Positions 1-64,000 of a DNA stretch of 64,000 nucleotides are shown piece by piece (position 1 is the stretch's first letter; every line of letters starts with the position of its first letter). Source of the DNA: Caldalkalibacillus uzonensis. Its GTDB lineage: Bacteria > Bacillota > Bacilli > Caldalkalibacillales > Caldalkalibacillaceae. The position numbers were made by a program, and so were the translations under genes. The stretch covers positions 62,001-126,000 of the forward strand of contig NZ_JAUSUQ010000001.1 in NCBI RefSeq assembly GCF_030814135.1. Reading direction: 5' to 3'. The notes below the pieces were generated by a model that had not been told where the DNA came from, searched no databases, and saw nothing but the letters and a program-made list of their open reading frames with translations.

Positions 1-3000
1 ATGGAACAGGGAGAGGGGGAACATCAATCCATGACAACCGCCCTGGAAACGAAGCGGGAGAGACTGTTGGTCCTCTTGGAACAACTAGGGATTCCCCAAG
101 AAATTCAAGACACCTATTTTAAAGAGGCTTATATAGACAAATTACAACTGTTTGAACAGGAGAAACGCTGGCTTTTCCATTTTATGATGGAAAAGCCTTT
201 TCCGCCCGCTGTCTACCAACTCTTCTCAGAACGCCTGCGGGACTCTTTTGCCCATTTGGCTGATATTCATTTTCGCCTGCGGTATACTACACCTGTTGAT
301 CAAGGTTCACTCTTTACTGATTATTGGCCAGCATTTTTACAGGAACACCGCCAACGCTTAAATGGTGTGTTTAAACGGCTGGAGTCTTTCCCTCCCCGGT
401 GGGAGGAACATACTGTGCGCTTCTCCGTGTTTAATGAAGTGGAGAAGGCGTTATACCAGAAAAAAGTGGAACCATTGCTTAAACAATTTTATCAGCAGTT
501 TATGGATTTTAATCCAAAGACAGATTATGTGCTGATAGAGGCGGAAGAAGCTTATCAGCAGTTTATGGAGGAGCGGGAGAAAGAGGACCGGGCTCGGGCT
601 AAAAAAGCTATGCAGGAAGCGGGGCAAGAGAAAGAGGCAACCCAGGCTAAAGCCAAATTGAAGCCTTCTCTTTCCACAGCGATAATTGGCTATGCGATTA
701 AAGAAGATCCTGTCTCTATTAAAGCGATCCAGGAAGAAGAACGAAACGTGGTTGTGCAGGGGTATGTGTTTGATATTGATTTGAGGGAGTTGAAGAGCGG
801 CCGGACCCTCTTAAGCATGGACATGACCGATTACACCGATTCTATTACAGTGAAGGTGTTTTCCAAGGGCAAAGAGGATATTGAAGCTTTTCAGGCTGTC
901 AAGAAAGGCATGTGGGTCAAAGTGCGGGGCAGTGTCCAACTGGATACCTTCCAACGGGAACTGGTACTGATGGCCACTGATATTAACAAGATTGAAAAAA
1001 AAGGGCGGGAAGATACCCAGCCTGAGAAGCGGGTGGAACTCCATTTACATACCAACATGTCAGCCATGGACGGCGTCACGTCCATTTCCAACTATGTTCA
1101 GCAAGCAGCAGAATGGGGACATAGCGCCATTGCGGTTACTGACCATGGCGTGGCCCAGGCTTTCCCGGAAGCATATGCGGCAGGTAAAAAGCACGGAGTG
1201 AAAATCATTTATGGGGTGGAAGCCTACGTCGTAGATGACGGGGTGCCTATTGTTTACAATCCACAGCCCCGCACCTTAAAAGATGAAACCTATGTTGTCT
1301 TTGATGTGGAGACAACTGGTTTGTCCGCCGTGTACAACAAAATCATTGAGCTGGCCGCCGTCAAAATCAGGGGTGGAGAAGTCATCGGCAAGTTTTCAGA
1401 GTTAGCCAATCCCCATGAACCATTGACTGAGCAAATTGTAAAACTGACCGGGATTACCGATGACATGTTGCAGGATGCCCCGGAAATTGATGATGTTCTG
1501 CGCCGCTTTTACGATTTTGTGGGCGACAGCATCCTGGTGGCCCACAATGCCAGCTTTGATATGGGCTTTTTGCATGTGGGCTATAAACAGCTGGGCATGG
1601 ATTTGAACAACCCTGTACTGGACACCCTGGAACTGGCCCGCTTCCTCTATCCCGATCTCAAAAATCACCGCCTTAATACGTTGTGTAAACTGTTTAACAT
1701 TGAACTGGTCAACCATCACCGGGCGGTATACGATGCGGAAGCCACAGGCTATTTGCTGTGGAAAATGATCGGCGATTGCCAGGAAAAAGAGATTACTCAG
1801 CTAGATCAATTGAATGAATATAAAGGGAGCGGGGATGTCATCCGCCAGCGTCCCTTCCATTGCACGCTATTGGCTAAGACACAGCAAGGGCTGAAAAATT
1901 TATACAAATTGATTTCTTTCGCTCATGTGAAATACTTTCACCGCACCCCTCGCATCCCGCGCAGCCTGATTGAGCAATACCGGGAGGGGCTGATGGTAGG
2001 CTCTGCTTGTGACCAGGGTGAAATCTTTGAGGGTATGATGCAGAAGTCACCGGAAGAGGTGGAGGAGACCGCCAAATTTTACGATTACTTTGAGATTCAG
2101 CCTGTCTCCAACTATGAACATTTGATAGAAAAAGAATTGGTCAAGGACAGGGCCCATATCCAAACCATCTTAGCCAACATCGTTAAGCTGGGGGACAAAC
2201 TGGGCAAACCGGTGGTGGCCACCGGCAACGTGCATTATCTCCATCCGGAAGATGCCATTTACCGTAAAATTTTAGTCACCACGCTAGGGGGAGCCACACC
2301 GCTTAATCCCAATCGCCTGCCCCTCGTTTACTTCCGCACAACCGATGAGATGCTGAAGGAGTTTCAATTCTTGGGAAGCGAGAAAGCGGAGGAAGTCGTG
2401 GTCAAACAGCCGCAGCAGATTGCGGAACAAATCGACGAGATTATGCCGGTGCCGCCCGATCTGTATACCCCGCACATTGAGGGGGCTGACGAAGATATTC
2501 GCCGTATGTGTTATAACCGTGCCAGAGAGATTTACGGAGATCCGCTGCCAGAGATTGTGGAAAAACGGTTGGAGAAAGAGCTGAACAGCATTATCAGCAA
2601 CGGATTCTCTGTTATCTATTTAATCTCCCAAAAGCTGGTGCATAAATCCCTGCAGGACGGTTATCTGGTTGGATCCCGGGGGTCAGTGGGCTCCTCTTTT
2701 GTAGCTACCATGCTGGAGATTACGGAAGTCAATCCGCTGCCACCCCATTATGTGTGTCCCAGCTGCCACTATTCCCAGTTCTTTGATGACGGCTCAGTGG
2801 GCTCAGGTTTTGACTTGCCGGCCAAAGATTGTCCTGAATGTGGCCATAAGCTGATCAAAGACGGTCACGACATTCCCTTTGAAACCTTTTTGGGCTTCAA
2901 GGGAGATAAAGTGCCGGATATCGACCTCAACTTTTCCGGTGAGTATCAGCCCGTTGCCCACAAGTATACGCAAGAGCTGTTCGGGGTGGACAAGGTGTAC

Positions 3001-4335
3001 CGGGCGGGGACGATCGGTACGGTGGCGGATAAAACAGCTTACGGTTTTGTAAAAAAATATGAGGAGCTAGAAGGCAAAACATTCCGCCAGGCCGAAATCA
3101 ACCGCTTGGCCAAGGGCTGCACGGGCGTGAAGCGTACCACGGGGCAGCATCCTGGCGGGATCATCGTTGTGCCAGCCGATAAAGAAATTTATGACTTTAC
3201 TCCGATTCAGTATCCGGCTGACGATAGCAGCTCGGAATGGCGCACGACCCATTTTGACTTCCATTCCATTCACGATAACCTGCTCAAGCTGGATATACTG
3301 GGACACGATGATCCGACTGTGATCCGCATGCTGCAGGATTTAACAGGCATCAATCCCAAGGAGATTCCCATTGATGATCCGGAAACCATGAAAATCTTCA
3401 GCAGCACGGAGCCACTGGGAGTGACCGAAGAACAGATCATGTCCACAACGGGCACACTGGGCATCCCCGAATTTGGCACCCGCTTTGTACGCCAAATGCT
3501 GGAGGATACCCGCCCGACCACCTTTGCTGAGCTGGTGCGCATTTCAGGACTGTCACACGGCACGGACGTCTGGCTCAACAACGCCCAGGAATTGATCCGC
3601 GAGGGGAAAGCCGTATTGTCAGAAGTGATTTCCACCCGTGACGACATCATGGTCTACTTGATCCACAAAGGCTTGGAACCGTCCCGCGCCTTTAAAATCA
3701 TGGAGCGGGTGCGCAAGGGGAAAGGGCTTGAAGAAGATGACATTAACTACATGAAAGAGCACGGTGTGCCGGACTGGTATATTTGGTCCTGCCAGCAAAT
3801 TAAGTACATGTTCCCTAAGGCGCATGCGGTGGCCTATGTGCTGATGGCGGTCCGCATTGCTTACTTTAAGGTGCATTATCCCATTCACTTTTACGCGTCG
3901 TATTTCACGGTCCGGGCAGATGACTTTGATGTGCAGCTGGCCATGAAAGGATCCCAGGCCATCCGCCAGCGCATAGAAGAGATCCTGGAAAAGGGCAACC
4001 AAGCCCAGCCCAAGGAAAAAAGTTTGCTGACCGTGTTGGAGATGTGTTTGGAAATGGTGGAGCGCGGTTTTCACTTTAAAAATGTGGATCTGTACCGTTC
4101 TGATGCCACCCAGTTTCTCGTCGACGGCGATGGCCTGATCCCGCCGTTTAATGCCATCCCTGGGATTGGTACCAACGCTGCTATAAATATTGTCAAGGCC
4201 CGCAATGAAGGGGAATTCCTGTCCAAGGAAGATTTGCAAAGCCGCAGCAAAGTGTCCAAGACCGTCATTGATTTTTTGGAGCAACATGGCTGTCTGAAAG
4301 AGCTGCCTGAATCCAATCAACTGTCCCTGTTCTGA
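1..4335 (+). CDS. polC: DNA polymerase III PolC-type alpha subunit
   Basis: Replicative polymerase of low-GC Gram-positives, with a built-in 3'-5' proofreading exonuclease. The order seen is an N-terminal domain, an OB fold at about 240-330, a PHP domain from about 343 (HLHTNMS), an exonuclease inserted in the PHP domain with its Asp-x-Glu motif at about 435-437 (FDVETTG), two CxxC zinc pairs at about 919-950, and the catalytic PDIDLNFSGEYQP segment near 973. The protein ends in QLSLF, a beta-clamp binding motif. At 1444 codons it is close to the usual 1435-1440. The first base of the window is the A of the first ATG, so its ribosome site cannot be seen; Met11 is an alternative start, or the gene may begin further upstream. 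Confidence 0.97.
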   Translation: MEQGEGEHQSMTTALETKRERLLVLLEQLGIPQEIQDTYFKEAYIDKLQLFEQEKRWLFHFMMEKPFPPAVYQLFSERLRDSFAHLADIHFRLRYTTPVDQGSLFTDYWPAFLQEHRQRLNGVFKRLESFPPRWEEHTVRFSVFNEVEKALYQKKVEPLLKQFYQQFMDFNPKTDYVLIEAEEAYQQFMEEREKEDRARAKKAMQEAGQEKEATQAKAKLKPSLSTAIIGYAIKEDPVSIKAIQEEERNVVVQGYVFDIDLRELKSGRTLLSMDMTDYTDSITVKVFSKGKEDIEAFQAVKKGMWVKVRGSVQLDTFQRELVLMATDINKIEKKGREDTQPEKRVELHLHTNMSAMDGVTSISNYVQQAAEWGHSAIAVTDHGVAQAFPEAYAAGKKHGVKIIYGVEAYVVDDGVPIVYNPQPRTLKDETYVVFDVETTGLSAVYNKIIELAAVKIRGGEVIGKFSELANPHEPLTEQIVKLTGITDDMLQDAPEIDDVLRRFYDFVGDSILVAHNASFDMGFLHVGYKQLGMDLNNPVLDTLELARFLYPDLKNHRLNTLCKLFNIELVNHHRAVYDAEATGYLLWKMIGDCQEKEITQLDQLNEYKGSGDVIRQRPFHCTLLAKTQQGLKNLYKLISFAHVKYFHRTPRIPRSLIEQYREGLMVGSACDQGEIFEGMMQKSPEEVEETAKFYDYFEIQPVSNYEHLIEKELVKDRAHIQTILANIVKLGDKLGKPVVATGNVHYLHPEDAIYRKILVTTLGGATPLNPNRLPLVYFRTTDEMLKEFQFLGSEKAEEVVVKQPQQIAEQIDEIMPVPPDLYTPHIEGADEDIRRMCYNRAREIYGDPLPEIVEKRLEKELNSIISNGFSVIYLISQKLVHKSLQDGYLVGSRGSVGSSFVATMLEITEVNPLPPHYVCPSCHYSQFFDDGSVGSGFDLPAKDCPECGHKLIKDGHDIPFETFLGFKGDKVPDIDLNFSGEYQPVAHKYTQELFGVDKVYRAGTIGTVADKTAYGFVKKYEELEGKTFRQAEINRLAKGCTGVKRTTGQHPGGIIVVPADKEIYDFTPIQYPADDSSSEWRTTHFDFHSIHDNLLKLDILGHDDPTVIRMLQDLTGINPKEIPIDDPETMKIFSSTEPLGVTEEQIMSTTGTLGIPEFGTRFVRQMLEDTRPTTFAELVRISGLSHGTDVWLNNAQELIREGKAVLSEVISTRDDIMVYLIHKGLEPSRAFKIMERVRKGKGLEEDDINYMKEHGVPDWYIWSCQQIKYMFPKAHAVAYVLMAVRIAYFKVHYPIHFYASYFTVRADDFDVQLAMKGSQAIRQRIEEILEKGNQAQPKEKSLLTVLEMCLEMVERGFHFKNVDLYRSDATQFLVDGDGLIPPFNAIPGIGTNAAINIVKARNEGEFLSKEDLQSRSKVSKTVIDFLEQHGCLKELPESNQLSLF

Positions 4336-4373
4336 CCAGAAGTCTCTCGTTTTTAGCGGTGGCCAGAAAAGGA

Positions 4374-4402
4374 TTGATTTTTTGTCACGACTATGCTATC
4401 TT
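4374..4402 (+). promoter_or_regulatory. SigA-like promoter before rimP
   Basis: TTGATT and TATCTT lie 17 bases apart, about 90 bases before the rimP start. Each box matches four of six consensus bases. It would start the rimP-nusA-infB operon just ahead of the hairpin at 4436-4460. Confidence 0.4.
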
Positions 4403-4435
4403 AGTACTGGTAATACTGTGAATAGGCGAAATGTC

Positions 4436-4460
4436 AAAGAGTGGGTCGGTCCCACTCTTT
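4436..4460 (+). promoter_or_regulatory. Leader hairpin upstream of rimP
   Basis: A perfect 10-base-pair stem (AAAGAGTGGG with CCCACTCTTT) closes a five-base loop, TCGGT. It sits 31 bases before the rimP start codon. The following sequence, CGTTTTAGG, is only weakly U-rich, so the hairpin could be an attenuator, a NusA- or RimP-responsive leader, or an mRNA stabiliser. Structured rimP leaders have been proposed in Firmicutes; membership is not tested here. Confidence 0.6.
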
Positions 4461-4491
4461 CGTTTTAGGTGAACTAAAGGAGGTTCTGTGT

Positions 4492-4959
4492 TTGAGTAAT
4501 GTGGTTGAACTGACCAAAACGCTTGTTTTGCCCATTTTAAAAGAAAAAGAATTGGAATTGGTTGATATTGAGTTTAAAAAAGAAGGGCGTAACTGGTATT
4601 TGCGGGTATACATAGACAAACCCGGTGGTGTGGACATAGAGGATTGCAGTACCGTCAGCGAGGCTTTGTCGGCCAAACTGGACGAAGCGGATCCGATCAA
4701 ACAGGCCTACTTTCTGGAAGTGTCCTCACCGGGAGCGGAACGTCCTTTGAAAAACGAAGAGGACATTAAGCGGGCTGTGGGCAAACATGTTTATGTGACC
4801 ACTTATGAGCCCGTTGCAGGTCAAAAAGTATTTGAAGGACGCCTGACACAGTTTGATGGAGAGACCCTGACGATTGAAATAAAAGTAAAGCTTACCACAA
4901 AAGCGGTTGACATTCCCTATGCTAAAGTGGCCAAGGCGCGCTTAGCTGTCGCCTTTTAG
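4492..4959 (+). CDS. rimP: Ribosome maturation factor RimP
   Basis: RimP (YlxS) helps mature the 30S ribosomal subunit. The protein is 155 residues, normal for the family, with the N-terminal alpha/beta domain ([20 protein letters not shown]) and the [10 protein letters not shown] motif that leads into the C-terminal SH3-like domain. The start is taken as TTG at 4492 because AAAGGAGG lies about eight bases upstream; the longer frame to 4441 would start inside the leader hairpin. It is the first gene of the conserved rimP-nusA-rnpM-ylxQ-infB-rbfA operon, 21 bases before nusA. Confidence 0.95.
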
Positions 4960-4980
4960 ACTGAAAGGAGGAGAAACTGA

Positions 4981-6108
4981 ATGAACACGGACTTTATGGA
5001 GGCATTGGATGCCATTGAAAAAGAAAAAGGAATCAGTAAAGATGTTCTGATTGAAGCGATTGAAACCGCCCTGATTTCCGGCTACAAGAAAAATTTTAAC
5101 TCTGCCCAGAATGTGCGAGTAGATATTAACCGGGAGACGGGAACCGTCCGTGTTTTTGCCCGTAAAGAAGTAGTGGAAGAAGTAGGGGATCCTCGCCTGG
5201 AGATCAGCCTTGAGGCTGCCCGGGGCATGGATCCGTCCTATGAAGTGGGGGATATTGTTGAAATAGAGGTGACCCCGCGCGATTTTGGGCGGATTGCGGC
5301 GCAGACAGCTAAACAAGTGGTGACTCAACGCATTCGGGAAGCGGAACGATCCATCATTTACAACGAATTTATTGACAGGGAAGAGGACATTGTGACCGGT
5401 ATTGTCCAGCGTCAAGATGGACGTTTTATCTATATTGACTTGGGCCGGGCCGAGGCGTTGATGCCCATTCATGAGAAAATGCCCTCTGATCAATTTACGC
5501 ACGGTGACCGTGTGAAGGCATACATTACCAAGGTGGAGAAAACGACCAAGGGCCCGCTTATTCTTCTTTCCCGTACTCATCCTGGTTTTCTTAAACGCTT
5601 GTTTGAACTGGAAGTTCCCGAAATTTACGACGGAACGGTAGAGATCAAGTCCGTGGCCAGGGAGGCAGGGGACCGGTCCAAGATTGCGGTCTATTCCCAC
5701 AACGAAGATGTGGACCCTGTGGGAGCCTGTGTAGGTCCCAAAGGAGCGCGGGTGCAAACCATTGTGCAAGAACTCAACGGCGAAAAAATTGATATCGTCC
5801 AGTGGTCCGATGATCCTGTTGTGTACGTAGCCAATGCTTTAAGCCCGGCCAAAGTGGTCCGTGTCGATGTGTATGATGACCAAAAAATGACACAGGTGAT
5901 TGTGCCTGACTATCAGCTCTCATTAGCCATTGGCAAAAGGGGGCAAAATGCCCGTCTGGCTGCTAAACTGACCAACTGGAAGATTGATATCAAAAGCGAG
6001 TCTGAAGCTGAAGAAAAAGGATTGTTAAACAGGGATGAACAGGTGGCACATGAAGATATGCTGGAGGAAGAAACCACTGAGACTATCGATGACAGAGAGC
6101 AATCCTGA
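4981..6108 (+). CDS. nusA: Transcription termination/antitermination factor NusA
   Basis: NusA binds RNA polymerase and modulates pausing, intrinsic termination and antitermination. The 375 residues fit the Bacillus type, which lacks the C-terminal acidic repeats of enterobacteria. The order is an N-terminal polymerase-binding domain, an S1 domain at about 135-200, then two KH domains (VGACVGPKGARVQ near 250 and LAIGKRGQNARLA near 318). A short acidic tail closes the protein. AAAGGAGGAG lies before the ATG. It follows rimP by 21 bases and precedes rnpM by 25. Confidence 0.97.
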   Translation: MNTDFMEALDAIEKEKGISKDVLIEAIETALISGYKKNFNSAQNVRVDINRETGTVRVFARKEVVEEVGDPRLEISLEAARGMDPSYEVGDIVEIEVTPRDFGRIAAQTAKQVVTQRIREAERSIIYNEFIDREEDIVTGIVQRQDGRFIYIDLGRAEALMPIHEKMPSDQFTHGDRVKAYITKVEKTTKGPLILLSRTHPGFLKRLFELEVPEIYDGTVEIKSVAREAGDRSKIAVYSHNEDVDPVGACVGPKGARVQTIVQELNGEKIDIVQWSDDPVVYVANALSPAKVVRVDVYDDQKMTQVIVPDYQLSLAIGKRGQNARLAAKLTNWKIDIKSESEAEEKGLLNRDEQVAHEDMLEEETTETIDDREQS

Positions 6109-6133
6109 TTGGACAGGGGGGGTTGGGTAACAG

Positions 6134-6421
6134 ATGCGGCGTCGCAAAGTTCCCTTGAGAAAATGTGTCGCTTGTGAAGAAATGATTCCTAAAAGAGAGT
6201 TGCTGCGGGTAGTGCGTACACCGGAGCATGAAGTGAAGCTTGATCCGACTGGGAAAGCCTCAGGCCGGGGCGCCTACATATGCGCCACTCTTGCTTGTTT
6301 CCAGCTCGCCCGTAAGAAAAAGGCCTTGGACCGGTCTCTAAAGGTCAAGGTGAGTGATGACATCTATGCTACGCTGGAAGAAGAAGTGAAAAAATGGGGA
6401 AACGAACAAGATGAACACTAA
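6134..6421 (+). CDS. rnpM: RNase P modulator RnpM (YlxR, DUF448)
   Basis: A small basic RNA-binding protein of 95 residues from the YlxR family, reported in B. subtilis as a modulator of RNase P. The family signature GRGAY is at 44-48. Two cysteine pairs (Cys11/Cys14 and Cys50/Cys55) could hold a metal, which is an inference. It lies between nusA and ylxQ in the canonical operon, and its last codons overlap the ylxQ start by 11 bases, which suggests translational coupling. Confidence 0.92.
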
Positions 6422-6713
6422 ATTCTGGCAGTTACTCGGTTTGGCCATGCGAGCTGGAAAGGTGGTTTCGGGAGAAGAACAAGTTTTAAAAGCTATGCAG
6501 AGACAACTGGCTTGTCTTGTCCTTGTGGCTACTGATGCTTCCCACAATACGCACAAGAAAATCCGAGATAAGGCTGCTTTTTATAACATACCTTATCTTA
6601 TCGTAGGTGATAGATATCAGTTGGGACATGCTATTGGCAAACATGAACGGGTGCTTGTGGCCGTAACGGATCAGGGATTTGCTAATGGACTTAGACGTTA
6701 CAGTACAGCATAA
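6411..6713 (+). CDS. ylxQ: L7Ae-family ribosomal/K-turn binding protein YlxQ
   Basis: A 100-residue protein of the L7Ae/L30e/S12e fold, which binds kink-turns in RNA. It begins like its relatives ([19 protein letters not shown]) and carries the conserved central segment [13 protein letters not shown]. The ATG overlaps the end of rnpM by 11 bases. The exact RNA target in Bacillales is not firmly established; the operon context points to ribosome assembly or translation. Confidence 0.92.
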
Positions 6714-6736
6714 TAACTTATTTCGGGGGTGACGTT

Positions 6737-8995
6737 ATGACACAAAAACTGAGAGTGTACGAGTATGCTAGAAACCAAAACATGAGCAGTAAGGAAGTAT
6801 TAGAGATCCTGAAGCGTCTTAATATTAATGTACGCAATCATATGAGTGTCATGGATCCGGACATGGTGAGCAAAGTGGAAGCCTATATGGAAAGATTGAA
6901 ACAAAAAGCAGAACCTAAAGCCAAAGCATCTCCCGCCAAAAAAGAGAATGACAGAAAACACAGACCCTCCAAAGGGCAGGGTAAAAAGGACGGACAAAAG
7001 AAACCGCGGCAGGCTGATACACCACATGAAAAGGTTGTACCATCCCGTGCCGAGATGACGGCAAGTGATGAGGCGGACAACGTACCTAAAAAGGAAAAAC
7101 CGAAAAGAAAGAAACTGCCTAAACACAGTGAAGATAAAAATCAACGCAAAGAACAGCGCCATGACCCGCAGGGCAACAAGTCGAAAAAGTCCAAGCAGGC
7201 TGGCAAAACCCACAAGCCTGAGCAATTTGTTGCAGCTGAAAAGTCAGTTGAAAAAATCACTGTCTCCGGCCCTATGACCGTTGGGGAACTGGCCAAAAGC
7301 CTGAAAAAGGAACCTTCTGAAGTAATCAAAAAACTGATGATGCTTGGCATCATGGCCACTATCAATCAGGAAGTGGACATGGACGCCATTACCTTGATCG
7401 CAGAAGAGTATGGCATTGAAGTTGAGCACAAAGTGGAAGTGGATGAGACTCAATTTGAGCTGATCGAAGAACAAGATGATCCGGCACTGCTCAAGGAAAG
7501 GCCGCCTGTTGTCACAGTGATGGGTCACGTTGACCACGGTAAAACTACTCTGCTGGATACGATCCGGCATACCAACGTGACCGCTCAGGAAGCAGGAGGC
7601 ATTACCCAGCATATTGGCGCCTATCAAATTGATTATGAGCAGAAGAAAATCACCTTCCTGGATACTCCGGGGCACGAAGCGTTCACCACGATGAGAGCCA
7701 GAGGGGCCCAGGTGACTGATATCGCCATTATCGTTGTTGCCGCGGACGATGGTGTCATGCCCCAGACAAGAGAAGCGATCAATCATGCTCAGGCTGCCAA
7801 AGTGCCGATTATTGTAGCCATCAACAAAATGGATAAACCGGAAGCCAATCCGGAGAAGGTGAAGCAGGAACTGATGGAGCTCAATCTTGTGCCTGAAGAG
7901 TGGGGCGGTGATACGATCTTTGTTCCTATTTCTGCCTTAAAAGGAGAAGGCCTGGATGAACTCATGGAAATGGTCCTGCTCGTGGCTGAAATGGAAGAAT
8001 TGAAGGCAAACCCGGACCGCTTAGCAACTGGCACGGTGATTGAAGCCGAATTGGATAGAGGGAAGGGCCCTGTGGCAACCGTATTGGTCCAGAACGGCAC
8101 CTTGCGTGTGGGCGATCCGATCGTGGTGGGCAACACTTATGGACGGGTGCGGGCCATGACCAATGACAAAGGCCGCCGCATCAAAGAAGCCGGACCTTCC
8201 ACTCCTGTGGAGATCACCGGCTTACAAGATGTGCCTCAGGCAGGGGATCAGTTTAAAGTCTTTGAAGATGAGAAAAAGGCGCGGGCGATCGGTGAAGCAC
8301 GGGCAGAGAAACAGAAGCAGGAAGAGAGGGCCGCTACATCACGGGTTAATCTGGACGAATTGTTTCAGCAGATACAAGAGGGTGACATCAAGGAGATCAA
8401 TGTCATCCTGAAAGCGGATGTGCAGGGATCTGTCGAAGCCCTTAAAGCAGCATTGGAAAAAATTGATGTAGAAGGGGTACGGGTCAAGATCATCCACTCT
8501 GCTGTGGGTGCCATCACCGAATCGGATGTGACCCTTGCGGCGGCATCCAATGCCATTGTTATCGGCTTTAACGTGCGTCCCCAGCCCCAAGCCAAACAGT
8601 TGGCTGAGGAGGAGAAAGTGGATATACGCCTGCATCGCATTATCTACAATGTCACAGAAGAAATTGAAAATGCCATGAAAGGCATGCTGGATCCGGAGTA
8701 CCAGGAAAAAGTGATTGGTACGGTGGAAGTGAGACAGATTTTCAAGGTCTCCAAAGTGGGAACGATTGCCGGTTCCTATGTCAAAGAGGGCAAAATTACA
8801 CGCGATTCCATGGTGCGCCTCATTCGTGACGGTGTCGTGATCCACGAAGGTAAAATCAATGCCCTGAAACGCTTTAAAGATGATGTGAGAGAAGTAGCCC
8901 AGGGCTATGAATGCGGCATTACCATTGAGAATTATAATGATATTAAAGAAGGCGATGTCATTGAAGCCTACGTTATGGAAGAAATTGAGCGGTAA
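6737..8995 (+). CDS. infB: Translation initiation factor IF-2
   Basis: The GTPase that brings initiator tRNA to the ribosome. The 752 residues comprise an N-terminal IF2_N module (about 1-52), a lysine-rich charged linker (about 55-165), a second IF2_N module (about 175-225), the G domain with P-loop GHVDHGKT at 263-270, DTPGHE (G3) and NKMD (G4), and then the C-terminal domains that bind initiator tRNA. The start at 6737 is supported by GGGGGTGA just upstream. It is 23 bases after ylxQ and 26 before rbfA. Confidence 0.97.
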
Positions 8996-9021
8996 GCGTA
9001 AGCGATGAGAGGTGAACAGTG

Positions 9022-9375
9022 ATGCGTGATGTTCGTGTTCAGCGTGTCGGTGAAGCCATTAAAAAAGAGTTAAGTCAAATATTTCAACAGGAATTGAAAG
9101 ATCCCCGCATCGGCTTTGTCACGGTGACAGGGGTGGAAATGAGCGGAGACTTGCAGCAGGCTGAAGTTTATCTCACTGTGCTGGGCAACGAAGAACAGAA
9201 AGAACAAACTCTGGAAGCGCTGGCCAAAGCGAAGGGATTTATTCGCTCTGAAATTGGCCGGCGGGTACGTTTACGTCACACGCCTGAACTTGTTTTTAAA
9301 TTTGACGAATCGATTGAATATGGTAATCGCATTGAAAAATTGCTGCAAGAATTAAACCAAGAGGATAAAGGCTAA
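9022..9375 (+). CDS. rbfA: 30S ribosome-binding factor RbfA
   Basis: A small KH-fold protein of 117 residues that binds the immature 30S subunit near helix 1 of 16S rRNA and is needed for late maturation and cold growth. The family pattern [20 protein letters not shown] is clear. ATG at 9022 is preferred over the in-frame GTG at 9019 because GAGAGGTG is then about seven bases upstream. It closes the translation-factor part of the operon and is followed 16 bases later by nrnA. Confidence 0.94.
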
Positions 9376-9391
9376 TTAAAGGAGTGCGTCT

Positions 9392-10375
9392 ATGCAAACA
9401 TACCGGCAAGCTCTGGCCCAAGCCTCACAGTTTATAAAAGATCATGATCAGTTTCTGGTGGTATCACATGTGAATCCAGATGGTGATGCAACAGGATCTG
9501 TATTGGCGGTTGCCCATTTGCTCCACTTTCTGGGTAAATCATACATGTTGGTTAATGAGGGAGCTTCCCCACGGCGCTTTTCATTCTTAAAAGGGTTCGA
9601 ACAGATTATCAACTTGTCGGAAACACCTGTCGATCAGCGGTTTCGCTATGTCATTGCCGTCGATGTAGCCGACCAGGAACGATTGGGGGAGATCGGTCCA
9701 TTGTTTAGTGATGATGCCGAACTGCTTAACATTGACCATCATCCCACCAACACACGCTTCGGTCAAGTGAATGTGATCCAACCTGAAGCGGCCTCAACCA
9801 CTGAGATCCTGTACGATTTATGCCAACGTCACTTCCAACAGGCCTTTGCTCCTGATCTGGCAGAGGCTCTGTATACCGGACTTTTAACCGATACGGGCGG
9901 GTTTCGCTACGCCAACACCACTCATAAAGTGCTGGAGATGGCAGCTGACCTGCTAACTTATAACCTAAGACCGGCCAAGATTGCCCAGTACGCCCTGGAA
10001 ACAATCACCACAGGCCATATTAAAATTTTGAAGCAGGCTTTGGATACCTTAACCTTTGCCTATGAGCAGCAAGTGGCGCTGATGTCTGTTTCGCTGGAGG
10101 CGATTCACCAAACGGGAGTGGACCGTGACGATATTGATGGCTTAGTAGGCTATCCGAGCAATATTGCTGGTGTTAAGGTGGGCATCCTGCTCAAAGAGGT
10201 GGAGCAAGGTCAGGTGAAAGTCTCACTGCGTTCAAGAGATACGGTCAATGTGGCCGAGATTGCCCAAGTTTTTGGGGGTGGCGGTCATGCCAAAGCAGCC
10301 GGATTCACTTACAGAGGGACTCTGGCCGAAGCAAAGCAAGCTTTGCTGGCCAAATTGGAAGAGGTGTTACACTGA
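9392..10375 (+). CDS. nrnA: Bifunctional oligoribonuclease / pAp phosphatase NrnA
   Basis: A DHH/DHHA1 phosphoesterase of 327 residues that degrades 2-5 base RNA fragments to mononucleotides and dephosphorylates 3'-phosphoadenosine 5'-phosphate. Visible motifs are VSHVNPDGDATGS (motif I), the DHH signature in NIDHHPTN, and GGGGHAKAAGF in the C-terminal DHHA1 domain. It lies between rbfA and truB, only five bases from truB, so it is probably in the same transcript. An AAAGGAG site precedes the ATG. Confidence 0.93.
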   Translation: MQTYRQALAQASQFIKDHDQFLVVSHVNPDGDATGSVLAVAHLLHFLGKSYMLVNEGASPRRFSFLKGFEQIINLSETPVDQRFRYVIAVDVADQERLGEIGPLFSDDAELLNIDHHPTNTRFGQVNVIQPEAASTTEILYDLCQRHFQQAFAPDLAEALYTGLLTDTGGFRYANTTHKVLEMAADLLTYNLRPAKIAQYALETITTGHIKILKQALDTLTFAYEQQVALMSVSLEAIHQTGVDRDDIDGLVGYPSNIAGVKVGILLKEVEQGQVKVSLRSRDTVNVAEIAQVFGGGGHAKAAGFTYRGTLAEAKQALLAKLEEVLH

Positions 10376-10380
10376 GTAAA

Positions 10381-11283
10381 ATGGACGTATTAACTGGCAT
10401 CCTGGTCTTAAACAAACCTAAAGGGATGACCTCCCATGACTGTGTCTCCGCGGTCAGAAAACTGGCCAAAACCAAAAAGGTGGGCCATACGGGCACCCTG
10501 GATCCTGAAGTGACCGGTGTCTTGCCCCTTTGCCTGGGAAAGGCGACCAAGATCGCCCAGTTTTTGACCGAGAAAGAAAAGGAATATATTGCCGAAGTGA
10601 CGCTTGGTTTTGCTACGACCACCGAGGACCAGTCAGGTCAGGTGGTGGAAGAGAAACCTGTACAGGAAGCTCCCCCAGAAAGGGTTGTTGTAGACGTTCT
10701 GAACCGCTTTACAGGTGAACTAGAGCAGACTCCGCCCATGTTTTCAGCCGTAAAAGTAAAGGGGAAGCGGCTGTATGAATGGGCCAGGGAAGGGATAGAG
10801 ATCGAGCGGCCAAGCCGCCGGGTGGTGATTCACCACCTGGAACTGCTCCGTTATGACCAGGGTTTGCCCTATCCTACCATTAGGTTTAGAGTACGCTGCT
10901 CCAAGGGTACTTATGTACGCACATTGGGAGTAGACATCGGCAGGACCTTAGGCTACCCTGCCCACCTTTCTTCCCTGGTAAGGACCAAAAGCGGGCCGTT
11001 CAGCTTGGAACAAAGTGTCACGCTTGATGAAGTCAAAACTTGGAGCAGTGCCGATTGGCCAAAGAGGCTCTATCCCCTGGATGCTGCTCTGACCGCTTAT
11101 CCCAAAGTGGAACTGGAAAAAGAGATGATTAAACGGGTAAAACACGGCCAAACGATTCGCCTTAACTACAGGGTGGAAAAGGGTGAACTGTACCGTGTGT
11201 ATGACCCCCATGGCCAGTTTATTGCCCTTTATTATGCGGCACAACCAACCTTGTTGAAACCAAAAAAAGTTTTGTTTACATAA
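10381..11283 (+). CDS. truB: tRNA pseudouridine(55) synthase TruB
   Basis: This enzyme isomerises U55 in the T-arm of tRNA to pseudouridine. The 300 residues carry the catalytic Asp41 in GHTGTLDPEVTGVLPL and the KGTYVRTLGVDIG motif, with a C-terminal PUA-like extension. The gene starts five bases after nrnA and ends 11 bases before ribF. The ribosome site is weak (GAGGTG inside the end of nrnA), which suggests coupling to translation of nrnA. Confidence 0.95.
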   Translation: MDVLTGILVLNKPKGMTSHDCVSAVRKLAKTKKVGHTGTLDPEVTGVLPLCLGKATKIAQFLTEKEKEYIAEVTLGFATTTEDQSGQVVEEKPVQEAPPERVVVDVLNRFTGELEQTPPMFSAVKVKGKRLYEWAREGIEIERPSRRVVIHHLELLRYDQGLPYPTIRFRVRCSKGTYVRTLGVDIGRTLGYPAHLSSLVRTKSGPFSLEQSVTLDEVKTWSSADWPKRLYPLDAALTAYPKVELEKEMIKRVKHGQTIRLNYRVEKGELYRVYDPHGQFIALYYAAQPTLLKPKKVLFT

Positions 11284-11294
11284 AGGAGTACCCT

Positions 11295-12245
11295 ATGAGA
11301 GTTTATCAAATTACTCATCCGTCAGATCTGAAAGAAAAGCCTGCTCCGGCAAGTGTTGCTTTGGGCAACTTTGACGGTGTGCATCTTGGCCATCAAGCTG
11401 TCATTCGTCAAGCGGTTAGGCGGGCGGACGAGCAGGGCATCTGTTCAGCTGTGATGACGTTTTACCCTCATCCCAAAGAGGTGCTTGGTCTGGTAAAGAT
11501 GCCTGCTTATCTGACACCTCTACCGGATAAACTGGATGTGTTAGCTGGTTTGGGACTTGATGCAGCCTATGTGGTTCAGTTTACTCCGGCCTTGTCCATG
11601 CTCTCACCTGCCCAGTTTATTGAACAGTATATTGTAGGGCTGAATATTAAACAGGTCGTGACCGGTTTTGACTTTCATTTTGGCCATAAGGGAGCGGGCG
11701 ATATTCACACCCTTGAGCGATGGAGCGGTGAACAGGCTGATTTTGCAGTGGATGTCGTCCCCAAAGTGAAACAGGATGAGCAAAAAATCAGCTCTTCCCT
11801 GATCCGCTCACTCTTGAATGAGGGAGATGTAGCCCAGGTACGTGCTTTATTAGGTCGTTCATATCACATAGCAGGAAAGGTCGTTCATGGAGACAAAAGA
11901 GGGAGAACGATCGGTTTTCCTACAGCAAACCTTGAGCCCCTTTATCCTTATGTCATTCCCAGATATGGTGTATATGCTGTCTATGCCACATGTGGCCAAG
12001 AGCGCTATCCAGGGGTGGCTAACGTAGGCAGAAAACCTACTTTTCAGCAGGCAGAGGCTCAGATTTCGATTGAAGTTTACTTGTTTGGCTTTAACGGGGA
12101 CTTATACGGTGAAACATTAACCGTTGAATTTATCGACTTTTTACGTCCGGAACGGAAATTTGAGTCGGCCAGTGCCTTACAAACCCAAATTAAATGTGAT
12201 GTTCAAAAGGCCCAAAGTATTTTAATGGACTCGACAAACATTTGA
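11295..12245 (+). CDS. ribF: Bifunctional riboflavin kinase / FAD synthetase
   Basis: The enzyme converts riboflavin to FMN and then FAD. The N-terminal adenylyltransferase domain shows GNFDGVHLGHQ near 25 and SSSLIRSLL near 170. The C-terminal flavokinase domain shows GKVVHGDKRGRTIGFPTANL. Length is 316 residues, normal for the family (called ribC in B. subtilis). AAAGGAG lies before the ATG. Its last codons contain the promoter boxes that appear to drive rpsO. Confidence 0.95.
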   Translation: MRVYQITHPSDLKEKPAPASVALGNFDGVHLGHQAVIRQAVRRADEQGICSAVMTFYPHPKEVLGLVKMPAYLTPLPDKLDVLAGLGLDAAYVVQFTPALSMLSPAQFIEQYIVGLNIKQVVTGFDFHFGHKGAGDIHTLERWSGEQADFAVDVVPKVKQDEQKISSSLIRSLLNEGDVAQVRALLGRSYHIAGKVVHGDKRGRTIGFPTANLEPLYPYVIPRYGVYAVYATCGQERYPGVANVGRKPTFQQAEAQISIEVYLFGFNGDLYGETLTVEFIDFLRPERKFESASALQTQIKCDVQKAQSILMDSTNI

Positions 12246-12259
12246 AATTATGGTATCTT
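12231..12259 (+). promoter_or_regulatory. SigA-like promoter for rpsO
   Basis: TCGACA and TATCTT are separated by 17 bases. The -35 box lies inside the last codons of ribF. Transcription would begin near 12266, giving rpsO a leader of about 100 bases. Confidence 0.5.
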
Positions 12260-12261
12260 AA

Positions 12262-12362
12262 CTTAGGATGTCCTGTACAAGGACAAAAAGCAACCTATTG
12301 CTTGGCTATGCGCCTCACCACCGCATGGCTATGCTTTAGGGGATCATATGAAGGAGGTGAAT
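12262..12362 (+). ncRNA. Probable S15 autoregulatory leader of rpsO
   Basis: The 5' leader holds three short stems in series: GTCCT/AGGAC at 12270-12284, AAGCAA/TTGCTT at about 12288-12303, and ATGCG/CGCAT at about 12308-12326. It then runs into the strong ribosome site AAGGAGGTGA at 12351-12360. Ribosomal protein S15 is known to repress its own mRNA through structured leaders in Geobacillus and relatives. The assignment rests on position and stems, not on a covariance match. Confidence 0.5.
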
Positions 12363-12366
12363 AAGG

Positions 12367-12636
12367 ATGGCATTAACTCAAGAACGCAAACAGCAAATCA
12401 TCGAAGAATTTAAAGTCCACGAAAACGATACAGGTTCTCCGGAAGTGCAAATTGCTATCCTTACGGAAAAAATCAATTATCTGAACGAGCATTTGCGCGA
12501 GCACAAAAAAGATCACCATTCTCGGCGTGGTCTGTTAAAAATGGTCGGTCAGCGCCGAAACTTATTAACTTATTTGCGCAAGAAAGACATTCAGCGCTAC
12601 CGCAACCTGATTAACAAACTTGGCTTACGCCGTTAA
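12367..12636 (+). CDS. rpsO: 30S ribosomal protein S15
   Basis: Primary 16S rRNA binding protein of the small-subunit platform; 89 residues, the standard size. The sequence is typical throughout ([32 protein letters not shown]). A very strong ribosome site lies six bases before the ATG. The gene is flanked by its own promoter and leader and by an intrinsic terminator, so it forms a single-gene unit between ribF and pnp, as in other Bacillales. Confidence 0.98.
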
Positions 12637-12642
12637 GGCAGA

Positions 12643-12672
12643 CAGAAAGCGGGATATCTCCCGCTTTTTCTG
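12643..12672 (+). terminator. Intrinsic terminator after rpsO
   Basis: Stem AAAGCGGGA / TCCCGCTTT with a TATC loop is followed by a run of Ts, seven bases after the rpsO stop codon. Confidence 0.85.
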
Positions 12673-12726
12673 CGTCCTTGAACTTGTTTTTAACCTGTTT
12701 TTTTTTCATTTTTAATCAGATTAAAA

Positions 12727-12753
12727 GAAGGAAATACTAGACTATTAGCGAAT
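12727..12753 (+). promoter_or_regulatory. SigH-like promoter before pnp
   Basis: GAAGGAAAT, then 11 bases, then AGCGAAT. This matches the published B. subtilis SigH consensus (RnAGGAwWW, 11-12 bases, RnnGAAT) at every specified base. It places a start near 12760, just before the ribosome site at about 12770. No convincing SigA boxes were seen in the same gap. Confidence 0.55.
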
Positions 12754-12787
12754 ATAAATCCTGTATCGAGAGGAGGAAACAACATAG

Positions 12788-14926
12788 ATGAGTAATGATG
12801 ACGTTAAAGTGTTTGCAACAGAGTGGGCAGGAAGGCCCCTTAGTTTTGAGATTGGCAAAATGGCCAAGCAAGCGAACGGTGCTGTTTTGGCCCGTTACGG
12901 TGACACCGCTGTTTTATGTACGGTGACGGCCTCTAAAGAGCCCAAGGATCTGGATTTCTTTCCCTTGACCGTTAATTACGAGGAACGTCTCTATGCCGTG
13001 GGAAAAATTCCTGGTGGCTTCATTAAACGGGAAGGCCGCCCCAGTGAAAAAGCGGTCTTGGCCAGCCGTTTGATCGACCGGCCTATTCGCCCTCTTTTCC
13101 CAGATGGTTTTCGCAACGAGGTACATGTGATCAGTACAGTGTTATCCGTTGACCAGGATTGCTCCCCTGAGATTACGGCCATGATTGGCTCTTCCTTGGC
13201 TCTCATGATCTCTGACATCCCTTTTGGCGGCCCCATAGCTGGTGTTAATGTGGGGAGAGTAGATGGAAAATTTATCATTAATCCTACTTGGCAGGAATTG
13301 GAGAAAAGTGACATCTACCTGACAGTGGCTGGTACCATGCAAGGGATCAACATGGTGGAGGCAGGTGCAGACGAAGTGCCTGAGGAGATCATGTTGGAAG
13401 CCATGCTGAAAGGGCATGAGGAGATTCAATCCTTGGTTCGCTTCCAAGAGGAAATTGCTCAAGAAGTGGGCACAGAGAAAATGGAAGTGGAACTTTATAC
13501 GGTGGATGCTGAGATTGAGCAAGCTGTTGAATCATATGTAAAAAAAGACCTGCTTGAAGCCATACAAGTGAAAGATAAGCAAGCTAGGGAAGAAGCTATT
13601 CAAGCTGTAAAAAATCAAACCTTAGAGCACTTCAGCGAACAAATCAATGAAGATGATGAGGACCGGGACAAAAAACTGAAAGATGTGGAGTTGGTGTTTG
13701 ACAAGCTGCTCAAACAGGAAGTACGTCGCCTGATCACGGTTGACAAGATCCGGCCTGACGGACGTAAAAGCGACGAAATCCGTCCCATTTCATGTGAAGT
13801 TGGTTTGTTGCACCGTACGCACGGTTCGGGATTGTTCACCCGTGGACAAACTCAGGCTCTTAGCGTATGCACCCTTGGTGCGTTGGGAGACGTGCAAATT
13901 CTTGATGGCTTGGGAGTAGAAGAATCTAAACGATTCATGCATCATTATAACTTCCCTCCATTTAGTGTGGGTGAAGCACGGGCACCCCGGGCGCCAGGAC
14001 GCCGGGAAATCGGACACGGAGCATTGGGAGAACGGGCATTGGAGCCCATCATACCTTCTGAAGAAGAATTTCCGTATACGATCCGCTTGGTATCTGAAGT
14101 ATTGGAGTCCAACGGGTCTACATCCCAGGCCAGTATTTGTGCCAGTACGTTGGCCTTGATGGATGCAGGGGTTCCCATTAAAGCACCTGTGGCCGGGATT
14201 GCCATGGGACTAGTCAAAGAAGGGGATCACATCACCATCTTGTCCGATATCCAGGGAATGGAAGATGCACTGGGTGATATGGACTTTAAAGTGGCGGGAA
14301 CGAAGAAAGGTGTTACCGCTTTGCAGATGGACATTAAGATTGACCAACTGTCCAAAGAGATCTTGGTAGAGGCTCTGGAACAAGCCCGGCAAGGACGCCT
14401 GTATATTCTGGAGAAAATGCTGGCTGTGATCGAAGAGCCAAGAAAAGAATTGTCTCCATACGCCCCCAAAATTAAAACCATGCGCATCTCACCGGAGAAA
14501 ATACGTGATGTGATAGGACCCAGCGGCCGCATGATCAATCAAATCATTGATGAAACAGGCGTAAAAATTGATATTGAGCAAGATGGACGCTTATATATTG
14601 CTTCTCCGGATGTGGCCATGATTGAGAAGGCCCAGCAGATCATTGAAAACATCGTGCGCGATGTGGTGGTAGGCGAAACATACCTGGGCAAAGTGAAGCG
14701 GATCGAAAAGTTTGGCGCCTTTGTGGAAATCCTGCCTGGCAAGGAGGGATTGGTCCATATTTCTCAACTTGCTGAGCAGCGCGTTAATCGTGTGGAAGAT
14801 GTGGTGAAAATTGGCGACGATATTCTGGTTAAAGTGACAGAAATTGATGATCAGGGACGCGTCAACTTATCCCGTAAAGCATTGCTTAAGGAACAAAACC
14901 GGAAATCCCTCAGCAAAAGAAATTGA
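12788..14926 (+). CDS. pnp: Polyribonucleotide nucleotidyltransferase (PNPase)
   Basis: A phosphorolytic 3'-5' exoribonuclease central to mRNA turnover and a likely partner of RNase Y and RNase J (both in this window). The 712 residues comprise two RNase PH domains joined by a helical linker, a KH domain ([19 protein letters not shown] near 570) and an S1 domain ([20 protein letters not shown] near 635). The C-terminus is short and basic. GAGAGGAGG precedes the ATG. Confidence 0.97.
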
Positions 14927-14957
14927 GTGCTATAGTGATATAGCCTCAATTTTTTTG
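14921..14957 (+). terminator. Intrinsic terminator after pnp
   Basis: AATTGAG/CTCAATT and GCTATA/TATAGC form one long stem with a single-base bulge and a GTGA loop, followed by seven Ts. The first bases of the stem overlap the pnp stop codon. Confidence 0.85.
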
Positions 14958-15020
14958 CATCAATTTCCCCTGTGGACAATAGAATGATGGAGAGAGATGT
15001 TGTCCATGGGAGGAAGTGGC

Positions 15021-16094
15021 ATGTCCGTGTCCAAATTTGAACAAGGAAAGAAATGGTTGGTTGGTCTCTGCTATGGTCTTACCTTCATGATTGTGCTGGC
15101 CCTGGTTAATGCGCCAGCTGTTCAATCATACATATACACTTTAAAAAATCCTCATGTGGAAACAGCAACCAGTGTCGTTCTTGATTCGCAAGCTATGGGG
15201 GATACAGACTCACAAGATGCAGGGGATAAAGGCCGGCAACATGCGGGGGACCGTACAGACCCTCTGCTGAAAGAGATAGAAGCGTTGGCCCGCACCATTA
15301 ATGAACAGCCGGTCAATGCCCGGATTGACAGGGTCTGGAAAGCGATACCGGGGTACAACGGCATTGAAGTCGATGTGGCTAAATCATATGAGTTAGCCAA
15401 ACAGACAGGAAAGGTACGGCTGGAACATCTGGTGATCAACGAAGTGGAGCCGGAAGTCAGCTTGGACGACCTGCCACCTGCTGCTATTTACAGAGGGAAT
15501 CCTAAAAAGCCGATGGTTGCCTTTATGGTCAATGTAGCGTGGGGAACGGAATATGTGCCGCAGATGTTAGACATTTTTGATGATTATCAGGTGAGAGCGA
15601 CCTTTTTCCTGGATGGAAAGTGGTTGTCACGGAATATAGAAGTGGCGCAGGAGATCGTCACACGGGGACACGAAATCGGTAACCACGCCTATTCCCATCC
15701 TGATATGCGCAGGCTGAGCATCACAGAGATCCATGAGGAAATCAGCAAGACAGAGCAGCTGATTCAAGAACTTGGGGTTAGAAGCCGTTATTTTGCCCCG
15801 CCTGCCGGAGCCTATGATAACCGTGTGGTTAAAGTGGCCAGAGAGCTCAATATGCATACCGTCATGTGGACACTGGATACGGTCGATTGGAAAAAACCTG
15901 CTCCTTCAGAAATTAGAGCCCGCATTGTGCCTTATCTGGAGAATGGTTCCCTGATTCTGATGCATCCTACTGCCCCAACGGTTGAGGCACTCCCCAGCTT
16001 AATTGAAGGTGCACTGCAAAAGGAATTGCAGGCCGGGTCCGTAGCGCAAGTGCTCAGTCCGGAGAGAACCATAGCTATTGTGAGAGTTGAATAA
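15021..16094 (+). CDS. ylxY: YlxY family polysaccharide deacetylase-like protein
   Basis: A membrane-anchored NodB-fold protein of 357 residues, found in sporeformers after pnp and before mlpA. An N-terminal membrane segment (about 13-33) precedes the NodB domain from about 160. The histidine pair HAYSH is present, but the usual catalytic TFDD is replaced by MVNVAWG. B. subtilis YlxY has the same replacement as I recall it, so deacetylase activity is doubtful. ATG at 15021 is chosen because GGGAGG is seven bases upstream; the reading frame extends to 14997. A sporulation role is inferred from name and context. Confidence 0.85.
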   Translation: MSVSKFEQGKKWLVGLCYGLTFMIVLALVNAPAVQSYIYTLKNPHVETATSVVLDSQAMGDTDSQDAGDKGRQHAGDRTDPLLKEIEALARTINEQPVNARIDRVWKAIPGYNGIEVDVAKSYELAKQTGKVRLEHLVINEVEPEVSLDDLPPAAIYRGNPKKPMVAFMVNVAWGTEYVPQMLDIFDDYQVRATFFLDGKWLSRNIEVAQEIVTRGHEIGNHAYSHPDMRRLSITEIHEEISKTEQLIQELGVRSRYFAPPAGAYDNRVVKVARELNMHTVMWTLDTVDWKKPAPSEIRARIVPYLENGSLILMHPTAPTVEALPSLIEGALQKELQAGSVAQVLSPERTIAIVRVE

Positions 16095-16155
16095 CTTTGG
16101 TATATTATTGCTTAAACAGAGCAGTATGATTGGCAACATTTAAGGAGGATTCATC

Positions 16156-17415
16156 TTGATTCAAACACATCGGTTTGCAAGCGGTTTGCGCCTCGTCATG
16201 GAAAAAATCCCTTCGGTGCGCTCAGTATCTATCGGCATTTGGATTGGTGCTGGATCAAAGCATGAAACACCTGAAAACAACGGCATTTCACACTTTATTG
16301 AGCACATGCTGTTTAAGGGCACCACAACCCGAACGGCCCGGGATATTGCCGAAGCATTTGACAGCATCGGCGGACACTTAAACGCCTTTACTTCCAAGGA
16401 ATATACCTGTTATTACGCCAAGGTACTTGATCAGCATGTGGAGTATGCCTTTAACGTTCTGTCTGATATGTTTTTTAACGCCACGCTTAGTGAAGAGGAG
16501 TTGGAAAAAGAAAAAAACGTCGTACTGGAAGAATTGCACATGTATGAGGACACGCCCGATGATGTCGTCCATGATCTGATCGCTGAAGCCACATACAAAG
16601 ACCATGCCTTGGGTTACAACATCTTGGGGCGCGAAGAGGTCTTGCAGCAGTTAACCCCGGCACATCTCCGCCAGTACATGGATCAGTATTACACTCCAGA
16701 AAATACCGTGGTTGCCGTTGCGGGCAATATTGATGAAGCTCAATTAATCAACCTGGCCCAAAACTATTTTGACCGTTTTACAAACCATCACAAACCTAAA
16801 GGACAGTCCCAGCCTTTTTTTACCAGCGAACATTTGCTTAAAGTGAAGGAAACGGAACAGGCCCACTTGTGCATCGGCTTACCGGGATTACCTTTCGGTG
16901 ATTCAAAACAGTACGCTCTCATCTTATTAAATAATATTTTAGGCGGCAGCATGAGCTCACGTTTGTTCCAACAAATCAGGGAAGAACAGGGGCTGGCCTA
17001 CTCAGTATTCTCCTACCATTCCTGCTTCCAGGAGACAGGCTCGCTGCATATCTATGCCGGGACATCCCCCCAACAAATTGAAAAGGTATATGAGTTATGC
17101 ACGTCCATTCTTCATGATCTGGCTAGAGACGGCATAACAGAAAAGGAATTAAGGAATGGCAAGGAACAGTTAAAAGGTCATCTAATGCTCAGCTTGGAAA
17201 GTACCAATGCCCGCATGTCTCGCATTGCCCGCAATGAACTGCTCTTAAACAGGCATTTGACCCTGGATCAAATTGTGGCAGGTATTGATGCGATTACGCT
17301 GGACGATGTTCACGAGCTGGCAGCCCGGCTGTTCAGGCAGAAACACAGCTTCGCTCTGGTTAGTCCATTGGAGCATATTCCGGGCAGCATACATCCGGAA
17401 CACCTGCTTGTTTAA
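16156..17415 (+). CDS. mlpA: M16 family zinc peptidase MlpA (YmxG)
   Basis: A processing-peptidase-type protease of 419 residues. The inverted zinc motif HxxEH is HFIEH at 46-50, with the distal glutamate in VVLEELHMYEDTPDD near 125. The active-site and R/Y regions (RLFQQIREEQGLAYSVFS) are intact, so it should be active. It starts with TTG 12 bases after TAAGGAGG. In B. subtilis mlpA affects extracellular protease levels; its natural substrate is unknown to me. Confidence 0.92.
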   Translation: MIQTHRFASGLRLVMEKIPSVRSVSIGIWIGAGSKHETPENNGISHFIEHMLFKGTTTRTARDIAEAFDSIGGHLNAFTSKEYTCYYAKVLDQHVEYAFNVLSDMFFNATLSEEELEKEKNVVLEELHMYEDTPDDVVHDLIAEATYKDHALGYNILGREEVLQQLTPAHLRQYMDQYYTPENTVVAVAGNIDEAQLINLAQNYFDRFTNHHKPKGQSQPFFTSEHLLKVKETEQAHLCIGLPGLPFGDSKQYALILLNNILGGSMSSRLFQQIREEQGLAYSVFSYHSCFQETGSLHIYAGTSPQQIEKVYELCTSILHDLARDGITEKELRNGKEQLKGHLMLSLESTNARMSRIARNELLLNRHLTLDQIVAGIDAITLDDVHELAARLFRQKHSFALVSPLEHIPGSIHPEHLLV

Positions 17416-17426
17416 GCCTGCATTCT

Positions 17427-17450
17427 CCCATCTGAGGATGGGTTTTTTTT
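17427..17450 (+). terminator. Intrinsic terminator after mlpA
   Basis: CCCATC-TGAG-GATGGG is followed by eight Ts, 12 bases after the mlpA stop codon. Confidence 0.85.
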
Positions 17451-17537
17451 ATGTCTTATTAGCGGCTCCCTTGTCATGATGTTTACCAGGGTTGAATAAG
17501 ACAGTAGTAGAATGATGATGGAGAGGAGATGTTGCTA

Positions 17538-17792
17538 GTGCGCTTAAGTGAACTGAGCGGAAAGGAAATTATTGATGTGGACAATGGGGAGCGTTTGGGA
17601 CTGGTGGGGCAGACCGACCTTGTCATCTGCGAAACAACAGGCAGCATTCATTCGCTCCTTTTACCTACGGCCTCGTTTCTTGGCCTGGGGAAAAAGCGGG
17701 CGGAGGTCGTCATCCCGTGGCAGGCCGTGCGCAAGATCGGTCCTGAAATGATGATCGTTGAATTGAGGCAGAGAGGAAGAGTCTATGAATAG
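17538..17792 (+). CDS. ymxH: YlmC/YmxH family PRC-barrel sporulation protein
   Basis: A small protein of 84 residues with the PRC-barrel pattern RLSELSGKEIIDVDNGERLG near its start. Members are common in sporeformers, but their biochemical role is not known. The start is taken as GTG at 17538 because this aligns with known family N-termini and leaves about nine bases after GAGAGGAG. ATG at 17529 and TTG at 17532 are in frame but lie too close to that site. Confidence 0.85.
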   Translation: MRLSELSGKEIIDVDNGERLGLVGQTDLVICETTGSIHSLLLPTASFLGLGKKRAEVVIPWQAVRKIGPEMMIVELRQRGRVYE

Positions 17793-17819
17793 GAACAAAA
17801 AAATAAGCATTTAATCCTG

Positions 17820-17848
17820 CACTCCCTCTAGGCACCTGTCATACGATG
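17820..17848 (+). promoter_or_regulatory. SigK-like promoter for dpaA
   Basis: CACT at 17820-17823, 16 bases, then CATACGATG at 17840-17848. The SigK consensus is ACc-N16-CATAnnnTA. The dipicolinate synthase operon is a known SigK target in B. subtilis. The start site would lie about 55 bases before the dpaA ATG. Confidence 0.65.
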
Positions 17849-17910
17849 AAGGTAGATAGGTAATGATTCCAGTTGATACCATGTTCTTCAGGAAAGGAGC
17901 CAGTTCATTC

Positions 17911-18807
17911 ATGTTGACAGGTTGTCATATCGCCTTCATAGGTGGAGATGCCCGGCAAATAGAAGTGATTAAAAAGTGCAGTGAACTGGACGCTACCATT
18001 TCGCTTATTGGTTTTAACCAGTTGGAAAGCCAGTTCCCGGGAGCAACGAAAGTGGATCCTGCCCCAGAAATATTTGAAGATGTGGATGCCCTGATCCTGC
18101 CCATTGTGGGCGCTCATGCTGACGGGATTGTGGAAAGTGTTTTTTCCGACCAAACCATCATCCTAAAGGAAGATTGGATCAAGACCTTGCCTGAGCACTG
18201 TGTCATCTATACGGGGATGGCCACGCCATATTTGGAGCAGCTGACCTCAAAATACAACATCAAGTTAGTCCGGCTTTTGGACAGGGATGATGTGGCTATT
18301 TACAATTCCATCCCTACAGTTGAAGGTGCCTTGATGATGGCCATCCAAAACACGGATATCACTTTGCACGGATCCAAATGTGTTGTGTTGGGATTAGGGC
18401 GAGTGGGCATGTCGCTGGCCAGAGCACTGCATGCGCTCGGAGCTAAAGTACTTGTAGGCGCCCGCAAACCGGAACATTTAGCCCGTATCTATGAGATGGG
18501 TTTAACACCTTTTCATATTCAGGATATTAAACAATATATCCATCACTGCGATATCCTGTTTAACACGATTCCGGCCAAAGTGGTTCCGGCAGAAGTGATT
18601 GTGCGTCTGCCTTCTCACACCTTAATCATTGATTTGGCTTCTAAACCTGGAGGTGTAGACTTCAGGTTTGCTGAGAAAAGAGGGATTAAAGCGCTCTTAG
18701 CTCCCAGCCTGCCTGGAATTGTTGCACCGAAAACTGCCGGCCGCATATTGGCCAATGTGATCACTCAGCTGATGATTGAAGAACGGCAATCCAGGGGGGA
18801 AGAATAA
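17911..18807 (+). CDS. dpaA: Dipicolinate synthase subunit DpaA (SpoVFA)
   Basis: The NAD(P)-binding subunit of the mother-cell enzyme that oxidises dihydrodipicolinate to dipicolinic acid, the calcium chelator of the spore core. The protein is 298 residues. It opens MLTGCHIAFIGGDARQ, and a second Rossmann motif is VVLGLGRVGMSLARAL near 160. ATG at 17911 is used because it matches the B. subtilis N-terminus and has GGAAAGGAG about 11 bases upstream; the frame extends 16 codons further. Its stop overlaps the dpaB ATG by one base. Confidence 0.95.
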   Translation: MLTGCHIAFIGGDARQIEVIKKCSELDATISLIGFNQLESQFPGATKVDPAPEIFEDVDALILPIVGAHADGIVESVFSDQTIILKEDWIKTLPEHCVIYTGMATPYLEQLTSKYNIKLVRLLDRDDVAIYNSIPTVEGALMMAIQNTDITLHGSKCVVLGLGRVGMSLARALHALGAKVLVGARKPEHLARIYEMGLTPFHIQDIKQYIHHCDILFNTIPAKVVPAEVIVRLPSHTLIIDLASKPGGVDFRFAEKRGIKALLAPSLPGIVAPKTAGRILANVITQLMIEERQSRGEE

Positions 18808-19406
18808 TGGATTTGAAAGGCAAAACCATTGGCTTCGGCTTGACCGGTTCCCATTGCACCTACGCAGAGGTGATACCGGAAATCAAGAAGCTTAAAGACG
18901 GAGGAGCAAGGGTGATCCCGATCGTCACCCATACAGTCAAATCAACGGATACCAAATTCGGCCAGGCAGAGGATTGGTTGAGCAAAATTAAGGAGATTAC
19001 CGGGGAGGAAATTATTGATAGTATTGTCAAGGCTGAGCCATTAGGCCCCTCCAAGTTGCTTGATGTGATGGTGATCGCCCCCATGACGGGCAATACAACA
19101 GCCAAATTGGCCAATGCCCTGACGGACAGTCCGGTGCTGATGGCTGCTAAAGCGACTCTGCGCAACCTTCGTCCGGTCGTGGTTGCCATTTCAACCAACG
19201 ATGGGTTAGGACTGAATGCGGCAAATGTGGCTAAGCTGATCAATACCAAAAATATCTTTTTTGTTCCTTTTGGTCAGGATAATCCTTTGGCCAAAACCAA
19301 CTCTTTAGTGGCGCGCATGGAATTGATCAAGGAAACATGCGAAGCGGCCTTGGATGGAAAACAACTTCAACCCATGATAGTAGAAAAATATAAGTATATG
19401 AATTAA
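18807..19406 (+). CDS. dpaB: Dipicolinate synthase subunit DpaB (SpoVFB)
   Basis: Flavoprotein subunit of dipicolinate synthase, 199 residues. Visible signatures are IGFGLTGSHCTY near the start, APMTGNTTAKLANA and FVPFGQDNPLAKTNSL, all typical of SpoVFB and of the HFCD flavoprotein fold. It starts on the A of the dpaA stop codon, so the two subunits are translationally coupled. It is followed by asd, dapG and dapA, which feed the pathway that produces its substrate. Confidence 0.95.
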   Translation: MDLKGKTIGFGLTGSHCTYAEVIPEIKKLKDGGARVIPIVTHTVKSTDTKFGQAEDWLSKIKEITGEEIIDSIVKAEPLGPSKLLDVMVIAPMTGNTTAKLANALTDSPVLMAAKATLRNLRPVVVAISTNDGLGLNAANVAKLINTKNIFFVPFGQDNPLAKTNSLVARMELIKETCEAALDGKQLQPMIVEKYKYMN

Positions 19407-19458
19407 AATAGTAGAATAGTGACATTGAAGAAGGTAATCATGGGGAGGAGTTTTATTG

Positions 19459-20499
19459 ATGAGTACTCAAACGTATCATGTTGCTGTTGTTGGTGCAACC
19501 GGCGCCGTTGGACAGCAGATGGTCAAACTGTTGGAAGAGAGACAGTTTCCGATTCATAAACTGACATTGCTTGCTTCTCGTCGTTCAGCGGGAAAGCAAG
19601 TCTCTTTCAAGGGAGAACAAATCACTGTTCAGGAAACGACACCTGATGCATTTGAAGAGGTCGATATCGCCCTGTTCAGTGCTGGAGGAAGTGTCAGTAA
19701 ACAGTTTGCCAAAGAAGCGGTAAAACGAGGTGCACTGGTGATTGACAACACCAATGCCTTTCGCATGGAGCCTGATGTGCCCCTCGTTGTTCCGGAAGTG
19801 AATATGGGAGACATTGCCAAGCACCAGGGGATTATTTCCAATCCAAACTGTTCAACGATTCAAATGGTGGTTGCCCTTAAACCTATTAAGGATAAATACG
19901 GACTGAAACGCATTATTGTTTCTACCTATCAAGCAGTGTCCGGAGCAGGCAATGTGGCTCTGGAAGAGCTGAAGGAGCAAAGTGCCAAAGTTTTAAATGG
20001 CGAAGCGTTCACACCTGAAGTACTGCCGGTAGCGAAAGATAAAAAGAAATTCCAGATCGCCTTCAACGCCATTCCGCAAATCGATCTTTTCCAAGAGAAT
20101 GACTATACCCTGGAAGAAATGAAAATGGTTAGGGAAACAAAGAAGATTATGCATGATGACACGATTGAAGTCGTTGCGACTTGCGTTCGTATTCCCGTCT
20201 TTACGGGCCACTCGGAGTCTGTCTATGTAGAGACGGAGCAAGAGGTGAACGTGGAAGAAGTGAGACAGCTTCTCCGTGAAGCACCAGGTGTCATTGTGGA
20301 AGATAATCCGGCAGAACAGGAGTATCCTTTGGCCACTCGTGCTGCTGGACGGCCTGAGGTGTTTGTGGGACGGATTCGTCGCGACCTCGACCGACCCAAT
20401 GGCTTGCATATGTGGGTTGTCTCCGACAATCTGTTAAAAGGTGCCGCTTATAACAGCATTCAAATCGCCGAAGCTTATATTTCTAAATTTAAATCTTGA
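19459..20499 (+). CDS. asd: Aspartate-semialdehyde dehydrogenase
   Basis: The enzyme reduces aspartyl phosphate to aspartate semialdehyde, the branch point to lysine, diaminopimelate, threonine and methionine. The protein has 346 residues with the NADP-binding VVGATGAVGQQM at the N-terminus, the catalytic cysteine in NPNCSTIQ near 133, and the C-terminal RRDLDRPNGLHMWVVSDN. ATG at 19459 is chosen over the in-frame TTG at 19456, with GGGGAGG about ten bases upstream. Position between dpaB and dapG is as in B. subtilis. Confidence 0.96.
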   Translation: MSTQTYHVAVVGATGAVGQQMVKLLEERQFPIHKLTLLASRRSAGKQVSFKGEQITVQETTPDAFEEVDIALFSAGGSVSKQFAKEAVKRGALVIDNTNAFRMEPDVPLVVPEVNMGDIAKHQGIISNPNCSTIQMVVALKPIKDKYGLKRIIVSTYQAVSGAGNVALEELKEQSAKVLNGEAFTPEVLPVAKDKKKFQIAFNAIPQIDLFQENDYTLEEMKMVRETKKIMHDDTIEVVATCVRIPVFTGHSESVYVETEQEVNVEEVRQLLREAPGVIVEDNPAEQEYPLATRAAGRPEVFVGRIRRDLDRPNGLHMWVVSDNLLKGAAYNSIQIAEAYISKFKS

Positions 20500-20548
20500 G
20501 CAGAGTGACGTGGCTTTAAGGCAGCAACCATCAAAGAGGGATGTATAG

Positions 20549-21775
20549 ATGAAGATTATTGTTCAAAAATTTGGTGGAACATCGTTAAAGGATAGAGAGA
20601 TCAGAGCCAGAGCGATTGAGCATATCAAAAAAGCAAAGGAAGAAGGATATCATGTGGTCGTGGTGGTCTCTGCCATGGGACGCAAAGGAGATCCGTACGC
20701 TACGGATACCCTGCTGGAGTTGATCAGACAAAACGGTAACCACCTTTCTGACCGGGAGCGCGACTTGTTGCTCAGCTGCGGGGAAATCATCTCCAGCACC
20801 ACCTTATCCAGCATGTTAAATGCAGAAGGCATTCCGGCTGTCGCATTAACTGGCATGCAGGCGGGTATCCTGACAAATGACACTTTTGGCCAGGCTCAGA
20901 TTATTTCTATTAACCCCCAGCGCATTTTGGATGAACTGGCCAGAGACAAAGTGGTCATAGTGTGCGGCTTCCAAGGCGGTACATCAGCAGGGGAGATGAC
21001 TACCTTGGGCCGCGGTGGCAGCGATACCACAGCCACTGCTCTTGGTGTGGCGTTAAAAGCAGAGTATGTGGATATCTTTACGGACGTGGAAGGGGTTATG
21101 ACCGCTGATCCCCGCATCGTTAAAGATGCAGCTCCGCTCAATTGGGTGACCTATACAGAGATCTGTAATTTAGCCTATCAAGGAGCTAAGGTCATTCATC
21201 CCCGCGCAGTTGAAATTGCCATGCAAAGTCAAGTGCCGATACGAGTGCGGAGCACAAGCTCAGATGACCCGGGCACTTTGGTGACCACATTAGACAAGGT
21301 CAGTCATTATCAACAGAATTTAAACGAGCGTTTAATTACAGGGATCGCATATGTCCCCCATTTGACTCAAATTAAAGTGTTGGCCAAAGACAATGAGTAT
21401 GACCTGCAGTTAAAAGTATTTAAGGCGATGGCTGAAAATAAGATCAGTGTCGATTTTATCAATGTTAATCCTATGGGCGTGGCTTATACGGTGTTTAATG
21501 ATGTGGCCGATCAAGCCATTGCACTGATCAAAGAGATGGGCTATGAGGTCAAAGTGGTTCCTCATTGTGCCAAAGTATCTACTGTTGGGGCAGGGATGGC
21601 TGGGGTTCCGGGCATTATGGCTCAAATTGTTGAAGCATTAACAGAGGAAGACATCCAGATATTGCAGTCTGCTGACTCCCATACCACTATTTGGGTTCTG
21701 GTCAAAGACGAAGATATGATCCGGGCTGTTAATGCCTTGCACCGCAAGTTTAACTTGCACAAGTTAAATCATTAA
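20549..21775 (+). CDS. dapG: Aspartokinase I (DapG type)
   Basis: The enzyme phosphorylates aspartate, the first step of the aspartate pathway. The 408 residues contain the kinase signature VQKFGGTSL at the N-terminus, GRGGSDTTA near 152, and a pair of C-terminal ACT domains for feedback control (from about 265). In B. subtilis the DapG isozyme is inhibited by meso-diaminopimelate and serves the cell wall and spores. Its place between asd and dapA supports that assignment over the lysine- or threonine-sensitive isozymes. Confidence 0.95.
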   Translation: MKIIVQKFGGTSLKDREIRARAIEHIKKAKEEGYHVVVVVSAMGRKGDPYATDTLLELIRQNGNHLSDRERDLLLSCGEIISSTTLSSMLNAEGIPAVALTGMQAGILTNDTFGQAQIISINPQRILDELARDKVVIVCGFQGGTSAGEMTTLGRGGSDTTATALGVALKAEYVDIFTDVEGVMTADPRIVKDAAPLNWVTYTEICNLAYQGAKVIHPRAVEIAMQSQVPIRVRSTSSDDPGTLVTTLDKVSHYQQNLNERLITGIAYVPHLTQIKVLAKDNEYDLQLKVFKAMAENKISVDFINVNPMGVAYTVFNDVADQAIALIKEMGYEVKVVPHCAKVSTVGAGMAGVPGIMAQIVEALTEEDIQILQSADSHTTIWVLVKDEDMIRAVNALHRKFNLHKLNH

Positions 21776-21800
21776 GCGTGTCGGAAGGGAGGTATCCCTG

Positions 21801-22664
21801 GTGGGATTTGGACGCTTGCATACAGCAATGGTAACTGCTTTTGATGAACAAGGAAATCTGGACTTGAATCGTCAAACAGACGTGATTGAACATCTCATTC
21901 AAACTGGAACTGAGACTATCATCGTGGCGGGAACAACCGGTGAATCTCCTACTTTATCCAAAGAAGAGAAGCTTGCCTTATTTGAACATACGCTTCAGGT
22001 GGCCGCTGGCAGAGTCAAAGTGATCGCCGGAACAGGTAGCAACAATACACGGGAATCAATAGCCTTAACCCAACAAGCTCAAGCCTTAGGGGTGGATGGG
22101 GTCATGCTGGTCACTCCTTACTATAACCGGCCTAACCAAGAAGGTTTGTATCAGCATTTTAAGGCGGTGGCCGAAGCTACTTCCTTACCGGTGATGTTAT
22201 ATAATGTGCCCGGCCGGACAAGTGTTAATATGGAAGCTGAGACCGTTTGCCGGCTGGCTGAGATTCCGAATATTACCATGGTCAAAGAAGCAAGTGGCAA
22301 TCTGGGACAGATGACAGAGATTATTAAAGGTACACCGGATGATTTTCTGCTGTACAGCGGAGATGACAACCTGACTCTCCCTGTCTTGTCCATTGGTGGG
22401 TATGGCGTGGTCAGCGTGGCCAGTCATATTGTTGGCCGGGAAATGAGCCGCATGATTAAAGCTTTTGTGCAGGGAAATGTCAATGAGGCGGCTCAGCTTC
22501 ATCGTGAGCTGTACCCCAAATGCAAAGCCTTGTTTGCCGCTCCATCTCCAGTGCCTGTTAAACTAGTACTGGCGAAACAAGGCGTTGATGCAGGCCCTGT
22601 CCGTCAGCCACTGGTTCCTTTGACAGACAGTGAAAAGCAACAGATTCTGACCCACTTTTATTAA
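21801..22664 (+). CDS. dapA: 4-hydroxy-tetrahydrodipicolinate synthase
   Basis: The enzyme condenses pyruvate with aspartate semialdehyde, the committed step to lysine, diaminopimelate and dipicolinic acid. The 287 residues form a TIM-barrel class I aldolase with GTTGESPTLS near 43, YYNRPNQEGLYQHF, YNVPGRT and the Schiff-base lysine in MVKEASGN near 161. It starts with GTG; GAAGGGAGG lies upstream. The gene ends the dpaA-dpaB-asd-dapG-dapA cluster. Confidence 0.96.
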   Translation: MGFGRLHTAMVTAFDEQGNLDLNRQTDVIEHLIQTGTETIIVAGTTGESPTLSKEEKLALFEHTLQVAAGRVKVIAGTGSNNTRESIALTQQAQALGVDGVMLVTPYYNRPNQEGLYQHFKAVAEATSLPVMLYNVPGRTSVNMEAETVCRLAEIPNITMVKEASGNLGQMTEIIKGTPDDFLLYSGDDNLTLPVLSIGGYGVVSVASHIVGREMSRMIKAFVQGNVNEAAQLHRELYPKCKALFAAPSPVPVKLVLAKQGVDAGPVRQPLVPLTDSEKQQILTHFY

Positions 22665-22738
22665 GCGTAACTATGGGACACATTGATGTGAGTAAAAAAA
22701 TGTACACTTTAAAATAGGTATAAAATGGTTAAATAAAC

Positions 22739-22768
22739 TTGTGATCACCAACTCCCATCCTGTATAAT
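22739..22768 (+). promoter_or_regulatory. SigA-like promoter for the RNase J gene
   Basis: TTGTGA and a perfect TATAAT are separated by 18 bases. Transcription would start near 22775, giving a leader of about 90 bases. Confidence 0.6.
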
Positions 22769-22865
22769 ATGATCAAGTGATAATGTGCGGTTTTTCAGGT
22801 TTGTGAAAGGGGCAGTGTTCGGGTGTAACTACAACTGAATATGGCAACATGGGAGGATAAATCAA

Positions 22866-24533
22866 TTGTCAAAACAAAACGAACACAAATTGCTAATCTT
22901 CGCCCTGGGCGGTGTGGGCGAGATAGGTAAAAACATGTATGTTGTAGAATATGGAGACGACATTGTTGTTATCGATGCAGGACTTAAATATCCTGAAGAA
23001 GACATGCTGGGAATCGACATCGTCATCCCTGACATTACTTATCTGGAAGAGAACCAAGAACGCATCCGAGGCATTGTGGTTACACACGGTCATGAAGATC
23101 ATACCGGCGCCTTACCCTATGTGTTAAAACGGATCAAAGCCCCTATCTTTGCCACCAAACTGACACTTGGCTTAATCGAGGGCAAACTGAAAGAAGCCAA
23201 TATTTTGCACCAGGTCAAACGGGTGTTGATTCACAAAAGAAGCAAGATTAATCTGGGCTGCTTTACCCTCACCTTCTTCAAAACCAACCATAGTATTCCA
23301 GATTCGGTGGGGGTCTGTATAGATACACCCGAGGGACGAGTTGTCCACACTGGCGACTTTAAATTTGACTACACGCCCATTAATAATGAGTATGCTGACA
23401 TTGGCCGCATGGCAGAGATTGGCGAGCAGGGTGTTCTGGCATTGCTCTCTGACAGCACTAACGCGGAACGTCCGGGCTACACCCGTTCTGAAAAAGAAGT
23501 GGGGCGGGCCATTACCGACCAATTTTTCAAAGCCAAAGGCCGCATTATCGTGGCCACTTTTGCCTCCAATATTCATCGTATTCAAAATGTCTTTGAAGCG
23601 GCCATGGAAACAAACCGCAAGGTGGCCATCGTCGGGCGCAGCATGCTCACTGTGGTACAGATTGCCCGGGATTTGGGCTATTTGCACGCCCCAGATGATT
23701 TGCTGATTGAAATTGACGAAATGAACCGTTTGCCTGCGCACAAAGTGTGTATCCTGTCTACGGGCAGCCAGGGTGAGCCGATGAGTGCTTTAACCCGCAT
23801 GGCCAAAGCGAGTCATAAACAGGTGGACATCTTACCGGGAGATACGGTCATTTTTGCCGCCACGCCTATCCCTGGGAATGAGAAATTTGTCTCACGCACC
23901 ATCGACCAACTGTTTAAGGCCGGTGCCCATGTCGTCTACGGATTGGAAGGTGTTCATGTTTCTGGTCACGGCAGCCAGGAAGAGTTAAAATTGATGCTCA
24001 ACCTGATGAAACCTAAGTACTTCATTCCTATTCACGGAGAGTACCGCATGCTTCGCCAGCATGGCAAGCTGGCTGAAGCAACCGGTGTACCGGCGGAGAA
24101 CATTTTCCTTATTGAAAACGGGGATATAGTGGAATTTCACAAAGGAAAAGCACGCCTGGGCAGCAAAGTGCCAGCCGGACATGTGCTCATTGACGGTCTT
24201 GGTGTAGGTGATGTGGGCAATATTGTGTTGAGAGACCGCAAACTATTATCACAAGATGGCATTTTGATTGTTGTAGTTACACTCTCTAAACAAAATGGTT
24301 CCGTTATTTCAGGACCGGACATTATCTCCCGTGGATTCGTTTATGTCCGTGAGTCTGAAGAGCTGATGGATGATGCAATTCAGCTTGTCACAACCACTCT
24401 GGAACGCTGTCTCGATGAGCAAACTCATGATTGGTCCACTTTGAAAAACAATGTCAGGGAAGCTTTAAGTCGTTTCCTTTATGACCAAACACGCCGGCGA
24501 CCCATGATCTTGCCGATTATCATGGAAGCCTGA
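22866..24533 (+). CDS. rnjB: RNase J family ribonuclease at the rnjB locus
   Basis: A metallo-beta-lactamase/beta-CASP ribonuclease with 5'-3' exo- and endonuclease activity on RNA; 555 residues. All RNase J1 metal-ligand positions are filled: His74, His76, Asp78, His79 (HGHEDH), His142, Asp164 (HTGDFKFD) and His390 (HGEY). Context (dapA before, tepA-ylzJ-spoIIIE after) and sequence style (VHVSGHGSQEELKLM, IDGLGVGDVGNIV) identify the rnjB/ymfA locus. The start is TTG at 22866 after a GGGAGG site. The complete active site differs from B. subtilis J2 as I remember it. Confidence 0.93.
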   Translation: MSKQNEHKLLIFALGGVGEIGKNMYVVEYGDDIVVIDAGLKYPEEDMLGIDIVIPDITYLEENQERIRGIVVTHGHEDHTGALPYVLKRIKAPIFATKLTLGLIEGKLKEANILHQVKRVLIHKRSKINLGCFTLTFFKTNHSIPDSVGVCIDTPEGRVVHTGDFKFDYTPINNEYADIGRMAEIGEQGVLALLSDSTNAERPGYTRSEKEVGRAITDQFFKAKGRIIVATFASNIHRIQNVFEAAMETNRKVAIVGRSMLTVVQIARDLGYLHAPDDLLIEIDEMNRLPAHKVCILSTGSQGEPMSALTRMAKASHKQVDILPGDTVIFAATPIPGNEKFVSRTIDQLFKAGAHVVYGLEGVHVSGHGSQEELKLMLNLMKPKYFIPIHGEYRMLRQHGKLAEATGVPAENIFLIENGDIVEFHKGKARLGSKVPAGHVLIDGLGVGDVGNIVLRDRKLLSQDGILIVVVTLSKQNGSVISGPDIISRGFVYVRESEELMDDAIQLVTTTLERCLDEQTHDWSTLKNNVREALSRFLYDQTRRRPMILPIIMEA

Positions 24534-24563
24534 CGCTCATTTTGGACTGTTTTACCTAACAGA

Positions 24564-24599
24564 GAGCCTTTACCCCTTTGCTGGGAAAAGGCTCTTTTT
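24564..24599 (+). terminator. Intrinsic terminator after rnjB
   Basis: Stem GAGCCTTT / AAAGGCTC with a 15-base loop is followed by five Ts. Confidence 0.8.
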
Positions 24600-24614
24600 G
24601 TTTATTGACGATGG

Positions 24615-24643
24615 GTATGTAATCTTGTGACTGACAGATACTA
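24615..24643 (+). promoter_or_regulatory. SigG-like promoter for tepA
   Basis: GTATG, 17 bases, then GATACTA. The forespore SigG pattern is gnATR-N17/18-CATnnTA; only the first base of the -10 differs. TepA acts in spore outgrowth in B. subtilis, which fits forespore expression. The leader would be only about 15 bases. Confidence 0.4.
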
Positions 24644-24664
24644 AACGAAGAAGGAGGAGGAAAG

Positions 24665-25480
24665 ATGACAGACAAAAATCCAACACGTGAAACCCAACCT
24701 GCCAAACAAGACCCGGGTGCACCAGCTTCTCCCCCCGGTCCGCAGAATCCCCCTTCTTCCCAGGAAAAACCAGGGGGGATCATGGACAAAATTCAACAAC
24801 TGGGCACTCCAGGTTTACCCAACTTCCAGAGCAACATACATTGCTTAACGATTATTGGCCAAATTGAAGGACATCTTCAACTTCCGCCGCAAAACAAAAC
24901 AACGAAATATGAACACATTATTCCCCAGCTGGTGGCAGCGGAACAAAACCCCAATATTGAGGGCATTCTGATTGTCCTCAATACGGTTGGTGGAGATGTT
25001 GAAGCTGGTTTGGCCATTGCCGAGATGATTGCCAGTTCGTCTAAACCGACGGTCGCGCTTGTTTTGGGAGGAGGACACAGCATTGGTGTGCCTGTTGCCG
25101 TAGCGGCCGATTACAGTTTCATTGCTGAAACAGCCACTATGACAATTCATCCCGTACGTTTAACGGGGTTGGTGATTGGTGTCCCTCAAACCTTTGAATA
25201 TTTGGATAAAATGCAGGACCGGGTGGTCAGCTTTATCACCCGCCACTCCAATATAAAACCGGAAAAATTCAAGGAACTCATGTTTAAAACAGGAGAATTG
25301 ACAAGGGATATTGGTACCAATGTCATCGGCAGTGATGCTGTCAGCTACGGATTGATCGATGAGGTGGGCGGATTGGGGCAGGCCCTCAGCAAGCTGAATG
25401 AACTGATTCAAGCTGCAAAAGGGCAACAGGAGGAAGAGCACTTGCAGCAAGAACAACAACAGGAAGGGATGCTGCAATGA
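24665..25480 (+). CDS. tepA: ClpP-like spore protease TepA (YmfB)
   Basis: A ClpP-fold serine protease of 271 residues, linked in B. subtilis to breakdown of small acid-soluble spore proteins during outgrowth. A proline-rich N-terminal extension (about 1-38) precedes the ClpP domain. The nucleophile is probably the serine in [11 protein letters not shown] near 139, followed by the histidine in MTIHPVR. The C-terminus is glutamine- and glutamate-rich. A strong AAGGAGGAGG site precedes the ATG, and the stop overlaps ylzJ by four bases. Confidence 0.92.
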
Positions 25481-25695
25481 TTATTTACACGTCAATGCCA
25501 TTGGAATGGGTGTATGAAGGTTATGAACAATTTAATCCCCATTTTGAAGAGATTGATTATAAAGGGGTTAAAATGATGATTGAGCCCAGTGGTCCGTATC
25601 AGGCCAAAATTGTGCGCTTACTAAGTGCTAATCCCCAAGATTATTTGAACCCCAACTATTCTCCAGGCTCTGTGATTTATTTTCGGTCCTCCTGA
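25477..25695 (+). CDS. ylzJ: YlzJ-like protein
   Basis: A 72-residue protein of unknown function that follows tepA in Bacillales. Recognised by position, size and the opening [20 protein letters not shown]. No catalytic motif or membrane segment is visible. The start overlaps the tepA stop (ATGA), which implies coupled translation and perhaps a shared role with TepA in spores. Confidence 0.85.
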
Positions 25696-25738
25696 CCGCT
25701 AGTCTACTTTACCAAATCATGCTATACTAATGAAAAAT

Positions 25739-25763
25739 AGCCGATTTGTCATCGGCTGTTTTT
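25739..25763 (+). terminator. Intrinsic terminator after ylzJ
   Basis: Stem AGCCGAT / ATCGGCT with a TTGTC loop is followed by GTTTTT. It separates the tepA-ylzJ unit from spoIIIE. Confidence 0.8.
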
Positions 25764-25792
25764 CATTCTATCTTACATAAGGGGTTGACCCG

Positions 25793-28180
25793 ATGGCAGG
25801 CAAGCGTAAACGAAGAAAACAAGCGCGAAAAGAGCGGATCAAACGTGCGTTATTATACGAGTTGTATGGTCTTATCCTTTTGGCTTTCTCAGTCATTGCC
25901 CTTGTTCAACCGGGGGCTGTTGGCAGATTATTCAGGGGAATGTTTCGCTTTTTTGCCGGTAACTGGGACTTTATCCTCCCTTTAGGTATGGCCTTCATTT
26001 CTGTCTATTTGGTTATCAAGCGTGCTTGGCCGAGATGGCATTACCGATGGACAGGCATTGTCTTGATCATTTGTTCCCTGTTGATTCTCAATCATTATAC
26101 TCTTTTTCAATCCTTAACTGATGACGGACGTTTCCCCCAATCGGTGCTAAAGATGACGTGGAACCTGTTCGTAGAAGATGTCACCGCGGAGATTCCCACG
26201 GTAGATCTTGGAGGCGGCATGATTGGAGCTGTCCTGTTTGCCGCATTACATTTTATGGTGGCTGATACAGGTACATTGATTGTCATTTTTTTCCTTATAT
26301 TAATCGGCCTGATGCTGTTGTTTGGGATTTCTTATGTTGATATTTTAAAAGCGGTGCGCCGCTTCAGCCGCCGCAGTGCGGAATGGCTGAAGGAAAAGCG
26401 TCTCACGTTTAAAGAGTTGATGAAAGAGGCTGACCATGAAGTCATTACAGCCCAGCAATCAAGGGCCAAATCGGTCCATAAGTATGAAGCCCGCTTAGGC
26501 AGAGAGATGACGGTTCACCGGGCTGATGAATTTGCATCAGGAGAAACTTCCCATGATCAAGCCGACCCAGTCATCCGCGACTTTACGGATGTGGCTTATG
26601 AAGAAGAGCGGACCGAGATCGTTGATGCGGTTCAAAGCAAGCCTAACCTAGCAGTGGAACCGAAGGAAAAAGTGCAGACAGAAGCGGCTGCAGATGGACA
26701 GAAACCTGTTACTGCTGATGATGTGATTGCTTACCGGGAAGACGGAGAAGAAAGTGACTACATGCTCCCACCTTTTTCTCTGTTACGCAAGCAGTCCAAA
26801 CATCAGCAGGCAGGGATACAGGATATGCGGGCCAATGCCCGCAAACTGGAAAGAACGCTGGAAAGCTTCGGGGTCAATGCTAAAGTCACACAGGTTCATC
26901 GTGGACCTGCTGTGACGCGTTATGAGGTGCATCCGGCCGTTGGCGTGAAGGTGAGCAGAATTGTCAGCTTGGCAGACGACATTGCTTTGGCCTTGGCCGC
27001 CAAAGGGATTCGCATCGAAGCGCCCATTCCGGGAAAGTCGGCGATTGGGATCGAAGTGCCCAATAAAGATGTGGCCATGGTCACTTTAAGAGAAGTGTTG
27101 GAGAGTTCCGCTTTCCATGAATCTAAGTCTAAACTGAGCATTGCCTTGGGTCGTGACATTTCAGGGGAACCGATTGTTGCCCATTTGAACAGAATGCCGC
27201 ACCTGCTGGTGGCTGGGGCAACGGGAAGCGGAAAGAGCGTGTGTATTAACAGCATCATTACCAGCCTTCTGTATAAGGCCAAACCCCATGAAGTGAAACT
27301 GATGATGATCGATCCGAAGATGGTAGAGCTGAATGTCTACAACGGCATTCCCCATCTGCTGGCTCCCGTTGTGACAGACCCCAAAAAAGCCGCCCTGGCC
27401 TTGAAAAAAGTGGTGGCCGAAATGGAGCGGCGCTATGAGCTGTTTGCCCACAGTGGAACGCGGGATATTGACAAATATAACGATTTAATCCGCAAAGAGA
27501 ATGCTAAGGATGCAGAAGCTAAAAAACCGCTGCTTCCCTATATTGTGATAATCATTGACGAACTGGCTGACCTGATGATGGTGGCTCCGGGTGATGTGGA
27601 AGATGCCATTTGCCGCCTGGCACAAATGGCCCGTGCGGCAGGCATACACTTGATTATTGCTACTCAGCGTCCATCAGTGGATGTGATCACCGGTGTGATC
27701 AAAGCCAATATTCCTTCCCGCATTGCTTTCGGCGTCTCTTCCCAGGCCGACTCCCGAACCATTTTGGATATGGGTGGTGCAGAAAAGCTGTTGGGGCGGG
27801 GAGACATGCTGTTTTTGCCTGTGGGCGCAGCCAAGCCGTTACGTGTACAGGGGGCCTTTATTTCCGATGAGGAAGTGCAAGAGATTGTCACCTATTGCAT
27901 TAACCAGCAAAAAGCTCAATACCATGAAGAGATGATTCCTGAACAGGCGGATGAACAGACAGGGGAGTCTGTGGAAGATGAACTGTATGACCAGGCTGTT
28001 GAGCTGGTTATTCAGCAGGGCTCTGCTTCTGTTTCCATGCTGCAAAGGCGTTTCCGCATTGGTTATACAAGAGCGGCCCGCTTGATTGATGCCATGGAAG
28101 CGAATGGGATTGTGGGACCGTATGAAGGAAGCAAACCGAGGGAAGTGCTGGTGTCCAAAGAGGAAAGTCATATTTCATAA
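25793..28180 (+). CDS. spoIIIE: DNA translocase SpoIIIE/FtsK
   Basis: A membrane-anchored hexameric motor that pumps the chromosome into the forespore and clears DNA from septa. The 795 residues include a basic N-terminus, about four transmembrane segments within 20-185, an acidic linker, the motor with Walker [11 protein letters not shown] near 475 and Walker [14 protein letters not shown] near 585, and a C-terminal winged-helix gamma domain that reads DNA polarity sequences. Position after ylzJ and before ymfF identifies it as SpoIIIE and not SftA. Confidence 0.95.
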
Positions 28181-28281
28181 CAGAAAGCATTGATATGTCA
28201 GAAAACCTTATTGGGTGGATGACGACGCTGTTAGCTGAATACACTAAAAGAAAGTAGTTCGAGAGAAGGGAGACCACATGG

Positions 28282-29568
28282 ATGGCAGATCAGTTTCAAT
28301 CGACTCGTGTTAACCAGATTCCGGTTCATTTGATCTCTACACCGAAATACAAAACCAATTTTATTTCCGTCTACATCCGCCACCCTCTGACAGAAGAAGA
28401 TCATACCAAGGTGGCTTTACTGCCCTCAGTTTTAAAAAGGGGAACGGAAAAGTATCCGACAGCCCAGCATGTGCGCCGGGTTCTGGATGATTTGTATGGG
28501 GCATCGTTATCCACTGATGTGGTTAAACGGGGAGAAGAGCAGGTGGTCATTTTCAGGCTGCAAGTGGCCAACGAAAAATTTTTGACCGATCAGGAACCTC
28601 TGTTCGAACGGGGCATTCAGTTGTTAAGCGAGATCATCATGCGCCCCCGCCTGGAAAACGGTGTATTCCATCCTCGTCATGTTGAACTGGAAAAAGACCT
28701 TTTGGAGCGTAAACTGAGCCAGATCAAAGATGATAAAATACGGTATGCCAACAAACGGTGCACGGAGGAAATGTTTAAAGAAGAACCCTACAGACTTTTC
28801 GCCTACGGCTCCAAAGAACAGTTGGCAGACATTACTCCTGAATCACTGTATCAGTTTTACCAACGGGTCTTGAGCACCCATCCTGTGGATTTATTCGTAG
28901 TAGGGGATCTACATAAAGAATATATCACTGAAATGGTTGACAAACACTTCAACCTGCCCCGTACTGAACCTCTAGACATTCCTCGTGTCTCTGTCAAACA
29001 GGAAGTGGACGAAGAACGGAGAGTGGTTGAAAAAACAAAAATTTCCCAGGGTAAATTGCATATTGGTTGCCGGACACAAACGGCTTATGTCGATGAGGAT
29101 TACATCGCCTTGCTTGTCTTCAATGGCCTGTTTGGTGGATTTTCCCATTCCAAGCTCTTCCGCCATGTGCGGGAAAAAGAATCTCTGGCTTATTATGTGA
29201 ACTCCAGTATTGAAAGTCACAAAGGCTTCATGATGATCATGTCGGGGATTGATTTCAACCATTACGACAAAACGGTTCAGATTATTAGACAGCAGTTGCA
29301 GGAAACAGCAAATGGTCATATCACGGATGAGGAATTGAATCAAACCAAAGCCATGCTCATCAACCAGATCAGGGAAGCTAACGACCAGCCTTTCCAATTG
29401 ATGGAGCGCTTTTTTCATGGCATTGTCGGTGGTAAGGAGCGAGGAAGTGAGACCCTGATCCAGGACATTCGACAGGTGACGAAAGAAGAGATCCAGCGTG
29501 TCGCTCAAAAAGTGCAAATTGATACCATCTACTTTTTAACTTCTGAAGAAACGGGGGACGCCTCATGA
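28282..29568 (+). CDS. ymfF: M16-like protein YmfF (EF-P modification associated)
   Basis: A 428-residue M16 peptidase-fold protein without the HxxEH zinc motif; the corresponding region (SVYIRHPLTEEDHTKVALL) has no such set. It is therefore probably the non-catalytic half of a heterodimer with YmfH, as in mitochondrial processing peptidase pairs. In B. subtilis this locus is genetically linked to 5-aminopentanol modification of elongation factor P. It overlaps ymfH by four bases. Confidence 0.88.
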   Translation: MADQFQSTRVNQIPVHLISTPKYKTNFISVYIRHPLTEEDHTKVALLPSVLKRGTEKYPTAQHVRRVLDDLYGASLSTDVVKRGEEQVVIFRLQVANEKFLTDQEPLFERGIQLLSEIIMRPRLENGVFHPRHVELEKDLLERKLSQIKDDKIRYANKRCTEEMFKEEPYRLFAYGSKEQLADITPESLYQFYQRVLSTHPVDLFVVGDLHKEYITEMVDKHFNLPRTEPLDIPRVSVKQEVDEERRVVEKTKISQGKLHIGCRTQTAYVDEDYIALLVFNGLFGGFSHSKLFRHVREKESLAYYVNSSIESHKGFMMIMSGIDFNHYDKTVQIIRQQLQETANGHITDEELNQTKAMLINQIREANDQPFQLMERFFHGIVGGKERGSETLIQDIRQVTKEEIQRVAQKVQIDTIYFLTSEETGDAS

Positions 29569-30845
29569 GTGCAGAAGAGATTGTCTTTGACCAACTGCAG
29601 GAAACGTTATATTACGAACAGTTGCCGAACGGGTTGGATGTGTATGTACTGCCCAAACAGGGGTTTAACAAAACCTATGCCACCTTTACTACAAAATACG
29701 GTTCCATCGACAATCATTTTGTTTCCCATCAAGGGGAAGAAATAAAGGTACCCGACGGGATTGCCCATTTTTTGGAGCACAAAATGTTTGAAGAAGATGA
29801 AGGGGATGTCTTCAATGAGTTCAGTCAGTATGGCGCCCAAGCAAATGCATTTACCAGTTTTGACATGACGGCTTATCTCTTCTCCTGCACTGACCACGTC
29901 AAAAAAAATTTGAGCACACTGTTAAACTTTGTGCAAAACCCGTATTTTACAGATCAAAATGTGGAAAAAGAAAAAGGCATTATCGAGCAGGAAATCCGCA
30001 TGTATCAGGATAATCCGGATTGGCGGGTTTATTTTGGCTTTATTGAGGCCCTTTATCACCGTTTGCCGGTCAAAGTTGACATTGCTGGCACGGTGGACTC
30101 CATCTACCGGATTAACAAAGAACTGCTCTATACCTGTTATGAAACCTTTTATCACCCCAGCAACATGCTGTTATTTGTGGTTGGGGCTGTTCAACCTGGG
30201 GAGATTTTTGACCTGGTTAAGGAAAATCAAGCCCAGAAATCATTTCAGCCTGCCCGGGAGATTAAACGTCTGTTTGAGCAAGAACCGGACTCCGTAGCAC
30301 AAGAACGGCATGAGATTGAACTGAAGGTGGATATGCCCAAAATATTTATGGGCTTTAAGGAAACCAACGTGGGGCTTAACGGCAAAGAGATGCTGAAACA
30401 GGAGCTGTCCACGCATATATTAATGGAAATGATTCTCGGTCCCACCTCCAATGTCTACGAACAACTGATGGAGGAGGGACTAATCGATGATTCCTTTGCC
30501 ATTGATTATAATCTGGAACAAAAATATGGCTTCTCTATGATCGGTGGCAATACCCGACATCCGGAAAAATTACTGCAGCGGGTAAAGGATACGCTGGCTC
30601 AAGTGAAAAGGGAGGGTTTGGAGAAGGCCGAGTTTGAACGGAACCGTAAAAAGAAAATCGGGCATTTCCTCAAAGCGCTAAACTCCCCTGAGTTTATTGC
30701 CACACAATTTACCCGGTACAAATTTAACGAGATCGATTTATTTGACATTATACCGGTCTTGGAGTCCTTGCGCTTTGAAGATATTGAACAGCGCCTGGCT
30801 GAACATGTGAATGACGATCAGTTTGCGGTGTGTATCGTCAAATAA
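29565..30845 (+). CDS. ymfH: M16 family zinc peptidase YmfH
   Basis: A 426-residue M16 peptidase with the inverted zinc motif HFLEH at 68-72 and the downstream glutamate in IIEQEIRMYQDNPDW near 145. It should be the active partner of YmfF. The pair precedes the reductase ymfI, and the set is associated with EF-P post-translational modification in B. subtilis; what the peptidase cleaves is unknown to me. The start overlaps ymfF (ATGA). Confidence 0.9.
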   Translation: MSAEEIVFDQLQETLYYEQLPNGLDVYVLPKQGFNKTYATFTTKYGSIDNHFVSHQGEEIKVPDGIAHFLEHKMFEEDEGDVFNEFSQYGAQANAFTSFDMTAYLFSCTDHVKKNLSTLLNFVQNPYFTDQNVEKEKGIIEQEIRMYQDNPDWRVYFGFIEALYHRLPVKVDIAGTVDSIYRINKELLYTCYETFYHPSNMLLFVVGAVQPGEIFDLVKENQAQKSFQPAREIKRLFEQEPDSVAQERHEIELKVDMPKIFMGFKETNVGLNGKEMLKQELSTHILMEMILGPTSNVYEQLMEEGLIDDSFAIDYNLEQKYGFSMIGGNTRHPEKLLQRVKDTLAQVKREGLEKAEFERNRKKKIGHFLKALNSPEFIATQFTRYKFNEIDLFDIIPVLESLRFEDIEQRLAEHVNDDQFAVCIVK

Positions 30846-30886
30846 CAGCAACGTGTAACCGACGGAAGGAAAAGGGGAGAACGGAG

Positions 30887-31615
30887 TTGGCCAAAGTGGC
30901 ATTGATTACGGGTGCAACAGGCGGAATTGGTCAGGCAACAGCGATGAAGCTGGCGCAAAGTGGTTATTTCTTGCAGCTACATTACCATTCCAACCATCAA
31001 GTTGCAGCCTGTCTGCAAGAACAACTGGCTGCCACATATGGCATAGAGGTTGACATTCATGGTGCAGATTTAAGTCATCCCCAGGGTGTTGAGCAGTTGC
31101 TGCAGGGGCTGACCAGGAAGCCGGATATTCTCATCCACAACGCAGGTCAGGCTCATGTTGCTTTGTTTACTGAGATTTCTGAACGGGACTATGAGCGCAT
31201 GATCCAATTGCATCTCACTTCACCGTTTAAGCTGACACAGCGTCTCTTACCCTCGATGATCACCAATCACTGGGGACGAATTGTCTATGTTACCTCCATT
31301 TGGGGAGAAACCGGCGGCTCGTGTGAAACCCTCTATTCCATGGTCAAAGGCGGGTTAAACGCCTTGACCAAGGCCTTGGCCAAGGAGCTGGCCCCTTCCG
31401 GCATTACAGTAAATGCTGTTTCTCCCGGTGCCATCGAAACACCGATGCTTGAGGGGTATACACCTGAGGAAAAGCAAGCCTTGGCCGAAGCTATTCCCTC
31501 CGGACGCTTGGGTCTTCCTGAGGAAGTGGCCCATGCCATCCATTTTTTGATTTTGGAGGAAAGCAGCTATATTACGGGAGATATTTTACGGGTGAATGGC
31601 GGTTGGCTAACTTGA
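30887..31615 (+). CDS. ymfI: Short-chain reductase YmfI (EF-P 5-aminopentanone reductase)
   Basis: An NAD(P)H-dependent SDR enzyme of 242 residues, the length I recall for B. subtilis YmfI, which reduces the 5-aminopentanone group on elongation factor P to 5-aminopentanol. Cofactor motif TGATGGIG is at 8-15 and the catalytic YSMVK near 152. TTG at 30887 is chosen because AAAGGGGAGA lies six bases upstream; the longer frame overlaps ymfH and lacks a ribosome site. Confidence 0.9.
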   Translation: MAKVALITGATGGIGQATAMKLAQSGYFLQLHYHSNHQVAACLQEQLAATYGIEVDIHGADLSHPQGVEQLLQGLTRKPDILIHNAGQAHVALFTEISERDYERMIQLHLTSPFKLTQRLLPSMITNHWGRIVYVTSIWGETGGSCETLYSMVKGGLNALTKALAKELAPSGITVNAVSPGAIETPMLEGYTPEEKQALAEAIPSGRLGLPEEVAHAIHFLILEESSYITGDILRVNGGWLT

Positions 31616-31619
31616 GGCA

Positions 31620-31649
31620 TGCATAAAATACCTGCAGCTAACCATATTA
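31620..31649 (+). promoter_or_regulatory. SigG-like promoter for ymfJ
   Basis: TGCATA, 17 bases, then CATATTA, against the forespore consensus TGAATA-N17/18-CATACTA. Start would fall about 40 bases before the ymfJ ATG. I recall B. subtilis ymfJ being listed in the SigG regulon. Confidence 0.55.
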
Positions 31650-31697
31650 AGAGATGAAAGTCCCATTTTATTACGTAGGATGGCGAGGAGGGAAAAT

Positions 31698-31958
31698 ATG
31701 TCTATTTTAGATAATTTTGAGCAATGGAAAGACTTTTTAGGTGACCGCTTGCATGCAGCACAGGAAGAAGGGATGACCCAGGAAGTCATTAACGAAATGG
31801 CTTACCGCATTGGTGACTATCTGGCTGCTGAAGTGGATCCAAAAAACGGTGAGGAACGTTTACTCAAGGCTTTGTGGGAAGTGGGCAGTGAAGAAGAACA
31901 AAAAATGCTTGCCCAGCTGATGGTGAAACTGGTCCAAAATGAGGGAACGACTCACTGA
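31698..31958 (+). CDS. ymfJ: YmfJ, DUF3243 protein
   Basis: A small acidic protein of 86 residues that matches the YmfJ pattern (SILDNFEQWKDFLGDRL). Function is unknown. ATG at 31698 is chosen because GAGGAGGG lies six bases upstream; an in-frame ATG at 31680 overlaps that site. It has a forespore-type promoter and its own terminator, so it behaves as a single-gene unit between ymfI and ymfK. Confidence 0.88.
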   Translation: MSILDNFEQWKDFLGDRLHAAQEEGMTQEVINEMAYRIGDYLAAEVDPKNGEERLLKALWEVGSEEEQKMLAQLMVKLVQNEGTTH

Positions 31959-31985
31959 ACCAAGGAAACACGTTGGCTCAGCATA

Positions 31986-32014
31986 AACGCTCTTTCACAG
32001 GAAAGGGCGTTTAT
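31986..32014 (+). terminator. Probable intrinsic terminator after ymfJ
   Basis: Stem AACGCTCTTTC / GAAAGGGCGTT with one G-T pair and an ACAG loop. The T tract after it is short (TTTATCTGTTT). Confidence 0.55.
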
Positions 32015-32053
32015 CTGTTTACATTTAACCCAAAAATTTTTAAATTAAATGTA

Positions 32054-32081
32054 GCAGGAACTCTTTCAAATTGTGTAGAAT
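32054..32081 (+). promoter_or_regulatory. SigH-like promoter for ymfK
   Basis: GCAGGAACT, 12 bases, then GTAGAAT. This differs at one base from the SigH consensus and has the same spacing as the spoVS promoter in this window. Start would be near 32088. Confidence 0.5.
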
Positions 32082-32122
32082 AGTGTCGGTAGCGGATTGT
32101 CATGCTGGAAGGATGGATAAGT

Positions 32123-32914
32123 GTGGCTGATGAAAAGCAAGAAAAAAAAGTGTGGTATTTGGAGTATCTGATTCATGAAAACCGCCCTGGTTTGCTTGGT
32201 GATATCTCTTCTCTGTTGGGAATGTTAAAGATAAATATCATTACGATTAATGGTGTCGACTTGAACCGGCGGGGGCTGATATTGGAAAGTGACGATGATG
32301 AACGCATTGAATTGCTCAGAAGTCTCTTGGAGCGGGTCAATAATATCTCTCTGACCAAGTTGCGTCATCCCAAGCTGCGGGACCGCCTGGCCGTACGCCA
32401 TGGCCGTTATATCTCCCGGGATGCCGATGATAAGAAAACCTTTCGTTTTGTCCGTGATGAAATCGGGCTTTTGGTTGATTTTCTGGCCGAAATTTTCAAA
32501 AAAGAGGGGCACCAGTTGATCGGTATCAGAGGAAGGCCGAGAGTGGGCAAGACAGAATCGATTGTGGCCTCCAGTGTGTGTGCGAATAAGCGTTGGTCGT
32601 TTGTTTCGTCCACTTTATTGAAACAAACCATTCGCAGTCAAATGGCCGATGACGAACGATCTACCGATCATGTCTTTATTGTTGATGGGATTGTATCGAC
32701 GCTGCGGGCTCCTGAACAACACCAAACATTACTGAGGGAAATTTTACGTTTGGATGCGACAAAAGTGGTGGAGCACCCTGATATTTTCGTGCGTTACACC
32801 GAATACAGTTTGGAGGATTTTGACTATATTATTGAATTGCGTAACTTCGAAGATGAAGAAATCCCCACTGACATTGACCCTCATATCTCAACCTTTGACA
32901 GTGAATGGAGGTGA
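32123..32914 (+). CDS. ymfK: YmfK-like DUF3388 protein with ACT-like and P-loop regions
   Basis: A 263-residue protein of unknown function. The first 80 residues look like an ACT regulatory domain (YLIHENRPGLLGDISSLLGM). Residues 137-144, GRPRVGKT, match a Walker A P-loop, and HVFIVDGIV near 187 could be a Walker B strand, so nucleotide binding is inferred. GTG at 32123 is preferred because GGAAGGA is nine bases upstream; ATG at 32102 is in frame but lacks a site. A SigH-like promoter precedes it, and ymfM follows almost directly. Confidence 0.8.
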   Translation: MADEKQEKKVWYLEYLIHENRPGLLGDISSLLGMLKINIITINGVDLNRRGLILESDDDERIELLRSLLERVNNISLTKLRHPKLRDRLAVRHGRYISRDADDKKTFRFVRDEIGLLVDFLAEIFKKEGHQLIGIRGRPRVGKTESIVASSVCANKRWSFVSSTLLKQTIRSQMADDERSTDHVFIVDGIVSTLRAPEQHQTLLREILRLDATKVVEHPDIFVRYTEYSLEDFDYIIELRNFEDEEIPTDIDPHISTFDSEWR

Positions 32915-32919
32915 CTGAC

Positions 32920-33813
32920 TTGTCTGAACTGGGCCGCTATCTGAAAGAGACCCGCAAGGAAAAGAAGATGACGCTGGAGGATATCCAGGAAGTGACCAAG
33001 ATTCGCAAACGGTATTTGGAGGCGATCGAAAAAGGGGAATATAATGCTTTGCCCGGTGCTTTTTACGCCCGAGCGTTTATTAAAAGTTATGCTGAAGCTC
33101 TTGGGCTTAACCCCGAGCAAGTGCTGGAGCAGTTTGCCCAGGAACTTCCCCGTGTTCCTCAGGCGCCTGCCGAGCAGATACCTACGCGACAGCGCAGGAG
33201 CAAGAGAGCACGAAGATCCGCTTCCCCAAAGGGAGGAAAGTGGGTATCCAATCTCATTTTTTATGCCTTTTTACTGTTAATTGGCTTCGTGTTTTACATC
33301 GCTTTTGTGAGCTTTGTCAATCCTGAAGCTGAATCCCCCATGGACGATGCCCCTGGCGTGAACAGTGAAGGTGACGAACTGGTCTCTGGAGGGGAGGAGG
33401 GTGAAGAAACACATGAAACCGATGCTGAAAATGGTGGAGAGAATCAGAATGAGAATAAATCTGCCCAGCAATCAGAAGAGCCAGATTCTGAACCTGTCTT
33501 AACCAGAGAGAGGACAGAAGGGAACCGAACCTACTATACATATGAGCATGTTGGAGAGGCAATTGTCCGTCTGGAAGCAGTTAACGGGAACGTATGGTAC
33601 AGCTTAAATGATGAAGTAGCTGAAACGGAAATCGAGCAGTTGAACCTGCAACATGGTTCGGACCGAGAGTGGGATCTTTCCGGCTATGAACAAGTGAGGT
33701 TTCACTTTGGCAACACGCCTGGCGCCCAATTGTATATTAATAATGAGCCAGTTGATTTGTCCGGGTTATCCCATGTTCATCATATTGTGATCAGTTTTAA
33801 TCCAGTGGATTAA
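32920..33813 (+). CDS. ymfM: RodZ-like membrane HTH protein YmfM
   Basis: A RodZ-type protein of 297 residues tied to cell shape and MreB in other bacteria. It has an N-terminal helix-turn-helix (about 1-70, LKETRKEKKMTLEDIQEVTK), a basic stretch, one transmembrane segment (about 112-133), an acidic low-complexity linker (about 135-190) and an extracellular DUF4115 domain. The start is TTG at 32920, five bases after GGAGGTGA, which overlaps the ymfK stop; coupled translation is likely. Confidence 0.88.
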   Translation: MSELGRYLKETRKEKKMTLEDIQEVTKIRKRYLEAIEKGEYNALPGAFYARAFIKSYAEALGLNPEQVLEQFAQELPRVPQAPAEQIPTRQRRSKRARRSASPKGGKWVSNLIFYAFLLLIGFVFYIAFVSFVNPEAESPMDDAPGVNSEGDELVSGGEEGEETHETDAENGGENQNENKSAQQSEEPDSEPVLTRERTEGNRTYYTYEHVGEAIVRLEAVNGNVWYSLNDEVAETEIEQLNLQHGSDREWDLSGYEQVRFHFGNTPGAQLYINNEPVDLSGLSHVHHIVISFNPVD

Positions 33814-33908
33814 AAAACACCCAGTCATGTTGATGAGCGATGCTAATGCCGTCAATATGGCTCTTCTCTTCTTGTGCAAGATAATTGGTGCAAAGCTGTT
33901 GCCGTATT

Positions 33909-33937
33909 TTGACACGCTATGGACCATGTATTATACT
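33909..33937 (+). promoter_or_regulatory. Strong SigA promoter for pgsA
   Basis: Perfect TTGACA and TATACT (five of six) with 17 bases between them, about 75 bases before the pgsA ATG. Confidence 0.8.
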
Positions 33938-34013
33938 GATATCAGTATCCTGCAGTCCTGTGACTACTGTAACATTCCTACATCATTGTTGCCGATGACT
34001 TGGAGGAAAACTG

Positions 34014-34604
34014 ATGAATTTAGCGAATAAAATTACCTTGGCCAGGGTTTTCCTGGTTCCGATTGTCATGCTGTTTTTACTGATCCGTTTTGATCTGGGC
34101 TCCGTTACTTTTGCCGGCATGACCATTACCTATTCCGAAATTATCGCCACGGTTGTTTTTATCATCGCTGCAAGTACAGACGGGCTTGACGGGTATATCG
34201 CCCGCAAGCGTAAAATGGTGACCAATTTCGGAAAGTTTTTGGATCCTTTGGCCGATAAACTGTTGATTACGGCTGCCTTAATTTCCCTTGTGGACAGGGG
34301 AAGCATTGAAGGCTGGATGGCGATCGTGATTATCAGCCGTGAGTTTGCTGTCACAGGGCTGAGATTGGTTGCTGCGGCTGACGGGCATGTCATCGCAGCA
34401 AGTCCTTTGGCTAAATTGAAAACATTGACGCAGATTATAGCCATTGTGACCGTGATGCTCAACAATTTCCCCTTTGGTCTGATTGGCATTCCCTTTGATA
34501 CCATTGCCATGTGGGTTGCCGTCATTGTGACCATCTTATCAGGCATCGATTATTTTGTGAAAAACCGAAAAGTGATACAATTTAAGCGTTCCATGCCCAA
34601 ATAA
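34014..34604 (+). CDS. pgsA: Phosphatidylglycerophosphate synthase PgsA
   Basis: An integral membrane enzyme that joins CDP-diacylglycerol and glycerol 3-phosphate, the committed step to phosphatidylglycerol and cardiolipin. The 196 residues contain the full CDP-alcohol phosphotransferase signature D-G-x2-A-R-x8-G-x3-D-x3-D (from DGYIAR to DPLAD, about 60-82) and several hydrophobic helices. TGGAGGAAA precedes the ATG. It has its own promoter and terminator. Confidence 0.95.
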   Translation: MNLANKITLARVFLVPIVMLFLLIRFDLGSVTFAGMTITYSEIIATVVFIIAASTDGLDGYIARKRKMVTNFGKFLDPLADKLLITAALISLVDRGSIEGWMAIVIISREFAVTGLRLVAAADGHVIAASPLAKLKTLTQIIAIVTVMLNNFPFGLIGIPFDTIAMWVAVIVTILSGIDYFVKNRKVIQFKRSMPK

Positions 34605-34638
34605 CGGACAAGGTTGATGAACCACCTTGTCCGTTTTA
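34603..34638 (+). terminator. Intrinsic terminator after pgsA
   Basis: A perfect 12-base-pair stem, AACGGACAAGGT / ACCTTGTCCGTT, is followed by TTTTA. It begins within the pgsA stop codon and ends 25 bases before the cinA start. Confidence 0.8.
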
Positions 34639-34662
34639 TGCCTCATTAAGGGAGTGAAAAGT

Positions 34663-35904
34663 GTGCAAGCCGAGATTATTGCAGTTGGTACAGAGCTCTT
34701 GTTGGGACAAATCACCAATACAAACGCCCGGTTCTTGTCTGAACAATTGAATTCCTTGGGCATTTCTGTTTATTTTCACTCAGTTGTGGGAGATAATCCA
34801 GACCGGTTAGCCGCCCAACTGGCGATTGCCCATTCCCGTTCCGACCTGGTGCTCTTAACAGGGGGATTGGGACCAACCAAAGATGATCTGACTAAAGAGA
34901 TCGTGGCCCGTCATGCGGGACGCTCATTAACTCTTGACCTGCAAGCGATGGAAACAATCCAGCACTTTTTTGAAACCAGACAAGTCCCAATGACCGAAAA
35001 CAACAGGCGTCAGGCCCTGGTGATTGAAGGGGCCCATGTCTTTCCCAATGAAACCGGATTGGCACCGGGAATGGCTGTCAAACATGAAGGGGTCTGGTAT
35101 CTTTTGTTTCCCGGGCCACCAAGTGAATTGACCCCCATGTTTAAAAACCATGCCCGTCCATTTCTGGAAAGTCTGTTGGCTGACCAACATATTGTCCATT
35201 CCAAAGTGATGCGGTTTTGCGGAATTGGGGAGTCAGCACTGGAAAGCCGGCTGGAGGACCTGATTGACCAGCAGACCAATCCTACCATCGCCCCCTTGGC
35301 CAAAGAAGGGGAAGTAACTCTGCGCTTGACCAGTTTGGCCAAAAGCAAAGCCGAGGCGGAACAACAGATGAGAAGCCTTATTGCCGAGATTCAATCCCGG
35401 GTGGGCAAGTACCAGTATGGCTGGGATGAAGAGACACTGGAAGAAGTCCTTGTTCGTCTTTTGCAGAAAAGAAATTTGACAGTAGCGGCTGCGGAAAGTT
35501 GCACGGGTGGTTTAGTCAGCCATTTGATCACGCGGGTCAGTGGAGCGAGCCAAGTATTCCCGGGAGGGATTGTCTGCTACTCCACAGGCGTGAAAGCAGC
35601 AGAGTTAGGTGTTTCCCCTGAAGTTTTGCGTCAGGATGGGGCTGTCAGCGAAGCGGGAGCACGGATGTTGGCTGAAGGGGTGCGCCAAAAATTTAACACA
35701 AATCTCGGAGTATCCGTTACCGGTGTGGCAGGGCCGGAACAACAGGAAGGAAAACCTGTGGGACTTGTCTATATTGGTGTAGCAAGTGCACAAGATACAA
35801 CCGTTCAAAAGTTAAACTTGGGAGGGCTGCGCAACACCATTCAGCAGCGGGCAGCCAAATTGGCTTTGTTTTACCTCATTAAGACTGTTGAAACATTGGT
35901 GTGA
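34663..35904 (+). CDS. cinA: Competence/damage-inducible protein CinA
   Basis: A two-domain protein of 413 residues. The N-terminal molybdopterin-binding-like domain (EIIAVGTELLLGQITNTNA, TGGLGPTKDD) has ADP-ribose pyrophosphatase activity in relatives; the C-terminal PncC-type amidase domain (AAAESCTGGLVSHLITRVSG near 275) hydrolyses nicotinamide mononucleotide. GTG at 34663 is used because AAGGGAGTGA is eight bases upstream; the open frame runs to 34627 inside the pgsA terminator. It precedes recA as in other Bacillales. Confidence 0.93.
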   Translation: MQAEIIAVGTELLLGQITNTNARFLSEQLNSLGISVYFHSVVGDNPDRLAAQLAIAHSRSDLVLLTGGLGPTKDDLTKEIVARHAGRSLTLDLQAMETIQHFFETRQVPMTENNRRQALVIEGAHVFPNETGLAPGMAVKHEGVWYLLFPGPPSELTPMFKNHARPFLESLLADQHIVHSKVMRFCGIGESALESRLEDLIDQQTNPTIAPLAKEGEVTLRLTSLAKSKAEAEQQMRSLIAEIQSRVGKYQYGWDEETLEEVLVRLLQKRNLTVAAAESCTGGLVSHLITRVSGASQVFPGGIVCYSTGVKAAELGVSPEVLRQDGAVSEAGARMLAEGVRQKFNTNLGVSVTGVAGPEQQEGKPVGLVYIGVASAQDTTVQKLNLGGLRNTIQQRAAKLALFYLIKTVETLV

Positions 35905-35923
35905 GTGCATGCTTGTCTGCAAG

Positions 35924-35937
35924 GGAATAAATGTTCG
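35924..35937 (+). promoter_or_regulatory. LexA (DinR) operator of recA
   Basis: GGAATAAATGTTCG against the B. subtilis operator CGAACRNRYGTTCG. The right half is perfect and the left half matches at three of five bases. It lies ten bases before the recA -35 box. Confidence 0.6.
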
Positions 35938-35946
35938 ATTTTGCTA

Positions 35947-35975
35947 TTGGCAAATCAGGAAAAAGAGGGTATGAT
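35947..35975 (+). promoter_or_regulatory. SigA promoter of recA
   Basis: TTGGCA and TATGAT, each five of six, 17 bases apart. Start near 35982 gives a leader of about 90 bases. Confidence 0.8.
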
Positions 35976-36070
35976 AGACTTAAACAACAGCATTAGCAGT
36001 ACATAGCTGCGTTAAAAATATGCACCAACTAGTCATGATGTATATGGAAAATATTAAAAAGGAGAGTTGA

Positions 36071-37126
36071 ATGATGTCTGATCGTCGGGCAGCCTTGGAC
36101 ATGGCCTTGCGTCAAATCGAAAAACAGTTTGGCAAAGGATCAATCATGAAATTGGGAGAGGCGGCAGCCAACAACCAAGTGTCCACCATTTCCAGCGGAG
36201 CGCTTGCTTTAGATATTGCCTTAGGTGTGGGTGGCTATCCGCGGGGGCGGATTGTGGAAATATATGGTCCCGAATCGTCAGGTAAAACGACGGTGGCCTT
36301 ACATGCCATTGCTGAAGCCCAAAGGATGGGGGGACAAGCTGCTTTTATCGATGCGGAACACGCCCTTGATCCCCAATATGCCAAAAACTTAGGGGTTAAT
36401 ATCGATGAGCTGCTCCTGTCCCAACCTGATACAGGGGAACAAGCCTTAGAAATCGCTGAAGCGCTCGTGCGCAGCGGAGCGATTGACATCATTGTCATTG
36501 ACTCTGTGGCGGCCCTGGTGCCCAAAGCTGAGATTGAGGGAGAGATGGGAGATTCCCACGTGGGTCTGCAAGCCCGCCTCATGTCCCAAGCTTTGCGCAA
36601 ACTTTCCGGTGCCATCAGCAAATCGAAAACAATCGCCATTTTTATTAACCAAGTGCGTGAAAAAGTAGGCGTTATGTTTGGTAATCCGGAAACCACACCT
36701 GGTGGACGTGCTTTGAAATTTTATGCCAGCATCCGCCTTGATGTCCGCCGGGCAGAAACCATTAAACAAGGTAATGACCTGATCGGTAACAAAACGAAGA
36801 TTAAAGTGGTAAAGAACAAAGTGGCTCCCCCGTTTAAGTCATGTGATGTGGATATTATGTACGGTGAAGGCATTTCCCGTGAAGGCAGTGTGCTGGATAT
36901 GGCTGCAGACCTGGATATTGTTCAGAAAAGCGGAGCCTGGTATTCTTACAATGAAGAGCGCCTGGGACAGGGCCGGGAAAATGCCAAACAATATTTGATT
37001 GAGCATCCTGAGCTGTGCCAGGAGATTGAAAATAAAATCAGGGAACATTTTGGCCTGGAAGCTGTCACTCAGCCCATTAACGAGAACAGTGAGATGAAGG
37101 AAACATTAGCCCTTGATTTGGAATAG
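36071..37126 (+). CDS. recA: Recombinase RecA
   Basis: An ATP-dependent strand-exchange protein that also triggers LexA self-cleavage in the SOS response. The 351 residues carry Walker A GPESSGKT at 66-73, the Walker B region [10 protein letters not shown] near 141-150 and the loop-2 region [18 protein letters not shown]. The start is one of two adjacent ATGs (36071 or 36074) after AAAGGAGAG. The LexA box and promoter upstream indicate SOS induction. recX follows. Confidence 0.98.
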
Positions 37127-37138
37127 TGATAAGTTTGG

Positions 37139-37160
37139 AAGGGGGAGACTCCCCCTTTTC
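37139..37160 (+). terminator. Intrinsic terminator between recA and recX
   Basis: AAGGGGG-AGACT-CCCCCTT followed by TTC TTG. recX starts about 40 bases downstream, so read-through may set its level. Confidence 0.65.
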
Positions 37161-37196
37161 TTGCTTTAATGGCCGAAAGAAAAGAGGTTTTTCTTG

Positions 37197-37838
37197 ATGA
37201 GCAGGAAGATAACAAAAGTGATCCAACACAGTCGCAATCCACACCGCTATCACATCTATGTCAATGATGAATATGCTTTTTCTGTTCACGAAGATGTTGT
37301 TGTTGACAAGCGGCTGCTTAAAGGCAAAGCAGTAGACGAGGCGGAGCTAGAGGCCATTGTCAAAGAAGAAGAGAAAAAGAAAATTGAACGTGCCGGTTTG
37401 CGTTATCTCAGCTACCGGCCCCGTACGCAGAGCGAAATGAGAGTTTATCTGCAGCAGAAGGGATTTGACCAAGCTCTGATAGAAGAAGTGATTGTCAAAT
37501 GGGTCGGGGAAGGATACCTGAATGATGAAGCTTTTGCTGTCCAATGGATTGAAGAACGTCTCTCCACAAAGCATAAAGGGCGTTATCTTCTTCGTCAGGA
37601 ATTGAAGGAAAAGGGCATTGATGAACAAGTAATCCGGAGTGCCTTAAGCCGGATTGATCACAGGGCTGAGCAGGAAGCCTGTCTTAAGCTCGCCCAAAAG
37701 CGAATGAAAAGGTATGAGGGACTTGAACCCACAAAAAGAAAGCACAAACTATTTGCCTATTTAAGCCAAAGGGGTTATCCGTTACATGTAATCGAAACTG
37801 TTTATGAACAGCTTATGGATGATGAGCACGATTTTTAG
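37197..37838 (+). CDS. recX: Regulatory protein RecX
   Basis: RecX modulates RecA filaments. The 213-residue protein is made of three-helix repeats with the family's RAGLRYLSYRPRTQSEMRVYL opening and the KHKGRYLLRQELKEKGI segment. Bacillales members are longer than the enterobacterial ones, as here. ATG at 37197 is preferred over the TTG at 37194, with AAAGAGG nine bases upstream. It sits directly after recA, past a terminator. I recall B. subtilis recX being elsewhere in the genome. Confidence 0.92.
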   Translation: MSRKITKVIQHSRNPHRYHIYVNDEYAFSVHEDVVVDKRLLKGKAVDEAELEAIVKEEEKKKIERAGLRYLSYRPRTQSEMRVYLQQKGFDQALIEEVIVKWVGEGYLNDEAFAVQWIEERLSTKHKGRYLLRQELKEKGIDEQVIRSALSRIDHRAEQEACLKLAQKRMKRYEGLEPTKRKHKLFAYLSQRGYPLHVIETVYEQLMDDEHDF

Positions 37839-37852
37839 TCTGGCGAAACAAC

Positions 37853-37881
37853 TTGACATGACGCTGGGACAAATATACAAT
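37853..37881 (+). promoter_or_regulatory. SigA promoter for rny
   Basis: Perfect TTGACA and TACAAT (five of six) are 17 bases apart. The start would lie near 37888, leaving a leader of about 145 bases before rny. Confidence 0.75.
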
Positions 37882-38031
37882 TAAAATGCACATTTATCAT
37901 GTGTGCTGCCAGACAAACGGGGTAGACAGACTTGTTTTTCTTTTTTTTGGGAAAAAACAGGTGGATGGACACAACTGAATGAAGAGGGAGTTCACACTGA
38001 GCCAGCAATGAGTGCAAGAGGAGGTGAGACG

Positions 38032-39585
38032 ATGACATTAACGATTGACCTGCTCCTAGGCATCTCCATTTTGCTGGTCTCTGTTGCTGTCGGTGTAGGT
38101 GTTGGGTACTTCGTTCGTAAATCGATTGCCGAAGCCAAAATTAAAAGTGCGGAACAGGCTGCCGGGCAAATCATAGAAAACGCCAAAAAAGAAGCCGAAG
38201 CGTTAAAGAAAGAGACAATCTTGGAGGCGAAAGACGAAGCCTTTAAGATCCGGTCCGAAGCGGAAGAAGAATTTAAAGAACGTCGCCAGGAAATCCAACA
38301 ACAAGAACGCCGGATCATTCACAAAGAAGAGGCGCTCGATCGCAAGCTGAACGCTTTGGAACAAAAAGAAGAATCCCTCAACCAAAGACAACGACAAGTT
38401 GAAGAGATGGAAAGCAAAGTGGAAGCTTTATATAAAGAGCAGCAGGCAGAGTTGGAGCGAATCGCCAATTTAAGTCAAGAAGAAGCAAAGCAGATGATCC
38501 TGTCCAATGTGGAGAAGGAAGTCCGCCATGAAGCTGCCATGCTGGCTAAGGAGATTGAAACACAAGCCAGGGAAGAAGCCGAGAAGAAAGCACGGGAAAT
38601 TCTATCATTAGCCATTCAGCGCTGCGCTGCTGATCATGTAGCGGAAACGACTGTTTCTGTCGTCAATCTGCCTAATGATGAGATGAAGGGCCGGATTATT
38701 GGCCGGGAAGGCCGTAATATTCGCACCTTGGAAACACTCACAGGGATCGATTTGATTATTGATGATACGCCTGAAGCAGTGATTTTGTCCGGTTTTGATC
38801 CGGTTCGGCGGGAGATTGCCAAAACAGCGCTGGAGAAATTGGTTGCCGATGGACGCATTCATCCGGCACGGATTGAAGAAATGGTAGAAAAAGCGCGCCG
38901 TGAAGTAGATGAGCGCATTCGTAACTACGGTGAACAAGCTACATTTGAAACAGGCGTACATGGTCTTCATCCCGACATTATCAAAATTCTGGGCCGCTTA
39001 CACTTTAGGACGAGTTATGGCCAAAATGTACTGAAACACTCGATGGAGGTGGCCTTCTTAGCAGGGCTGATGGCTGCTGAGTTGGGTGAAGATGTCAATC
39101 TGGCTAAACGGGCCGGATTGTTGCACGATATTGGTAAAGCCATCGACCATGAAGTGGAAGGCAGTCACGTTGAGATTGGTATCGAATTGGCCAAAAAATA
39201 TAATGAACCTGAAGTGGTCATTAACGGGATTGCTTCCCACCACGGAGATGTGGAACCGACTTCAGTGATTGCTGCATTAGTAGGGGCTGCAGATGCCTTA
39301 TCTGCTGCCCGGCCTGGCGCAAGGCGTGAAACACTGGAGACCTACCTGAAACGATTGGAAAAATTAGAGGAAATAACTGAATCATTTGATGGCGTGGAAA
39401 AATCATACGCTATTCAGGCCGGCCGAGAGGTACGGATATTGGTCAAACCGGATATGGTGGATGACCTAGAGGCTTATCAACTGGCCCGGGAAATTACCAA
39501 AAAAATTGAGAGTGAACTGGATTATCCCGGCCATATTAAAGTGACCGTGATCCGGGAAACCCGGGCAGTGCAATATGCAAAGTAA
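38032..39585 (+). CDS. rny: Ribonuclease Y
   Basis: A membrane-anchored endoribonuclease that starts mRNA decay in Firmicutes. The 517 residues comprise one N-terminal transmembrane helix (about 5-25), a long coiled coil (about 30-200), a KH domain ([17 protein letters not shown] near 215) and an HD domain with the His-Asp pair in [12 protein letters not shown] near 365. ATG at 38032 follows AGAGGAGGTGA; the longer open frame to 37903 has no site and would disrupt the membrane anchor. Confidence 0.96.
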
Positions 39586-39603
39586 ACAGATTGTGTGAAT
39601 AAT

Positions 39604-39633
39604 AAAGTGGCGTTTGAGCCACTTTATTTTTTT
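39604..39633 (+). terminator. Intrinsic terminator after rny
   Basis: AAAGTGGC-GTTTGA-GCCACTTT is followed by ATTTTTTT. Confidence 0.85.
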
Positions 39634-39680
39634 GAGTGAAAGAATATGATAAAATGAAAACAGAAGCAAGGAGGGAATAC

Positions 39681-40484
39681 ATGAAAGTATTATTTATCGG
39701 GGATATAGTCGGTTCGCCCGGACGGGACATGGTTAAAAAATATTTGCCAAAACTTAAAGCAAAATATCAGCCAACCGTGACGATTATCAACGGTGAAAAT
39801 GCTGCCGGTGGTAAAGGCATCACTGAAAAATTGGCCAAACAATTATTTGAAGCTGGGGCCCAGGTGATCACTCTAGGCAATCATACGTGGGACCAAAAAG
39901 ATACAGGAGACTTTCTGGAAAAAGCCGCCAACGTGATACGTCCTGCAAACTTCCCCGAGGGAACGCCCGGCAAAGGACACACGATCCTTAATATGAATCA
40001 GCTTAAAATTGCCGTGATTAATCTGCAAGGACGCACTTTTCTGCCGGCCATTGATTGTCCGTTCCGAAAAGCAGATGAATTGATTGATATAGTAAAAAAA
40101 GAGACCGATATTATTTTCGTTGATTTTCATGCGGAAGCGACCAGTGAAAAGGAAGCGATGGGCTGGTATTTGGATGGTAAAGTTTCTGCAGTGGTAGGTA
40201 CCCATACCCATGTTCAGACGGCAGATGAGCGAATTTTACCCAAACAAACGGCTTACATTACTGATGTGGGTATGACAGGTCCCCGCAACGGTATATTAGG
40301 CATGAAAAAAGAAGCGATTTTATACCGGTTTCTGACCGCCATGCCAGCTCGCTTTGAGGTATTGAAAGAAGGCCCGGCCCAACTCAATGCTGTCTTGGTG
40401 ACTATCAACGGCGAAACTGGAAAAGCGTTGGACATAGCCCGCATCCGGATTGATGATGATCACCCTTTCAATGCCGATCAATAG
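39681..40484 (+). CDS. ymdB: YmdB family metallophosphoesterase
   Basis: A dinuclear-metal phosphodiesterase of 267 residues; B. subtilis YmdB hydrolyses cyclic nucleotides and affects biofilm, motility and nanotube decisions. All ligands fall at B. subtilis numbering: Asp8 (GDIVG), Glu39 and Asn40 (NGENAAGGKG), Asn67 and His68 (GNHTWD), His150 (DFHAEA), His175 and His177 (GTHTHVQTAD). ATG at 39681 follows AAGGAGGG; the frame extends 15 codons further. It precedes spoVS, as in B. subtilis. Confidence 0.94.
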   Translation: MKVLFIGDIVGSPGRDMVKKYLPKLKAKYQPTVTIINGENAAGGKGITEKLAKQLFEAGAQVITLGNHTWDQKDTGDFLEKAANVIRPANFPEGTPGKGHTILNMNQLKIAVINLQGRTFLPAIDCPFRKADELIDIVKKETDIIFVDFHAEATSEKEAMGWYLDGKVSAVVGTHTHVQTADERILPKQTAYITDVGMTGPRNGILGMKKEAILYRFLTAMPARFEVLKEGPAQLNAVLVTINGETGKALDIARIRIDDDHPFNADQ

Positions 40485-40527
40485 TCCGAAGTAATAGGAA
40501 AAATATTTAGAATTTTTTAGTTCCGAA

Positions 40528-40555
40528 GCAGGAATTATTACAGCCGACCGCGAAT
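40528..40555 (+). promoter_or_regulatory. SigH promoter of spoVS
   Basis: GCAGGAATT, 12 bases, then CGCGAAT. The -35 is a perfect SigH box and the -10 GAAT core is intact. B. subtilis spoVS is a known SigH gene. Start near 40562 leaves about 43 bases to the ATG. Confidence 0.75.
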
Positions 40556-40604
40556 ACACATAGAAGTGATATCAATCATCACACTAAATGAGGAGGAACA
40601 AAAA

Positions 40605-40865
40605 ATGGAGGTATTAAAAGTTTCAGCAAAATCTAATCCCAATTCTGTAGCTGGTGCACTTGCTGGTGTGTTAAGGGAACGTGGATCCGCTGAAATTCAG
40701 GCCATTGGTGCTGGTGCACTCAACCAAGCGGTTAAAGCCGTAGCGATTGCCAGAGGGTTTGTAGCACCTAGTGGTGTTGACCTTATTTGCATTCCTGCTT
40801 TCACTGATATCTTGATTGACGGTGAAGAACGGACAGCCATAAAGCTAATTGTAGAACCTAGATAA
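40605..40865 (+). CDS. spoVS: Stage V sporulation protein SpoVS
   Basis: An 86-residue Alba-like protein, exactly the size of B. subtilis SpoVS, needed for sporulation to pass stage V. The sequence is strongly conserved (VSAKSNPNSVAGALAGVLRE, GAGALNQAVKAVAIARGFV). ATG at 40605 follows GAGGAGGA; the frame extends to 40566 without a site. It has a SigH promoter and a strong terminator, so it is expressed as a single gene at sporulation onset. Confidence 0.97.
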   Translation: MEVLKVSAKSNPNSVAGALAGVLRERGSAEIQAIGAGALNQAVKAVAIARGFVAPSGVDLICIPAFTDILIDGEERTAIKLIVEPR

Positions 40866-40874
40866 TGAAGTGGG

Positions 40875-40913
40875 ACCTGTCTGCCTTTTTTTGGGCAGAC
40901 AGGTTTCTGTTTT
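40875..40913 (+). terminator. Intrinsic terminator after spoVS
   Basis: An 11-base-pair stem, ACCTGTCTGCC / GGCAGACAGGT, is followed by TTCTGTTTT. Confidence 0.85.
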
Positions 40914-40973
40914 AAATTGGATGCACTGTTTGCTGTTTATAACGATGAACATGGATCAGAAAGGATCATGCCA

Positions 40974-41927
40974 ATGAAAGGACATGTATTTGATGGCCAT
41001 TGTGATGTGTTGTTCCGCTTGTGGGAGAAGGGGGATGCACAGCTTTTTTTTACCTCGGCGGAGGAGCTGCACTGTTCCTTTCAACGTTTGAAGAAGGGAC
41101 AAGTTAAAGTACAAACCATGGCTATTTTTGTTCCGCCTGAGGTACCTCAGGCTCAAAAACTGACGGAAGCTTTGCGTATGATAGATATTTTTCACCATCA
41201 TATCCTAAGATCCGCAAAAGGGGTTCGTCTCATCAAAGACCGGGAAACCTTGGAGCGAGTTGAACAAGATGATGCCCTGTTTGTCATATTGTCAATGGAA
41301 GGAGCAGAACCGATTGGAGATAATCTGCTGTTTTTAAGAACGTTTTATGAGTTAGGTGTCAGAAGTATGGGACTGACATGGAACCACCGCAATATGGTAG
41401 CTGACGGTGTGGGTGAGCCTAATCCTGGTGGGTTGTCACAATTTGGAATAGAAGTGGTAGAAGAAATGAATCGTCTAAAGATGGCAATCGATATTTCCCA
41501 CCTGGCTGAACCTGCTTTCTGGGATGTTATCTCCCGCTCAAGACAGCCGGTGATGGCCTCCCACTGTAATGCCAGAAAACTTTATGAACACCGCCGTAAT
41601 CTGACAGACGAGCAGTTAAAAGCTATTTTTGAAATGAAAGGTTTAGTGGGTATCAACTTTGTACCCTATTTCCTAGGCGGAGATGACTCCGTTTCCATTG
41701 AATCTGTTTTATACCAAATCGATCATATGGTCTCTTTGGGGGGAGAGGATTATATCGGTTTTGGCTCTGACTTTGATGGGATTGATTCAACAGTTCAAGG
41801 ATTGGAACATAGCGGCAAGTGGCCTCGTTTGATAGAGACATGCCAAAAACATTTTTCCGCTGACTTTCTTGATAAAATTCTATTTACCAATTGGAAAAAC
41901 TATTATTTAAGAGTATGGAGCAATTAA
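40974..41927 (+). CDS. Membrane dipeptidase family (M19) zinc peptidase
   Basis: A TIM-barrel metallodipeptidase of the renal dipeptidase family, 317 residues. The His-x-Asp zinc motif is DGHCDV (His9, Asp11), followed by MEGAEPIGD with the bridging glutamate, SHCNARKLYEHRRNLTDEQL and FGSDFDGID. The substrate is probably dipeptides, possibly with a D-residue; this cannot be read from sequence. ATG at 40974 sits eight bases after AGAAAGGA, and in-frame ATGs upstream are less well placed. It has no obvious operon partner; a promoter for the next genes follows. Confidence 0.9.
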   Translation: MKGHVFDGHCDVLFRLWEKGDAQLFFTSAEELHCSFQRLKKGQVKVQTMAIFVPPEVPQAQKLTEALRMIDIFHHHILRSAKGVRLIKDRETLERVEQDDALFVILSMEGAEPIGDNLLFLRTFYELGVRSMGLTWNHRNMVADGVGEPNPGGLSQFGIEVVEEMNRLKMAIDISHLAEPAFWDVISRSRQPVMASHCNARKLYEHRRNLTDEQLKAIFEMKGLVGINFVPYFLGGDDSVSIESVLYQIDHMVSLGGEDYIGFGSDFDGIDSTVQGLEHSGKWPRLIETCQKHFSADFLDKILFTNWKNYYLRVWSN

Positions 41928-41984
41928 TAAAAATACGTTACAATAATATGAGAAAATCACTTACTACTTTTTAGATGAAAAGGG

Positions 41985-42013
41985 TTGCAATTTTAGGCCG
42001 ATAGGTCTACAAT
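41985..42013 (+). promoter_or_regulatory. SigA promoter for the 2-oxoacid oxidoreductase genes
   Basis: TTGCAA and TACAAT (five of six) are 17 bases apart. Start would be near 42020, about 80 bases before the alpha-subunit start. Confidence 0.65.
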
Positions 42014-42102
42014 TGTAAAAGTTTAAGAAGTGATTCTCTAATTTTTATGATTCTTTTTCTTCTAAATACAACGTCATGATGGTAAGGGTAGAAGGAGTGG
42101 AA

Positions 42103-43839
42103 ATGTTCATGATGAATCAACTTTCATGGAAAGTTGGCGGCCAACAAGGAGAAGGGATTGAAAGTACAGGGGAGATCTTCGCGGTTGCCCTCAAGCGTAT
42201 GGGCTATCATTTGTATGGTTATCGCCATTTTTCGTCTCGAATCAAGGGGGGCCATACGAACAACAAAATCAGAGTCAGCACCAGGCCGACCCGGGCCATT
42301 TCGGATGATCTGGACGTTCTAGTCGCTTTTGACCAGGAAACGATCGATCTTAATATCCACGAATTGGCTGAGCACGGCATTGTCATTGCTGACAGCAAGT
42401 TTAATCCCAAGCTGCCGGAAGGGGCAAATGGAACTTTGTATGCTGTCCCTTTTACCCAGATTGCAGATGAACTAGGCAGCTCTTTAATGAAAAACATGGT
42501 GGCTGTTGGCGCATCAGCCTCAGCACTGGGCATTAATATTGATGCGTTCCATGATGTCGTCAGAGAGATATTTAAACGTAAAGGTGACAAAATCATTGAC
42601 ATGAACATTCAAGCCCTGAATAAAGGGTATGATGTATTTATGGAACAGGCCGGGGGAGAGCTGGAAAGTCTGCGTCTGGAGCAAGCCGACGGCAAGAAGC
42701 GTATGTTTATGATTGGTAACGATGCCATCGCCCTGGGGGCCATTGCAGCTGGTTGCCGTTTGATGGCTGCTTATCCTATCACACCCGCTTCCGAAATTAT
42801 GGAATATTTGATTAAGAAATTGCCTGAGTTTGGTGGAACTGTTGTTCAGACCGAAGACGAAATTGCAGCGATTACCATGGCTATTGGCGCCAACTTTGGA
42901 GGTGTACGAGCCTTGACCGCTTCGGCAGGCCCTGGTCTTTCTTTGATGATGGAAGGCATTGGCCTGGCCGGCATGACAGAGACACCCGTCGTCATTGTTG
43001 ATACTCAGCGGGGCGGCCCCAGCACAGGTTTGCCGACCAAACAGGAACAAAGTGACATCAATGCCTTGATTCACGGTACTCACGGCGAGATCCCGAAAGT
43101 GGTCATTGCACCGAGTACCGCGGAAGAGGCTTTTTATGATACCGTAGAAGCCTTTAATATTGCAGAGGAATTGCAATGCCCGGTTATTATTGCTTCTGAC
43201 CTGCAGTTGTCACTGGGTAAACAGACCGTTGATCCCCTGGATTACAGTCGGGTCGAGATCCGCCGGGGTAAATTGCTTGATGAAGTTCCTGAACAGGGAG
43301 ACGAGCTGTTTAAACGGTTTGAGATCACCGATGACGGTATTTCTCCGCGGGTGCTTCCCGGAACAAAAAACGGCTTGATTCATGCCACTGGCGTTGAACA
43401 CGGGGAAAACGGACGCCCGTCCGAAGATGCCGTAAACCGTAAATTACAAATGGATAAACGCTTGCGCAAGTTAAGCAACCTTAAATTCTACAAGCCTTTA
43501 ACCTTTGATGCCAAGTATGAAGATCCTGACATTCTGGTGTTGGGTATGGGTTCCACGGTGGGTACCATTACCGAAGCCAAAGAGCGGCTTGAGGCCGAGG
43601 GCCATAAAGTGAACCATGTCCACGTCCGCTTGCTGCACCCATTCCCAACTGATGAACTGAAACCATATATTGAAAGTGCCAAACAAGTGCTTGTGGTTGA
43701 AAACAACGCCACCGGCCAGCTGGCCAATCTGGTGCGACTGAACGTGGGGTATGCTGAAAAAATACGTCAATTAAACAAATATGACGGTAATCCGTTCTTG
43801 CCCCACGAAATTGAAAAAGGATTAAAGGAGCTGTTATAA
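42103..43839 (+). CDS. korA: 2-oxoacid:ferredoxin oxidoreductase, fused gamma-alpha subunit
   Basis: This subunit oxidatively decarboxylates a 2-oxoacid, most likely 2-oxoglutarate, with the beta subunit encoded next. The first 190 residues form the gamma domain (KVGGQQGEGIESTGEIFA, SSRIKGGHTNNKIRVS). The remainder is the alpha part with the pyrimidine-binding and transketolase C-terminal domains (AAYPITPASEIMEYL, QTEDEIAAI). ATG at 42103 lies five bases after AAGGAG; ATGs at 42109 and 42112 are also possible. The substrate is an inference from family size and arrangement. Confidence 0.88.
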   Translation: MFMMNQLSWKVGGQQGEGIESTGEIFAVALKRMGYHLYGYRHFSSRIKGGHTNNKIRVSTRPTRAISDDLDVLVAFDQETIDLNIHELAEHGIVIADSKFNPKLPEGANGTLYAVPFTQIADELGSSLMKNMVAVGASASALGINIDAFHDVVREIFKRKGDKIIDMNIQALNKGYDVFMEQAGGELESLRLEQADGKKRMFMIGNDAIALGAIAAGCRLMAAYPITPASEIMEYLIKKLPEFGGTVVQTEDEIAAITMAIGANFGGVRALTASAGPGLSLMMEGIGLAGMTETPVVIVDTQRGGPSTGLPTKQEQSDINALIHGTHGEIPKVVIAPSTAEEAFYDTVEAFNIAEELQCPVIIASDLQLSLGKQTVDPLDYSRVEIRRGKLLDEVPEQGDELFKRFEITDDGISPRVLPGTKNGLIHATGVEHGENGRPSEDAVNRKLQMDKRLRKLSNLKFYKPLTFDAKYEDPDILVLGMGSTVGTITEAKERLEAEGHKVNHVHVRLLHPFPTDELKPYIESAKQVLVVENNATGQLANLVRLNVGYAEKIRQLNKYDGNPFLPHEIEKGLKELL

Positions 43840-43840
43840 G

Positions 43841-44707
43841 ATGGCCACTTTCAAAGATTTTCGCAATAAAGTGAAACCAAACTGGTGCCCAGGATGCGGT
43901 GACTTCTCCGTCCAGGCCGCTTTGCAGCGCGCCGCTGCCAATGTGGGTTTGGAGCCGGAGGACCTGGCTGTTGTAGCTGGAATTGGCTGCTCTGGACGTA
44001 TCTCCGGGTATATTAATGCCAACGGATTTCATGGTGTTCATGGGAGAGCGCTGCCCATTGCCCAAGGGCTGAAACTGGCCAACCGGGATCTGACTGTTGT
44101 CGCTGCAGGGGGAGACGGAGACGGATTTGCCATCGGTTTGGGACATACATTGCATGCCATCCGTCGCAACATTGATCTTACCTATATTGTCATGGATAAC
44201 CACATCTATGGTCTGACCAAAGGGCAAACCTCTCCCCGCTCTCAGGTTGGTTTTAAAACAAAAAGTACACCTGACGGGCAAATTGAATCACCAATCGCCA
44301 TTCTTGAAGCAGCCTTAACGGCAGGAGCCACCTTTGTTGCCCAAAGCTTCTCCAGTGACTTGAAAGGATTAACTTCCTTAATTGAGCAAGGTATGAAACA
44401 TAAAGGATTCGCCCTCATCAATGTGTTCAGTCCTTGCGTCACTTACAATAAAGTGAACACCTATGATTGGTATAAAGAAAACCTGACTGACCTGTCCAGC
44501 ATTGAAGGTTATGATCCTCACAACCGTTTGCAAGCGATGCAAGTGCTCATGGAACACAATGGGTTAGTCACCGGTCTGATTTATCAAGATCTTGATAAAC
44601 CGGCTTATGAAGACCAGTTAAAAGGATTTAAGAAAGAGCCGCTGGCCCATCAATCCATCCACATCAGTGAAGAAAAATTTAATGATTTGGTTCACGAGTT
44701 TATGTAA
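43841..44707 (+). CDS. korB: 2-oxoacid:ferredoxin oxidoreductase, beta subunit
   Basis: The thiamine diphosphate and iron-sulfur binding subunit, 288 residues. It opens with the cysteine motif WCPGCGDFSVQAAL and has a further cysteine in GIGCSGRISGY. The ThDP-binding segment is GGDGDGFAIGLGH. It starts one base after the korA stop and shares its transcript. No ferredoxin gene is adjacent, so the electron acceptor must be encoded elsewhere. Confidence 0.9.
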   Translation: MATFKDFRNKVKPNWCPGCGDFSVQAALQRAAANVGLEPEDLAVVAGIGCSGRISGYINANGFHGVHGRALPIAQGLKLANRDLTVVAAGGDGDGFAIGLGHTLHAIRRNIDLTYIVMDNHIYGLTKGQTSPRSQVGFKTKSTPDGQIESPIAILEAALTAGATFVAQSFSSDLKGLTSLIEQGMKHKGFALINVFSPCVTYNKVNTYDWYKENLTDLSSIEGYDPHNRLQAMQVLMEHNGLVTGLIYQDLDKPAYEDQLKGFKKEPLAHQSIHISEEKFNDLVHEFM

Positions 44708-44738
44708 ACTGATGCGTAAATAATAAATGTGAGCGCTG

Positions 44739-44769
44739 AAAGGGGGAAGCACTGCTTCCCCCTTTTTTG
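44739..44769 (+). terminator. Intrinsic terminator after korB
   Basis: A perfect 12-base stem, AAAGGGGGAAGC / GCTTCCCCCTTT with a short loop, is followed by a T tract. Confidence 0.88.
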
Positions 44770-44840
44770 CAATGTAGAGACCGTCATTCCGGCAAGATAC
44801 ACAATCGAAATCACGCTGAATGAAGCAGGAGGTATGGCAA

Positions 44841-45581
44841 GTGAAATTGACAGTCATTGGTTGTTACTCCCCGTTTCCCAAAGCAGGTGAAGCGACACCA
44901 GGTTATTTGTTTGAGGATCACACTGGTACAAAGCTCTTGTTTGATTGTGGAAGTGGAGTTGCTAGTCATATCCATAAATGGATTAACCCCAAAGAAGTAG
45001 ATGCTATTATCTTATCTCACTACCACCATGATCATGTGGCAGATGTGGGAGTTTTTCAGTACGCAGCGTATATGGCCTTACTTAATGGATCGCGTTCTGG
45101 ACCTCTTACCATTTATGGGCCATCGCTTCCGCCAGATAAGGCAGAAATTAGAACATATAAAGATATTAGTGTAGCTAAGGACATTGGCCAAGGCCAAGAT
45201 ATTGAGTTGGGTTCTTGTCGGTTCCGCTTTTTCCAGACAGATCATCAAGGTCCGTGTTATGGCTGGCATGTCACTGACGGACGATCTTCCCTGGTGTATG
45301 GAGCTGATAGCGGCCCGGATACGGATTGGGATCATGTTCCACTCCGGCCGGATGTACTCATTCTTGAGTCCTCTTTTTTAGAGCAGAATAAACGAACGGG
45401 AGTTAAGCATCTGTCTGCCAAAGAAGCGGCCTTAATCGCCGCCAGATTAGAAGCAAAACACCTTGTTTTAACCCATTTTTACCCTGAGGTTGATCCCTAT
45501 CAATATGTGCAGGAAGCAAAAGCATTTTTTAGTGGAAAAATTTCTGCCGCCCTTATGGGGTTTCACCTATCGCTCTCATAA
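44841..45581 (+). CDS. MBL-fold metallohydrolase (YhfI-like)
   Basis: A 246-residue metallo-beta-lactamase-fold hydrolase with the zinc motif HYHHDH (His60, His62, Asp64, His65), the later histidine in FQTDHQGPCYGW and VYGADSG, and the terminal LVLTHFYP. It resembles the YhfI/RNase Z-like branch, but lacks features that would fix a substrate. GTG at 44841 follows CAGGAGGT by eight bases. It lies alone between korB and the oxidase genes. Confidence 0.85.
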   Translation: MKLTVIGCYSPFPKAGEATPGYLFEDHTGTKLLFDCGSGVASHIHKWINPKEVDAIILSHYHHDHVADVGVFQYAAYMALLNGSRSGPLTIYGPSLPPDKAEIRTYKDISVAKDIGQGQDIELGSCRFRFFQTDHQGPCYGWHVTDGRSSLVYGADSGPDTDWDHVPLRPDVLILESSFLEQNKRTGVKHLSAKEAALIAARLEAKHLVLTHFYPEVDPYQYVQEAKAFFSGKISAALMGFHLSLS

Positions 45582-45657
45582 AGTAGACATACGGGAGCAG
45601 CTTTTGTTTTCCAATCGGGCTCACATCACGAGTATATATGACAAAATTGTGAAAAAC

Positions 45658-45686
45658 TTGTCGGAGGGTATCCGGTGTGCTATTCT
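45658..45686 (+). promoter_or_regulatory. Possible SigA promoter of the cta operon
   Basis: TTGTCG and TATTCT (four of six each) are 17 bases apart, leaving a leader of about 150 bases before ctaC. No clear CcpA or ResD site was found nearby. Confidence 0.35.
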
Positions 45687-45839
45687 AGTTATGTATCCGA
45701 GCTGGAATGATGGAAAAAATGAAGGACACAAGCAGTTCTGCCATGCTTTCCAAGATGCTGCATGACTGGATGCTGGCGTCAAGATGGGCAAATGGTGGAC
45801 AATGACACAACAGAGAAAGAAAGTGGGGTTGATGGATTA

Positions 45840-46862
45840 ATGAGTCGTAGCATGTGGCGATCACTATTTTTATTTTTAGTGCTCGCACTGGTTCTAACAG
45901 GTTGTGGCAAGCCATATCTGTCTGCATTGGATCCGGCGGGCCCGGTAGCTGAGAAGCAGTTTTCTCTGATCAAGCTTAGCTTGTACATCATGATCGGCGT
46001 GCTTGCTGTTGTTATGATCATTTATGTCTATGTCTTGATTAAGTTTCGGCAACGCCCCGGTCAAGATGGCTATCCTGAGCAAGTTGAAGGAAGCCATACT
46101 CTGGAGATTATCTGGACTGTCATCCCGATTATTTTGCTCATTATTTTGGCCATACCGACGGTTGTCACCACGTTTTCCCTTGCCGAATCCTATTCGGATG
46201 AAGAAGAGGCCGGTGATGCTTTGTTAATTAAGGTAACCGCTCATCAGTATTGGTGGGAAGTGGAGTATCCGGACCAAGGTATTGTCACTGCCCAGGATAT
46301 TTATATTCCTACCGGTCAGCGTGTTTATTTTGAATTGACTTCCAAAGATGTGATTCACTCCTTCTGGGTACCCAGCTTAGGAGGTAAAACAGACACCAAC
46401 CCGGGGCTGACCAACAACATGTGGCTCAAAGCAAGCGAGCCTGGTGTGTATCACGGCAAATGTGCTGAACTTTGTGGTCCGTCTCACGCCTTGATGGACT
46501 TTAAAGTGATTGCTGTGGAGCCTGAGCAGTTCGAACAATGGGTAGCAACTATGACAGAATATGACGATAAACCCAAAACAGCGCTGGCTGAAGAAGGACG
46601 TGCAATCTTTGAGCAAAGCTGTATTGCCTGTCATGCCACTGATGGTGTAACCAAGTCTCCTTATCCCAATTTGGCTGGTTTTGGGGATCGGGAAATGATT
46701 GCGGGCATTTTACAGCACAATGAGGAGAATCTGGCTCGATGGATATCCAACCCAGAGGAAGTGAAGGAAGGAAATCAGATGCCTTCTGCAACCGAGCTGG
46801 GCCTGAGTGAAAATGATATTGAAGCTTTGGTTGAATACTTGATGCAGTTAAAGTTGCAATAA
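45840..46862 (+). CDS. ctaC: Cytochrome c oxidase subunit II with fused cytochrome c (caa3 type)
   Basis: The electron entry subunit of the caa3 terminal oxidase, 340 residues. It has a lipoprotein signal with LTGC (Cys22 is the lipid site), two transmembrane helices (about 40-65 and 85-110), the CuA centre CAELCGPSHALM (Cys208, Glu210, Cys212, His216, Met219), and a C-terminal c-type haem domain with CIACH at 261-265. ATG at 45840 is chosen by alignment to B. subtilis CtaC; its ribosome site is weak, and an in-frame ATG at 45792 cannot be excluded. Confidence 0.94.
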   Translation: MSRSMWRSLFLFLVLALVLTGCGKPYLSALDPAGPVAEKQFSLIKLSLYIMIGVLAVVMIIYVYVLIKFRQRPGQDGYPEQVEGSHTLEIIWTVIPIILLIILAIPTVVTTFSLAESYSDEEEAGDALLIKVTAHQYWWEVEYPDQGIVTAQDIYIPTGQRVYFELTSKDVIHSFWVPSLGGKTDTNPGLTNNMWLKASEPGVYHGKCAELCGPSHALMDFKVIAVEPEQFEQWVATMTEYDDKPKTALAEEGRAIFEQSCIACHATDGVTKSPYPNLAGFGDREMIAGILQHNEENLARWISNPEEVKEGNQMPSATELGLSENDIEALVEYLMQLKLQ

Positions 46863-46919
46863 GACTGGCACAAGCTATACCTTAAGCAATATGGTTTGTG
46901 ATGAAGGGGGTAACGATAT

Positions 46920-48818
46920 ATGTCAACACATGCCGTAGGCCAGAGTCAGGTCTCCACGGCGGGACCAAAAACTGGCTTTGGAAGTGTTATATGGGATTGG
47001 CTGACGACTGTTGATCACAAGAAAATCGGCATTATGTACTTCTCTGCAGGCTTTTTCTTCTTTTTACTTGGTGGAATTGAGGCCATGTTGATTCGCCTGC
47101 AGCTCATGTACCCTGAAAATACATTGATCAGTGGTTCCACCTTTAATGAGTTGTTAACCATGCATGGGACAACGATGATTTTTCTGGCTGCCATGCCACT
47201 CTTGTTCGGTTTAATGAACGTGATTGTTCCTTTGCAAATTGGGGCCAGAGACGTGGCTTTTCCCTTCATGAATGCTTTGGGTTTCTGGCTGTTTCTGTTT
47301 GGAGGCATTCTGTTGAACCTGAGCTGGTTCATGGGTGGCGCACCTGATGCCGGCTGGACAGCTTATGTGCCGTTGTCCAGTCAATATAGCGGTTCTGGTC
47401 TTGACTTTTATGTACTTGGTTTACAGATTTCCGGTGCAGGGACATTAATCAGCGGGATTAACTTTTTGGTGACCATATTAAATATGCGGGCACCTGGCAT
47501 GACCCTGATGCGCATGCCCATGTTCACTTGGACAACTTTTATTGCTTCTGCCCTCATTTTGTTTGCTTTTCCTGCTTTGACTGCAGGACTGTTCTTGCTG
47601 ATGTTCGAACGTATTTTTGATGGCCAGTTTTTTAACGTTTCCGGCGGAGGAAACGTGATCATCTGGCAGCATCTGTTCTGGATTTTCGGACACCCCGAAG
47701 TATACATCTTGGTATTGCCTGCATTCGGGATTATTTCTGAGGTGATCAGCACCTTCTCCAAAAAGCGACTGTTCGGTTATACCTCGATGGTGTTTGCCAC
47801 CATTTTGATTGGCTTTATTGGTTTTATGGTCTGGGCTCACCATATGTTCACTGTCGGTATGGGTCCTGTAGCTAATGCTCTGTTTGCTGTGGCAACTATG
47901 GCCATAGCGGTGCCAACTGGGATTAAGATCTTCAACTGGCTTCTCACCATGTGGGGCGGCCGGATTCAGATGACAACGGCCATGCTGTTCTGTCTCGGTT
48001 TTCTGCCGACGTTTGTCATTGGCGGTGTAACCGGTGTTATGCTGGCTACAGCTCCTGCTAACTACCAGTATCATGATACTTATTTTGTTGTTGCTCACTT
48101 CCACTATGTTATTATCGGCGGGGTTGTATTTGGTCTGTTTGCCGGTATTTTCTACTGGTGGCCGAAAATGTTTAACAGAAAGTTAAACGAAACGCTAGGA
48201 AAATGGATGTTTTGGCTGTTCCTGATTGGCTTCCATCTGACCTTCTTTATTCAACACTTCCTGGGATTACAGGGCATGCCCAGACGCGTATTTACCTATC
48301 TGGAAGGTTTGGGACTGGAAACTGGAAACTTTATCAGTACAATTGGTGCTATCTTCATGGCAGTGGCAACCATCCTGTTCTTGGTCAATGTTATTTATAC
48401 TCAGCTTCGGGCTGATCTGGCTGAAGATGACCCATGGGACGGACGTACATTGGAATGGGCCACAAAAACACCGATTCCGGAATATAATTTTGCCCAAACC
48501 CCTAAAGTACGCGGCTTGGACCCGCTGTTTGTAGAGAAAACGGAAGGTAACGGCAAGATTATACCTGCCGAACCTTTAGGTTCTATTCATATGCCTAACC
48601 AGTCAATACTACCATTGATTATGTCCATTGGACTGTTCATTGCCGGACTGGGCTTTTGCTTGCATTCTTTCTATGAGTCCAATGTTATTCCGTTCACCAT
48701 TGCAGGTGCCGGAATCGCCAGTACACTGTTCTGTATGTTATTACGCTCTGTCATTGAAGATCACGGCCATCACATCGAACCGCATGATGACGGCATGGAT
48801 AAGGGGGTTGGGGCATAA
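46920..48818 (+). CDS. ctaD: Cytochrome c oxidase subunit I
   Basis: The catalytic haem-copper subunit, 632 residues with about 14 hydrophobic segments. HPEVY at 258-262 holds the CuB histidine and the cross-linked tyrosine, and Glu260 marks an A1-type proton channel. HDTYFVVAHFHYVI carries later haem ligands. AAGGGGGT precedes the ATG by eight bases. Its stop codon overlaps the ctaE start by one base. A long cytoplasmic loop and C-terminal tail are as in other Bacillus caa3 enzymes. Confidence 0.96.
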   Translation: MSTHAVGQSQVSTAGPKTGFGSVIWDWLTTVDHKKIGIMYFSAGFFFFLLGGIEAMLIRLQLMYPENTLISGSTFNELLTMHGTTMIFLAAMPLLFGLMNVIVPLQIGARDVAFPFMNALGFWLFLFGGILLNLSWFMGGAPDAGWTAYVPLSSQYSGSGLDFYVLGLQISGAGTLISGINFLVTILNMRAPGMTLMRMPMFTWTTFIASALILFAFPALTAGLFLLMFERIFDGQFFNVSGGGNVIIWQHLFWIFGHPEVYILVLPAFGIISEVISTFSKKRLFGYTSMVFATILIGFIGFMVWAHHMFTVGMGPVANALFAVATMAIAVPTGIKIFNWLLTMWGGRIQMTTAMLFCLGFLPTFVIGGVTGVMLATAPANYQYHDTYFVVAHFHYVIIGGVVFGLFAGIFYWWPKMFNRKLNETLGKWMFWLFLIGFHLTFFIQHFLGLQGMPRRVFTYLEGLGLETGNFISTIGAIFMAVATILFLVNVIYTQLRADLAEDDPWDGRTLEWATKTPIPEYNFAQTPKVRGLDPLFVEKTEGNGKIIPAEPLGSIHMPNQSILPLIMSIGLFIAGLGFCLHSFYESNVIPFTIAGAGIASTLFCMLLRSVIEDHGHHIEPHDDGMDKGVGA

Positions 48819-49432
48819 TGGCAATGAAACATGCTGATACACTTCCTGCCCATCCTGAAAAAGCGACGTTGGAAGGTAAAAATAAACTTCTTGGCTTCTG
48901 GTTTTTTATCGGCAGTGACGTTGTTTTATTTGCTTCACTGTTCGGTACCTATCTGGGCCTCAAAGGTTCAACCCAGGGAGGCCCTGGGCCTAAGGATCTT
49001 TTCCACCTGGAATATGTGGCCCTGATGACATTCATTCTGTTGGTCAGCAGCATGACCAGTGTGCTGGGCATCAAAGCCATGCAGCGCAATGACTTTGCCA
49101 GAATGCAGCTGTGGTTCTGGATTACCATTCTGTTGGGATTGGCCTTCCTTGGATTGGAAATTAATGAGTTTTATCAATTTGTAGTTCATGAGGATTTCGG
49201 GTATACTACGAGTGCTTTTGCTTCTGCTTTCTACACCCTCCTTGGGTTCCACGGGGCTCACGTCACCTTTGGGGTGCTGTGGATCGCCACACTGTTGATC
49301 CGCTCCCGTACTCAAGGAATTAATACCTACACGGCTCCTAAATTTTATGTAGCCAGTCTGTATTGGCACTTTGTAGACGTGGTGTGGGTGTTCGTCTTTA
49401 CCCTGGTTTACCTCATGGGAAAGGTGGGTTAA
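48818..49432 (+). CDS. ctaE: Cytochrome c oxidase subunit III
   Basis: Membrane subunit that stabilises the oxidase core, 204 residues with five predicted hydrophobic helices. Family segments include LGFWFFIGSDVVLFASLFG and LGFHGAHVTFGVLW, and the C-terminal SLYWHFVDVVWVFVF is characteristic. It starts on the last base of the ctaD stop region and ends five bases before ctaF, so translation is probably coupled. Confidence 0.95.
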   Translation: MAMKHADTLPAHPEKATLEGKNKLLGFWFFIGSDVVLFASLFGTYLGLKGSTQGGPGPKDLFHLEYVALMTFILLVSSMTSVLGIKAMQRNDFARMQLWFWITILLGLAFLGLEINEFYQFVVHEDFGYTTSAFASAFYTLLGFHGAHVTFGVLWIATLLIRSRTQGINTYTAPKFYVASLYWHFVDVVWVFVFTLVYLMGKVG

Positions 49433-49436
49433 GCTG

Positions 49437-49778
49437 ATGGCCAATGTTAATAATACCTCACCCGGGCGGCATACGGTTGATGAAACCATTAGAGACAAGC
49501 AGGCTGAAAAGAAAGATACCATTCAGCTCTATGTTTCATTCGCCTTAATGATCGTACTAACGGCGATGGCATTTGTGGCAGTAGCCAGTGAGCAAATTCC
49601 GGCTGGTTTTGCCATTCCCTTTATTTTGCTGCTGGCTTGTATACAGTTCATTTTGCAACTGTTCATTTTCATGCATCTGAATGAAAAAGGAAGCGAATAC
49701 CCCATTTTGTTTATATTTAGCGGCGTTTTTGTGGCTATTTTGACCATTGCTTCCCTGATGCTGCTCATTTGGTGGTAA
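49437..49778 (+). CDS. ctaF: Cytochrome c oxidase subunit IV
   Basis: A small hydrophobic subunit of 113 residues with three membrane segments after a charged N-terminus. IQFILQLFIFMHLNEKGSEYP is the family hallmark of bacterial subunit IV. It follows ctaE by four bases. A large inverted repeat lies between it and ctaG. Confidence 0.93.
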   Translation: MANVNNTSPGRHTVDETIRDKQAEKKDTIQLYVSFALMIVLTAMAFVAVASEQIPAGFAIPFILLLACIQFILQLFIFMHLNEKGSEYPILFIFSGVFVAILTIASLMLLIWW

Positions 49779-49802
49779 AATCCATCAATACTGGATAACG
49801 TT

Positions 49803-49875
49803 AAGCCCCTGGCATGTTCTTTATTCATGACAATTCCTTGTCATAGCTTGCAAAGGACATGCAGGGGTTTTAAAA
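49803..49875 (+). terminator. Large branched inverted repeat between ctaF and ctaG
   Basis: The outer arms at 49803-49822 and 49852-49871 pair over about 18 bases with one bulge and one wobble pair. An inner hairpin, ATGACAA-TTCC-TTGTCAT, fills 49827-49844. The 3' arm runs into TTTTAAAA. It could end most ctaCDEF transcripts or act as a processing or stability element that lowers ctaG levels. Confidence 0.65.
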
Positions 49876-49982
49876 TATGGTTGAGCAGATATCCTGTTTA
49901 AGGGATGAATGGTGTACTCACCCAGGATTAAGAATTTTTTTCAAAAATGCTTTGGCGAGGCTGGAGAAAGGAGATCTCGGCC

Positions 49983-50900
49983 ATGACTTTGCAAAATGTG
50001 CTGAACAACTACAGCTTTGTTGAGCTGTGGCGTCCGGATATATTGGCTATGGTTCTGCTGGCAGCGACCCTTTATATCTTACTGACGGGTCCGTTAAGAA
50101 AACGCCTGCCTTATTTCACACAACCCGTATCCTGGGGTAAAAAATCCATGTTTCTCTCTGGGCTGCTTATTTTGTACTTTGTTCACGGGACACCAGTGAA
50201 TGTTTTGGGTTATTACTATCTATTCAGTGCCCATATGCTGCAGATGGCTGTCAGCTATATGATCGCGGCCCCTTTGCTAATGATCGGTATTCCGCAGTGG
50301 GGATGGAATGCCTTGTTGAGTGTTCGGGCTGTAAAAAACGTATTTGCTTGTATGACCCATCCTGTTGTGGCAGTGATTAACTTTAATGCTTTTCTGTCTT
50401 TTTACCACGTGCCTTTCGTGTTTGACACAGTGATGCAAAACCACTGGCTGCATGTCGTTTATCATACTTTTCTCTTTGTGGCAGCCTGTTTCATGTGGTG
50501 GCCGATTATCACTCCTCTGCCGGGTGAAAAGCAGTTGAGCTTTTTGCGCAAATTTGGCTACATTATTACAGGAAGTGTTTTGATTACTCCTGTCTGTGCA
50601 CTGGTTATTTTTGCCCAAGGTATTCTGTATACCACCTATATTGATACACCCCAAATATTTGCTCCACTGCCTGTCCTGGATGACCAGCAAATGGGGGGCG
50701 TGATCATGAAACTGGTGCAGGAAGGTGCGTTTGCCACAGCCTTAATCATTATCTTCTTCCAGTGGGTGAGAAATGAACGCAGCAGACGGGATATTGATCC
50801 GGTCAGTGAAGCGGACTTGGCTTATCTGAACACCAACCGCGAACCTGAACACCAGCCTCAAGTACTGATCAGAGAACCCTCTACAGAGCGGGGAAATTAA
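49983..50900 (+). CDS. ctaG: caa3 oxidase assembly factor CtaG
   Basis: A polytopic membrane protein of 305 residues with about seven hydrophobic helices. It is needed for caa3 oxidase activity in B. subtilis and is thought to deliver copper to CuB. Histidine-rich membrane segments such as FSAHMLQMAVSYMIAAP and LHVVYHTFLFVAACFMWWP are visible. ATG at 49983 follows GAAAGGAGA by nine bases; the frame extends 12 codons further. It is unrelated to the mitochondrial Cox11-type protein also called CtaG. Confidence 0.93.
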   Translation: MTLQNVLNNYSFVELWRPDILAMVLLAATLYILLTGPLRKRLPYFTQPVSWGKKSMFLSGLLILYFVHGTPVNVLGYYYLFSAHMLQMAVSYMIAAPLLMIGIPQWGWNALLSVRAVKNVFACMTHPVVAVINFNAFLSFYHVPFVFDTVMQNHWLHVVYHTFLFVAACFMWWPIITPLPGEKQLSFLRKFGYIITGSVLITPVCALVIFAQGILYTTYIDTPQIFAPLPVLDDQQMGGVIMKLVQEGAFATALIIIFFQWVRNERSRRDIDPVSEADLAYLNTNREPEHQPQVLIREPSTERGN

Positions 50901-50972
50901 GGATTAAACGTGTCGGGAAAGCAGTGCTACTTGTTGAGCACAGCTTTATTATCATCTTAATTTGGGGAAGGG

Positions 50973-51437
50973 ATGGCAATGGCTTATATTTTGCCCTTGT
51001 TAAGCACCTCGATGATTGTGCTGAGTGCCATACTTGTGGCTATCGGCTGGGCTTTGATCCGCCGGGGAGAGACGAAACGTCATATCCAGGTGATGGGCCT
51101 AGCTTCGCTGTTTGCTGTTTTGTTTTTTGTCATTTATATGTCCAGAACGGTGCTTGTAGGTAATACCGCTTTTGGCGGCCCCGATCACGTGGCACCCTTC
51201 TATCACATCTTTTTGCTATTTCATATTGTATTGGCCACAGTGGCCGCTGTATTGGGACTGTTGACACTGTATTACGGCTTTAAAAAACAGTTTGGCAAAC
51301 ATAAACGGATTGGTCCCGTGACATCGGTGATTTGGTTTTCCACAGCTGTAACTGGTGTGGCTGTGTATCTGTTACTTTATGTTATTTATCCGCCCGGTGA
51401 GACAACAAATATGTTTCGGGCCATTATTGGTGGATAA
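50973..51437 (+). CDS. ctaM: DUF420 membrane protein CtaM
   Basis: A 154-residue protein with four membrane helices of the DUF420 (YozB/CtaM) family. CtaM is required for oxidase function in Staphylococcus aureus. Conserved histidines in PDHVAPFYHIFLLFHIVLAT could bind haem or copper; this is an inference. GGGGAAGGG precedes the ATG. It ends the oxidase block and is followed directly by a terminator. Confidence 0.87.
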   Translation: MAMAYILPLLSTSMIVLSAILVAIGWALIRRGETKRHIQVMGLASLFAVLFFVIYMSRTVLVGNTAFGGPDHVAPFYHIFLLFHIVLATVAAVLGLLTLYYGFKKQFGKHKRIGPVTSVIWFSTAVTGVAVYLLLYVIYPPGETTNMFRAIIGG

Positions 51438-51464
51438 GGAGACTGTCAGTCAGTCTCCTTTTAT
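51436..51464 (+). terminator. Intrinsic terminator after ctaM
   Basis: AAGGAGACT / AGTCTCCTT with a seven-base loop is followed by TTTTAT. The first bases overlap the ctaM stop. Confidence 0.75.
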
Positions 51465-51500
51465 ATTTCTATGTGTTGCTAAAATAGCCAAACTGTTCGT

Positions 51501-51529
51501 TTGCTCATCATCTTAAATTCCGTTATAAT
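51501..51529 (+). promoter_or_regulatory. SigA promoter for miaB
   Basis: TTGCTC and a perfect TATAAT are 17 bases apart, about 50 bases before the miaB ATG. Confidence 0.65.
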
Positions 51530-51581
51530 AACTATGTTAAAATACAATGCAATTGCATCCTTGTTACAGGAGTTGATATAG

Positions 51582-53111
51582 ATGGCAAAAGACTACAGCA
51601 AATACTTTGATTCATTTAGGGTGATTTCTGAAGAGAATAACCGTAAACGGATTCGCATAAAAGGACGTCAGGTGACCATTTACTCGGAGCCGGACTTTAA
51701 AGAAGGGCGCCGGCGGGGTAAAGAAGATATTAAAGTATTTGAAGCAGAGATCCCTGAAGACATGCTCAGCATTGGCAAGGGCAAAAAGTATCTGCTGGTC
51801 ACCTACGGCTGTCAGATGAACGTGCATGACAGTGAGCATATTGCTGGATTGCTGGAAAGTATGGGCTATACCCCTACGGAAGAGGAAACAGAGGCGGATG
51901 TGATCCTGTATAATACCTGTGCCATTCGCGAAAACGCTGAGGATAAAGTGTTCGGGGAACTGGGCCGCCTGAAACGTTTGAAAACGGAAAAGCCGGAGCT
52001 GATCATCGGAGTATGCGGCTGTATGTCCCAGGAGGAAGCGGTGGTCAATAAGATTTTGCGCAGTTACCACCATGTGGATCTGATTTTCGGCACACACAAC
52101 ATTCACCGTTTGCCAGTACTTTTGCGTGATGCCATCCTCTCCAAGGAGATGGTGATCGAAGTATGGTCCAAAGAGGGAGATATCATTGAGAATCTTCCTC
52201 AGAAGCGGGAGGGAGGCATTAAAGCTTGGGTCAATATCATGTACGGGTGTGACAAGTTTTGCACCTATTGCATTGTCCCCTTTACCCGAGGTAAAGAGCG
52301 CAGCCGCCGGCCGGAAGATGTGCTGGCTGAGGTGCGTGAGCTGGCACGCCAAGGTTATCAGGAGATTACCGTTTTGGGCCAAAATGTGAATGCCTATGGG
52401 AAAGATTTTACCGACAGGCGCTACCGTTTGGCCGATCTGTTTGAGGATATCCGCAAGATTGATATCCCCCGAGTGCGTTTCACCACCAGTCACCCGTGGG
52501 ACTTTGACGATGAGCTGATTGAAGTATTGGCCAAAGGCGGCAATCTGGTTGAGCATATTCATCTTCCAGTTCAATCCGGCAACAATGATGTGCTTAAACT
52601 GATGGGACGCAAATATACGCGGGAAGAGTATCTGGAACTGGTGCGGAAAATCAAAGCTGCCATTCCAAACGTTTCCCTGACCACCGATATTATCGTCGGC
52701 TTTCCTAATGAAACAGAAGCACAGTTTGAGGACACCTTGTCCCTTGTTAAAGAGGTAGAATTTGATTCTGCGTTTACCTTTATCTATTCACCACGCCATG
52801 GTACCCCGGCTGCTCAATTGGAGGACAATGTCCCGGAAGAGGTCAAAAAAGAGCGGCTGTACCGGCTCAATGCCCTGCAAAACGAAATCAGCCGCCGCAA
52901 AAACGAGGCCCTGCGGGGCCATGTGGTGGAAGTATTGGTGGAAGGCGAAAGCAAAAATAATCCTGACATTTTGGCCGGGAGAACACGCACCAATAAGCTG
53001 GTCAACTTTAAGGGATCTAAAGATTCTATTGGCAAGCTTGTTTATGTTAAAATCACTGAGCCTCAAACATGGACATTAAAAGGTGAGCAGGTTCAGCCAG
53101 TGGAGGTATGA
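51582..53111 (+). CDS. miaB: tRNA methylthiotransferase MiaB
   Basis: A radical-SAM enzyme that adds a methylthio group to isopentenyl-A37 of tRNA. Its substrate is made by MiaA, encoded about 8 kb downstream. The 509 residues carry the auxiliary cluster cysteines Cys77, Cys113 and Cys147, the radical-SAM CxxxCxxC at Cys223, Cys227 and Cys230, and a C-terminal TRAM domain. An N-terminal extension of about 60 residues is usual in Bacillales. Its stop lies inside the ribosome-site region of ricA. Confidence 0.96.
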
Positions 53112-53115
53112 AGCC

Positions 53116-53550
53116 ATGACAAACACTGAAATTGTCACCCGCAAAGAAATTATTCGACAAGCAGAAAAGCTAGCAACACTGATTGCCCAATCTGCAGAAG
53201 TGGATTTCTTTAAGCGTGCTGAGCAACAAATTAAAAAAAATGACAAAGTCCAGCAGTTAATTGCGGAAATCAAGCGCTTGCAAAAGCATGCTGTTCACTA
53301 TGAACATTATGAAAAAAGTAAGGCTTTGGAAGAAACGGAAGCTAAATTGGAGAAACTGCACGAAGAGCTGGATCAGATCCCCGTCGTGCAAGAGTTTAAG
53401 CAGTCGCAGAAAGATGTGAATGATCTCTTGCAGCTGGTGACCAATGTCATTTCTAATACCGTAACCGATAAAATTATTGAATCGACTGGCGGTGACGTGC
53501 TCAAAGGCGAGACAGGGGGCGGGCCCAATCTCTCCTGTCCGCTTCGCTAA
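53116..53550 (+). CDS. ricA: RicA (YmcA), regulator of RNase Y and development
   Basis: A helical protein of 144 residues that with RicF and RicT forms an Fe-S complex acting on RNase Y-dependent mRNA maturation, competence, biofilm and sporulation in B. subtilis. It matches through VDFFKRAEQQIKKNDKVQQL and DLLQLVTNVISN, and ends in a single-cysteine tail (SCPLR). ATG at 53116 follows GTGGAGGT by eight bases, directly after the miaB stop; the longer frame overlaps miaB without a site. Confidence 0.92.
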   Translation: MTNTEIVTRKEIIRQAEKLATLIAQSAEVDFFKRAEQQIKKNDKVQQLIAEIKRLQKHAVHYEHYEKSKALEETEAKLEKLHEELDQIPVVQEFKQSQKDVNDLLQLVTNVISNTVTDKIIESTGGDVLKGETGGGPNLSCPLR

Positions 53551-53614
53551 GTCCTGACAGGAAACTCTTCTTTGCAGCCATATAGCCGATGACATCAAAT
53601 ACCTCATGGAAAGT

Positions 53615-53652
53615 GCACCGGATTTCGCAACGAAATTCGGTGCCTTTTTTTG
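53615..53652 (+). terminator. Intrinsic terminator after ricA
   Basis: A 13-base stem, GCACCGGATTTCG / CGAAATTCGGTGC with one wobble pair and a CAA loop, is followed by CTTTTTTTG. Confidence 0.88.
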
Positions 53653-53681
53653 CACCATAGACGATTGTCATGCATACAATT
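53653..53681 (+). promoter_or_regulatory. SigK/SigE-like promoter of cotE
   Basis: CACC, 16 bases, then CATACAATT fits SigK (ACc-N16-CATAnnnTA) with one mismatch. The -10 also matches the SigE box CATACAnT. B. subtilis cotE is transcribed by both mother-cell factors. The start would fall near 53688, about 27 bases before the ATG. Confidence 0.6.
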
Positions 53682-53714
53682 AACTGAACGCGATGTATGG
53701 AGGAGGTAGCGTTA

Positions 53715-54278
53715 ATGTCTCAAACAGAAAAAGATATTCAATGCCGTGAGATTGTCACCAAAGCTGTTTGTGGTAGAGGTCGCAAATTTACTCAAGCTAC
53801 TCACACCATTACTCCATCTCACTCTCCCACCAACATCCTGGGATGTTGGATTATTAATCATAACTATACAGCTACCAAAGAGGGAGACACAGTTGAAGTA
53901 AGTGGTTCTTATGACATTAACATTTGGTACTCATACAACAACAACACACAAACACAAGTGGCAACAGAAACAGTCAGTTATGCAGACCAGGTTCCGTTAA
54001 CCATGATGGATAAAAACTATCTGGATAACGGACTGCAGGTCGATGCCAGAGCGACTCAGCAACCAACAGCTTGTGAGGCGACAATTTCTAACTCTGGCCA
54101 TTCTGTACTTGTTCAAGTGGAACGTGAGTTTTTAGTGGAAGTGATCGGTGAAACCAAGGTGTGTGTCATGGTATGCCCCGGTGGTTGTGACGGATTGGAT
54201 GACAAGGAATTTACCTTTGACGACGATCAGGACTTTGAAGAATTAGATCCTGATATCGTCATCGACGAGTTGGATTAA
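53715..54278 (+). CDS. cotE: Outer spore coat morphogenetic protein CotE
   Basis: The scaffold on which the outer spore coat assembles, located at the mother-cell side of the forespore. The 187 residues match CotE along their length (REIVTKAVCGRGRKFTQATH, ILGCWIINHNY, GSYDINIWYSYNNNT, REFLVEVIGETKVCV) and end in an acidic tail (EELDPDIVIDELD). It carries more cysteines than B. subtilis CotE, for example CVMVCPGGCDG near 150. ATG at 53715 follows GGAGGAGGT by seven bases. Confidence 0.95.
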   Translation: MSQTEKDIQCREIVTKAVCGRGRKFTQATHTITPSHSPTNILGCWIINHNYTATKEGDTVEVSGSYDINIWYSYNNNTQTQVATETVSYADQVPLTMMDKNYLDNGLQVDARATQQPTACEATISNSGHSVLVQVEREFLVEVIGETKVCVMVCPGGCDGLDDKEFTFDDDQDFEELDPDIVIDELD

Positions 54279-54299
54279 CGTAATAAACATTATGTTAAG

Positions 54300-54322
54300 T
54301 GGAGGGTTTATCCTCCATTTTT
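54300..54322 (+). terminator. Intrinsic terminator after cotE
   Basis: TGGAGG-GTTTAT-CCTCCA is followed by TTTTTC. It ends eight bases before the SigK-like boxes of the next gene, so the next gene probably has its own transcript. Confidence 0.75.
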
Positions 54323-54329
54323 CTTTCCT

Positions 54330-54358
54330 CACTTTTTCAATAGGGGGTGCATATTTTG
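54330..54358 (+). promoter_or_regulatory. SigK-like promoter of the amidoligase gene
   Basis: CACT at 54330-54333, 16 bases, then CATATTTTG at 54350-54358. It has the same -35 box, spacing and terminal TG as the dpaA promoter in this window. Start would be near 54365, about 43 bases before the ATG. Confidence 0.6.
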
Positions 54359-54407
54359 AAGGGTAGGAGGGTTGATCGACTTCTAAAGTAGAGGAGCTCG
54401 TCACTAT

Positions 54408-55727
54408 ATGAACGTCAGAGTGGAAGACCTATCCATTCCCAATGTCACTGTTGATCTTGATCAAGTCGATCGCTATACACCTGGAGCTTTTGAACTTCGT
54501 TTATATGTACCTCCTGCAACTGAAGCAGAAAAAGACCTGGAACAAAATCTTTTACACCTCAACGGCATTCCTGTTGCAAGGGATAAGAGTCACCGGCCAA
54601 AAAAGCTATTACGCTTTGCCATTTGCCAGTGGGAGTGTTTCGGTCTTTGGCAAACGGGCAAAGGGACAGAGGATAACAAACCACTGTTAAATACCCAATC
54701 CAAAGAACGATGGCGCTTTCGTTCCTTACCATTGAATACCTACACTCGGGATGTCAGGAAGGCCCGGCAGTTGGCTTTACGATGTCTATATGCTTTAGGG
54801 TACGACTTGGGGGTTGTCGATCTCGGTGTTTTCCCGATTAAACCCCGCTACCGTGTGTACCGCATTACCAACCATATTCCTGCCAGTTGTAAAGAAGCAT
54901 TAACCCGTTTGATTGACAAGCAAAGAAAAGAATTTGATCAGCATGCTGAACCTGTTGTGGGGGCCGATTTGGAGTTTATTTTAAGGCATCGTAACGGAAA
55001 GTACGTACTGGCTTCCAACTATTTACCCAAGCAGGGCAGAGTAGGTCACGATGCCATTTGGATTCCTGGTCAGCGCAACAAGCATCCCATAGCGGAGCTG
55101 AGACCCAAAGAAAGCGCTGATCCCCTGGAGCTGTTTAAAAACATTTATGTGTGCATGCGTTTGGCTGCCCGAAAAATCAACAATCCTGACATTCATTGGC
55201 TTGCGGGCGGAAAACCACTGAAAGGCTTTCCCATAGGGGGACATATCCATTTCAGCGGGGTTCCGCTCAATACGCGTCTGGTCCGTACTTTGGACAATTA
55301 TATTACCTTGCCTTTGTTTTTATTTGAAAGTACTACCTCCCTTTCCCGCCGTCCAAAGTATGGGTTTATAGGAGATGTACGTGAACAGTATCACGGGGGT
55401 TTTGAGTACCGCTCACCCCCCAGCTGGCTGGTACGTCCACGGGTGACTAAAGGGGTTGTCTGTCTGGCCAAAGTGCTGGCCAATGATTATCAAAATCTGG
55501 TTTGGATGCCCCTTAACAACCCCCAGGTGCAAATGGATTTTTACCATGGTGAACAGGACAAGTGCAGAGGGATTGTTGAGCAACTTTGGCAGGAACTCAT
55601 ACACCGTTGTCCTTCCTATGGGTCTTACCAAGAAGAACTGGATCAATTCTATCAACTGATTGAATCCAACTACCGCTGGGAAGAGTATCAGGATATTCGC
55701 AAAGCATGGCGGCTGTCTCCATCCTAG
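54408..55727 (+). CDS. Predicted COOH-NH2 ligase (amidoligase) beside cotE
   Basis: A 439-residue protein that appears to belong to the phage phiEco32-like amidoligase family (PF14395) of the glutamine synthetase / gamma-glutamylcysteine ligase fold. Ordered motifs fit that fold: GADLEF at 185-190, GHD at 213-215, AELRP at 229-233, GGHIHF at 277-282 and GFEYRSPPSWL at 331-341. These supply acidic, histidine and arginine residues for metal-ATP binding. The first 180 residues are a separate region with no motif I recognise. No signal peptide or membrane segment is seen. A mother-cell-type promoter and cotE upstream suggest it ligates an amine to carboxyl groups in spore-coat material. The substrate is unknown. 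Confidence 0.75.
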   Translation: MNVRVEDLSIPNVTVDLDQVDRYTPGAFELRLYVPPATEAEKDLEQNLLHLNGIPVARDKSHRPKKLLRFAICQWECFGLWQTGKGTEDNKPLLNTQSKERWRFRSLPLNTYTRDVRKARQLALRCLYALGYDLGVVDLGVFPIKPRYRVYRITNHIPASCKEALTRLIDKQRKEFDQHAEPVVGADLEFILRHRNGKYVLASNYLPKQGRVGHDAIWIPGQRNKHPIAELRPKESADPLELFKNIYVCMRLAARKINNPDIHWLAGGKPLKGFPIGGHIHFSGVPLNTRLVRTLDNYITLPLFLFESTTSLSRRPKYGFIGDVREQYHGGFEYRSPPSWLVRPRVTKGVVCLAKVLANDYQNLVWMPLNNPQVQMDFYHGEQDKCRGIVEQLWQELIHRCPSYGSYQEELDQFYQLIESNYRWEEYQDIRKAWRLSPS

Positions 55728-55737
55728 ACTGATCTAT

Positions 55738-55746
55738 GTTATAATC
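55738..55746 (+). promoter_or_regulatory. Extended -10 promoter of mutS
   Basis: TGTTATAAT is a perfect extended -10 (TGn plus TATAAT), 35 bases before the mutS ATG. No good -35 was seen, which is common with extended -10 boxes. Confidence 0.5.
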
Positions 55747-55780
55747 AAGACGAAGGATCCTAGTTTAATGGGGGAGAGCC

Positions 55781-58408
55781 ATGGCACAATATACACCGAT
55801 GATGGAGCAATATTTATCGATTAAAAAAGAATATCCTGATGCTTTTTTGTTTTTTCGCCTAGGAGATTTCTATGAATTGTTCTTTGAGGATGCCCAGCAG
55901 GCAGCCCAAATTCTAGAGATCACGTTAACCAGCCGCCCAGCAGGAAAAAACGGTGAAAAGATCCCGATGTGTGGCGTTCCTTATCATACAGCAAATCAAT
56001 ACATAAAAAAGATGATCGACCAAGGACATAAAGTCGCCATATGTGAGCAGGTGGAAGACCCTAAAGAGGCCAAAGGGGTTGTTAAACGGGAAGTGATTCG
56101 CGTCATTACCCCGGGAACGTTAATGGAAGAGAGCATGCTGGCTGATGACGAAAACAATTTCATGCTGTTTTTGACGAAAACACATGGTGAGTATGCTGTC
56201 GTAGGCTGCGATTTGTCCACCGGAGAAGTAACCGGTACAAAGATATCGGAATGGGAATTGTTACTTGAGGAGACAAGCCATTTTCGACCCAAAGAGGTAA
56301 TCATTTCCACAGCCTTCAGTCAAGACGAAATCAAAGGGCTGAAGCAACACTATCCGGGAATTGTCACTGTGCGGGAACCTAGCTCACTCGCTGAAGTGAA
56401 CAGCTCAGAATGGTTGAAGCATCAACAGGCATCATCTGCCGGTGAAGCGATCAGCGAAGCGCTGGGTCTGATGTATGGGTATTTACTGGACACCCAAAAA
56501 AAGATGATCGATCACCTGCAACCGTTCCACTATTATGAGACCCAGGCCTTTTTGGCATTGGATGCCCATGCCAAGCGCAATCTTGAATTGCTCGAAACGT
56601 TGCGTGAACGGAGCAAAAAAGGATCATTATTATGGCTCCTTGATAAAACCTGTACGGCGATGGGAGGGCGGCTGCTAAAAAAATGGCTGATGCGTCCCTT
56701 GTTGAACAGGGAGCTAATTGAACAGCGCTTAAATCTTGTTGAGATCTTGGTCAATGACCCTTTTGTCCGTGAGGAGATCATGTTGCTTTTAAAAGATGTG
56801 TATGACCTGGAGCGTTTAGCAGCCAGGGTAGCTTTTGGCAATGTCACCCCACGGGACTTGTTGCAATTGAAACGTTCATTACAGGTGTTGCCTGATCTTG
56901 TGGGGCAGCTCTCCAAATTGCCGGCTGCTGACATACAGCCTTTGATCAAGCAGATTGACCCCTGCCCGGAGTTGGTCACTTTGTTGGATAAAGCCCTGGC
57001 AGAAGATGCACCGGCCACCATTAAAGAAGGGGGCATCTTCAAGCCAGGATATCATGAAGAATTGGACCGGCTGAATCAGGCCAGCCGGGAGGGAAAGCAC
57101 TGGATTTCCGAGCTGGAACTGAAAGAAAGGGAACGAACAGGGATCAAGTCATTAAAAGTGGGATATAACAAGGTGTTCGGCTACTATATTGAGGTGACCA
57201 AAGCCAATGTTCACCTCCTTGATGAGGGACGTTACCAACGCAAACAGACCCTGAGCAACGCTGAGCGGTTCATTACGCCGGAGCTGAAAGAAAAGGAAGC
57301 CATGATCCTCGACGCCAGTGAAAGGGCGCTTGAATTAGAGCATCAGCTATTCGGCGAGTTGCGACATCAGGTCAAAACTTACACCGAGCGCTTGCAGAAA
57401 CTGGCCCAGACAATTGCCCAGCTTGACTGTTTGTGTTCCTTTGCCAAGGTGAGTGAACAACATCATTACGTTCGTCCTGCCTTTAGTCACAACGGTGAAC
57501 TTGTCGTTCAAGCCGGACGCCATCCTGTGGTGGAACAGGTCTTGCCCAGCGGGGAGTTTGTCGCTAATGATGTGCATATGAACGATCGTGACCGCCAAAT
57601 TTTACTGATTACCGGCCCCAATATGGCTGGTAAAAGCACATACATGCGCCAGCTGGCCCAGATTGTGATCATGGCCCAGATGGGCTGCTTCGTCCCTGCA
57701 CAAGAAGCTACACTGCCCATTTTTGATCAAATTTTTACCCGGATTGGTGCAGCCGATGACTTAGTTGGCGGGCAGAGCACGTTTATGGTTGAAATGGTGG
57801 AAACCAAACGGGCCATAACCCAGGCCACGCCAAACAGCCTTATTTTACTGGATGAAATCGGCCGGGGCACCGCCACTTACGACGGCATGTCCCTGGCCCA
57901 GGCCGTGATTGAATACATTCATGACCATGTGCAGGCCAAGACCTTATTCTCCACCCACTATCATGAGCTAACAGATCTGGAGTACCAACTGGAGCGGGTT
58001 CAAAATGTGCATGTGGCCTGTTCGGAACATGAAGGACGTGTCACGTTTTTACATAAAGTATTGGAGGGCAAGGCGGACCGCAGTTACGGCATCCACGTAG
58101 CCGAGCTGGCAGGTATGCCTGAACATGTGATTAATCGGGCTGCCGCCATTTTAGAGGTGCTGGAATCTAAAGGGGAGGCTGCTCTAGGTACAGAACATTC
58201 CAAGGTTAGCGAGGCCGGGCAGCTTGTCCAACTTTCTTTATTTGCAGAGGAGGAGCAGCAAGAAGGGACCAGGCAAACACCAAAGTGGCAAAAGAAGATT
58301 CTCGCTGAGATTGAAGGACTGGATTTAATTAACACAACACCCCTGGAAGCATTGAACACCCTCTACCGCTTGCAACAACGGCTGAAAGGCAAAGGGGGGA
58401 GAACATGA
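55781..58408 (+). CDS. mutS: DNA mismatch repair protein MutS
   Basis: A mismatch-recognition ATPase of 875 residues. The mismatch-binding FYELF motif is near 38 (GDFYELFFEDA). Walker A GPNMAGKS is at 612-619, Walker B LLDEIGRGT near 690 and STHYHEL near 724. A C-terminal QLSLF near 815 is a beta-clamp binding motif, the same pentapeptide that ends PolC. GGGGGAGAG precedes the ATG. Its stop overlaps mutL by four bases. Confidence 0.97.
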   Translation: MAQYTPMMEQYLSIKKEYPDAFLFFRLGDFYELFFEDAQQAAQILEITLTSRPAGKNGEKIPMCGVPYHTANQYIKKMIDQGHKVAICEQVEDPKEAKGVVKREVIRVITPGTLMEESMLADDENNFMLFLTKTHGEYAVVGCDLSTGEVTGTKISEWELLLEETSHFRPKEVIISTAFSQDEIKGLKQHYPGIVTVREPSSLAEVNSSEWLKHQQASSAGEAISEALGLMYGYLLDTQKKMIDHLQPFHYYETQAFLALDAHAKRNLELLETLRERSKKGSLLWLLDKTCTAMGGRLLKKWLMRPLLNRELIEQRLNLVEILVNDPFVREEIMLLLKDVYDLERLAARVAFGNVTPRDLLQLKRSLQVLPDLVGQLSKLPAADIQPLIKQIDPCPELVTLLDKALAEDAPATIKEGGIFKPGYHEELDRLNQASREGKHWISELELKERERTGIKSLKVGYNKVFGYYIEVTKANVHLLDEGRYQRKQTLSNAERFITPELKEKEAMILDASERALELEHQLFGELRHQVKTYTERLQKLAQTIAQLDCLCSFAKVSEQHHYVRPAFSHNGELVVQAGRHPVVEQVLPSGEFVANDVHMNDRDRQILLITGPNMAGKSTYMRQLAQIVIMAQMGCFVPAQEATLPIFDQIFTRIGAADDLVGGQSTFMVEMVETKRAITQATPNSLILLDEIGRGTATYDGMSLAQAVIEYIHDHVQAKTLFSTHYHELTDLEYQLERVQNVHVACSEHEGRVTFLHKVLEGKADRSYGIHVAELAGMPEHVINRAAAILEVLESKGEAALGTEHSKVSEAGQLVQLSLFAEEEQQEGTRQTPKWQKKILAEIEGLDLINTTPLEALNTLYRLQQRLKGKGGRT

Positions 58409-60309
58409 CTCGCATTCAGGTGATGAATGAGGTACTGGCCAACAAAATTGCAGCCGGAGAAGTAGTGGAACGCCCGTCCTCCGTGGTGAAAGAGTTGGTA
58501 GAAAATGCCATTGATGCACAGAGTACCGTGATTAAGGTGGAAGTAGAGGATGGGGGATTAAAAAAGATTAAAGTGACGGATAATGGCATAGGTATGTCTC
58601 GTCAAGACAGTCAGTTGGCTTTTGAGCGGCACGCCACCAGCAAAGTGAGAACAGAGCGTGATCTGTTTCGTATTCACACACTGGGTTTCAGAGGTGAAGC
58701 TTTGCCCAGCATAGCTGCTGTGGCCAAGGTGTCCTTGCAAACCTGGGATGGGCAGGAAAAGGCAGGGACACGTCTCTGTTTGGAAGGGGGACAGGTAACA
58801 AGTGTTGAAGATGCCCCTCTGCGGCAGGGAACCGTGGTGGAAGTGACAGACCTGTTTTACAATACGCCCGCCCGCTATAAATATTTAAAAACACTGCATA
58901 CAGAGCTCAGCCATATCAGCGACTGGATGAACCGCTTGGCCCTGGCCCACACCGCCATCTCCTTCTGTTTGCTACACAATGGCCGAACACTGCTCTCAAC
59001 CAGTGGCAATGGAGACCGGTTGCACATTTTAGCTGGGATCTACGGGCATCAGGCTGCCAGACAGATGATCCCCTTTCAGGCCACCCATCTTGATTTTGAA
59101 GCAGAGGGCTTATTGAGCAAGCCGGATCTGACCCGGGCCAACAGGCATTACCTGACTGTGATCGTTAACGGTCGCTATGTCAAGCATCCAGGTATCCATA
59201 AAGCGGTTTTGCAAGCTTATCATACCCTGTTGCCCGTCAATCGTTACCCTGTGGTTGTCCTCGATTTGAAAATGGATCCCAGTTTGCTGGATGTCAATGT
59301 TCATCCGTCGAAATTGGAGATCAGGCTGAGCAAGGAAAAAGAGTTGCTGGGCTGGCTGGAAGGGGAGATCAAAAAGGCTTTGCAGGAACAAAGCCTGATT
59401 CCTGCCCCTTTGTCAGGTGGGAACAGGCGGAGACAACATCAGCAACAGGCGGTCCAGCAAACATTCAACCTGCGTTTGCCAGAGCAGAAGGAGGATCAGT
59501 CAGCCCAAGGTGACAGAGAGGACCAACAAGCAAGCCACGGTACTCGTCATCCTGCTGGTACAGTTGGTCAGATCCATGACCACAAGCAAGTCCATGACCA
59601 ACTGTCTCAATATGATCAGCAAGCGCAAACCTCGGACGAATCAATCGAACAACAGACAGAAGCCACAGTACCGGATCAATCGGCAGCATCGGCAGCTGAC
59701 CCAGAACAAGAGACATCGGCTGACAAAATCCCCTTGTTGTATCCGTTAGCCCAGCTTCATGGCACCTACATTTTAGCTCAAAATGAACAAGGATTGTACA
59801 TGATTGATCAGCACGCCGCACAAGAACGAATCTGGTATGAACATTTTGCCAAAAAATTAAATCAGCCTGAGCGGGTCAGTCAAGATTTGGCCGTTCCGCT
59901 TGTTTTGGAATTTACGGCTGGCGAAGCTGCCTTGATCAATAAGCATCAAGACATGTTGAAGAAAATAGGTCTATTTTTAGAAGAATTTGGGCACCATGCA
60001 TATATAGTCCGCTCTCACCCTGCCTGGTTTCCAGAGGGGGAAGAGGAAATTTTGATTCGAGAGATCATTGATACTGTTATCCGACACAAGGGCAAACTGG
60101 AGTGGATTTATTTCAGGGACGAAGTAGCTAAAATGATGGCCTGTAAACAATCCATTAAAGCCAACCAGTATCTGACCAGAGCAGAAATGGAAGCCTTACT
60201 TGAACAACTCCGCCAGAGTTCCAATCCCTTCACTTGCCCCCATGGACGACCCATTACCGTTTTACTCACTAAATATGATATCGAAAAAATGTTTAAAAGA
60301 GTGATGTAA
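58405..60309 (+). CDS. mutL: DNA mismatch repair endonuclease MutL
   Basis: A GHKL ATPase with a C-terminal metal-dependent nicking domain, 634 residues. The N-terminus has KELVENAIDA, DNGIGM and GFRGEAL. The endonuclease motif DQHAAQERIWYE is near 467, followed by ACKQSIKANQ and CPHGRPI. QDLAVP near 492 is in the place of the clamp-binding QEMIVP of B. subtilis. A glutamine-rich linker spans about 345-445. It starts inside the end of mutS (ATGA). Confidence 0.97.
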   Translation: MTRIQVMNEVLANKIAAGEVVERPSSVVKELVENAIDAQSTVIKVEVEDGGLKKIKVTDNGIGMSRQDSQLAFERHATSKVRTERDLFRIHTLGFRGEALPSIAAVAKVSLQTWDGQEKAGTRLCLEGGQVTSVEDAPLRQGTVVEVTDLFYNTPARYKYLKTLHTELSHISDWMNRLALAHTAISFCLLHNGRTLLSTSGNGDRLHILAGIYGHQAARQMIPFQATHLDFEAEGLLSKPDLTRANRHYLTVIVNGRYVKHPGIHKAVLQAYHTLLPVNRYPVVVLDLKMDPSLLDVNVHPSKLEIRLSKEKELLGWLEGEIKKALQEQSLIPAPLSGGNRRRQHQQQAVQQTFNLRLPEQKEDQSAQGDREDQQASHGTRHPAGTVGQIHDHKQVHDQLSQYDQQAQTSDESIEQQTEATVPDQSAASAADPEQETSADKIPLLYPLAQLHGTYILAQNEQGLYMIDQHAAQERIWYEHFAKKLNQPERVSQDLAVPLVLEFTAGEAALINKHQDMLKKIGLFLEEFGHHAYIVRSHPAWFPEGEEEILIREIIDTVIRHKGKLEWIYFRDEVAKMMACKQSIKANQYLTRAEMEALLEQLRQSSNPFTCPHGRPITVLLTKYDIEKMFKRVM

Positions 60310-60311
60310 TC

Positions 60312-61106
60312 ATGCTAGTGACCACAGCACGAAAGCAGGAACATCTCGAATCAAAGGCGAGACACGTGGCCCAGGAATTGGGTCTTCCCTTTGTCCGCCG
60401 CAGATCCTACTCGATCCGGGCCCTGTGTCACATTCACCAGGCGGATCACATTGTTTTGATCACAACAGAAGGGATGAAATGTGTCTTCTGTGATGGAGAG
60501 CAGCAACCTTTTTTCTTTCACCCTAATTCAGCGATGCTGCGGATCCGGCGTCTATTGCGCGGAGAAGAAGATCCCCTGGGTAAAGCCGCAGGGCTAGAAG
60601 AGGGGATGTCCGTATTGGATTGCACCCTTGGATTGGGCTCCGATGCCATTGTGGCCAGCTATCTGGTTGGAGAGAAAGGACGGGTTGTCGGCGTAGAGTC
60701 AGTGCCGGTGTTAGCCTATATCGTTCAGGACGGGCTGCGAACAAGAGAGACTGAACAAAAAGCAGTTAACGAGGCAATGAGACGCATTGCGGTGTTTTGC
60801 GATCATCATCTCTCTTTCCTGAAACAATGTGCCAATAATCAGTTTGACGTGGTCTACTTTGACCCTATGTTTGAGCAAACGGTGCACCGCTCAATGGGAA
60901 TCGCACCACTGAAACGGCTGGCTAACTACGAAGAATTACAGAGAAGTGCCATTGAAGAGGCCAAGCGGGTGGCCAAAAAGCGCATTGTCCTAAAAGATTC
61001 CCGGGAGAGCCCGCGTTTTGAGGCATTGGGTTTCAAACCCATTGTGCGTCCTCATGCCTCCCATTGGTTTGGCATCATTGAATTGGAGGCCGGTTACGAT
61101 GGATAA
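60312..61106 (+). CDS. RsmJ-like SAM-dependent methyltransferase
   Basis: A class I methyltransferase of 264 residues, with the SAM-binding segment LDCTLGLGSDA near 97 and the catalytic-type DPMF motif near 189 (VVYFDPMFEQTV). Both are arranged as in RsmJ, which methylates G1516 of 16S rRNA in E. coli. The N-terminal part has a CVFC pair near 57. The Firmicute members are, to my knowledge, uncharacterised, so an RNA substrate is only inferred. It starts two bases after mutL and overlaps miaA by eight bases. Confidence 0.8.
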   Translation: MLVTTARKQEHLESKARHVAQELGLPFVRRRSYSIRALCHIHQADHIVLITTEGMKCVFCDGEQQPFFFHPNSAMLRIRRLLRGEEDPLGKAAGLEEGMSVLDCTLGLGSDAIVASYLVGEKGRVVGVESVPVLAYIVQDGLRTRETEQKAVNEAMRRIAVFCDHHLSFLKQCANNQFDVVYFDPMFEQTVHRSMGIAPLKRLANYEELQRSAIEEAKRVAKKRIVLKDSRESPRFEALGFKPIVRPHASHWFGIIELEAGYDG

Positions 61107-62040
61107 ATATAGATTACTGGCCATTGTCGGCCCTACAGCCGTCGGAAAAACAAGACTGAGTATTGAATTGGCCAAGGCTTTGAAGGGGGAGATCATTTCA
61201 GGGGATTCCATGCAAGTGTATAAAGGTATGGATATTGGCACCGCCAAAATTACCGAGGAAGAGAAGGAAGGGATTCCCCACTATCTGATCGATATCCTTG
61301 AACCTGACGAGGACTTCTCAGTTTCCCAGTTTCAGAGCTTAACCAAGTCTTGCATCAAGGAGATTAATGAACGGGGACGTATACCCATTCTGGTCGGAGG
61401 CACAGGTCTTTATGTTCAGGCCGTCACCCATGACTTTCATTTTGCTGAAGAGTATGATCCCGGGCTGAGGGAGAATTGGGAAAGGTTTTTGGCCGAACAT
61501 GGTAAAGAGGCTTTACACAAGGAATTACAAAAGCGGGATCCGTCCTACGCGAAAGAGCTCCATCCCAATAATACCAGAAGGGTGATACGGGCGCTGGAAA
61601 TTATTGAGACAACAGGGCAAAGCATGGCCCATTATCAACAAGATTGGCACCGCCTTTCACCTTATGACCTGATCATGATTGGCTTAACCATGCAGCGGGA
61701 AAAACTGTATGAACGCATCAATCAGCGGGTCGATAACATGATAGCACAAGGTTTGGTTGAGGAAGTGAGGCAGTTGTTAAACCGGGGCGTACCGAGGAGA
61801 TCCACAGCCATGCAAGCCATCGGCTACAAAGAGATTGTCCGCTATTTGGAGGATGAATTGACTTTGGATGAGGCCGTGGAACTGATTAAGCGCAACACAC
61901 GGCGGTACGCCAAGAGGCAGCTTACCTGGTTTCGACGCATGGATGAAATCCGCTGGTTTGAAGTGATAGATCATCACCAATTCCCTGCCCTGGTCAAAAA
62001 TATTATCCACTATGTGGCAGGAAAATGGCAAATGGTCTAG
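61099..62040 (+). CDS. miaA: tRNA dimethylallyltransferase MiaA
   Basis: The enzyme adds a dimethylallyl group to N6 of A37 in tRNAs that read UNN codons, producing the substrate of MiaB. The 313 residues carry the P-loop GPTAVGKT near 10, DSMQVYKGMDIGTAKI, LVGGTGLYVQAV and the C-terminal RRYAKRQLTWFR. ATG at 61099 follows GGAGG by nine bases, inside the methyltransferase gene. The long open frame to 61018 is overlap only. A SigH-like promoter for hfq lies across its end. Confidence 0.96.
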   Translation: MDKYRLLAIVGPTAVGKTRLSIELAKALKGEIISGDSMQVYKGMDIGTAKITEEEKEGIPHYLIDILEPDEDFSVSQFQSLTKSCIKEINERGRIPILVGGTGLYVQAVTHDFHFAEEYDPGLRENWERFLAEHGKEALHKELQKRDPSYAKELHPNNTRRVIRALEIIETTGQSMAHYQQDWHRLSPYDLIMIGLTMQREKLYERINQRVDNMIAQGLVEEVRQLLNRGVPRRSTAMQAIGYKEIVRYLEDELTLDEAVELIKRNTRRYAKRQLTWFRRMDEIRWFEVIDHHQFPALVKNIIHYVAGKWQMV

Positions 62041-62043
62041 AAT
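62017..62043 (+). promoter_or_regulatory. SigH-like promoter for hfq
   Basis: GCAGGAAAA, 11 bases, then CTAGAAT. The -35 is a perfect SigH box; the -10 differs at one base. It lies across the miaA stop codon, with a start near 62050, about 33 bases before hfq. Confidence 0.5.
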
Positions 62044-62082
62044 AAATTAAAGAAGGACTAAGATGAGGAGGAACATTATAAA

Positions 62083-62316
62083 ATGAAACAGAATATTAAT
62101 ATTCAGGATTTCTTCCTAAACCAAATCCGCAAAGAGAATATCCCCGTGACAGTCTACCTTGTCAATGGTTATCAACTGAGAGGTTTTGTTAGAGCTTTTG
62201 ATAATTTCACGATTGTGATCGACTCTGAAGGAAAACAGCAACTTGTGTATAAACATGCCATTTCCACCTTTACACCAGCCCGTCCCGTATCCCTGCAAGC
62301 CGAACAGGAAAAATAA
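62083..62316 (+). CDS. hfq: RNA chaperone Hfq
   Basis: A hexameric Sm-fold RNA chaperone of 77 residues. The Sm1 region ([20 protein letters not shown]) and Sm2 motif ([11 protein letters not shown]) are clear, and the C-terminal tail is short as in other Bacillales. ATGAGGAGGAAC supplies the ribosome site. It follows miaA, the same neighbour as in many bacteria, and probably has its own promoter as well as read-through. Confidence 0.96.
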
Positions 62317-62353
62317 AAAGCCAATCAGGGTGAATAAAGGAGGTCTTGAGTCT

Positions 62354-62791
62354 ATGAATATGTTTTTCCAAAACCAGATGGATCTCATGATCCGACCCAT
62401 GCGTGAAGAGTTAACTCGTCACGGGTTTGTCGAGTTGAAAACACCGGAAGAAGTGGACGAAGCGTTCCAATCGGCTAAAGGTGTGGCACTGGTTGTCGTC
62501 AACTCTGTGTGCGGCTGTGCTGCCGGATTGGCCCGTCCTGCAGCCGTTCATTCATTAAACTATGACAAAAAGCCTGATCACCTGTTTACCGTCTTTGCCG
62601 GACAAGAGAAAGAAGCGACGGCCCGTGCCCGTGAATATTTTGAAGGTTATCCGCCTTCGTCCCCTTCTTTTGCTGTACTAAAGGATGGTAAGATTGTAGG
62701 CATTGTCCAGCGTCATGAAATTGAGGACAATGACATGGAGAGCATTATTGCCAAGCTGCACGCCTTATATGACAAAGCCCATGAGGCTTAA
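62354..62791 (+). CDS. Bacilliredoxin (BrxA/BrxB, YphP family)
   Basis: A thioredoxin-like protein of 145 residues that removes bacillithiol from mixed disulfides after oxidative stress. The active site CGC has Cys53 and Cys55, the same positions as in B. subtilis YphP (BrxA). Other hallmarks are NSVCGCAAGLARPA and FAGQEKEATARAREYF. ATG at 62354 follows AAAGGAGGT by eight bases; the longer frame overlaps hfq and has no site. BrxA and BrxB cannot be told apart with confidence here. Confidence 0.93.
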   Translation: MNMFFQNQMDLMIRPMREELTRHGFVELKTPEEVDEAFQSAKGVALVVVNSVCGCAAGLARPAAVHSLNYDKKPDHLFTVFAGQEKEATARAREYFEGYPPSSPSFAVLKDGKIVGIVQRHEIEDNDMESIIAKLHALYDKAHEA

Positions 62792-62850
62792 ATGGGTCTA
62801 CAGAGTGAATGTTACAATGACGATCAGTAAAACTTGATTAAGATAAGAAG

Positions 62851-62882
62851 AACCTTTGAGGCATGGACTCAAAGGTTTTTCT
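62851..62882 (+). terminator. Intrinsic terminator after the bacilliredoxin gene
   Basis: AACCTTTGAG / CTCAAAGGTT with a seven-base loop is followed by TTTC. Its complement is only weakly T-rich, so it serves mainly the + strand. Confidence 0.85.
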
Positions 62883-62957
62883 ATTTGTAGCAGACAAGCA
62901 TATGGTACAGGCCTGCCTTACTCTGGTGTTTTCTCACCACTTAAGGTAAAAAATAAG

Positions 62958-63476
62958 CTAAGCTTCCAACTCTTGCTTTAGCTGTTCACTGGCGCGCTCC
63001 CACATCTCTTTGTTATGGCCTTGTAAGAATTCTTTCAGGATCTTTTTGGACTTGTCATCCATATGGGAGACTACAATTTTGCGTTTGATCGCTTTATCCA
63101 TGTTGTTGACATGTTCAGCCAAATTTTTATATCCGCGCCGTGCTTCCTTGTCAACCGTCATCTCGCAAGCAGCCACTCCCGCATAATAGGGGCCATCTTC
63201 ATTACGGTCCACTGTGACCCATACCACCCAGTAAGGACGGCCACCCGGTACCTCATCTTTATTGGGGAGAAATTTAATCCGTTTTTCCACTTCACTTCTG
63301 GCATGTAAAGCGCCCATATCCACATATGCTGTTTCATGATCCACATCAATGATGACAGGAGAAACATCGTTTAAACTCAACGTGCCTACACCAAATCCGC
63401 CATGTCCATCAGTTGAGTCATTATTCAGGATAGTAAACTGTGATTTGCCCTTTTTCTTATTGTTTAAAAGATCCAT
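62958..63476 (-). CDS. ywhD: YwhD family protein
   Basis: The only minus-strand gene in the window, 172 residues. It resembles B. subtilis YwhD, with NDSTDGHGGFGVG near the start, ALHARSEVEKRIKFLPN, and WVTVDRNEDGPYYAGVAACEMT. The function is not known to me. No membrane segment or catalytic motif is obvious, and the C-terminal third is charged and helical. GAAAGGGTGA lies before the start on its strand. The promoter carries an inverted repeat. Confidence 0.78.
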   Translation of the reverse strand: MDLLNNKKKGKSQFTILNNDSTDGHGGFGVGTLSLNDVSPVIIDVDHETAYVDMGALHARSEVEKRIKFLPNKDEVPGGRPYWVVWVTVDRNEDGPYYAGVAACEMTVDKEARRGYKNLAEHVNNMDKAIKRKIVVSHMDDKSKKILKEFLQGHNKEMWERASEQLKQELEA

Positions 63477-63519
63477 CGTTTTTCACCCTTTCACTCAGGA
63501 TAAAAATAGAACTCGCTTA

Positions 63520-63548
63520 ATCATAGTGGTTGTGTATCTAAAACACAA
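63520..63548 (-). promoter_or_regulatory. SigA-like promoter of ywhD
   Basis: Read on the minus strand: TTGTGT, 17 bases, TATGAT. Start would be near 63513, about 37 bases before the ywhD ATG. Confidence 0.55.
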
Positions 63549-63550
63549 CC
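63528..63550. repeat. Inverted repeat over the ywhD promoter
   Basis: A perfect eight-base inverted repeat, GGTTGTGT and ACACAACC, is separated by seven bases. A third related half-site (TTGTGGTT) follows at 63553-63560. It covers the -35 box and spacer, so it would not be in the transcript and is a candidate operator. Confidence 0.55.
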
Positions 63551-63637
63551 TCTTGTGGTTCATATTTTATCATATTTTTAAGCAGATACATATTGAGCCG
63601 GGAGAGATTGACGCAGAGGGGTAATGAAGAACGTACC

Positions 63638-63666
63638 TTGTGTCTGCTGGGTTGTCGCGATATAAT
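63638..63666 (+). promoter_or_regulatory. SigA promoter of the Fe-S carrier gene
   Basis: TTGTGT and a perfect TATAAT are 17 bases apart, about 35 bases before the ATG at 63701. Confidence 0.65.
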
Positions 63667-63700
63667 AATTACAGAGCACTCCTTAAGGAGGGATGTTGAG

Positions 63701-64000
63701 ATGATTACCATTACGGAAAGCGCCAGTGCCAAAATTAAAGAAATGCTGGCCCAGGAAGAAGGAAGCCCATATCTGCGGATCGGTGTGACCTATGGTGGAT
63801 GCAGCGGGTTTACTTACGGCATGGGTTTTGACACAGAAAAAAATGATGACGATGACGTATTTGAACAACACGGCATCACCATTGTGGTGGATGCTGAAAG
63901 CAAAAAATATTTGGCTGGGACCAAAATTGACTATAAAGAAAATTTAATGGGTGGCGGGTTCACCATTGACAATCCTAATGCAACTGTCACCTGTGGTTGC
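63701..64000 (+). CDS. yutM: HesB/IscA-type iron-sulfur carrier (YutM-like), 3' end cut
   Basis: An A-type Fe-S cluster carrier; the first 100 codons are present and the gene runs off the window. The three conserved cysteines are Cys34 (GGCSGF), Cys98 and Cys100 (TCGC). The match to B. subtilis YutM (SufA) is good through VFEQHGITIVVD and GGGFTIDNPNA. About 15-20 residues are expected beyond the edge. AAGGAGGGA precedes the ATG. It is transcribed divergently from ywhD. Confidence 0.9.
   Translation, partial: MITITESASAKIKEMLAQEEGSPYLRIGVTYGGCSGFTYGMGFDTEKNDDDDVFEQHGITIVVDAESKKYLAGTKIDYKENLMGGGFTIDNPNATVTCGC

Follow-up and report, generated by a model that had tools for sequence, protein, structure and literature searches.

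A ligase gene between cotE and mutS

The window, the 64-kb stretch of Caldalkalibacillus uzonensis DNA analysed here, carries on its forward strand a gene for a two-domain protein of 439 aa (54408–55727), which its Pfam match and an AlphaFold model assign to the PF14395 family of COOH-NH2 ligases. Upstream on the same strand lies cotE (53697–54278; PF10628, 272.7 bits), encoding the outer spore-coat morphogenetic protein, with a start more likely at 53715 (MSQTEK). A pattern scan found an intrinsic terminator with a 10-bp stem and a T-rich tail behind cotE (54297–54320, forward strand), and stem-T tracts resembling it occupy the same place in loci L002–L005. Between this terminator and the ligase we recognised a predicted SigK-type promoter (54330–54358, forward strand), made up of CACT (54330–54333), a spacer of 16 nucleotides and CATATTTTG (54350–54358), from its sequence and from the conservation of the motif. 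The downstream neighbour on the forward strand is mutS (55781–58408), identified by Pfam and conserved in synteny. An earlier reading of the letters alone (the sequence-only reading) had placed the ligase between cotE and mutS, separated from cotE by a terminator and preceded by a CACT-N16-CATATTTTG promoter; the Pfam matches, the pattern scan and the promoter letters, which are exactly as claimed, agree with it. Comparison of the ligase with a same-genus homologue gave dN 0.18, far below dS 1.54 (itself close to saturation), and the ligase is therefore a selected gene under purifying selection.

The C-terminal domain and its predicted GS/GCS-type fold

Residues 184–436 (54957–55715) match the complete PF14395 profile (positions 1–254) with 302.3 bits at a cut-off of 25 in the Pfam search, and this was the sole Pfam match of the protein. 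The family is named 'Phage phiEco32-like COOH.NH2 ligase-type 2'. The five motifs listed in the sequence-only reading, GADLEF (185–190), GHD (213–215), AELRP (229–233), GGHIHF (277–282) and GFEYR (331–335), lie inside this match in the order given there. They take in many of the 29 columns that are invariant among 47 aligned homologues, which are 24–73% identical to the window protein; the window protein has all 29. Among the invariant residues are D187, E189, D215, E230, R232, H279, H281, R314, R315, R325, E333 and R335, which we take to match the acid-x-E / H-x-H / E-x-R pattern of GS/GCS-superfamily enzymes.

An AlphaFold2 model of the ligase, built with 47 homologues, reached a pLDDT of 92.9 and a pTM of 0.93. 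Foldseek matched it in the PDB to glutamine synthetases (E 7e-6), to YbdK (TM 0.39/0.47) and, in third place, to bifunctional GshF (3ln7), with moderate TM-scores of 0.3–0.4 to solved GS-fold enzymes. In the viral library the COOH.NH2 ligase from Salinivibrio phage CW02 ranked first (TMt 0.60), ahead of phage amidoligases and ATP-grasp proteins. dN was lower in the catalytic half of the protein (0.13 versus 0.25). Structure prediction, which had been suggested as a check, thus returned a GS/GCS-type fold and no match to a non-ligase fold and, together with the full PF14395 match and the invariant residues, upholds the fold that had been claimed. In the model, the ligase has a GS/GCS-type fold and its putative active site is intact. 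Catalysis, ATP dependence and amide chemistry would follow from the homology of the fold.

The enzyme had been called undescribed, which was mistaken, as its family was already known as PF14395. A spore-coat role was reportedly proposed by Iyer et al. in 2009, with mention of YheC/D and CotE neighbours; the Pfam text for PF14395 reportedly notes the same neighbours and a role in the spore coat or wall. Among the papers found in a literature search, none describes an experiment on a member of the family.

Tgl is an ATP-independent cysteine enzyme of a family unrelated to the ligase. This spore-coat transglutaminase of B. subtilis forms epsilon-(gamma-glutamyl)lysine amide bonds during late coat maturation (PMC6490927). 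By domain content the ligase is no Tgl-type cross-linker: the PF20085 transglutaminase domain is absent and PF14395 is the sole match.

In genus g231 of the Paenibacillaceae-like family f5, the ligase match is split near profile position 77 within one open frame (for example G468:C3:448136-448963 and G459:C11:1041171-1041998), which suggests that the catalytic domain has gained an insert peculiar to this lineage.

The N-terminal domain is a degenerate ATP-grasp domain

The first 180 residues had been left as uncharacterised in the sequence-only reading. They can now be named: residues 1–183 (54408–54956) are a degenerate RimK/R2K-type ATP-grasp domain. A Pfam scan of 56 N-domains yielded scattered chance matches and nothing more, so the ATP-grasp origin had to be established from profile, structure and phage evidence. 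When a profile of the 56 N-domains was compared with all PDB sequences, the top four matches were RimK (E 0.0013–0.0094), each in two collinear stretches that leave out about 50 residues in between. A separate model of the N-domain from one homologue (L035) had a pLDDT of 91.5, and Foldseek returned ATP-grasp ligases throughout the 50 matches listed, RimK (E 5e-9, TM 0.66) being followed by PsnB, ArgX and D-Ala-D-Ala ligases. The order of elements is the same in the AlphaFold model of the window protein.

Phage contigs carry a stand-alone homologue of this domain (235–300 aa) near PF14395 genes, and these proteins match RimK, R2K or ATP-grasp Pfam models. In the alignment they have a segment of the length of the ATP-grasp lid and an E-V-N-type motif. 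The lid-length segment is kept in two spore proteins from outside the Bacilli (L198 and L205) and deleted in all aligned Bacilli N-domain sequences, while the Mg-binding E and N are each kept in 5/61 family members. With the lid gone and the Mg-binding residues mostly replaced, the N-domain is a pseudo-ATP-grasp domain. It shares its fold, in shortened form, with RimK, the glutamate ligase of ribosomal protein S6, but differs from it in these two features, so that ATP binding is not to be assumed, and catalysis in the spore ligase is placed in the other, C-terminal domain. In GshF (gamma-GCS/glutathione synthetase) a GS/GCS-fold ligase is likewise fused to an ATP-grasp domain, but there both domains are active, the product is glutathione and the domain order is reversed. 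We found no homology between the N-domains of the ligase and of the YheCD proteins (hhalign probability 0.2%, best hmmsearch E ~0.5) and rejected the idea that they are the same domain.

The phage members of PF14395 share the catalytic motifs with the window ligase, which matches the family profile at full length. They align with it only from residues ~150–184 onwards, and their ATP-grasp protein is encoded by a separate gene, whereas in the spore proteins it is fused and degenerate. We infer that a separate pair came first, then fusion and then decay of the N-domain. Searching named phage genomes with tblastn gave no match, and a profile scan of IMG/VR gave 17 distant phage matches. Five phage-like IMG/VR contigs (L164, L171, L172, L173 and L176) carry two or three PF14395-like genes with a stand-alone RimK/R2K-like ATP-grasp gene, which suggests a phage peptide-ligation cassette.

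A conserved SigK-type promoter precedes the ligase

We counted the pattern AC-N14-17-CATAnnnT[AG] in the stretches that precede the ligase. It was present in 45/109 loci, compared with 1.9 in shuffled sequences, and in 23 of the 43 clusters formed at 60% identity, for which 300 sets simulated from a first-order Markov model had a mean of 0.5 and a maximum of 4. The gap between the ligase and mutS in the same loci served as a control and had the pattern in 0/19 cases; a SigE-type pattern upstream of the ligase was found in 0/109 loci. In a further set of 25 loci, mostly starts of YheCD/ligase operons with fusion genes and a few loci in which the ligase comes first, 12 had the SigK-type motif where about one was expected. 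The motif also lies directly upstream of a four-gene YheCD operon in the window genome (C2). A raw scan of the window found the pattern roughly every 7 kb on each strand, so a lone site is little proof and conservation across loci is what counts. The promoter that had been read from one site is thus confirmed as a motif conserved across families, and on this sequence pattern expression of the ligase probably begins late in sporulation. The genes yheC and yheD are under the control of SigE and SpoIIID (PMC517825).

Operons and fusions link the ligase to YheCD

The order cotE–ligase–mutS was found in 75/80 named loci, from groups known as sporeformers, and both neighbours lie within 1.5 kb of the ligase in 23 of 30 other loci. 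Where sporeformers lack the ligase, mutS comes next after cotE in 16/20 stretches and does not occur in the remaining four. Eight loci (L061, L062, L065, L066, L204, L208, L213 and L214) have cotE, then one or more YheCD genes along with the ligase, and in other lineages the ligase occurs with cotE or YheCD but away from mutS. The position beside cotE, given in the sequence-only reading, is the common one but not a general one: YheCD genes intervene in several lineages, and some copies from outside the Bacilli have no cotE within the ~6 kb examined.

YheC/YheD (PF14398) are predicted peptide ligases that share with the ligase a sporulation context, operons and fusions, but differ from it in fold and family, and the N-terminal domains are without detectable homology. 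YheD of B. subtilis, a coat protein localised in a SpoIVA-dependent manner, interacts strongly with itself and builds shells around the spore, and no activity is known for it (PMC7911427). Four Bacilli proteins of 872–905 aa have PF14395 fused to PF14398, and up to five ligases stand in a row within one operon. The fusions and operons indicate that the ligase and YheCD belong to one process.

A paralogous set of such fusions (L067:6548-11544, L068:6511-10605, L069:3782-9639 and L070:6647-9265) has the look of a pathway for a peptide or polymer. The L067 fusion stands upstream of genes for a Mur-type ligase and a PEP mutase and downstream of an N-formylglutamate amidohydrolase-like gene; some of these neighbours have homologues in L068 and L069. 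Elsewhere in the window genome, one YheCD homologue appears as two adjacent partial matches (G000:C5:241325-242072) and is possibly a broken copy.

Distribution of the ligase follows sporulation

Among 250 Bacilli genomes, SpoIVA was found in 177, CotE in 177 and the ligase in 138, all within that set; none of the 73 Bacilli without SpoIVA had the ligase. YheCD was present in 138/138 ligase-bearing Bacilli (mean of at least 7.6 copies), whereas the 39 ligase-minus sporeforming Bacilli had a mean of 1.5 copies and none in 15. In a sample of the phylum, 20/20 ligase-bearing genomes had SpoIVA, which is weak by itself since 128/149 of the whole sample did. The ligase is missing from most SpoIVA-bearing genomes of other Bacillota classes. 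Across the class and phylum samples, with phages and other phyla not counted, 155/155 ligase-bearing genomes had SpoIVA. The survey of co-occurrence that had been suggested thus found no ligase in non-sporeforming Bacilli and a tight linkage to cotE.

In a MutS tree the sampled ligase-minus sporeformers formed one clade (SH-aLRT 96), so the ligase was probably lost once, on the B. subtilis branch. Much of the phyletic pattern consequently hangs on few events, and non-sporeformers descended from that branch would be non-independent evidence. Family f5 is an independent test of loss together with sporulation: 143/144 of its SpoIVA-bearing genomes have the ligase, the exception being a 510-contig assembly, and 17/17 genomes without SpoIVA, all of one genus, lack it.

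The ligase-minus clade, B. subtilis included, makes spores without the ligase. We considered that the ligase might stand in for Tgl and rejected this, as the two were not complementary (Tgl in 46/138 ligase-bearing and 17/39 ligase-minus sporeformers). Nearly all knowledge of spore-coat chemistry comes from B. subtilis, whose branch lost the ligase, while most other sporulating Bacilli, for example Paenibacillus, Brevibacillus and Thermoactinomyces, have kept this late ligase beside cotE.

Proposed role in spore-coat maturation

On balance we favour, as rather likely, an enzyme of the mother cell that is under SigK control and, together with YheCD enzymes, forms amide bonds at the expense of ATP while the spore coat matures. 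The C-terminal GS/GCS-fold domain would activate a carboxylate as an acyl-phosphate and join it to an amine, and the dead RimK-type N-domain was probably retained to hold a peptide or protein substrate. YheC/YheD-type ATP-grasp ligases would act in the same pathway, each enzyme adding or capping a residue, and the outcome would be amide-linked amino acids on coat proteins or on a coat-bound peptide. Gene context would place the ligase at the coat, with a coat component as its predicted target. To our knowledge, these findings are new: the identification of the N-domain, the conservation of a SigK-type promoter, the disappearance of the ligase along with sporulation, the counts for its dependence on YheCD and the lead from the CotE tail. 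The common promoter, operons, fusions and decayed RimK domain make the target of the sporulation amidoligases a directly testable question.

It is also possible, if rather unlikely, that the ligase and YheCD leave proteins unmodified and build a free or wall-bound peptide that is put in or on the coat, such as a capsule-like or teichuronopeptide-like polymer or a small metabolite. GS/GCS-fold and ATP-grasp ligases often build peptides and polymers, runs of up to five ligases per operon suit stepwise assembly, and the paralogous fusion of L067 has a Mur ligase and a PEP mutase as neighbours, part of the set also has the amidohydrolase-like gene, and this arrangement resembles metabolite or polymer synthesis. 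However, that fused set is a paralogue and not the cotE locus, no transporter, glycosyltransferase or polymerase was recognised in the spore-locus operons, whose neighbours are partly annotated, and the RimK-like N-domain indicates a peptide or protein partner.

A more specific form of protein modification, which we regard as doubtful, is that the dead RimK-like domain holds the acidic tail of CotE, as RimK holds S6, while the invariant tail lysine or the C-terminus receives an amino acid or peptide from the GS-fold domain; YheCD would lengthen this tag, and the ancestor of the B. subtilis group would have lost the system in one event. The CotE C-terminus of the window (54120–54278) is an acidic tail with one lysine in an acidic context (codon 54204–54206). 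A lysine occurs at a similar place in 72/72 unique CotE tails from ligase-bearing genomes, usually as the sole lysine of an otherwise acidic tail, and CotE tails of the B. subtilis branch usually have Trp or an acid there. Among the CotE proteins of L001–L160, the tail ends in a D/E-L-D/E motif in 82/114 ligase-bearing and 0/20 ligase-minus cases. For the lysine as for this motif, the contrast amounts to n = 1 and is a lead only, because the ligase was lost in one event. Tail acidity was rejected as a marker of ligase presence (no difference, p 0.16). These tail sequences faintly suggest the lysine as a candidate acceptor. Such tagging, if true, would be the developmental equivalent, in bacteria, of S6 glutamylation or of the modification of tubulin tails.

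We consider it improbable that the protein is a structural or scaffold coat protein of ligase ancestry in which catalysis is dispensable. YheD offers a precedent in its self-interaction and its spore shells without known activity (PMC7911427), and catalysis has already been lost from the N-domain; against this, 29 residues, putative metal and nucleotide ligands included, are invariant down to 24% identity, and the catalytic half has the lower dN. The position directly upstream of mutS in most Bacilli might suggest a housekeeping gene or a mutS-linked passenger that plays no part in sporulation. This is very hard to reconcile with a conserved SigK-type promoter, a transcription unit of its own past the cotE terminator, the lack of the ligase in every one of the 73 sampled Bacilli without SpoIVA and in the Paenibacillaceae genus that does not sporulate, and its association with cotE or YheCD at loci of other lineages that are not next to mutS.

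CotE has been reported to be absent from clostridia (PMC3533761). We found CotE homologues in Bacillota outside the class Bacilli, adjoining the ligase or YheCD (L204, L206, L207, L208, L209, L210, L213 and L214), and CotE may be older or commoner than thought.
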